Shown here one piece after another: positions 1-21,720 of a stretch of DNA of 21,720 bases (within the stretch, counting starts at the first letter, position 1; the number at the start of each line of letters is the position of its first letter). Under the pieces are notes generated by a model. The model did not search any database and had not been told where the DNA came from. It was given only the letters and a program-made list of their open reading frames with translations. Position numbers and translations under genes: made by a program. Source of the DNA: a virus. Location of the stretch: the IMG/VR virus record IMGVR_UViG_3300011114_000659, positions 1 through 21,720 of that record, one strand, 5' to 3'.

Positions 1-436
1 TTCCGGCAACAACACCCCCCGGCGAACCTCTATTGGGAGATTGCCAGTCCGATCCGTAAGCCGCGTTTAATTGATCTGCCGCCTGTTTTATTGAAGCTGT
101 CCAATCGTAATTTGGATTGACTTTGGTTAGTTCGCTGATGGCATTCTCTGCCTGAGCACCCAGCGCATACTCGGCAGCTTTTTGCCACGACCCGTCCGAA
201 TAGGCTTGATGAGCACGAGAAACGTCTAGCAAACCCTCTTCGCCAATCGCAGACCACGGAGCGCGGCGGGTTCCGGGGGGCGGTGACTGCGTTGTTGAGC
301 CAACATGTTGTCCTGCGGCGTTGAAAATGTAGTAACGAGTGGTGCCATCTTCACCCTCCCCTCCTGAGACGTATGTGGCATTAGGCGGGTCTTCTGCAAG
401 TGTTAGACTGTCGCCGTCGTAGGTGTAGTAAGACAT
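1..436 (-). CDS. Partial phage structural protein, N-terminal 145 residues, runs off left edge
   Basis: The reading frame opens with ATG at 434-436 (MSYYTYDGDSLTLAED) and stays open to base 1, so only the N-terminus is present. AGGAG lies 9 nt upstream and overlaps the stop of the gp10-like gene, so it belongs to the same leftward operon. The visible part is hydrophilic, rich in Tyr, Ala, Gln and Asp, and has no signal peptide or membrane segment. Residues from about 80 look helical (a Ser-Trp-Gln-Lys-Ala-Ala-Glu-Tyr-Ala stretch). A gene placed directly after a gp10-like plug protein is often a tail needle, ejection or internal virion protein, but I do not recognise this family. GC is about 50% over 1-120 (hand count), higher than the roughly 40% of the gene next to it. 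Confidence 0.8.
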   Translation of the reverse strand, partial: MSYYTYDGDSLTLAEDPPNATYVSGGEGEDGTTRYYIFNAAGQHVGSTTQSPPPGTRRAPWSAIGEEGLLDVSRAHQAYSDGSWQKAAEYALGAQAENAISELTKVNPNYDWTASIKQAADQLNAAYGSDWQSPNRGSPGGVVAG

Positions 437-448
437 TGTGTATTTCTC

Positions 449-2113
449 CTATTGTCCTATTTGTGGATCACGTTCTTGTTCCCCACCTTCAATGTCTACT
501 TCAAAAGCAGCAAGTCTGTGTGGGACTGTGGGAATAACCAAGAACATCCAAGCTCTCCGCCTAGCTTGTCCTAGCTGGTATAATATACCTCTAGTGTTAC
601 TTAGACTTACAGTTCTACCTGTAGACCAAGTTGTAAAGTCATCATCCGAGTGGTATACAGTCATTGTGCCTGCAGCTTTGTCACCAACTACTTCACCACT
701 TTTATAGAATTTACGTTTCATGGTACCAGAGTCCATGTTATTAGTAACAACACGCCAGTAAATAGAGTTAACATCATCTACCCCAACGCTGGTGCTGATA
801 GCATATAAGTTGCCATTAGTAGGATGCAACCCCCAAATAGCACTATTAAATTCAGCACAAGACCAGATTTGATAGTAGTGTTCAGCCGCAGAATAGTACG
901 AAGTCCACTGGTACCATTCCTTTTCATCTATGTCGTATACAAAGGTTAAGTCTAACGCGGTAAGAGACATCACGTAAAACGTATGTCCTGCAATCTTAAA
1001 TACGTGGGCTTGTATAGAACTGGTGGTATCAGCGTTAAGGTACTTGTCTATATACCTAGTGGAGATCTTAAGGGGAGATACCCCTGCTCCAAAGTTATAC
1101 ACCCCTTTACCGTGAGTTTTAGCTTTACCTACAAAGATAACATCTTGCTCAAGCTGTTTAATGCTGTCCCCACTAGCACATCCTATTTCATTTTTGTAGC
1201 TGTCTTGTCTGAGAAAGGGGCTGCCCGGAGATACAGCAGCATTATAAAAAAACTCAGTACCCCACTCTCCAAATACGCAAATATAGTTAAAATGTTTAAC
1301 TATCCCGACTATTAAATCCGGATCAGCTTGTGCTGCTGTGTAGTTAATTGGATTCCAGAACTGGGGGTTTGATGACGTATCTGTGTCACTATTATAGATC
1401 AATCCGGCTTTGGTGGCTACTACAGTGTAGCCATCTAGATACACAGCACCCGCTGCAAGAGCTTGTGCCCCTGACGGAAAGCCTTTAAGGGTTACAGAAG
1501 CTGTAGCATTAACCCCCGGCCCACCATCTGTAATAGTACAAGTAGGAGCAGAGACATATCCAGAACCATAGTTAGTTATAGTAACAGACTGGATAACTCC
1601 ACCCACCTGTACAGGAGTTCCTGTGGCAGTAGTCCCAGAAGGGGGAGCACTAAAGGTTGCTATGGGGGAGGTGTACCCACTACCACCTGTTGATATTGTG
1701 ACAGAATAGAGTGAAGTGTTATCTACCTTAGCAAACGCTCCAGCAGCAGAGAGAGTATAGCCGTTAGTGCCATTGTGGAGGAATAGGTAGGTATGGTCAG
1801 CACTTTCCACCCAGTAAACGTTCTGTACGGTACCTACAAGCGATCCTACAGTGGTGGATACACCCCCGGTAGTCACTTTGTACAAAACGTTGCTAACGAC
1901 CACGTAGAGGTTCCCAGACCACTCATAAGAACCTTGGGCTGTACCAGCAGCTAGAGTACCTGTAATAGTCTGTTTAACCATCCCCGGTCTAAGGACACAC
2001 TCTTGGTGTCCTTCCCGCTTCTCAAAGTATCCATTAACTGTCTTAGCATCCTTGGTGGTTGATGCTGATCTAGACTGGATAGGTTGAGTAAACGGGATAC
2101 GGACATTAGGCAT
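449..2113 (-). CDS. P22 gp10-like packaged-DNA stabilisation (tail hub) protein
   Basis: 554 residues. The N-terminus (MPNVRIPFTQPIQSRSASTT, then KDAKTVNGYFEK) follows the pattern of the P22 gp10 family (R-P-T-Q-S-R, K-D-K-VN-Y-EK). In P22, gp10 binds below gp4 on the portal ring, closes the channel so packaged DNA does not leak, and forms part of the tail hub. The rest is beta-rich, as expected. Residues about 137-209 hold two GSGY repeats (G144-Y147 and G183-Y186) with spaced A-P and T-I-T motifs. They look like an inserted beta-repeat domain not needed by the core fold. The gene starts 2 nt after the adaptor gene's stop with no clear ribosome site, so translation is probably coupled. Family assignment is by remembered pattern, not alignment. 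Confidence 0.82.
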   Translation of the reverse strand: MPNVRIPFTQPIQSRSASTTKDAKTVNGYFEKREGHQECVLRPGMVKQTITGTLAAGTAQGSYEWSGNLYVVVSNVLYKVTTGGVSTTVGSLVGTVQNVYWVESADHTYLFLHNGTNGYTLSAAGAFAKVDNTSLYSVTISTGGSGYTSPIATFSAPPSGTTATGTPVQVGGVIQSVTITNYGSGYVSAPTCTITDGGPGVNATASVTLKGFPSGAQALAAGAVYLDGYTVVATKAGLIYNSDTDTSSNPQFWNPINYTAAQADPDLIVGIVKHFNYICVFGEWGTEFFYNAAVSPGSPFLRQDSYKNEIGCASGDSIKQLEQDVIFVGKAKTHGKGVYNFGAGVSPLKISTRYIDKYLNADTTSSIQAHVFKIAGHTFYVMSLTALDLTFVYDIDEKEWYQWTSYYSAAEHYYQIWSCAEFNSAIWGLHPTNGNLYAISTSVGVDDVNSIYWRVVTNNMDSGTMKRKFYKSGEVVGDKAAGTMTVYHSDDDFTTWSTGRTVSLSNTRGILYQLGQARRRAWMFLVIPTVPHRLAAFEVDIEGGEQERDPQIGQ

Positions 2114-2115
2114 GG

Positions 2116-2853
2116 TTATTGCCCAAATCTAGTAAAGCTTCGTACATCCGGAGTAAAGAAAGTACTTTCATTTTCAATGTCCCAATCAACCAATTGAGTG
2201 CGGTACTTCTCAGCCCTCATCATAACTTCTTGGCGATGGTTTACAGGCAACCCAAACTCAATGGCAATCTGATCTGCTAGGCCCCAAACTAGTGCATTCA
2301 TCCACTCGTTAGGAAAGTTGGGTACATCCGAGGAAGAAGAGATGTCACTAATAGGTTGCTGTACAGTTAGGATTAGTTGGTAGTTAGTAGCTGTAGAGGT
2401 GTCTGGAGTAAGGAACACTTTAAGGGTGCTAGTGCTTACTCCCGGATTAAGATAGACTGAGTTAGTAGTACCCGTGGAGAACTTAGACCCAAGCATAGAG
2501 TATTCCTGCTTACTAATAATCTGCATCGGGATATCAATGTAGGGCGTAACTGAGATGTTCCTAAGAACAGCATAAATCAGCCGAAGGGGTTTATCAGTAG
2601 TCAAGTCACATCCAGAACTACCTATAGTATAACTAGTCTGAGCAGCCACAAGAGGAAGGGTGATGTCAGCAACTGTCCACAACTTGATGCCTTCAGTCAT
2701 CCATTGCTTAACCATCAGGTTTAAGGATTGAGCAGCATTGGTAACAAGGTTAGCATCTATGGTTGAAGAAGTATCTCCCGGCTCAACAACACCCAGCTTC
2801 CGCAGTGCGGAAACAATAATCTGATCTCTGGTAATGGTGTAGGTAGTAGTCAT
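2116..2853 (-). CDS. P22 gp4-like head-to-tail adaptor / head completion protein
   Basis: 245 residues. The N-terminus has the pattern of gp4-type adaptors: T-R-D-Q-I-I-V-S-A-L-R-K-L-G-V, then A-A-Q-S-L-N-L-M-V-K-Q-W and G-I-K-L-W. A conserved-looking FPNEWMNALVWGLADQIAIE segment sits near residues 181-200. In the P22 family this protein binds the portal after packaging and provides the site for the gp10 plug. The neighbouring gp10-like gene immediately downstream supports the call. P22 gp4 also has muramidase activity; I see no motif that would prove that here. The start ATG overlaps the previous stop by one base (TAATG), a typical coupled junction. A more distant T7 gp11-like adaptor is the main alternative. 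Confidence 0.8.
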   Translation of the reverse strand: MTTTYTITRDQIIVSALRKLGVVEPGDTSSTIDANLVTNAAQSLNLMVKQWMTEGIKLWTVADITLPLVAAQTSYTIGSSGCDLTTDKPLRLIYAVLRNISVTPYIDIPMQIISKQEYSMLGSKFSTGTTNSVYLNPGVSTSTLKVFLTPDTSTATNYQLILTVQQPISDISSSSDVPNFPNEWMNALVWGLADQIAIEFGLPVNHRQEVMMRAEKYRTQLVDWDIENESTFFTPDVRSFTRFGQ

Positions 2854-3128
2854 TAATGTGTTCCCAGTATGTGCTTAAGCCAAGTTACAACGTCTGTCCA
2901 AAGTACAAGAGCAGCAAATCCAAGTACAGCAATTACTCCATGTGAGGTAACATCTGTCTTAACCTTTGTCCACATCTCAGCTCTGTTTTTCTTTTGGAGC
3001 AACAGGGCTTCTACATACTGGTGAGCATCAGACCTCAAGTGGGTTTCAAAGGCTTCCATAATAACTTCTTTGACATCCTCTTTTTTTAAGGGAGAATGTC
3101 TCCGCTCTCCAGCTTCTGGAGTTGTCAC
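2853..3128 (-). CDS. Small phage protein with one C-terminal membrane helix
   Basis: 91 residues starting at GTG, whose G is shared with the TAG stop of the preceding gene (TAGTG). The first 60 residues are charged and helical (K-K-E-D-V-K-E-V-I-M-E-A-F-E-T-H, then K-K-N-R-A-E-M-W). Residues about 65-85 form one hydrophobic helix (GVIAVLGFAALVLWTDVVTW), followed by a short tail. Small proteins of this shape are common beside phage tail genes and are often annotated as holin-like or hypothetical. The next gene upstream encodes another small membrane protein, so the pair may act at the inner membrane, perhaps in lysis; that is inference. There is no lipobox and no spanin-type signal. No endolysin is visible in the window to support a lysis cassette. 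Confidence 0.72.
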   Translation of the reverse strand: MTTPEAGERRHSPLKKEDVKEVIMEAFETHLRSDAHQYVEALLLQKKNRAEMWTKVKTDVTSHGVIAVLGFAALVLWTDVVTWLKHILGTH

Positions 3129-3310
3129 TATTTATCCGAGATTGGCTGAGTGGTCATAAAACGCAACACGACGATTGCAACCGCAATGGCCCCGCCGATT
3201 GCCGCTTGAATTGCGGGTTGCACGGGAATCTGGAAAAGGAACCCCTGCGCTACGCTGAGAAGCGCGACGATGATGCCGAGCCAGACTGTTTTGGATTTGA
3301 GGATGTTCAT
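3128..3310 (-). CDS. Small two-helix membrane protein, holin-like
   Basis: 60 residues with two hydrophobic segments: about 9-27 (VWLGIIVALLSVAQGFLF) and about 34-51 (AAIGGAIAVAIVVLRF). They are joined by a short Pro-containing loop and followed by a polar tail (TTQPISDK). The size and two-helix hairpin fit small phage holins or other inner-membrane proteins of unknown role; similar N-K-S-K-T-V-W proteins occur in many tailed phages. AAGGA lies 10 nt before the ATG and directly follows the stop of the 52-aa gene. GC content is high here, continuous with the fibre gene and unlike the genes to the left, so this gene may have arrived with the fibre. Holin function is not shown by sequence alone. 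Confidence 0.72.
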   Translation of the reverse strand: MNILKSKTVWLGIIVALLSVAQGFLFQIPVQPAIQAAIGGAIAVAIVVLRFMTTQPISDK

Positions 3311-3322
3311 CAGTGCGCGTCC

Positions 3323-3481
3323 TTACTCTTCTTTTACTTCGGCTTTAACCAGTTCATCAATCCTACGCCCAGCCGCAGCCAGCAGCGCACGGAGATGCAC
3401 GACCTCATTCAACGCGGTGTCCCGCTGCATCTGCACAGCTTGCACAATGTCCTGCGGCTCGGTTTTCAGTTCTTCGCTCAC
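3323..3481 (-). CDS. Small coiled-coil protein, 52 aa, GTG start
   Basis: A short frame that is easy to miss because it begins with GTG (3479-3481). It reads MSEELKTEPQDIVQAVQMQR and ends with DELVKAEVKEE. AAGGA is placed 6 nt before the GTG and begins inside the stop codon of the fibre gene, and the next gene's ribosome site follows this gene's own stop, so the frame exactly fills a gap in a packed operon. The product is charged, wholly alpha-helical by composition, and has heptad-like hydrophobic spacing from about residue 10 to 46. It has no membrane segment. Function is unknown; adjacent membrane-protein genes suggest it may work with them. Good ribosome site, operon fit and codon use like its neighbours support a real gene. 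Confidence 0.7.
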   Translation of the reverse strand: MSEELKTEPQDIVQAVQMQRDTALNEVVHLRALLAAAGRRIDELVKAEVKEE

Positions 3482-3489
3482 GGTAGTCC

Positions 3490-4965
3490 TTACGGGTGGG
3501 AGGATTTGTATGCTTCAAAGTCGGCTTGCAAAGCGGCGAGGCGACCTTCATGCACCTTCAAGGCTTCGATTGCTACGGCGAGAACCGAGCGGTCGTAGTA
3601 TCCCCACGGGCGCGTGGTGCGGCTGACTTCGTTCCCGTCTGCATCCAGATTTACTTGATCTTCTGGATCGGGTGCAGCTTCAGGGCCGATTGCCTTACGC
3701 ACGTTCTGTGCATAGAAACCAAGCTGTCTGCCATCACCCATATTGGCTTCTGGCTTGCCGAAATAATAGCCCGGCTCCAACGCCATAATCATCGGGATCG
3801 GGTCTGCAATAACTCCGTCCTTGATCTTCAACCGTTCGTCTGAAACTGAACTGATAACCCCTGCGGCGCTAAAAGTGGCTGTGCCTACGCCATACGCGCC
3901 CATGGTTACTATTCCCGCCGTGGTTATGGTGAAATCTTCAGATGCTCCCGGCCTGCCAATTGCAAATTTGTCGCTAGCTGACGAACCATAGCGATACATT
4001 GCCCATGAGTTAGCGCCGCCACTTCTGTTTAGATAAATAGCACACGTTGCGTCTGTGGAGCGCGATATAGTTAGGCCAGCTTCAACGGTGCTCGTCACGC
4101 CGAGGGTTCCGGGGATGGTGACTGCGCCTGCTGAACTGATGCCCAGCGTATTCACGCCGTTGTTTACAAATTGGTGCGAGGTTGCTCCGGATGCATCGTA
4201 AGTTACTCCCGCACCGTTTCCGTAGAGCCGATGGTTCAACGGGCCAGTACCCTGCAAGTACAGCATCGCCCCGTTCGCGCCGGTTGCAATCGTGATCTCG
4301 TTGTAGCCGTTGCCAAAGCCAACAGCCGCGCCACCCACGCCGAGGGTTCCGCCCACAAGCGTATTTCCAGTCGCTTCCGCTACAGAAAACTGCGAAGCAG
4401 ACATTGCTGCATTTAGCACCCGGAACGAACGCCCGGTTGTAGGAACTAAGTCAAGTCCGCCCCCGTTTTGCGCTATCTTGCCTTCGGCACCGAACGTAGT
4501 AGTCCCAGCGGAAACAGTAAGTCCAGCACTGGCGGTTATAAGCCCACTCGCATTGATCGCCGCCATCGTGCTGGTGCCGGTCACACCCAGCGTAGTCCCC
4601 ACCGTAGCCGCACCTGCCATTGCTACGAGACCGCTGGCGTTGATTGCTGCTGCGGTCAAAGTGCCGGTGGTCGTTGGGGAGGCGGACATCATCACGCTGC
4701 CTGTACCCGTCATCGCGTTGCTCACCAGCCCTTTGGATGCGTCCGAGAACACGGGCAGGGAGGCAGTCAGGCTAGATAGAATTGGCTTGGCTGTTAGGGT
4801 GGCAACGCCTGTCAATACCGAAGTTCCCGGTACAGTCAAGTTGCCTGTGTAGTTAGTACCATCTCCAAATCGAACATACGTTACTGTGTCAGCGTCATTA
4901 AGCCAAGCCGCCACAATACGGTTGGCTGTTACTGTTGATCCGTCTACAAATACTGTGTGTGCCAT
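3490..4965 (-). CDS. Tail fibre/spike with C-terminal S74 intramolecular chaperone (self-cleaving)
   Basis: 491 residues. Residues 1-45 (MAHTVFVDGSTVTANRIVAA, W-L-N-D-A-D-T-V) resemble the N-terminal anchor that attaches fibres to podovirus tails. Residues about 45-370 are low-complexity beta material rich in Gly, Ala, Thr and Ser, with repeated T-L-G-V-x-G/T-T and A-A-I-N-A-S-G-L motifs typical of trimeric fibre shafts. From residue 375 comes a peptidase S74 / endosialidase chaperone domain: SDERLK (375-380) with the Ser and Lys of the self-cleavage site, L-E-P-x-Y-Y-F, L-G-F-Y-A-Q-N-V, and a final helix (VLAVAIEALKVHEGRLAALQ). In this family the domain drives trimerisation and is then cut off. 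It is probably the receptor-binding protein. GC rises from about 45% in the anchor to about 65% in the shaft (hand counts). Confidence 0.86.
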   Translation of the reverse strand: MAHTVFVDGSTVTANRIVAAWLNDADTVTYVRFGDGTNYTGNLTVPGTSVLTGVATLTAKPILSSLTASLPVFSDASKGLVSNAMTGTGSVMMSASPTTTGTLTAAAINASGLVAMAGAATVGTTLGVTGTSTMAAINASGLITASAGLTVSAGTTTFGAEGKIAQNGGGLDLVPTTGRSFRVLNAAMSASQFSVAEATGNTLVGGTLGVGGAAVGFGNGYNEITIATGANGAMLYLQGTGPLNHRLYGNGAGVTYDASGATSHQFVNNGVNTLGISSAGAVTIPGTLGVTSTVEAGLTISRSTDATCAIYLNRSGGANSWAMYRYGSSASDKFAIGRPGASEDFTITTAGIVTMGAYGVGTATFSAAGVISSVSDERLKIKDGVIADPIPMIMALEPGYYFGKPEANMGDGRQLGFYAQNVRKAIGPEAAPDPEDQVNLDADGNEVSRTTRPWGYYDRSVLAVAIEALKVHEGRLAALQADFEAYKSSHP

Positions 4966-4979
4966 AGTAGAGTCCTAAG

Positions 4980-5312
4980 TTAAGGAGTAAATGTGCCGGA
5001 AGGAACAGACTCCGGAAAAAATGCACCGGGAATAGCACAGCCGGGAGAAGCGTACCCCGGAATACTAGATGTAGTTTCTGGAGTACACGCAGTAAGTATG
5101 AAGTCGTCAGTAGGCCATGGCCTTGACCAAGGTACTGTCATCTTATCTACTGAGGCTCTTACAAAGTCTTGTGGTTGTCTGGGTTCCCAGTCGTAGGCAC
5201 AAACCATGAGGTTGTCCCACCTCTTAGTCAACTCTGAAGATAGGAAAATAGTGCCACATACATCGCACAAGACTTTCCACTTACCACTTCTGTACCCTCT
5301 TGCCCTAGACAT
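4980..5312 (-). CDS. Small phage structural-operon protein with CxxC motif
   Basis: 110 residues. The N-terminal half is basic with C-D-V-C-G near residues 16-20 and a second region L-M-V-C-A-Y-D-W-E-P-R-Q-P-Q-D-F-V-R around residues 35-52. This is a pattern I have seen repeatedly in small proteins encoded beside phage tail genes. The Cys pair may bind metal, but a full four-ligand zinc site is not clear: Cys16, Cys19 and the Cys near 38 are available, with no obvious fourth. The C-terminal half is Pro/Gly/Ser rich and contains two more Cys. It lies 15 nt upstream of the fibre gene, suggesting a role at the tail. Function unknown; existence is well supported by operon position and codon use. 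Confidence 0.75.
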   Translation of the reverse strand: MSRARGYRSGKWKVLCDVCGTIFLSSELTKRWDNLMVCAYDWEPRQPQDFVRASVDKMTVPWSRPWPTDDFILTACTPETTSSIPGYASPGCAIPGAFFPESVPSGTFTP

Positions 5313-5346
5313 AATTACGTATTTCTATAAAGTTTAACAAGTTCCA

Positions 5347-5730
5347 TTAGATTTTGACCAGCTTGAGAACAATAGAAAAAGTCACTGTGCCAGAAGAATA
5401 CCCGTTAGTGAGTAATTGGATTTTTCCAGTAACTCCTGCTCCACCGTTACTTTGTAGTCCCCCAAACTTAGTAAATTTCATACGTCCTGCGTTAGTCAAT
5501 GCCAGCATATCTACATCAGTAGAAGCATCCCACACTAGCCTAACAGCAAGGGGGGTACCTACTGAGTATTCAACAGCATCTACTCTGAATGTAGTTGGGA
5601 CGGGCGTGAAAGAAGCGGGATCGACCACTGTAGTTGTAGACACATTACTTGTGTCTAAAATTCCAGTGATCTTTACCACGGCATTTCTTTCTCCATCCAC
5701 TAGTATTTGAGTACTAAGTATATTAGCCAT
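5347..5730 (-). CDS. Beta-rich phage virion-associated protein
   Basis: 127 residues, with a good ribosome site (AGGAG, 7 nt before ATG). The order of motifs, E-R-N-A-V-V-K-I-T-G-I-L-D-T-S-N, V-V-D-P-A-S-F, V-E-Y-S-V, L-V-W-D-A-S-T and GGLQSNGGAGVTGKIQLLTN, matches a family of small beta-sandwich proteins found in many podovirus and siphovirus tail modules. I recognise it by pattern only. Its role is not established; position between two other virion genes suggests a virion or tail-associated protein. No signal peptide, membrane segment or cysteine is present. The C-terminus ends in a beta strand (VTFSIVLKLVKI). Confidence 0.75.
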   Translation of the reverse strand: MANILSTQILVDGERNAVVKITGILDTSNVSTTTVVDPASFTPVPTTFRVDAVEYSVGTPLAVRLVWDASTDVDMLALTNAGRMKFTKFGGLQSNGGAGVTGKIQLLTNGYSSGTVTFSIVLKLVKI

Positions 5731-5744
5731 TGTCGACTCCTATA

Positions 5745-6449
5745 TTAGTAAGAACGATCTTGAGAAGCCATTTCAAAGTCTACAATAAGATCACTCGTTG
5801 TTGGAGCAGTAGCAGCAGATTTAAATCCAAATCCCATTCCCAGATTAGTGGCAGTCGGAAGGTTGGTTACTACGGTTTGTGAATAAACCTTAGCGTCATT
5901 TACAAATACATCTACTGCGTCTTTACCATTGTAGTAAAAACCAAGACGAATAAAAGTACCATCAACCAAAGTAGCCACAGCAGATTGAGTAGTAGATGTA
6001 GACGATTTACGAACTATAAAGTCAATCGTAGAAGCACCAGCAGCTTTATTAAAATACATACCACCCGTAGGAGTTAGGGCACTGTTAGCAGTTGTAAGTC
6101 CTAATTGGATTTGATCGTTAGCAGCCGTAGTAACTTTAAAGCCTGTGTAAAACCAAACTTGTTGAGTTGAGGCAAAGTTAAAATTAAGTGGGTTAGCAAT
6201 GATTGCAGCAATGTCATTAGTAACACTAGACGCACCACCAACAAGAGAAACCAAGCCACCGGCACCAGCAACAAGACCTATAGTAGCATGTGAAGTAGTA
6301 TTAGTAACTGTCCAATCATTCGCTACGTATTGTTGAAAGTCTTCAAAGTCTAGACCAGAAGCAGTGGGATCAGGAGAACCAAACATACCTAAAGTTTGAT
6401 TAACTTTTTGAGTAGATACACCTGAAGTAAAGCGAGTTGGGGTTGTCAT
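5745..6449 (-). CDS. Lectin-like beta-sandwich phage structural protein
   Basis: 234 residues with AAGGAG 8 nt before ATG. The N-terminus (MTTPTRFTSGVSTQ) is a common opening for phage surface or head proteins. After about residue 35 the sequence alternates strands and turns in a way that suits a concanavalin/laminin-G-type sandwich: W-F-Y-T-G-F-K-V, Q-I-Q-L-G-L, D-F-I-V-R-K-S-S, F-I-R-L-G-F-Y-Y-N-G-K-D-A-V-D-V-F-V-N-D, then a closing V-D-F-E-M-A. Such domains often decorate capsids or bind glycans; this is inference from strand pattern. It is the first gene after the terminator that ends the capsid transcript, so it opens the tail/accessory block. There are no cysteines, and codon use is AT-leaning like the capsid genes. 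Confidence 0.72.
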   Translation of the reverse strand: MTTPTRFTSGVSTQKVNQTLGMFGSPDPTASGLDFEDFQQYVANDWTVTNTTSHATIGLVAGAGGLVSLVGGASSVTNDIAAIIANPLNFNFASTQQVWFYTGFKVTTAANDQIQLGLTTANSALTPTGGMYFNKAAGASTIDFIVRKSSTSTTQSAVATLVDGTFIRLGFYYNGKDAVDVFVNDAKVYSQTVVTNLPTATNLGMGFGFKSAATAPTTSDLIVDFEMASQDRSY

Positions 6450-6473
6450 TGTAAAGCTCCTTAGTTACGTTCT

Positions 6474-6503
6474 ATTAAAAAGAACGCTGTATTACTACAG
6501 CGT
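6474..6503 (-). terminator. Rho-independent terminator after the capsid genes
   Basis: Read leftward, ACGCTGTA-GTAA-TACAGCGT (arms 6496-6503 and 6484-6491) forms a perfect 8-bp stem with a 4-nt loop, followed by TTCTTTTTA. The element lies between the 87-aa gene and the next virion gene. It would set a lower transcript level for the downstream tail genes than for the major capsid protein. Confidence 0.82.
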
Positions 6504-6519
6504 AACTTAGAATTAATTA

Positions 6520-6783
6520 TTACTTGGTACTAGATTTTTTAACGACTGTGGGCTTAGGTGGCTTTTCTTTGTAGAATTCAATGCGCTCAACCCACTCATC
6601 TCCACCAGCACCAAACTTTGCAGTATGCCTATCAAGAGAAGCTTCACGTGCCGCTTGTGCAGATGCAGCTTCTTCTTTTTTAGAGGGGGTTTTGCCCTCA
6701 GGCAAATCAAAGAACTGCCTCATGTTAGGAAGCTTTCCCACTGGGGGACGCTTTCCTTTTGCTGCTTGAATTTCAAAGCCCAT
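6520..6783 (-). CDS. Small charged protein following the major capsid gene
   Basis: 87 residues, hydrophilic, with a basic N-terminus (MGFEIQAAKGKRPPVGKLPN), a Lys/Glu/Ala-rich helical middle and a Lys-Pro-rich tail ending KKSSTK. AAGGAG stands 8 nt before the ATG. It is the last gene before the terminator at 6474-6503, so it should be made at a level similar to the capsid protein. Small charged proteins in this position are sometimes capsid-associated or head-tail joining factors; I do not recognise a specific family. No cysteine, membrane segment or signal peptide. Confidence 0.68.
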   Translation of the reverse strand: MGFEIQAAKGKRPPVGKLPNMRQFFDLPEGKTPSKKEEAASAQAAREASLDRHTAKFGAGGDEWVERIEFYKEKPPKPTVVKKSSTK

Positions 6784-6807
6784 GTAAGGACTCCTTAAAG
6801 AATTAGT

Positions 6808-6832
6808 GGGAGGGACGTTTTAAGCCCCTCCC
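6808..6832 (-). other. GC hairpin between capsid gene and the next gene
   Basis: GGGAGGG (leftward reading) pairs with CCCTCCC across an 11-nt loop. It has no clean T-run after it, so it is not a standard terminator. It may partly attenuate transcription or protect the 3' end of the capsid message. Confidence 0.45.
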
Positions 6833-6849
6833 GGTACAACAAGTAAAGC

Positions 6850-7770
6850 TTACGGGCCGTTAACTCCCCAGACAGCACGGGGATCAGACCAGCCAAACGA
6901 GTAACGTTCATAGCCTTTCGCTTTGGCATTCATGGTGTCAAAGTCATTGTCTTGGTCAAACATGATACCCACACGTTCGTAGTGCTTCATGCCAGTGCCA
7001 CCCGGAATAATGTTACGGATGAACCAAGCGTGAGCAGCCGTGAAGTAGTGGTTGACCTTAAAGCCACCCGGAAGGTAGTTACCTGCCTTAATGACGTTGA
7101 TGTCATTGTTGGCGTTGCCGGGTTGGTACGAGCTGTGCAGAATACGTTGCGCGTTGAAGACTTCGTTACGAGCAATGTGAAGCGTATTCGGCATGACAGA
7201 GATCAAAAGGCCACGGTCATTTGTGAAACCCATGATCGCAATCATCGCATCTTCAAGCGAAGCTTCACTAAGGTCAGCATCGACCGCAGGACGGTTCGCA
7301 AAAGTGCCACCAGTCGTATTCGGGTGTGCAGTGCTGCAAAGAGCAACACCATCCCCACCAAGATACGTAGCGTTAAACGCTCGGTTAAACACGTTCGCAC
7401 CAATGTTTTCTTTGGTTTGCCGGAAAGACATGGCAAGGGCAGCAGCCCGATTGCGCGAAACTTTCTCATACAGATTGTCGTCTTGCTCTTCTTTCGTAAC
7501 GATGTAGCCCATTGCATACGCAACGTGCGTATAGCGAGTCACAAAGCCTTGAACTTCCGAGTCGTAGCTGACGCCAGCAGCTTGGTTCTTAACAGGAACA
7601 AGACCAAACCCCGTCAGTTGAACGTCCTCTTCATAGTTCTGTGAAGAAGTATCCGTATCAAACAGATCAGTATATTCAGTAACGTGTTCAGCGTAAGTCT
7701 GACCCCACCAAGCCTTAATACCGGGCCATAGTGCTTTGGGGTGTGATGCAGTAGTGATAACTCCAGCCAT
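6850..7770 (-). CDS. Major capsid protein, HK97-fold type
   Basis: 306 residues, with AGGAG 8 nt before ATG (TAGGAGAAAATC). Features of this capsid family are an N-terminal arm (ALWPGIKAWWGQTYAEH), an E-loop-like stretch, the helix K-E-E-Q-D-D-N-L-Y-E-K-V-S-R-N-R-A-A-A-L-A-M-S, a G-G-D-G-V-A-L-C-S-T-A-H-P motif near residue 145, and a C-terminal strand/helix region (F-D-T-M-N-A-K-A-K-G-Y-E-R-Y-S-F-G-W-S-D-P-R). These patterns resemble Mu gpT-like and related podovirus capsid proteins more than P22 gp5. No protease gene lies nearby, so maturation by scaffold exit without cleavage is likely. Gene order scaffold, 179-aa protein, decoration protein, capsid supports the call. Confidence 0.88.
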   Translation of the reverse strand: MAGVITTASHPKALWPGIKAWWGQTYAEHVTEYTDLFDTDTSSQNYEEDVQLTGFGLVPVKNQAAGVSYDSEVQGFVTRYTHVAYAMGYIVTKEEQDDNLYEKVSRNRAAALAMSFRQTKENIGANVFNRAFNATYLGGDGVALCSTAHPNTTGGTFANRPAVDADLSEASLEDAMIAIMGFTNDRGLLISVMPNTLHIARNEVFNAQRILHSSYQPGNANNDINVIKAGNYLPGGFKVNHYFTAAHAWFIRNIIPGGTGMKHYERVGIMFDQDNDFDTMNAKAKGYERYSFGWSDPRAVWGVNGP

Positions 7771-7784
7771 GATTTTCTCCTAGG

Positions 7785-8432
7785 TTACGGTGCAAGGTAG
7801 GCAACAACTGTGCCTGACGCGCCGTTAGTAACACCGTACTCATGGTAGTTCCACTTGCAGAGAACATCCACATAGGCACCAACCGCATTGTCAGGACGTT
7901 GCACAGCCCCAATAATGCGAATGGGGAGAGTGGCAGTCGTGGCAGGGGAGGTAAGAACCATAGTCGAGTACGGAGTAGACGGAGTGTGAGCAACACTAGC
8001 CGAAACCGTTACAGCCGCGTTCTTATGGAGGTCAGTAACAGCAACAGCAGTGCTGTCAAACTGGACTTCAAAGACCGCGAGGGGATCATCAATGACATAC
8101 ACATACCGAACAGCAGTACGAGTACCAGCAAGGATGTAGGTCTGAGTAAGGTCAAGGTTGGAAGCAACGAGGGAGACCCCCGCATCAGCAGGGCTGATGC
8201 CAACAATAATACCCAGCGGAAGAGCGGAGGTAGTAGCAACACCACCCCATTTCTGGACGAAAGGAACGCCGTTGGCATCAGACGATGCCGCCGACATCAC
8301 GCAGTCCCCAATAGCATAGCTATTGGACGTATCCGAAGTCGGGATAGCGTACATGCGCCCCTTCTCCGAATAGTTAGAGCTGTGTAGAGCACCGACAGGG
8401 GAGAACCCTCGCGGTGTGTTAAGGTTAGCCAT
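7785..8432 (-). CDS. Capsid decoration-like structural protein
   Basis: 215 residues, with AGGAG before ATG. The opening MANLNTPRGFSPVGALHSSN is shared by a family of phage structural proteins coded next to major capsid genes. The remainder is beta-rich with Ala/Val/Thr strands (G-I-I-V-G-I-S-P-A-D-A-G-V-S, Y-V-Y-V-I-D-D-P) and a C-terminal tail (VDVLCKWNYHEYG). Proteins of this type are usually called capsid decoration or minor head proteins. No protease or enzymatic motif is visible. The gene is 14 nt upstream of the capsid gene and should be co-expressed with it. The role is inferred from position and N-terminal pattern. Confidence 0.75.
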   Translation of the reverse strand: MANLNTPRGFSPVGALHSSNYSEKGRMYAIPTSDTSNSYAIGDCVMSAASSDANGVPFVQKWGGVATTSALPLGIIVGISPADAGVSLVASNLDLTQTYILAGTRTAVRYVYVIDDPLAVFEVQFDSTAVAVTDLHKNAAVTVSASVAHTPSTPYSTMVLTSPATTATLPIRIIGAVQRPDNAVGAYVDVLCKWNYHEYGVTNGASGTVVAYLAP

Positions 8433-8453
8433 AGTTTAAAACTCCTAGTGTAG

Positions 8454-8969
8454 TTAAGATAGCTTGATGCCGCCTTGGGGCACATAGAAGCCGGGTTGTT
8501 CTCCGACTACATTCTTGCCACTCCGAATAGCATTATCAATCTTGTCGTTACGCGATTGCAGTTCCGCCTGATCTTCGTCATACCATTCTTGGCGGATCTT
8601 CATCAGGTATGCGTACATCGGTTGGCCTTCCTTGTTCAATCCAACCAGAAAACGAATCCTGCTATCTCCCAAGTCGCCGTTCCTAGAAACGACATTCTCG
8701 GACACTCCACTAATCTCACTAGGCTTAACGAAGTCATATCCGTTGTCCGTAGCGTCTGTAATACGAGTCCCATCATCATTCATAATGTGAAGATGGAACC
8801 CTGGAATTGTTCCCTCTACTTTCAGCTTGCCTTGCGAACCGTTGAATACGCCCCGCTTGCGGCGGGTCATTCCATCCAGTGTAGGTGCTGACGGAGGCAG
8901 TTCAATCCTAGCAGCAACAGCTTCTAGGGCACGTTCTTTTTTCTCTTCCAATGTGTAGGCTCTTGGCAT
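8454..8969 (-). CDS. Head-morphogenesis operon protein of unknown function
   Basis: I chose the ATG at 8967-8969 (MPRAYTLEEKKERALEAVAA) because AAGGGAG lies 7 nt upstream. An in-frame start eight codons earlier has no ribosome site and would overlap the scaffold gene. The 171-residue product has a basic helical N-terminus, then a compact motif I-P-G-F-H-L-H-I-M-N-D-D-G-T-R-I-T-D-A-T-D-N-G-Y-D-F-V near residues 53-80. That motif recurs in small proteins coded between scaffold and capsid genes of many phages. The C-terminal third is rich in charged residues (IRQEWYDEDQAELQSRNDKI). Function unknown, likely head assembly or a minor capsid component. Confidence 0.75.
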   Translation of the reverse strand: MPRAYTLEEKKERALEAVAARIELPPSAPTLDGMTRRKRGVFNGSQGKLKVEGTIPGFHLHIMNDDGTRITDATDNGYDFVKPSEISGVSENVVSRNGDLGDSRIRFLVGLNKEGQPMYAYLMKIRQEWYDEDQAELQSRNDKIDNAIRSGKNVVGEQPGFYVPQGGIKLS

Positions 8970-8980
8970 TTTATACTCCC

Positions 8981-9823
8981 TTACTCTGACCAATCGTAAT
9001 CAGCAACATAAGCTTCTTTTGTCATTATCTTTTGTTTCACAAACCTATCGCAAGCAGCTTTAGCTTCAGGAGGAAGATTCTGATAACTCTTTGCAGGGCC
9101 ACCAGCAGATCGACCCCTACCACTACCGGACTCGGCCCCGTAGTTAGGAGTACGCTTTTCCTTCTCACCAAACTTCTGAGGCAATTCTTCCAGAAGTACT
9201 TCATCTAATTTGTCCAGAAAAGCCTTGCCGGTAAGTCCCGGATTCTCCCTACGGAGAACTTCTCCAAGAGCGTTAGTCTGGGCTGTAAGCCTAGCGTCTT
9301 TGCCAAACCATTCATTGCCACTCAACCAAGTCTGTAAAGCCGGATCTACTGCTACGGTTCCTGTGTTCCTAGTAACAGTTACAGCTTCTTTAGCACTAGC
9401 TTTAGCTGCTTGAAGATCTTCCTTCAAGCCATCAATCATATCGTCTACAGCAGTTACCTTGGTTCCATCCCCATCCGTAATGGCTTGGCTACGGGCAGAC
9501 TTAAGAGCAACAATCTGACCTTCAAGGTCAGAAGCTTTTCGCTCATAAGACTCTTTCTGGAACTTCTTAAACTCCTCAGTTGCCTGACGAAGTTCGTTCA
9601 TGCTGGCTTTAGTGTGATTAAGTTCTTTTAGCAGGTTCTCATTGTTCTTTCGCAAAATGGGCAGGATCTCCCTACCCCGCTTTACGAACGTCCCTGCATC
9701 AACCCAATCCTTCTCATCGCCCCGGAATTTTTCCTTGGGCACCCAGCCTTGACCTGACGCCTCACTGACTACAGCAGGATCAACTCCACTTTCTTCTTGA
9801 CTTTGGTTCTCATTCTCAGCCAT
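8981..9823 (-). CDS. Capsid scaffolding protein
   Basis: 280 residues, acidic and highly helical, with TAGGAG 8 nt before ATG. The N-terminus is disordered (MAENENQSQEESGVDPAVVS). Residues about 60-150 are coiled coil (LRKNNENLLKELNHTKASMN onward, then EGQIVALKSARSQ and LKEDLQAAKASAKEA). A Gly/Ser/Arg-rich linker (GAESGSGRGRSAGGPA) leads to a short C-terminal helical domain (PPEAKAACDRFVKQKIMTKE). This layout is that of phage scaffolds, where the C-terminal helices bind the capsid protein and are released or recycled. The location just before the capsid genes agrees. It should form the procapsid core with the portal. I see no protease domain. Confidence 0.8.
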   Translation of the reverse strand: MAENENQSQEESGVDPAVVSEASGQGWVPKEKFRGDEKDWVDAGTFVKRGREILPILRKNNENLLKELNHTKASMNELRQATEEFKKFQKESYERKASDLEGQIVALKSARSQAITDGDGTKVTAVDDMIDGLKEDLQAAKASAKEAVTVTRNTGTVAVDPALQTWLSGNEWFGKDARLTAQTNALGEVLRRENPGLTGKAFLDKLDEVLLEELPQKFGEKEKRTPNYGAESGSGRGRSAGGPAKSYQNLPPEAKAACDRFVKQKIMTKEAYVADYDWSE

Positions 9824-9870
9824 TATTGTACTCCTATATTCTTGTACTTGTCAACTTTGTAAGATTGGTC

Positions 9871-10221
9871 TCAAATCCCTTTTGTTAGGTGCGGATCTAC
9901 AAGATCCACATCATCGTCTAGGACAGCGGTTACATCCCCATCATTTACCATCCGGTAATCTGCACCATCTCGGCCTGTGTAGACCAGTCCAGCAAACTTA
10001 GCAAAGGCTACTTTGTCCCCCACTTTGCACCACGGCTTAAAGCCGTCTTCAATGTAGCAGGTAGGCCCCATTGCTACTACAACTCCGGTAGTATTAGCCA
10101 TTTGCTCTCGTTCTCGCAGGTTGTCTGTAGCCATAATAATGCCACTGGCAGTTTTCTTTGCAATCTGTCGGGGAAGGATCAAGATCCTGTGCCCACAGGG
10201 ATTAATACCACTAGTGTTCAT
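9871..10221 (-). CDS. GroES-like co-chaperonin (Cpn10)
   Basis: 116 residues from the ATG at 10219-10221, chosen over an earlier in-frame ATG because GAGAGGG precedes it. The order of features is that of GroES: G-H-R-I-L-I-L-P-R near residues 10-18, a mobile loop with G-I-I-M (27-30, at the position of GroES G-I-V-L), T-G-V-V-V-A-M-G-P (45-53), KVGDKVAFAKFAG (66-78) and a closing D-G-D-V-T-A-V-L. GroES caps GroEL and helps substrates fold. Phage T4 gp31 replaces it so that its large capsid protein fits. The gene lies between portal and scaffold and overlaps the previous gene by 11 nt, pointing to a role in capsid-protein folding with host GroEL. No GroEL gene is visible. Confidence 0.88.
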   Translation of the reverse strand: MNTSGINPCGHRILILPRQIAKKTASGIIMATDNLREREQMANTTGVVVAMGPTCYIEDGFKPWCKVGDKVAFAKFAGLVYTGRDGADYRMVNDGDVTAVLDDDVDLVDPHLTKGI

Positions 10222-10435
10222 TGTGTACCCTCTCTTCGTATAAGTCCTGATACTGCACATCCAAGATCAAAGCAATGGCTTGGCACCTTCCCTTAATCAT
10301 CTCTACTTGCTCGAAGTTGTCGTTTACCAACCCCTCCTTCATTCGTTCCCTCTCCAGCTCTAGTACCTTCAGAAACTTCTTTGTGATGGCACTGGCTCTC
10401 CAATCGTTGAACTCTTCTTGAGTCACCGCATTCAT
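10211..10435 (-). CDS. Small helical protein between portal and co-chaperonin genes
   Basis: 74 residues, charged and helical throughout (W-R-A-S-A-I-T-K-K-F-L-K-V-L-E-L-E-R-E-R-M-K-E), with no membrane segment. AAAGGAGGG gives a very strong ribosome site before the first ATG. The gene overlaps the co-chaperonin start by 11 nt. Short helical proteins in this position are common in podovirus head operons and their function is generally unknown. It may bind portal or scaffold, which is inference from position only. Confidence 0.7.
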   Translation of the reverse strand: MNAVTQEEFNDWRASAITKKFLKVLELERERMKEGLVNDNFEQVEMIKGRCQAIALILDVQYQDLYEERVHNEH

Positions 10436-10446
10436 CCAACCCTCCT

Positions 10447-12495
10447 TTACTTGGGTACTGCTTCTCCTTTGCTGGGTTCAAGCTTCATGGCCTCAAACAC
10501 ACGGGTCATAGTTTCAATACTGCCCAAGACACCATCCCTACGTTCACGGGATAGGGCAATCTGGGTATTAACTTCATTGATCTTGGCTTGCTGGCCTACG
10601 GTGGCGGTTTCAGCTTTGAGCTTCTCTGCTTCGGCTTCAAGTTTATGTATCTTGGCTTGACCCACTTCCGCTTCTTTCATCAGCTTCAGAAGCCCCAGCT
10701 TAAGATTAAGTTCATTCTCTGCCTTAGCTGTCTCTGCTTTAATTTTTTCAATTTCAATCTTGGGGTTAGCTGGAGCAGGAATAGCATTAGGCCCACTGGG
10801 GTCGGGCAGTATGTGGTCAATGTCAGGCACCTTGAGGGCCTTAAGGAACCGCTTCTCTATTTCATAGCGGCTGTACATACCCGGAGTAGATATCATGGCT
10901 TCCCTCATAGACATAGCTTGAGACAGTCTCAAGCTGTCGGAGGTAATACTTGGGTCAGCAGCAGGGCGAACATCACTAGATTCCCCATTGTAGTCCGTAT
11001 TAAGGATCACCCCCTTTCCGTTAGCGTCAGATACAAATGCTTCATTCTCCAGAATATGGAGTTGGTTAAGGCGGTACATCTTACGAAACTCTTGTTTTAA
11101 GGAACGATACGTCCTCTTAAAAATGCCATTAAAGACCTTCTTTCCTTCCTCTGCCATTGTCCTAGTTGTTTCAGCCGGAGTGTTCTGTCCGGGGCTTTGA
11201 CCAACCAAGATGTCAACAGCGCCTCCGGTACGCTCCCCATAATTGATAAGCAAGCTGAGCAACGTAAAGAGCACTTGGCTAGGCTCCCTGACTGGCAAAG
11301 GCATAATACCTTTTCGGAGGTCGTCACCAGTTGTGTCAACGTGTTTCCATTCGAGCGGGGCAAAGGAGTAGTTGCCACCTCGTACTTTAATACCCCTAGA
11401 CAGGAAACCACCAGCAGTATTAGACATAGTCCCAGCGTCCACAAGCTGGTTGATAAGAGTATTAATAGACTCGTTAAGAGGGCCAAGAAGAACACCAAAG
11501 CCCAAGTCATAGAAACCCCCATCAGGGCTAGGGATGAACGGATACTTAGTAAAGCACTGTTCCGCTTTGATGCTGAGAATCTTGTCATCTTCATTCCTTT
11601 TAATGCTAGATTCAAAATACCTTGATACGATACGGGCAACCTTTTTTGTATCCCGTCGAACGTAGATGATGTACGGTTCTTCATAACCATCCCCGTCAAA
11701 GTCAAAGGTACGGTGTTGTTCTAGGATCTCGTAGGGGGTACTGTGGTCTTGGACTTCTGGAGGAGTCATGCCCTGAGCTTTAGATTGGGCTGCTTGTAAG
11801 GTTTTGTTGTCTCCAAGGTTAGACACAGCAGGACGCTCTTCACCAACATCTTTCCACAACCCACGGACTACTCGCTCGTAGATGTCGTTCTTGGAGTAGT
11901 ACAGAATGTGGGTAACACGGGGGGAGGTGTCAAGGCTCTTAGTCCAGTAGTTGACTACCAGATCCTTAGCCAAGATGTTTTCACTGACGTTCATACCCCG
12001 AATGGGGTCAAACATTGTTTTCTTGAAAGCACAACCAATGATAGGCTGGGTAATAAGGGCTTTGTCCATTTCGCTTTCCCAGTCCTCATCCTCTTCAAGA
12101 ATTTGGTAGGACATGTGAGACTCAATGCGTTCTGCCCTCTTAGACTTTTCCCCATCAATGTCTTCACCAATGACTCGGCATTTGACGGGAGTGTCTCCAC
12201 TAATCAGGGTTGGGTAAGCTCTGGCGTGGTATTGCAACGCAGCAATAGTAACAAGGGGAAACTTGATATTGCTGGCCCCAACCCACGGGAAGTTTTTAGC
12301 TTCGGTTACTTGGAGAGCCAACTTCATGCTAGACTCCATACGCTTTTCCCAAGTGCTACGGCTCTGGAGATCTACTTCAAACTCTTCAGCCACTTTACGC
12401 CCTATTTCTCCTAGCTGCGTTTCATCTAGGAGATCAGCAATGTTGGCCTCATAAACGAGGTCTGTAGTTTTAAGTTTGTACTTAGGTTCGTGCAT
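10447..12495 (-). CDS. Portal protein, P22 gp1-like
   Basis: 682 residues, close in length to the P22 portal. The N-terminal third has portal-like features (WEKRMESSMKLALQVTEAKN, F-P-W-V-G-A-S-N-I-K-F-P-L-V). The centre contains the stem/clip region (YEILEQHRTFDFDGDGYEEP, Y-I-I-Y-V-R-R-D, then GGFYDLGFGVLLGPLNESIN, T-L-I-N-Q-L-V-D-A-G). Residues about 577-655 are a long Lys/Glu/Ala coiled coil that would form the barrel or core-facing tail of the ring. The portal is a twelve-fold ring at one vertex through which TerL pumps DNA and to which the gp4-like adaptor binds. It lies 13 nt downstream of TerL in the usual order. GGAG precedes ATG. Confidence 0.87.
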   Translation of the reverse strand: MHEPKYKLKTTDLVYEANIADLLDETQLGEIGRKVAEEFEVDLQSRSTWEKRMESSMKLALQVTEAKNFPWVGASNIKFPLVTIAALQYHARAYPTLISGDTPVKCRVIGEDIDGEKSKRAERIESHMSYQILEEDEDWESEMDKALITQPIIGCAFKKTMFDPIRGMNVSENILAKDLVVNYWTKSLDTSPRVTHILYYSKNDIYERVVRGLWKDVGEERPAVSNLGDNKTLQAAQSKAQGMTPPEVQDHSTPYEILEQHRTFDFDGDGYEEPYIIYVRRDTKKVARIVSRYFESSIKRNEDDKILSIKAEQCFTKYPFIPSPDGGFYDLGFGVLLGPLNESINTLINQLVDAGTMSNTAGGFLSRGIKVRGGNYSFAPLEWKHVDTTGDDLRKGIMPLPVREPSQVLFTLLSLLINYGERTGGAVDILVGQSPGQNTPAETTRTMAEEGKKVFNGIFKRTYRSLKQEFRKMYRLNQLHILENEAFVSDANGKGVILNTDYNGESSDVRPAADPSITSDSLRLSQAMSMREAMISTPGMYSRYEIEKRFLKALKVPDIDHILPDPSGPNAIPAPANPKIEIEKIKAETAKAENELNLKLGLLKLMKEAEVGQAKIHKLEAEAEKLKAETATVGQQAKINEVNTQIALSRERRDGVLGSIETMTRVFEAMKLEPSKGEAVPK

Positions 12496-12508
12496 GTCTC
12501 AGTAGCTC

Positions 12509-14029
12509 CTAATATCCTGTAACACCGTTTCGTCCGGTTTGTTCGTCAGTTTCGTACTTGGATTTCATATCCAAGTAGTCTTCATCTTCAACTTCTTTTG
12601 TGGTTGGTGCTTCCCACATCTTATCCAACATCAGTCCCATATAAGCCCAAGCGTCTACTTGGTCGTCGTGCTTATCCCTTGGAAACCGCATTAGTTCGTC
12701 TTCAAAGTTCTGGTACCACTCAGCCTCTTTATCGAACCTGACAGCACCTGCCCTCATCCTAGCCTGTATGCTTCTAGCCCTAACCATCTTTTCATTTGTT
12801 GGGGTAAGCAGGACAGTATTGATAAAAGTATTACGCTTGAGCATCTCTGTTCTTAGGAACGGCCCTAGAGACTTTTCAATCATCCCCTTCTCAATCCCAA
12901 ACAGGATGGGTTTGTAGAACCTTTGAAGCATCATCATTGTGTCGATGATCTGTAGGGAATCCAAACGATCTTTAATTACATGTACACAGTATAACTTACC
13001 GTCCTCATCCATCCCACCAACTACAAAAGCTGAGAAGTCAGATCTTTGAGATTGGGATACTGCCAGATCGCAAGTGATATAGTATACCATGCTTTTCTTC
13101 TTATCGTCTACCCGCATAGGAGCAAAGTCTTCTCTTCGGAAGTAGGTGTTCTGTTCGTCTAGGGGGATGTTGAGCATCTCTTGGGAGTACACATCGGACA
13201 GACCTTGCCTAGCGTAGTCCTCCTTAGACGCTTTAAATTCTTCCACAGACTTCTTTTCAGGCCATAAAATTTTGGAATAGTCATTTGTAAAGGCACGATA
13301 TTTGACCGACTTCCAAGGTAGTTTGGCATTGCTGTACTCCTTTAAATCTTCCCTGACCAGCTTCTTTAGCCCCCCTGTGATGCCCTTTAACAGGTTCTCT
13401 GGCATCAGGTTCTCTAGGAGACTGTCTAAGTGGAGGATAGTGCCTACAATCCGTATCTTACCTTTGTCTGACAAGGCAGGTAGTAAAGCCCCATAGAACC
13501 AACGCTTAAACTTTAAGCGCCTATCCCGGTTCATAACGATCTCATCGTTCTCCATATCATCACCAATAATGAGGCCGGGTCTACGGTTCTTCCATTTTAG
13601 ACCCCGAAGCTTCTGTTCACTGCCCTTTGCCTGTATTCGGAAGAGGTGTCCATCGTCCATCTGGCAGATTAGGTCATCTTCTGTGTCCTTTAGGAAGTCT
13701 TTTACCCCAAAAAGTGACCTAAGATCTTCATTATCCAGCAGTTCCTTTTTGATATCCCCTAAAAACTGTACAGATTGCCCTACTGTGTCAGAAACAATGA
13801 TGATGTAAGACTGATCTCTAAACAAAGCAGAGGCTAGGGTGTACGCATGGGTAACAACCGTAGATTTTGCGTGGTTTCTAGGGGCAGCAATAGCAATTTT
13901 AGGGTGAGAAGAGCAGACATACTCCCAAATTTCCCTGTGAAACTCCCCTGTCTCAGCAGGGTCATCAAAGTTTTTACGAAGGACAGTGTTAACAAATCCC
14001 TCTAGAACATTAGCTGTTAACTTAGTCAC
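12509..14029 (-). CDS. terL: Terminase large subunit
   Basis: 506 residues, starting at GTG (14027-14029). ATPase half: adenine/Walker A region A-A-P-R-N-H-A-K-S-T at 48-57 (a variant P-loop without the first Gly, as in several podovirus TerLs), Walker B L-I-I-G-D-D at 153-158, and coupling motif G-T-I-L at 196-199. Nuclease half (RNase H fold): first acidic residue in T-C-D-L-A (Asp321), second in F-G-I-E-K-G (Glu380), third cluster in H-D-D-Q-V-D-A (Asp455, 456, 459). TerL packs DNA through the portal and cuts the concatemer. The GTG start overlaps the upstream gene's stop by 8 nt in the element GTGACTAAGTTAA, which also occurs twice further upstream. Confidence 0.92.
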   Translation of the reverse strand: MTKLTANVLEGFVNTVLRKNFDDPAETGEFHREIWEYVCSSHPKIAIAAPRNHAKSTVVTHAYTLASALFRDQSYIIIVSDTVGQSVQFLGDIKKELLDNEDLRSLFGVKDFLKDTEDDLICQMDDGHLFRIQAKGSEQKLRGLKWKNRRPGLIIGDDMENDEIVMNRDRRLKFKRWFYGALLPALSDKGKIRIVGTILHLDSLLENLMPENLLKGITGGLKKLVREDLKEYSNAKLPWKSVKYRAFTNDYSKILWPEKKSVEEFKASKEDYARQGLSDVYSQEMLNIPLDEQNTYFRREDFAPMRVDDKKKSMVYYITCDLAVSQSQRSDFSAFVVGGMDEDGKLYCVHVIKDRLDSLQIIDTMMMLQRFYKPILFGIEKGMIEKSLGPFLRTEMLKRNTFINTVLLTPTNEKMVRARSIQARMRAGAVRFDKEAEWYQNFEDELMRFPRDKHDDQVDAWAYMGLMLDKMWEAPTTKEVEDEDYLDMKSKYETDEQTGRNGVTGY

Positions 14030-14030
14030 T
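14014..14030 (-). repeat. Stop/start coupling element, copy 1 (TerL start)
   Basis: Leftward reading AGTGACTAAGTTAACAG. It contains the stop (GAC TAA) of the 136-aa gene and the GTG ACT AAG TTA start of TerL. It matches the copy at 14488-14504 at 15 of 17 positions. Confidence 0.75.
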
Positions 14031-14432
14031 GGTCTTAGAAGTCATAAATTTCTCATAATCAGAATCATCTGCAAAAACAGATTTGCCCTCACTAATCCTG
14101 CTTCGAGCATGATCCTCTATCACATTCATTGCAGATTCTGGAATTTGTCCAGTATTTACAATACTAGATATTTGCTCTGGACTTAACCCTGGAACTAGGC
14201 TTGGAACATCCATCTCTTTGCCATCTATTTCAATTCCAACTGAGTATTCCGTGACATTTTGTCCCTTTAGGTTCTTGTATACTCCTAAAAAACCGGGGCC
14301 TTTTAAGCTGCCGTCTGGTCTATAAGACGAGGGGTGTTTAGGATCTAACATTTTAGAAGTGTAGGGAATTGCCATATGAGCTACTTCTGGAATGGGATGG
14401 CTTTTGTAAAAATCAAGGCTTGGAGTAGGCAT
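14022..14432 (-). CDS. Phage protein with virion-associated GFLG/TEYSVGIEIDG domain, inserted between terminase genes
   Basis: 136 residues; AGAGG lies 5 nt before ATG. It has a charged N-terminus, then P-G-F-L-G-V-Y, N-V-T-E-Y-S-V-G-I-E-I-D-G-K-E-M-D-V-P-S-L-V-P-G-L, S-P-E-Q-I, and a helix A-M-N-V-I-E-D-H-A-R-S-R-I-S-E-G-K-S-V-F-A. I recognise this combination from many phage proteins, where it appears alone or inside larger virion or internal proteins. The function is unknown. Position is the odd point: it separates TerS from TerL, which are usually adjacent. It is bounded by copies of a repeated stop/start element, so it looks like a later insertion. No enzymatic motif is apparent. Confidence 0.78.
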   Translation of the reverse strand: MPTPSLDFYKSHPIPEVAHMAIPYTSKMLDPKHPSSYRPDGSLKGPGFLGVYKNLKGQNVTEYSVGIEIDGKEMDVPSLVPGLSPEQISSIVNTGQIPESAMNVIEDHARSRISEGKSVFADDSDYEKFMTSKTSD

Positions 14433-14441
14433 AATTCCTCT

Positions 14442-14454
14442 TTAATTTAGTCAT
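14442..14454 (-). repeat. Stop/start coupling element, copy 2
   Basis: Leftward reading ATGACTAAATTAA, one mismatch from the TerS-end copy over 13 bases. It closes an 18-codon micro-frame with GAC TAA and opens another ATG ACT AAA TTA reading just before the ribosome site of the 136-aa gene. Confidence 0.7.
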
Positions 14455-14503
14455 GGTCTGAGATGTTCCATATAACAGGCATAAAGCCTATTAACTTAGT
14501 CAT
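14447..14503 (-). other. 18-codon remnant frame beginning MTKL, between TerS and the 136-aa gene
   Basis: ATG at 14501-14503 overlaps the end of TerS and reads MTKLIGFMPVIWNISDHD, stopping at 14447. The first four residues equal the first four of TerL (MTKL). I read it as the left-behind start of TerL after an insertion and not as a functional gene. It has no ribosome site of its own apart from coupling to TerS. Confidence 0.5.
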
Positions 14504-14504
14504 T
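14488..14504 (-). repeat. Stop/start coupling element, copy 3 (TerS stop)
   Basis: Leftward reading AATGACTAAGTTAATAG. It contains the TerS stop (GAC TAA) and, in another frame, ATG ACT AAG TTA, which encodes the same first residues as TerL. Confidence 0.75.
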
Positions 14505-15038
14505 AAGTGGGATAATGTCTGCTATAACAGACATTTCCCCAATTTGGGGCGTAACATCCCTAGCTTTTGCAAACCTTGCAAACTCTTCAGCAAGCTTCAA
14601 AAGCCTAGCATCCACGGTCTTTTCAACCTCAAGCTTTTCTGGAGCAGCCCTAAGCTTGTCTTGCTTGGTGAGTAGGTCGGTAGTGACCTTAAGGGCTACA
14701 GTAGCCTTAATTGGGATTCTAATAGGTTTACCCGTCTTAGGGTCATACTGGTAGTCTCCGTTGTCTAGGCGGTCTTCTAGGGCCTTTAAAGCCTTTCCTA
14801 CGACCTTTTGGATGTTGGTATCCAGTTGCTGGACATCCTCATCCCGAATCTGAAGCTGAAGTTCTCTGAACCACTCAGATCTCTTCCACATCTTTAGGGT
14901 ATCAAGCGGGATGGTTGTGACTAGGGCGGTTTCAACCATGTTGCCCAACATCACGTAAGTTGCCACAGCTTCTAGCTTTTGTTGGTCTGTCCAGTGGGCT
15001 TTACCGTGTTCTGGGTAAATACTTTTCTTACGTTTCAT
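14496..15038 (-). CDS. terS: Terminase small subunit
   Basis: 180 residues; AAGGAG lies 7 nt before ATG. A basic N-terminus (MKRKKSIYPEHGKAHWTDQQ) leads into a helix-turn-helix at about residues 20-52 (K-L-E-A-V-A-T-Y-V-M-L-G-N-M-V-E-T-A, then P-L-D-T-L-K-M-W-K). Such a motif binds the packaging-initiation site. Residues about 60-150 are helical and would form the oligomer core; the acidic C-terminus (ADIIPLND) may contact TerL. The order with TerL and portal supports the call. A frame break or missing part is not seen. The tRNA-like gene and a promoter lie directly upstream, so they may share a transcript. Remaining doubt is family-level, since small terminases are poorly conserved. Confidence 0.8.
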   Translation of the reverse strand: MKRKKSIYPEHGKAHWTDQQKLEAVATYVMLGNMVETALVTTIPLDTLKMWKRSEWFRELQLQIRDEDVQQLDTNIQKVVGKALKALEDRLDNGDYQYDPKTGKPIRIPIKATVALKVTTDLLTKQDKLRAAPEKLEVEKTVDARLLKLAEEFARFAKARDVTPQIGEMSVIADIIPLND

Positions 15039-15101
15039 ACATTAACTCCTTGTTTCCTACCTACCTTTGTCAGAAATACTAGTACCTATTTATGACATTT
15101 C

Positions 15102-15179
15102 TGGTGGGGCTGTGCGGGACTCGAACCCGCATTTGACGGCTACTATCCGACGTTCTATCCAATTAAACTAACAGTCCCC
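15102..15179 (-). tRNA. tRNA-like gene with irregular acceptor and anticodon stems, possible tRNA-Thr(AGU) or decayed tRNA
   Basis: Leftward, a cloverleaf is clear: D-arm GTTTAATTGGATAGAAC, T-arm GCGGG-TTCGAGT-CCCGC and an encoded CCA end. The details are abnormal. The acceptor pairs as GGGG-(A)-CTGT with ACAGCCCC, so it is 8 bp with a bulged A, or 7 bp with an A-C mismatch if it starts two bases later. The anticodon stem GTCGG/CCGTC has a T-T mismatch, and the loop ATAGTAG places AGT at 34-36 (15142-15144), with an unusual A32. A34 tRNA-Thr is rare in bacteria. It is either an unusual or a decayed tRNA. Confidence 0.6.
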
Positions 15180-15191
15180 ACTTGAGGCAGT

Positions 15192-15200
15192 AGTATAACA
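15192..15200 (-). promoter_or_regulatory. Extended -10 promoter for the tRNA-like gene and terminase operon
   Basis: Leftward reading TGTTATACT fits the sigma70 extended -10 consensus (TGnTATAAT) with one mismatch. The start would fall near 15184, only a few bases before the tRNA 5' end. No good -35 hexamer is seen, which extended -10 promoters tolerate. Confidence 0.55.
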
Positions 15201-15221
15201 CAGAAAGTGTAATATCCAGAA

Positions 15222-15262
15222 GTTGCCATAGGCAACAGAAGGTAATTGAGAACAGTTCTCAA
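15222..15262. repeat. Two short inverted repeats upstream of the tRNA promoter
   Basis: GTTGCC-ATA-GGCAAC (15222-15236) and TTGAGAAC-A-GTTCTCAA (15246-15262) are perfect inverted repeats placed back to back, upstream of the leftward promoter. They could be operator sites or hairpins. The second shares its GTTCT/AGAAC half-sites, in reversed order, with the TGTTCTTAAGAACA palindrome found elsewhere in the window. Confidence 0.55.
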
Positions 15263-15373
15263 CTACAGGAAGGTATTGCCAAAAGCAGCAGAGCAACAAC
15301 AGAAGATGTAACAAGTTGTAACAGTAGTAGCTATTAGGTGTAATAGGTAGTATTTTATATATATAGTAGTTAC

Positions 15374-15391
15374 TATGTTCTTAAGAACATA
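15374..15391. promoter_or_regulatory. Palindromic site TATGTTCTTAAGAACATA, copy A
   Basis: Perfect 18-bp palindrome. Its 14-bp core TGTTCTTAAGAACA recurs exactly at 16925-16938 and 18749-18762, always outside genes, so it is probably a protein-binding site. Confidence 0.6.
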
Positions 15392-15452
15392 TATAGCTAT
15401 ATATAAGTAGTGTTGTTTATATACTATAGTTATTACTATAAGTATTACTATT

Positions 15453-15488
15453 ACAACATATACCAATGGTATATAAACAACATATACC
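15453..15488. repeat. 12-bp direct repeat pair ACAACATATACC
   Basis: Two exact copies spaced 24 bp start to start, with a palindrome between them. Two copies are few for an iteron array but they are on the same DNA face (about two helical turns). Confidence 0.5.
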
Positions 15489-15540
15489 TCCCCTATATAT
15501 AAAAACTATATAAATCGTTATAAGGTACTATATATAATAT

Positions 15541-15700
15541 AGCTAAGCATGCTTTTTGCTCCCCCCTACCCCTAAATAGTGTCAGGTGCTCCTAGTTAGT
15601 GAGCACTTACCCCTCCCCCCAGTAGGTCTTATATAAGAGTGGTATTGCACCAACCTAGAGGATCAATCACTTACTGTTCCCTTTGCAATCGCTATCTCCC
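15541..15700. other. Gene-free spacer with one inverted repeat
   Basis: Pyrimidine-rich runs (CCCCCC) and an inverted repeat GTGCTC-N9-GAGCAC (15586-15606), extendable by a G-T and an A-T pair. A short AGCATGCT palindrome followed by TTTTT (15546-15557) could be a weak terminator. No gene is seen. Confidence 0.4.
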
Positions 15701-16261
15701 CCTCAATCTACACTACCAAACACTCCACCAGTCCAAGTGTATCCTCACCTCCCCCTTGTTACGCTGCGCTCCTCGCGGTTGAGCAGCTCCTACCCTAATA
15801 CCTGCTTGCCTTCTGGTGTTGACCGCTGTTCAGCCTGTGTTCAGCTCTCGTTACTAAGAACACCACTATCTCGACGTTCGTAGCCCTCAAGCGGGTAGAT
15901 ACGCTATCAGCCGGTGCTCCGTAAGCTAGGCTTGCTGTCTCAGCTTTGGTCGTAGTCTTAAACGTGCCAGTGATTGATCTCCTAACGTTGCTGGTTGTGC
16001 GGTGAAGTCCCCACAGCGGCCCCCCGTTCGAGTTATCGTCTGTTGTGGTTTACGGCCTGTGCTATAGTGCAGCCCGTCACGCCAGCCAGCTCCCCCTGCG
16101 CCTTATCCTCGAAACCCCGGATCGGCTACGCCGCCCGGCTCGGTAATGCTCGGTGTCGAATTCCTGTCTGTCATGCCGTGCCGCCCTCCGGTTTGTAGTT
16201 CTTTGAGTGGTTGGTGTCCTCGGGCCGCTAATCTGTGGGGGACTTCCCCGACAACAGCAAC
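15700..16261 (+). ncRNA. GC-rich, gene-free structured leader or small RNA candidate
   Basis: GC jumps to about 57% (hand count 15961-16080) without any credible coding frame. A long-range stem closes the 3' part: GAAGTCCCCACA then GCGGCCC (16004-16022) pair with GGGCCGC and then TGTGGGGGACTTC (16222-16246), about 19 base pairs with one bulged G and a 5-nt bulge. The 3' arm can instead form a local hairpin GGGG-ACTT-CCCC (16238-16249) 12 nt upstream of the next ribosome site. Such competing structures are typical of leaders that control translation, but an independent RNA is equally possible. I recognise no known RNA family. Confidence 0.4.
16058..16068 (+). promoter_or_regulatory. Candidate rightward extended -10 promoter
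   Basis: TGTGCTATAGT carries a TATAGT -10-like box preceded by TG at slightly long spacing; no convincing -35. It would start transcription near 16075, upstream of the 74-aa gene. It lies inside the predicted long-range stem, so both cannot be used in the same transcript. Confidence 0.35.
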
Positions 16262-16274
16262 AGGAGATACAATC

Positions 16275-16499
16275 ATGGCACAAGACTTCGACTTCAAAGC
16301 TTTCAACAGCGCCTGCAACGGAGCAGGTTCCGGCCTCAAGCTCCACCTCGCCATCGGCCTCCTCAAGGATGTCGAGTACGTGATGTTCAAGTACGAGAAC
16401 ACGCTGCTCACCGACCTCTCGGCGGCGATCAACGACCTGAAGGCCGTGCAGGTGGCGGGTAAGGAGCAAGCCGCCCAACGCGCCAAGGATCGGGCGTAA
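16275..16499 (+). CDS. Small helical protein, first gene of the rightward block
   Basis: 74 residues from the ATG at 16275, chosen because AGGAGA lies 7 nt upstream; an upstream in-frame ATG has no ribosome site. The product (MAQDFDFKAFNSACNGAGSG, then KLHLAIGLLKDVEYVMFKYE) is amphipathic and helical with a Lys/Ala-rich C-terminus. It has a single cysteine and no membrane segment. A strong terminator follows 7 nt after the stop, so it forms its own transcription unit. That fits a gene made early and in quantity, perhaps a host-takeover factor; no family is recognised. GC is higher than in most of the window. Confidence 0.72.
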   Translation: MAQDFDFKAFNSACNGAGSGLKLHLAIGLLKDVEYVMFKYENTLLTDLSAAINDLKAVQVAGKEQAAQRAKDRA

Positions 16500-16506
16500 C
16501 AAAGAG

Positions 16507-16529
16507 GGGGAGCTTCGGCTCCCCTTTTT
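16507..16529 (+). terminator. Rho-independent terminator
   Basis: GGGGAGC-TTCG-GCTCCCC-TTTTT: a perfect 7-bp stem closed by a stable UUCG tetraloop and a T-run, 7 nt after the stop of the 74-aa gene. Confidence 0.93.
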
Positions 16530-16575
16530 CATGTTACGCTACCCAACAACCAACTCTCTCAAAGAGGATACTCAC

Positions 16576-16788
16576 ATGACTACGATCTACCTCATCACAG
16601 CGTTCATCAAAGACATCATCATTATCATGATGTGCGTACTAGTACTAGGCTATATCACGGGAAGGATAGACCAACAATACACACCCTCCCGCACAGCTTT
16701 CATCGAAGAGCAAACCGGGTGCCATACCGATACTGAGTGTGAAGAACAGGAGGACTACCTCAATGCACACAACATCTACAGGATGTAA
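16576..16788 (+). CDS. Small membrane protein with N-terminal helix
   Basis: 70 residues from the ATG at 16576 (GAGGA upstream; an in-frame ATG at 16531 lies in the terminator tail and is discounted). Residues about 4-27 form one hydrophobic segment (YLITAFIKDIIIIMMCVLVL), followed by a polar, acidic tail with three cysteines (T-G-C-H-T-D-T-E-C and the one in the helix). The N-terminal helix could be a signal anchor. The final codons overlap the start of a second small gene in another frame. Small membrane proteins of this type often act in superinfection exclusion or lysis timing, but nothing here decides which. Confidence 0.65.
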   Translation: MTTIYLITAFIKDIIIIMMCVLVLGYITGRIDQQYTPSRTAFIEEQTGCHTDTECEEQEDYLNAHNIYRM

Positions 16789-16867
16789 CGTAAATAAAAC
16801 AACGGAAAACTGGATCATGTTTCTTTTAATAGTAGCTCTTGTAACTACTCTTTGCTTTGTACCTTAA
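16763..16867 (+). CDS. Overlapping 34-aa single-helix membrane protein
   Basis: Starts inside the end of the 70-aa gene in a different frame. AGGAGG lies 7 nt before the ATG at 16763, a better ribosome site than most genes here, and it is unlikely by chance since it sits inside coding sequence. The product reads MHTTSTGCNVNKTTENWIMF and ends LLIVALVTTLCFVP: a polar head of about 17 residues and one C-terminal hydrophobic helix. There is no lipobox, so this is not an Rz1-type lipoprotein despite the nested arrangement. Function unknown; it may partner the 70-aa membrane protein. Confidence 0.58.
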   Translation: MHTTSTGCNVNKTTENWIMFLLIVALVTTLCFVP

Positions 16868-17013
16868 AGACTCCATAGGCAATCCCCGCGCCCGTCCGTT
16901 GGACGGTCACGGGTCTTGCTTCTGTGTTCTTAAGAACATAGAATATGATCGTAGGTCTCGGCCCGCCCCTACCGGGGCGAAGGCGGGCCTCGCCCTCCTC
17001 TTAGGAGTTTAGG
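16868..17013 (+). promoter_or_regulatory. Structured leader with hairpins and a hidden ribosome site
   Basis: In order: hairpin CCGTCC-GTT-GGACGG (16892-16906); palindrome TGTTCTTAAGAACA (16925-16938); strong hairpin GGCCCGCC/GGCGGGCC (16960-16967 with 16982-16989), whose loop holds an alternative GCCCC/GGGGC pairing; and CTCCT-CTT-AGGAG (16995-17007), which folds the ribosome site of the next gene into a stem. Together this looks like a control region for the 97-aa gene, by transcription attenuation or by hiding the ribosome site. Confidence 0.5.
16925..16938. promoter_or_regulatory. Palindromic site TGTTCTTAAGAACA, copy B
   Basis: Exact 14-bp copy of the core found at 15374-15391 and 18749-18762. 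It lies in the leader before the 97-aa gene, between two hairpins. Confidence 0.6.
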
Positions 17014-17307
17014 ATGAGTACATACAATGTATTAAAGCTTAATAACATGTGCTGCATTGCAGCATGTGTTGATGGTGTTCGTGATGATCTGTATGAGCTT
17101 GGTGTACGTATTCATGCTTATGATGTAGACTTGAATATAGCCCAAGATGTTGCAGCTAATCTTTGGAACGATGAGTGCGAACACTACAACTACATTGAGT
17201 TTGTTAAAGTTGTTCTAGATGGCTTAGAGCGGGAGCCGGGATGTGCTTGGAAAGGACGACAAATCAATCCGTTTAACAACCAGCTTGATAAACCGGAGAT
17301 ATATTAA
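17014..17307 (+). CDS. Small protein of unknown function
   Basis: 97 residues starting MSTYNVLKLNNMCCIAACVD, with AGGAG 6 nt upstream that can be hidden in a short stem. The sequence is acidic and cysteine-rich (two adjacent Cys at 13-14 and three more), with helical segments such as IAQDVAANLWNDECEHYNYI. The cysteine spacing does not form a recognisable zinc finger. No membrane segment. It begins a run of closely spaced rightward genes. I do not recognise a family. The elaborate leader suggests its level is controlled. Confidence 0.7.
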   Translation: MSTYNVLKLNNMCCIAACVDGVRDDLYELGVRIHAYDVDLNIAQDVAANLWNDECEHYNYIEFVKVVLDGLEREPGCAWKGRQINPFNNQLDKPEIY

Positions 17308-17309
17308 AA

Positions 17310-17678
17310 ATGAATACTCATAAATGGCCTCCGCCAAAGATAGAAATCATACCCGCCAATCCTGACGCAGAAACACCGATTACAGATGCGCTGGTTCTTG
17401 TAATGCAAGCGGGATGGCTATCGCTCGGAAGTTCTGCGCCGGGTGCGGTGAAACCGTTGATTGAGATGCTCGAAGTGTTCGAGCGTGAGAACGCCGACCT
17501 CAAACAGCGCCTGTTGCCCCAATATTTGGGACGGGCAGAGAGGGCTGAGAACGTAAAACGCATGGTAGAGCATGATCGGGACAGTTTGTTGGAGCAGTTG
17601 ATTGGGGCAGAAAAACGTCTAGCCTCTAAAGAGGCAGAGGTTGCAGCATGGATACAAGCGTGGAAGGAGCAAAAATGA
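17310..17678 (+). CDS. Coiled-coil phage accessory protein (Ea22/ead-like context)
   Basis: 122 residues. The N-terminus is Pro-rich (NTHKWPPPKIEIIPANPDAE), then T-P-I-T-D-A-L, and the last 70 residues form a long coiled coil (EMLEVFERENADLKQRLLPQ, N-V-K-R-M-V-E-H-D-R-D-S-L-L-E-Q-L, E-K-R-L-A-S-K-E-A-E-V). Accessory proteins with such a C-terminal coil are common in early regions of temperate and virulent phages; they resemble the ead/Ea22 type, whose role is unclear. GGAG lies 11 nt before ATG. The stop overlaps the next start (ATGA), so translation is coupled. Base composition is clearly GC-richer than the gene before it. Confidence 0.65.
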   Translation: MNTHKWPPPKIEIIPANPDAETPITDALVLVMQAGWLSLGSSAPGAVKPLIEMLEVFERENADLKQRLLPQYLGRAERAENVKRMVEHDRDSLLEQLIGAEKRLASKEAEVAAWIQAWKEQK

Positions 17679-18148
17679 GCAACACGCCGAGGACGAATGC
17701 CGCAACGGTCAGGATGGAGCGGCTGGACGGGGATATTGACGAGGTTGTGTCTGCTTACTTCGCCCGTACCCTTGAGCGCGAGTTGATTGCGGCACGAGTG
17801 GAAGAAGGAGCAACGACTGATCGCGGGATGCTGCTCGCGCTTATGGCTGCGTTTGATGGACAAACGTGGCAATGCCCGGCCTGTGGACACGCGGAGGACA
17901 CAGCCACAATGGACAGTGCAATCACTCTCCGCTCGTATCTTGCTACGCATGGCCCATCTGAACCACCTATCTCGCCAAAAATCTCGCCAAAATGGCGAGA
18001 TAGCCACGATATGAAACGGGAGCCAGTCCCTACGGGCTGCGGCGCTATCTTCAAGATGCCCGAAGGGTGGTCGTGTGATTGCGAACGCGCACATCCTGCA
18101 CCGTGTAAGGCCAATGCGTCCCCCACCACAAAGGAGCAATTGAAATGA
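17675..18148 (+). CDS. Phage accessory protein with Cys-pair motifs
   Basis: 157 residues from the ATG at 17675, picked because AAGGAG lies 5 nt upstream and the start overlaps the previous stop (ATGA). The opening M-S-N-T-P-R-T-N-A-A plus the helix R-T-L-E-R-E-L-I-A-A-R is typical of phage ead-like proteins. The middle has W-Q-C-P-A-C-G-H-A-E near residues 68-75, a CPxCG half zinc ribbon. Near the C-terminus S-C-D-C-E-R-A-H-P-A-P-C provides more possible ligands, so one zinc site could form from distant parts. A 12-bp tandem DNA repeat encodes ISPKISPK. GC is about 61% over 17761-17880 (hand count), the highest of the rightward genes. Confidence 0.66.
   Translation: MSNTPRTNAATVRMERLDGDIDEVVSAYFARTLERELIAARVEEGATTDRGMLLALMAAFDGQTWQCPACGHAEDTATMDSAITLRSYLATHGPSEPPISPKISPKWRDSHDMKREPVPTGCGAIFKMPEGWSCDCERAHPAPCKANASPTTKEQLK
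17967..18003. repeat. Tandem and inverted TCGCCA repeat inside the accessory gene
   Basis: ATCTCGCCAAAA occurs twice in tandem (17969-17980, 17981-17992), followed by TGGCGAGATAG. The second copy forms a perfect 21-bp inverted repeat ATCTCGCCA-AAA-TGGCGAGAT (17981-18001). The first copy can also pair with the same arm over 10 bp. It resembles an operator site but lies in coding sequence. Confidence 0.7.
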
Positions 18149-18192
18149 GCGGCCCTATACGCAATAACACCAACCAAAAGGAACTAATATGA
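18145..18192 (+). CDS. Possible 15-aa leader or micropeptide
   Basis: AAAGGAG lies 8 nt before ATG, and the frame MSGPIRNNTNQKELI exactly bridges two genes: its start overlaps the stop of the 157-aa gene (ATGA) and its stop overlaps the start of the next gene (ATGA). This could simply be a coupling device carrying ribosomes to the 84-aa gene, or a real micropeptide. Its length is too short to judge by codon use. Confidence 0.4.
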   Translation: MSGPIRNNTNQKELI

Positions 18193-18443
18193 CACAAGCA
18201 TGGACACGTAAGGAAGGTAAAAACCCCAAAGGTGGGTTAAATGCCAAAGGTAGGGCTTCGTATAACGCAGCTAACCCCGGTAAACCGGGCTTGAAGCCAC
18301 CTGCTCCTCATCCAAAAACAAAAAAAGATGCTGCTAGAAGAAAATCTTTCTGTGCAAGAATGAGTGGAATGCCGGGGCCAATGAAGAAACCGAGTGGCAA
18401 GCCCACCCGTAAAGCTCTGTCCTTGAAAGCATGGAATTGCTAA
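18189..18443 (+). CDS. Basic phage protein of the GKNPKGGLNxKGR family (DUF6321-like)
   Basis: 84 residues, very basic. W-T-R-K-E-G-K-N-P-K-G-G-L-N-A-K-G-R-A-S-Y-N at the N-terminus and K-S-F-C-A-R-M-S-G-M, then K-A-L-S-L-K-A-W-N-C at the C-terminus, are the hallmark of a small conserved phage family I remember as DUF6321. It is found in many virulent marine and freshwater phages. Function is unknown. The high Lys/Arg/Gly/Pro content suggests nucleic-acid binding, which is inference. AAGGA precedes the ATG. The terminal Cys and the Cys in SFCARM are conserved in the family as I recall it. Confidence 0.75.
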   Translation: MTQAWTRKEGKNPKGGLNAKGRASYNAANPGKPGLKPPAPHPKTKKDAARRKSFCARMSGMPGPMKKPSGKPTRKALSLKAWNC

Positions 18444-18464
18444 AGTAAAACCATAGCCGGATGA

Positions 18465-18520
18465 TCGCCAAATATGACGTATTGGGGCAGAATTACGCCA
18501 AAACTCGCCAGATATGGCAA
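18465..18520. promoter_or_regulatory. Two TCGCCA-RATA-TGRC motif sites in an intergenic gap
   Basis: TCGCCAAATATGACG (18465-18479) and TCGCCAGATATGGCA (18505-18519) match at 13 of 15 positions and are 40 bp apart. Both resemble the perfect palindrome at 17981-18001. They lie in the gap before the 60-aa gene and could be binding sites for one regulator. Confidence 0.45.
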
Positions 18521-18555
18521 ATGATTTTTAACGTAGTACAACCAAGGAGAAGTAA

Positions 18556-18738
18556 ATGCCTACTAAATACCAAATGATTCACAACGGAGAATTTGATGAC
18601 TATTTAGTTGAGTTGACTGTTCAAGATGAAGAAATCATTGAAGAACAGCAGAAAGACATGTATGAAGATTTAGAGTACCCACAAAAAGGAGCTTTGGTTT
18701 ATGGGAACTCCTTTTTAACTCCGCTGTCTAACAGTTAA
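18556..18738 (+). CDS. Small acidic protein of unknown function
   Basis: 60 residues, strongly acidic in the middle (YLVELTVQDEEIIEEQQKDM, Y-E-D-L-E-Y). AAGGAG lies 6 nt before ATG. Small acidic proteins in early phage regions are often DNA mimics or inhibitors of host enzymes, but composition alone does not establish that. There is no cysteine and no membrane segment. It is followed by a palindromic site and a hairpin-rich gap. Confidence 0.66.
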   Translation: MPTKYQMIHNGEFDDYLVELTVQDEEIIEEQQKDMYEDLEYPQKGALVYGNSFLTPLSNS

Positions 18739-18745
18739 CCACTTC

Positions 18746-18775
18746 AAGTGTTCTTAAGAACATCTAAGAACACTT
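18746..18775. promoter_or_regulatory. Palindromic site copy C within a larger hairpin
   Basis: TGTTCTTAAGAACA (18749-18762) is an exact copy of the core at two other places. Here it is nested: AAGTGTTCTTA (18746-18756) also pairs with TAAGAACACTT (18765-18775) over 11 bp. The site therefore has two mutually exclusive folds, and could act as a DNA operator or as an RNA hairpin ending or protecting the message. Confidence 0.6.
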
Positions 18776-18821
18776 CGAGGGGTTACATTAGTCCCCGAAA
18801 CAGTTGTAAGGAGTACGCATC

Positions 18822-19091
18822 ATGGCGGGATGTACAAAAGCTGGGCGACAGAAAAAGCGGGGTACCAATGCACGTTACATCTCAGGTAACATGCAAGCTG
18901 TTAACAAAGCCAAAAAAGCTGCGCGAGTAGCAAAGTTCTTGGCTAAGAAAGCAGCTCGTCCTCCCTTTGCCGAGGGTACTGCACGTACCAAGCGTAGGGA
19001 ATCGTGGCTCAAATGGAGAGCCAATCAAACTACAGGCTCTAAATACGAAACTTTCACGTTTCAAGAATTTGAAAAGGCGGGGTTCGTATAA
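18822..19091 (+). CDS. Small very basic protein, probable nucleic-acid binder
   Basis: 89 residues with many Lys/Arg (MAGCTKAGRQKKRGTNARYI, NKAKKAARVAKFLAKKAARP). AAGGAG lies 7 nt before ATG. The Lys/Ala-rich helix is like histone-H1 or phage DNA-binding tails. Its C-terminal third (SWLKWRANQT, TFTFQEFEKAGF) is a different, folded-looking part. Function is unknown; DNA or RNA binding is inferred from charge. The stop overlaps the next start (TAATG). Confidence 0.66.
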   Translation: MAGCTKAGRQKKRGTNARYISGNMQAVNKAKKAARVAKFLAKKAARPPFAEGTARTKRRESWLKWRANQTTGSKYETFTFQEFEKAGFV

Positions 19092-19360
19092 TGGTTACTT
19101 CTAAGCGAGTTCATACTGGACTAGTAGACGTATTTTATGGTTCAGAAGGTTGGGAGTCTAACCAGTGGGTACGTTGTTCTTTCAGCCCTGAAAAGGGCTG
19201 GAAGTTTATTAGCCGTCCCACCAAAGCCCATCAACTCAAGTGGCCCATTAAGCCGGATGATCGTGAGATAGAATTCGGCGCTAAAGTGGATCTCCACACA
19301 ATGCTTGATGCTATCCACAATCATCTGGTGAGCACCTATGGAAAACGCGGTAATAAATAA
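19091..19360 (+). CDS. Small protein of unknown function
   Basis: 89 residues (MVTSKRVHTGLVDVFYGSEG). The start overlaps the preceding stop as TAATG, so it is translated by coupling. The first half looks like a small beta domain with aromatic residues (W-E-S-N-Q-W-V-R-C-S-F, G-W-K-F-I-S-R); the C-terminal third is a helix (VDLHTMLDAIHNHLVSTYGK). No known motif. It overlaps the next gene by 23 nt. Confidence 0.66.
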   Translation: MVTSKRVHTGLVDVFYGSEGWESNQWVRCSFSPEKGWKFISRPTKAHQLKWPIKPDDREIEFGAKVDLHTMLDAIHNHLVSTYGKRGNK

Positions 19361-19577
19361 CCCGTGTCCCCCAAACTTCTCTTGGATGATTATAGGGAAG
19401 ATTGATGGGTTTCCATTTTCAGTACCTTTTCTGGTAGAAGCAGAAGCAGCCCAGTATATATCCTCGTTGGATTGGGCAGCTTACAACAGAAGCTCCCTTA
19501 TAGAATACGTGGTCTATAAGAATGGTACTGAAGTAGGAAAGTACAAATCCCACGAACACTCTACAACTCTTAATTGA
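19338..19577 (+). CDS. Small protein of unknown function
   Basis: 79 residues (MENAVINNPCPPNFSWMIIG), overlapping the previous gene by 23 nt. The ribosome site is weak (GGTGAG), so coupling is likely. The pattern I-D-G-F-P-F-S-V-P-F-L-V-E-A-E-A-A-Q-Y-I-S-S-L-D-W with a later E-Y-V-V-Y-K-N-G-T-E-V suggests a small alpha/beta fold. Unknown family. Confidence 0.62.
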   Translation: MENAVINNPCPPNFSWMIIGKIDGFPFSVPFLVEAEAAQYISSLDWAAYNRSSLIEYVVYKNGTEVGKYKSHEHSTTLN

Positions 19578-19588
19578 GGTAAACAGCT

Positions 19589-20020
19589 ATGGAAGAAAGT
19601 GAATTGTACCAAGCAGCAACTAATAGCCTAGCATCTGATGCGAGTAGTGAAAATTGCTACTCAAAGATGGCTAACGAAACCAACGGCTATTGTGGAGATT
19701 ACAAAAGCTTTGAGAAAGACCTCAAAAGCATTGAGGTTCGTATTAAGTCTGAATACAAGATTACGTCTATGCCTAGTGCGTGGCGTAGTGCCAAGAGTGT
19801 TTTGGTTAAATGTATGAAAGGTGGTGTTGCCATATTCAACAGCAATGACACGCTGAAAGGCAAAACTGAACTTCAGAATGAGTTGAAAACCGATGTTTCG
19901 GCAGTTGGAAAGTATGCTACGTGTGAAAAACATGTTCATTTAGCATCTAGAGTTTTCAAGTTTTTGTCTTTGACTGAACAAGCTGTAATTAGAAACCTCA
20001 TTAACGACACATTTAAATAA
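19589..20020 (+). CDS. Protein of unknown function preceding the VWA gene
   Basis: 143 residues with GAGGT upstream of ATG. It is mixed charge and probably helical, with Lys-rich stretches (KSFEKDLKSIEVRIKSEYKI), S-M-P-S-A-W-R-S-A-K-S-V-L-V-K-C and a C-terminal helix (FLSLTEQAVIRNLINDTFK). The motif T-S-M-P-S-A-W-R-S-A-K seems familiar from other phage proteins of unknown role. It ends one base before the next start, so the two may form a functional pair. In several phages a VWA protein is paired with an AAA+ ATPase; this is not one, as no P-loop is present. Confidence 0.68.
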   Translation: MEESELYQAATNSLASDASSENCYSKMANETNGYCGDYKSFEKDLKSIEVRIKSEYKITSMPSAWRSAKSVLVKCMKGGVAIFNSNDTLKGKTELQNELKTDVSAVGKYATCEKHVHLASRVFKFLSLTEQAVIRNLINDTFK

Positions 20021-20021
20021 A

Positions 20022-21720
20022 ATGATAACCAATTCCATAGAGGTAATGAAGTACGTAAAAGCCTCAGCCGGGAGAAGCAAGTTGTCTGTTGTTTTTGAAG
20101 ATAAGAATCATCCCCGGCATGACGGTTCTACTATATATCTACCAAAAATAACTGTTCACACTACTAAAGAACAGTTGTTAGAGATGATGTCTAGTGTTGA
20201 CCATGAAGTAGGTCATGATTTGGATAGTGACTTTGAAATCCTCAAAGAGAAAGGTATTGATGCTTCCAGCAGTTCGTTAGGACTGATTTGGAATCTTTTA
20301 GAAGATTCAAGGGTTAACTACCTTCAAGCAGTAGAATACGAAGGTTTCAGGGAACTCTGGGAGAAAACAACTCCCAAATTAATAGAGAAAATAGATGAAA
20401 GCACCCAGAAACCTGAAGGCGTTAATCCACTAATCCGAGCCATAATGAAGTGGGAACATGAGTTGTCGCGTAAAACATTCCCACTTTGTGCAGAAGCTGT
20501 TCAGGACATGGAAGTTGACCCTAGTATTTATACAAAGTTGCTTCCATTCTCAGACAGGTTGGTGAATGTTCAGAAAGTTAAGCCCAAGGTTGCAGGTACC
20601 AAGGGTGCTTGGGAACTTGCTAGGGACATCTTCAGAGCTTTAGGTGGAGATCCCGATGAAGAAGAACGTAAAGCAAAAGAAAAGAAAAAAGAAAAAGCAA
20701 GTAGTGGCAGAGGTGTCCTCAAAGAAGCTTCTTCTGAAGAAGATGGAGAAGATAAAAAGAAGCCTGTAGATGGTAAAAATGAAGAAGATGGAGAAGAAGC
20801 GGAAGATGACAAGGATTGGTCTATAGTCCGTGTTAAGTCTAAAGACCTTAAAGACGTTGCAGACAAGCTTTTGTCCCTAGACAGTGTGGATCGTAAGAAG
20901 ATGTCCAAGGTAGGTCTGTTGTATGAAGTAGATGACTTGGAAGATGGTTGGACAATGACTGCTTTAGAAGATTTTATTGTTGTGGATTACTGCAATAAAA
21001 CTGTTAGCCACCCTGAAGTTGTAAATCTTTTGAGTGATAGTAGCAATGAATACTTTCTAGACAGTATTACAACTAGAGCTAGTGTGTTAGCACAAGAGAA
21101 CTTTGCAAATCAAGTTCGCAGGTTGATTCAAATCCGGGCTAAATCCAACTTTGAATATGGTGTAAAGCGTGGTAAATTGGATTCTAGCCGATTGAGTCGT
21201 GTTGCTCTTAGACAACCGGGCTTTAGTGAGCGTGTGTTTAAGAACAAAATCAACAATACTGTTTTAGATGCTTCGGTATCTATTCTTGTTGACATGAGTG
21301 GGTCTATGAGTGGTGATAAAGTACTTTTTGCTGCTCAAGCAGCTTTGTTGCTCAACGATGTATTCCAAGTTATTCAAGTTCCTTTGGAAATCATTGGGTT
21401 TACAGACAAAGGCGATAAACCAATACAATATCTGTACAAACCTTTTAATAAACACAAAGTAGTACGGGAACAGTTGTTAAGTTATTTTGCAAGTAGTAGT
21501 CACTGCATGTCTGGAAATCCAGATGGTGACAGCATTATTTGGGCTTATGATCGCATTAAAAATAGAACAGAAAAGAAGAAGCTTCTTATTGTGATGTCTG
21601 ATGGGCAACCAGCAGCTTCTAGGTACAATAAAGGCTTGGGTAAGTTTACAAAGCAAACTGTTAAAGAAATTGAAGCTTCTAGAGTTGAGATTTATGGGTT
21701 GGGTCTTTGTGATGAATCTG
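20022..21720 (+). CDS. Phage CobT/N4 gp25-type protein with HExxH motif and VWA domain, partial at right edge
   Basis: The frame opens at ATG 20022, one base after the previous stop with no ribosome site, so coupling is assumed; an in-frame ATG at 20046 has GAGG only 2 nt ahead. It is open to 21720 (566 residues, no stop). Residues 61-65 are H-E-V-G-H, a zincin-type HExxH. L-L-E-D-S-R-V (92-98) matches the L-E-D-x-R element of CobT and NorD-like proteins. Residues about 211-265 are a Lys/Glu-rich linker. A VWA domain begins near 415: D424-M-S-G-S is the MIDAS DxSxS, and V-M-S-D-G-Q-P supplies the later Asp. Such phage proteins usually work with a MoxR/CobS-type AAA+ ATPase, which would be beyond the edge. 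Function in phages is unknown. Confidence 0.85.
   Translation, partial: MITNSIEVMKYVKASAGRSKLSVVFEDKNHPRHDGSTIYLPKITVHTTKEQLLEMMSSVDHEVGHDLDSDFEILKEKGIDASSSSLGLIWNLLEDSRVNYLQAVEYEGFRELWEKTTPKLIEKIDESTQKPEGVNPLIRAIMKWEHELSRKTFPLCAEAVQDMEVDPSIYTKLLPFSDRLVNVQKVKPKVAGTKGAWELARDIFRALGGDPDEEERKAKEKKKEKASSGRGVLKEASSEEDGEDKKKPVDGKNEEDGEEAEDDKDWSIVRVKSKDLKDVADKLLSLDSVDRKKMSKVGLLYEVDDLEDGWTMTALEDFIVVDYCNKTVSHPEVVNLLSDSSNEYFLDSITTRASVLAQENFANQVRRLIQIRAKSNFEYGVKRGKLDSSRLSRVALRQPGFSERVFKNKINNTVLDASVSILVDMSGSMSGDKVLFAAQAALLLNDVFQVIQVPLEIIGFTDKGDKPIQYLYKPFNKHKVVREQLLSYFASSSHCMSGNPDGDSIIWAYDRIKNRTEKKKLLIVMSDGQPAASRYNKGLGKFTKQTVKEIEASRVEIYGLGLCDES

Follow-up and report, generated by a model that had tools for sequence, protein, structure and literature searches.

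Phage CobT-like proteins carry a conserved zincin-type HExxH motif beside a CobS-like AAA+ partner and may belong to a protein-cleaving or protein-remodelling machine of phage replication

In many tailed viruses, two paired genes bear the routine annotation of vitamin B12 'cobaltochelatase' subunits. cobS is among the listed core genes of cyanophages (PMC3037559), and phage papers have treated it as an auxiliary gene for vitamin B12 (PMC11705849, PMC11288001). Liu et al. suggested that CobST of viral origin makes use of the host's CobN, and they called 'peptidase' a misannotation of cyanophage cobT (PMC8651126). In PMC11288001, phage cobT was credited with what another enzyme called CobT does, activation of the lower-ligand base; CRP-810 is subject to this confusion of two CobT enzymes in that paper, and the label 'dimethylbenzimidazole phosphoribosyltransferase' on a protein of Escherichia phage Cyrano (H30, OV696614.1 44433-45137) apparently reflects it as well. 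In group 2.2 jumbo phages, Iyer et al. 2021 reported a MoxR-vWA pair carrying an N-terminal metallopeptidase, for which they suggested a part in virion maturation as a chaperone plus protease (PMC7824862). In NorQD, a finger of the VWA domain inserts into the AAA+ pore and the linker is stretched (PMC13036017). Wss1 and the AAA ATPase Cdc48 clear protein from DNA (PMC4559962).

The window, that is, the whole stretch of DNA analyzed here, comprises 21,720 bases of a virus record (G000), and its last gene is a CobT-like ORF on the + strand that runs off the 3' end (feature 20022..21720). The ORF itself (20022..21719) starts with ATG, encodes 566 aa, and is open at its 3' end; it is incomplete because the record ends at base 21720, and ~32 C-terminal residues fall past the contig end. 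Complete relatives are found in L003 (8001-9797, 598 aa, 95% identical) and L002 (594 aa, 78% identical). Pfam returned CobT_C (PF11775, 1.7e-18) plus a weak VWA match and nothing else, and PHROGs returned the unnamed family phrog_1576 (1.2e-47) and 'aerobic cobaltochelatase CobT' (5.8e-33). The window protein is a divergent phage 'CobT', with a zincin-like N-terminal domain, a charged linker, and a VWA/MIDAS domain, and all the parts given below lie on the + strand. As the preliminary description had noted, HEVGH at residue 61 and a full MIDAS occur in one protein: HEVGH spans residues 61-65 (20202..20216), DMSGS residues 424-428 (21291..21305), and SDG, the second MIDAS loop, residues 526-528 (21597..21605). 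D424, S426, and S428 were kept in every viral, isolate, and bacterial sequence (100%), and D527 was kept in 98/99 viral, 10/10 isolate, and 31/31 bacterial proteins. The linker, at approximately residues 206-300 (20637..20921), is probably flexible: its 95 residues include 28 D/E and 19 K, and the model has a pLDDT of <50 at 232-262 and 279-288. We infer the position of a probable VWA 'finger' with a GKLD motif at approximately residues 372-411 (21135..21254), a region that aligns with the NorD VWA of the solved NorQD and in which G384 is invariant among 99 sequences.

AlphaFold2 modelled full-length L003 CobT with a pLDDT of 86.9, using a 99-row alignment. Since fold searches with the whole model were swamped by VWA domains, the N-terminal domain (residues 1-228; 20022..20705) was folded separately, again from L003, and reached a pLDDT of 95.7 and a pTM of 0.91. 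HEVGH lies on a predicted helix at residues 49-68, and N-x-x-E-D (residues 91-95; 20292..20306) lies on a predicted helix at residues 85-105. The VWA domain was structurally most similar to NorD in its complex with NorQ (Z 20.7) and to the MIDAS of Rea1 (Z 18.3). For the N-terminal domain, at least 14 zincins were among the 50 VIA matches listed, all of them weak (Z <5), including ArdC, selecase, abylysin, PprI, and M1 and M61 peptidases; this enrichment of zincins among the matches is suggestive only. A Foldseek search of the same domain against the PDB gave nothing significant, with zincin matches at E >1, and BFVD matches at <1e-3 were phage CobT/VWA proteins or unnamed. Separately, AcrIIA26 (PDB 9zq6_B, residues 21-87), an anti-CRISPR with a reportedly novel fold, matched positions 71-135 of profile A6, covering the N-x-x-E-D helix, at E 1e-4, which may reflect chance or the exaptation of a fragment.

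An HExxH motif would arise by chance in a protein of such composition with a probability of ~0.012, as estimated from composition and from 20,000 shuffles. We take it not to be a chance occurrence because it is conserved, rather than on account of that ~1% probability. H61, E62, H65, N91, E94, D95, and R97 were invariant in 69/69 close relatives, namely, 67 complete proteins retrieved with a VWA-motif-only search pattern together with those of L002 and L003. Among 99 non-redundant viral proteins, with identities to L003 as low as ~19% and many at ~20%, the residues singled out in the preliminary description (H61, E62, and H65) held in 99/99, and E94, D95, and G108 were the other invariant N-terminal-domain columns; these viral sequences were partly collected with patterns containing DHE and ED, and HExxH counts that rest on those patterns are biased. 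Sets free of this bias were used as a check: the VWA-only scan, isolates from whole-protein tblastn, and CobS-neighbour proteins. H61, E62, H65, and D95 occurred together in 8/10 distant isolates, whose tblastn matches fall almost wholly in the VWA part, and in 7/7 proteins found solely via a CobS-like neighbour gene. The latter were four annotated cyanophage 'peptidases', one unannotated marine relative, gp57 of the haloarchaeal virus HVTV-1, and gp75 of the Gordonia phage UBSmoodge.

D95 was present in 114/114 sequences with HExxH versus 2/33 without it, and the corresponding counts for E94 were 112/114 and 33/33. D95 is kept without E94 in ICP2 (HECYH, VVD) and Reynauld (HEIAH, ADD). Because E94 persists in all sequences that have no HExxH, D95 appears to belong to the metal site rather than E94, and co-variation thus disfavours E94 as the third ligand. 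D95 is the probable third metal ligand, and on the question of a third zinc ligand to HEVGH, strict co-variation across sequences points to this conserved acidic partner. Two CobT-like proteins have no HExxH but keep the rest, including the MIDAS and the CobS neighbour: those of Pseudomonas phage hairong (L005:6717-8792, SEIAK) and Stenotrophomonas phage ANB28 (L009:5840-7822, REVST). They may be natural protease-dead variants, and cleavage is therefore not required in every lineage. That two phage lineages survive without HExxH would suit a NorQD-like chaperone for metal insertion or remodelling, in which the HExxH domain holds metal or grips a client and cuts nothing; the nearest solved VWA is indeed that of NorD with NorQ, for which PMC13036017 describes metal insertion by twisting. 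However, E62, a glutamate of the catalytic type, is as invariant as both histidines across 114 sequences, and simple metal binding would need no E62. We consider a chaperone of this kind unlikely and favor a zincin-type metallopeptidase domain.

True cobaltochelatase CobT proteins differ precisely at these residues. HExxH occurred in 0/31 chelatase-type CobT proteins, an alphaproteobacterial set that includes bacterial genomes carrying the phage-type pair, whereas the MIDAS was intact in 31/31. Position 61 was A/S/Q/G, position 62 was mostly hydrophobic, and position 65 was R/K/Q, with all three changed in 31/31; D95 was missing in 30/31. When the motif columns were left out of the tree, the chelatase clade formed a single branch (SH-aLRT 100), and HExxH was lost three times, separately in the chelatase clade, hairong, and ANB28. 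As the tree is unrooted, loss in the chelatase clade is the parsimonious reading and falls short of proof. Against the CobT equivalog TIGR01651 (cut-off 759), phage CobT scored 84.9 bits and the chromosomal CobT L245 scored 989; the phage partner scored 125 bits against the CobS equivalog, versus an NCBIfam cut-off of 559. CobN (PF02514) was found in 0/40 phage records, some of them fragments, and was absent in 2/5 carrier bacterial genomes, those of Buttiauxella gaviniae and Kluyvera sichuanensis, which carry an SSU5-type pair. The control genome of Caulobacter vibrioides matched PF06213 and not PF02514, which hints at a bacterial CobT without CobN.

These data bear on the proposal that the pair is a B12 auxiliary metabolic gene, with viral CobST and host CobN together raising cobalt insertion and cobalamin supply (PMC8651126). 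The phage pair is homologous to CobT and CobS, and many hosts have CobN, including all three of the remaining carrier genomes tested (Ectothiorhodospira, Faunimonas, and Ancylobacter). Yet phage CobT retains the motif that is gone from every chelatase-type CobT tested, CobN accompanies the pair neither in the phage records nor in the Buttiauxella and Kluyvera carriers, both phage proteins score far under the equivalog cut-offs, and Faunimonas holds its own chelatase-type CobST besides the phage-type pair. The data on phage CobT point opposite to the proposal of Liu et al. (PMC8651126), and we judge a B12 role very improbable. The 'chelatase-like' part of the preliminary description is not supported either: the zincin residues are those that chelatase-type CobT lacks, and CobN is missing from the phages and two carrier bacteria. 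It is more likely that the phage pair is not a cobaltochelatase or B12 auxiliary gene, and a protein-cutting or remodelling machine is likelier than a vitamin gene because the viral 'CobT' keeps a zinc-protease-type motif that the chelatase lost.

A MoxR/CobS-type AAA+ gene, for which the preliminary description had proposed looking past position 21720, was sought in relatives and found immediately downstream of CobT in L002 and L003. The AAA+ ATG at 9790 of L003 overlaps the CobT stop at 9795-9797, which suggests that the two genes are translationally coupled there. A CobS-like gene lies ≤1.5 kb from 150/153 CobT genes, the other three loci being not assessable; the partner is an AAA_5, CobS-like gene, and VWA/MIDAS and MoxR-clade AAA+ genes are adjacent in 150/150 assessable loci. 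The genomic case for an AAA+ partnership of the CobT-like protein is strong. The earlier suggestion of a metal-dependent enzyme or a remodelling adaptor is supported. In L003, the genes after CobT encode, in turn, the CobS-like AAA+ protein, a Toprim primase, a helicase resembling DnaB, an M15 peptidase, a DNA polymerase of family A (PolA), and a 5'-3' exonuclease; the M15-type (endolysin-like) gene (L003:13566-14015) is set within the replication module, in the helicase-polymerase interval. Four annotated cyanophages share the order gp46-CobT-CobS-gp45-gp44, in which gp45/gp44 are clamp and clamp-loader genes. Primase, helicase, polymerase, or ligase genes are near the pair in ICP2, SSU5, hairong, RHph_X66, RHph_N1_10, ANB28, and T5S1, and a primase or primase-helicase is near it on L175, L143, and L168. 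CRP-810 and two related contigs (L140 and L211) carry an integrase near the pair in place of polymerase genes. In HVTV-1, a SprT-like metallopeptidase gene (gp65; L283:1276-1992) precedes the CobS-like gene by ~2 kb.

The same three-part plan would also fit a virion-assembly machine that acts as a chaperone and processes structural proteins, the role suggested for the jumbo-phage metallopeptidase-vWA and MoxR pair (PMC7824862), and N4 gp25, with DUF2201_N and a VWA-like domain, has HExxH and an adjoining ATPase gene. In the window, however, the large structural-type genes (portal-/terminase-like by position and size) are on the strand opposite CobT, and across lineages the pair sits with replication genes. 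We give a role in virion assembly little credence, and it is this conserved setting with primase, helicase, polymerase, and clamp genes that leads us to a replication-linked role. PADLOC defence models gave no match among the CobT-like proteins, and a known anti-phage defence system was set aside on that result.

The small gene upstream of CobT, which the preliminary description had put forward as a third component, encodes a 143-aa protein with an MPxxWRSxKS motif (19589..20020, + strand); it ends at 20020, one base before the CobT ATG at 20022. It was found at 76 CobT loci, nearly always ≤20 bases upstream, and homologues outside the window family were found neither in phages nor at other CobT loci. 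Because of this confinement, it is not a general third component; as a possible component specific to the window's freshwater family, the idea survives. Another small gene (AWTRKEGKNPxGGLNAKGRASY) is upstream of CobT in the window (18189-18443) and downstream of the helicase in L002 (13086-13385) and has thus been relocated within the family.

Motif conservation and co-loss, partner adjacency, the lack of CobN, and the replication context, all features read from the sequences, are consistent with a zincin-VWA adaptor that is driven by a CobS-like AAA+ ring and remodels or cleaves proteins during replication, rather than a B12 auxiliary gene. We hold this reading with somewhat better than even confidence. 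In such a two-protein AAA+ machine, the CobT-like protein would be the subunit that handles the substrate, its C-terminal VWA/MIDAS domain docking on a hexameric ring of the CobS-like (MoxR-clade) protein encoded by the next gene, with the VWA finger probably inserted into the AAA+ pore, as happens in NorQD. At the N-terminus, the protein would have a small zincin-type metallopeptidase domain with H61, H65, and probably D95 as ligands and E62 as the general base. By analogy with the NorQD cycle (PMC13036017), cycling of the CobS-like ATPase may present substrate to the zincin domain: ring motion powered by ATP would exert a pull or twist on the charged linker, delivering a protein substrate to the zincin site, where it may be cleaved or forcibly remodelled. 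Such activity could serve phage DNA replication or the clearing or processing of proteins on DNA. Metal binding, proteolysis, ring docking, and the replication role itself are what we infer from these features. A broader claim, that phage CobST represents a widespread zincin protease of the replication apparatus, driven by AAA+ and with an aspartate ligand (like Wss1/SPRTN with Cdc48), that CobT derives from it by loss of the protease site, and that the marine-phage 'cobS/cobT' category is largely misassigned, is tentative and somewhat doubtful.

tblastn detected CobS-like genes in 526 phage records, mostly cyanophages. If 'CobT' cleaves or remodels replication proteins, B12 metabolic inferences drawn from phage cobS need revision, a widely distributed phage machine gains a testable active site (H61, E62, H65, and D95), and the cyanophage 'peptidase' label that PMC8651126 called a mistake would be nearer the truth than 'CobT'. 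The jumbo-phage MoxR-vWA and N4 gp25 precedents mean that the architecture is already known. Thus, the preliminary description's word 'undescribed' applies in part: phage CobST was known as putative B12 genes and the jumbo-phage metallopeptidase-vWA with MoxR had been described (PMC7824862), and what appears to be new here is the application of that plan to the CobT/CobS family, together with the strict contrast with the real chelatase. The two were not found in the open literature searched, although a specialist paper may hold both.

Among known systems, the phage pair shares with cobaltochelatase CobT/CobS (PF06213, PF11775, TIGR01651, TIGR01650) full-length homology (profile A5 matched the solved CobT 9uka at 1.2e-85), the same MIDAS, and a paired AAA+ CobS; it differs in that the chelatase has no HExxH and the phage pair has no CobN and falls far under the equivalog cut-offs. 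The jumbo-phage MoxR-vWA pair (PMC7824862) has the same architecture and also occurs in phages, but it is tied to virion assembly, its description does not mention CobS, and it may be of the CobT or the DUF2201 type. N4 gp24/gp25 (PF13203, PF09967, and an ATPase) likewise combines an HExxH domain, a VWA-like domain, and a neighbouring AAA+ gene: gp25 (L287:5165-6304) matches the putative metallopeptidase DUF2201_N at 3e-87, has a VWA-like domain and an adjacent ATPase gene, and has relatives in 642 phage records. RefSeq labels N4 gp25 'HNH endonuclease', a label shared by several related phage proteins. Profile alignment with phage CobT places HExxH on HExxH and NxxED on NxxxD, weakly (hhalign probability 22-61%). 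Unlike phage CobT, the gp25 type is shorter and has no charged linker; the window protein had no match to PF13203 or PF09967 up to E 1, and none of 58 alphaproteobacterial genomes had a DUF2201 family match above the cut-off. NorQD (MoxR AAA+ plus the VWA protein NorD; 9qh6, 9qh8, 9qhd) shares a VWA at Z ~20 and the layout of N-terminal domain, linker, and VWA, whereas it inserts iron into nitric oxide reductase, and the available part of its description reports no zincin domain. Minigluzincins and ArdC/SprT/Wss1-type zincins likewise have a small domain in which a ligand helix comes after the HExxH helix; they match phage CobT at Z <5, and phage CobT has instead a probable Asp ligand, a VWA fusion, and a MoxR partner. 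By analogy, and with no claim of membership, Wss1/Cdc48 would be the functional parallel of phage CobT/CobS.
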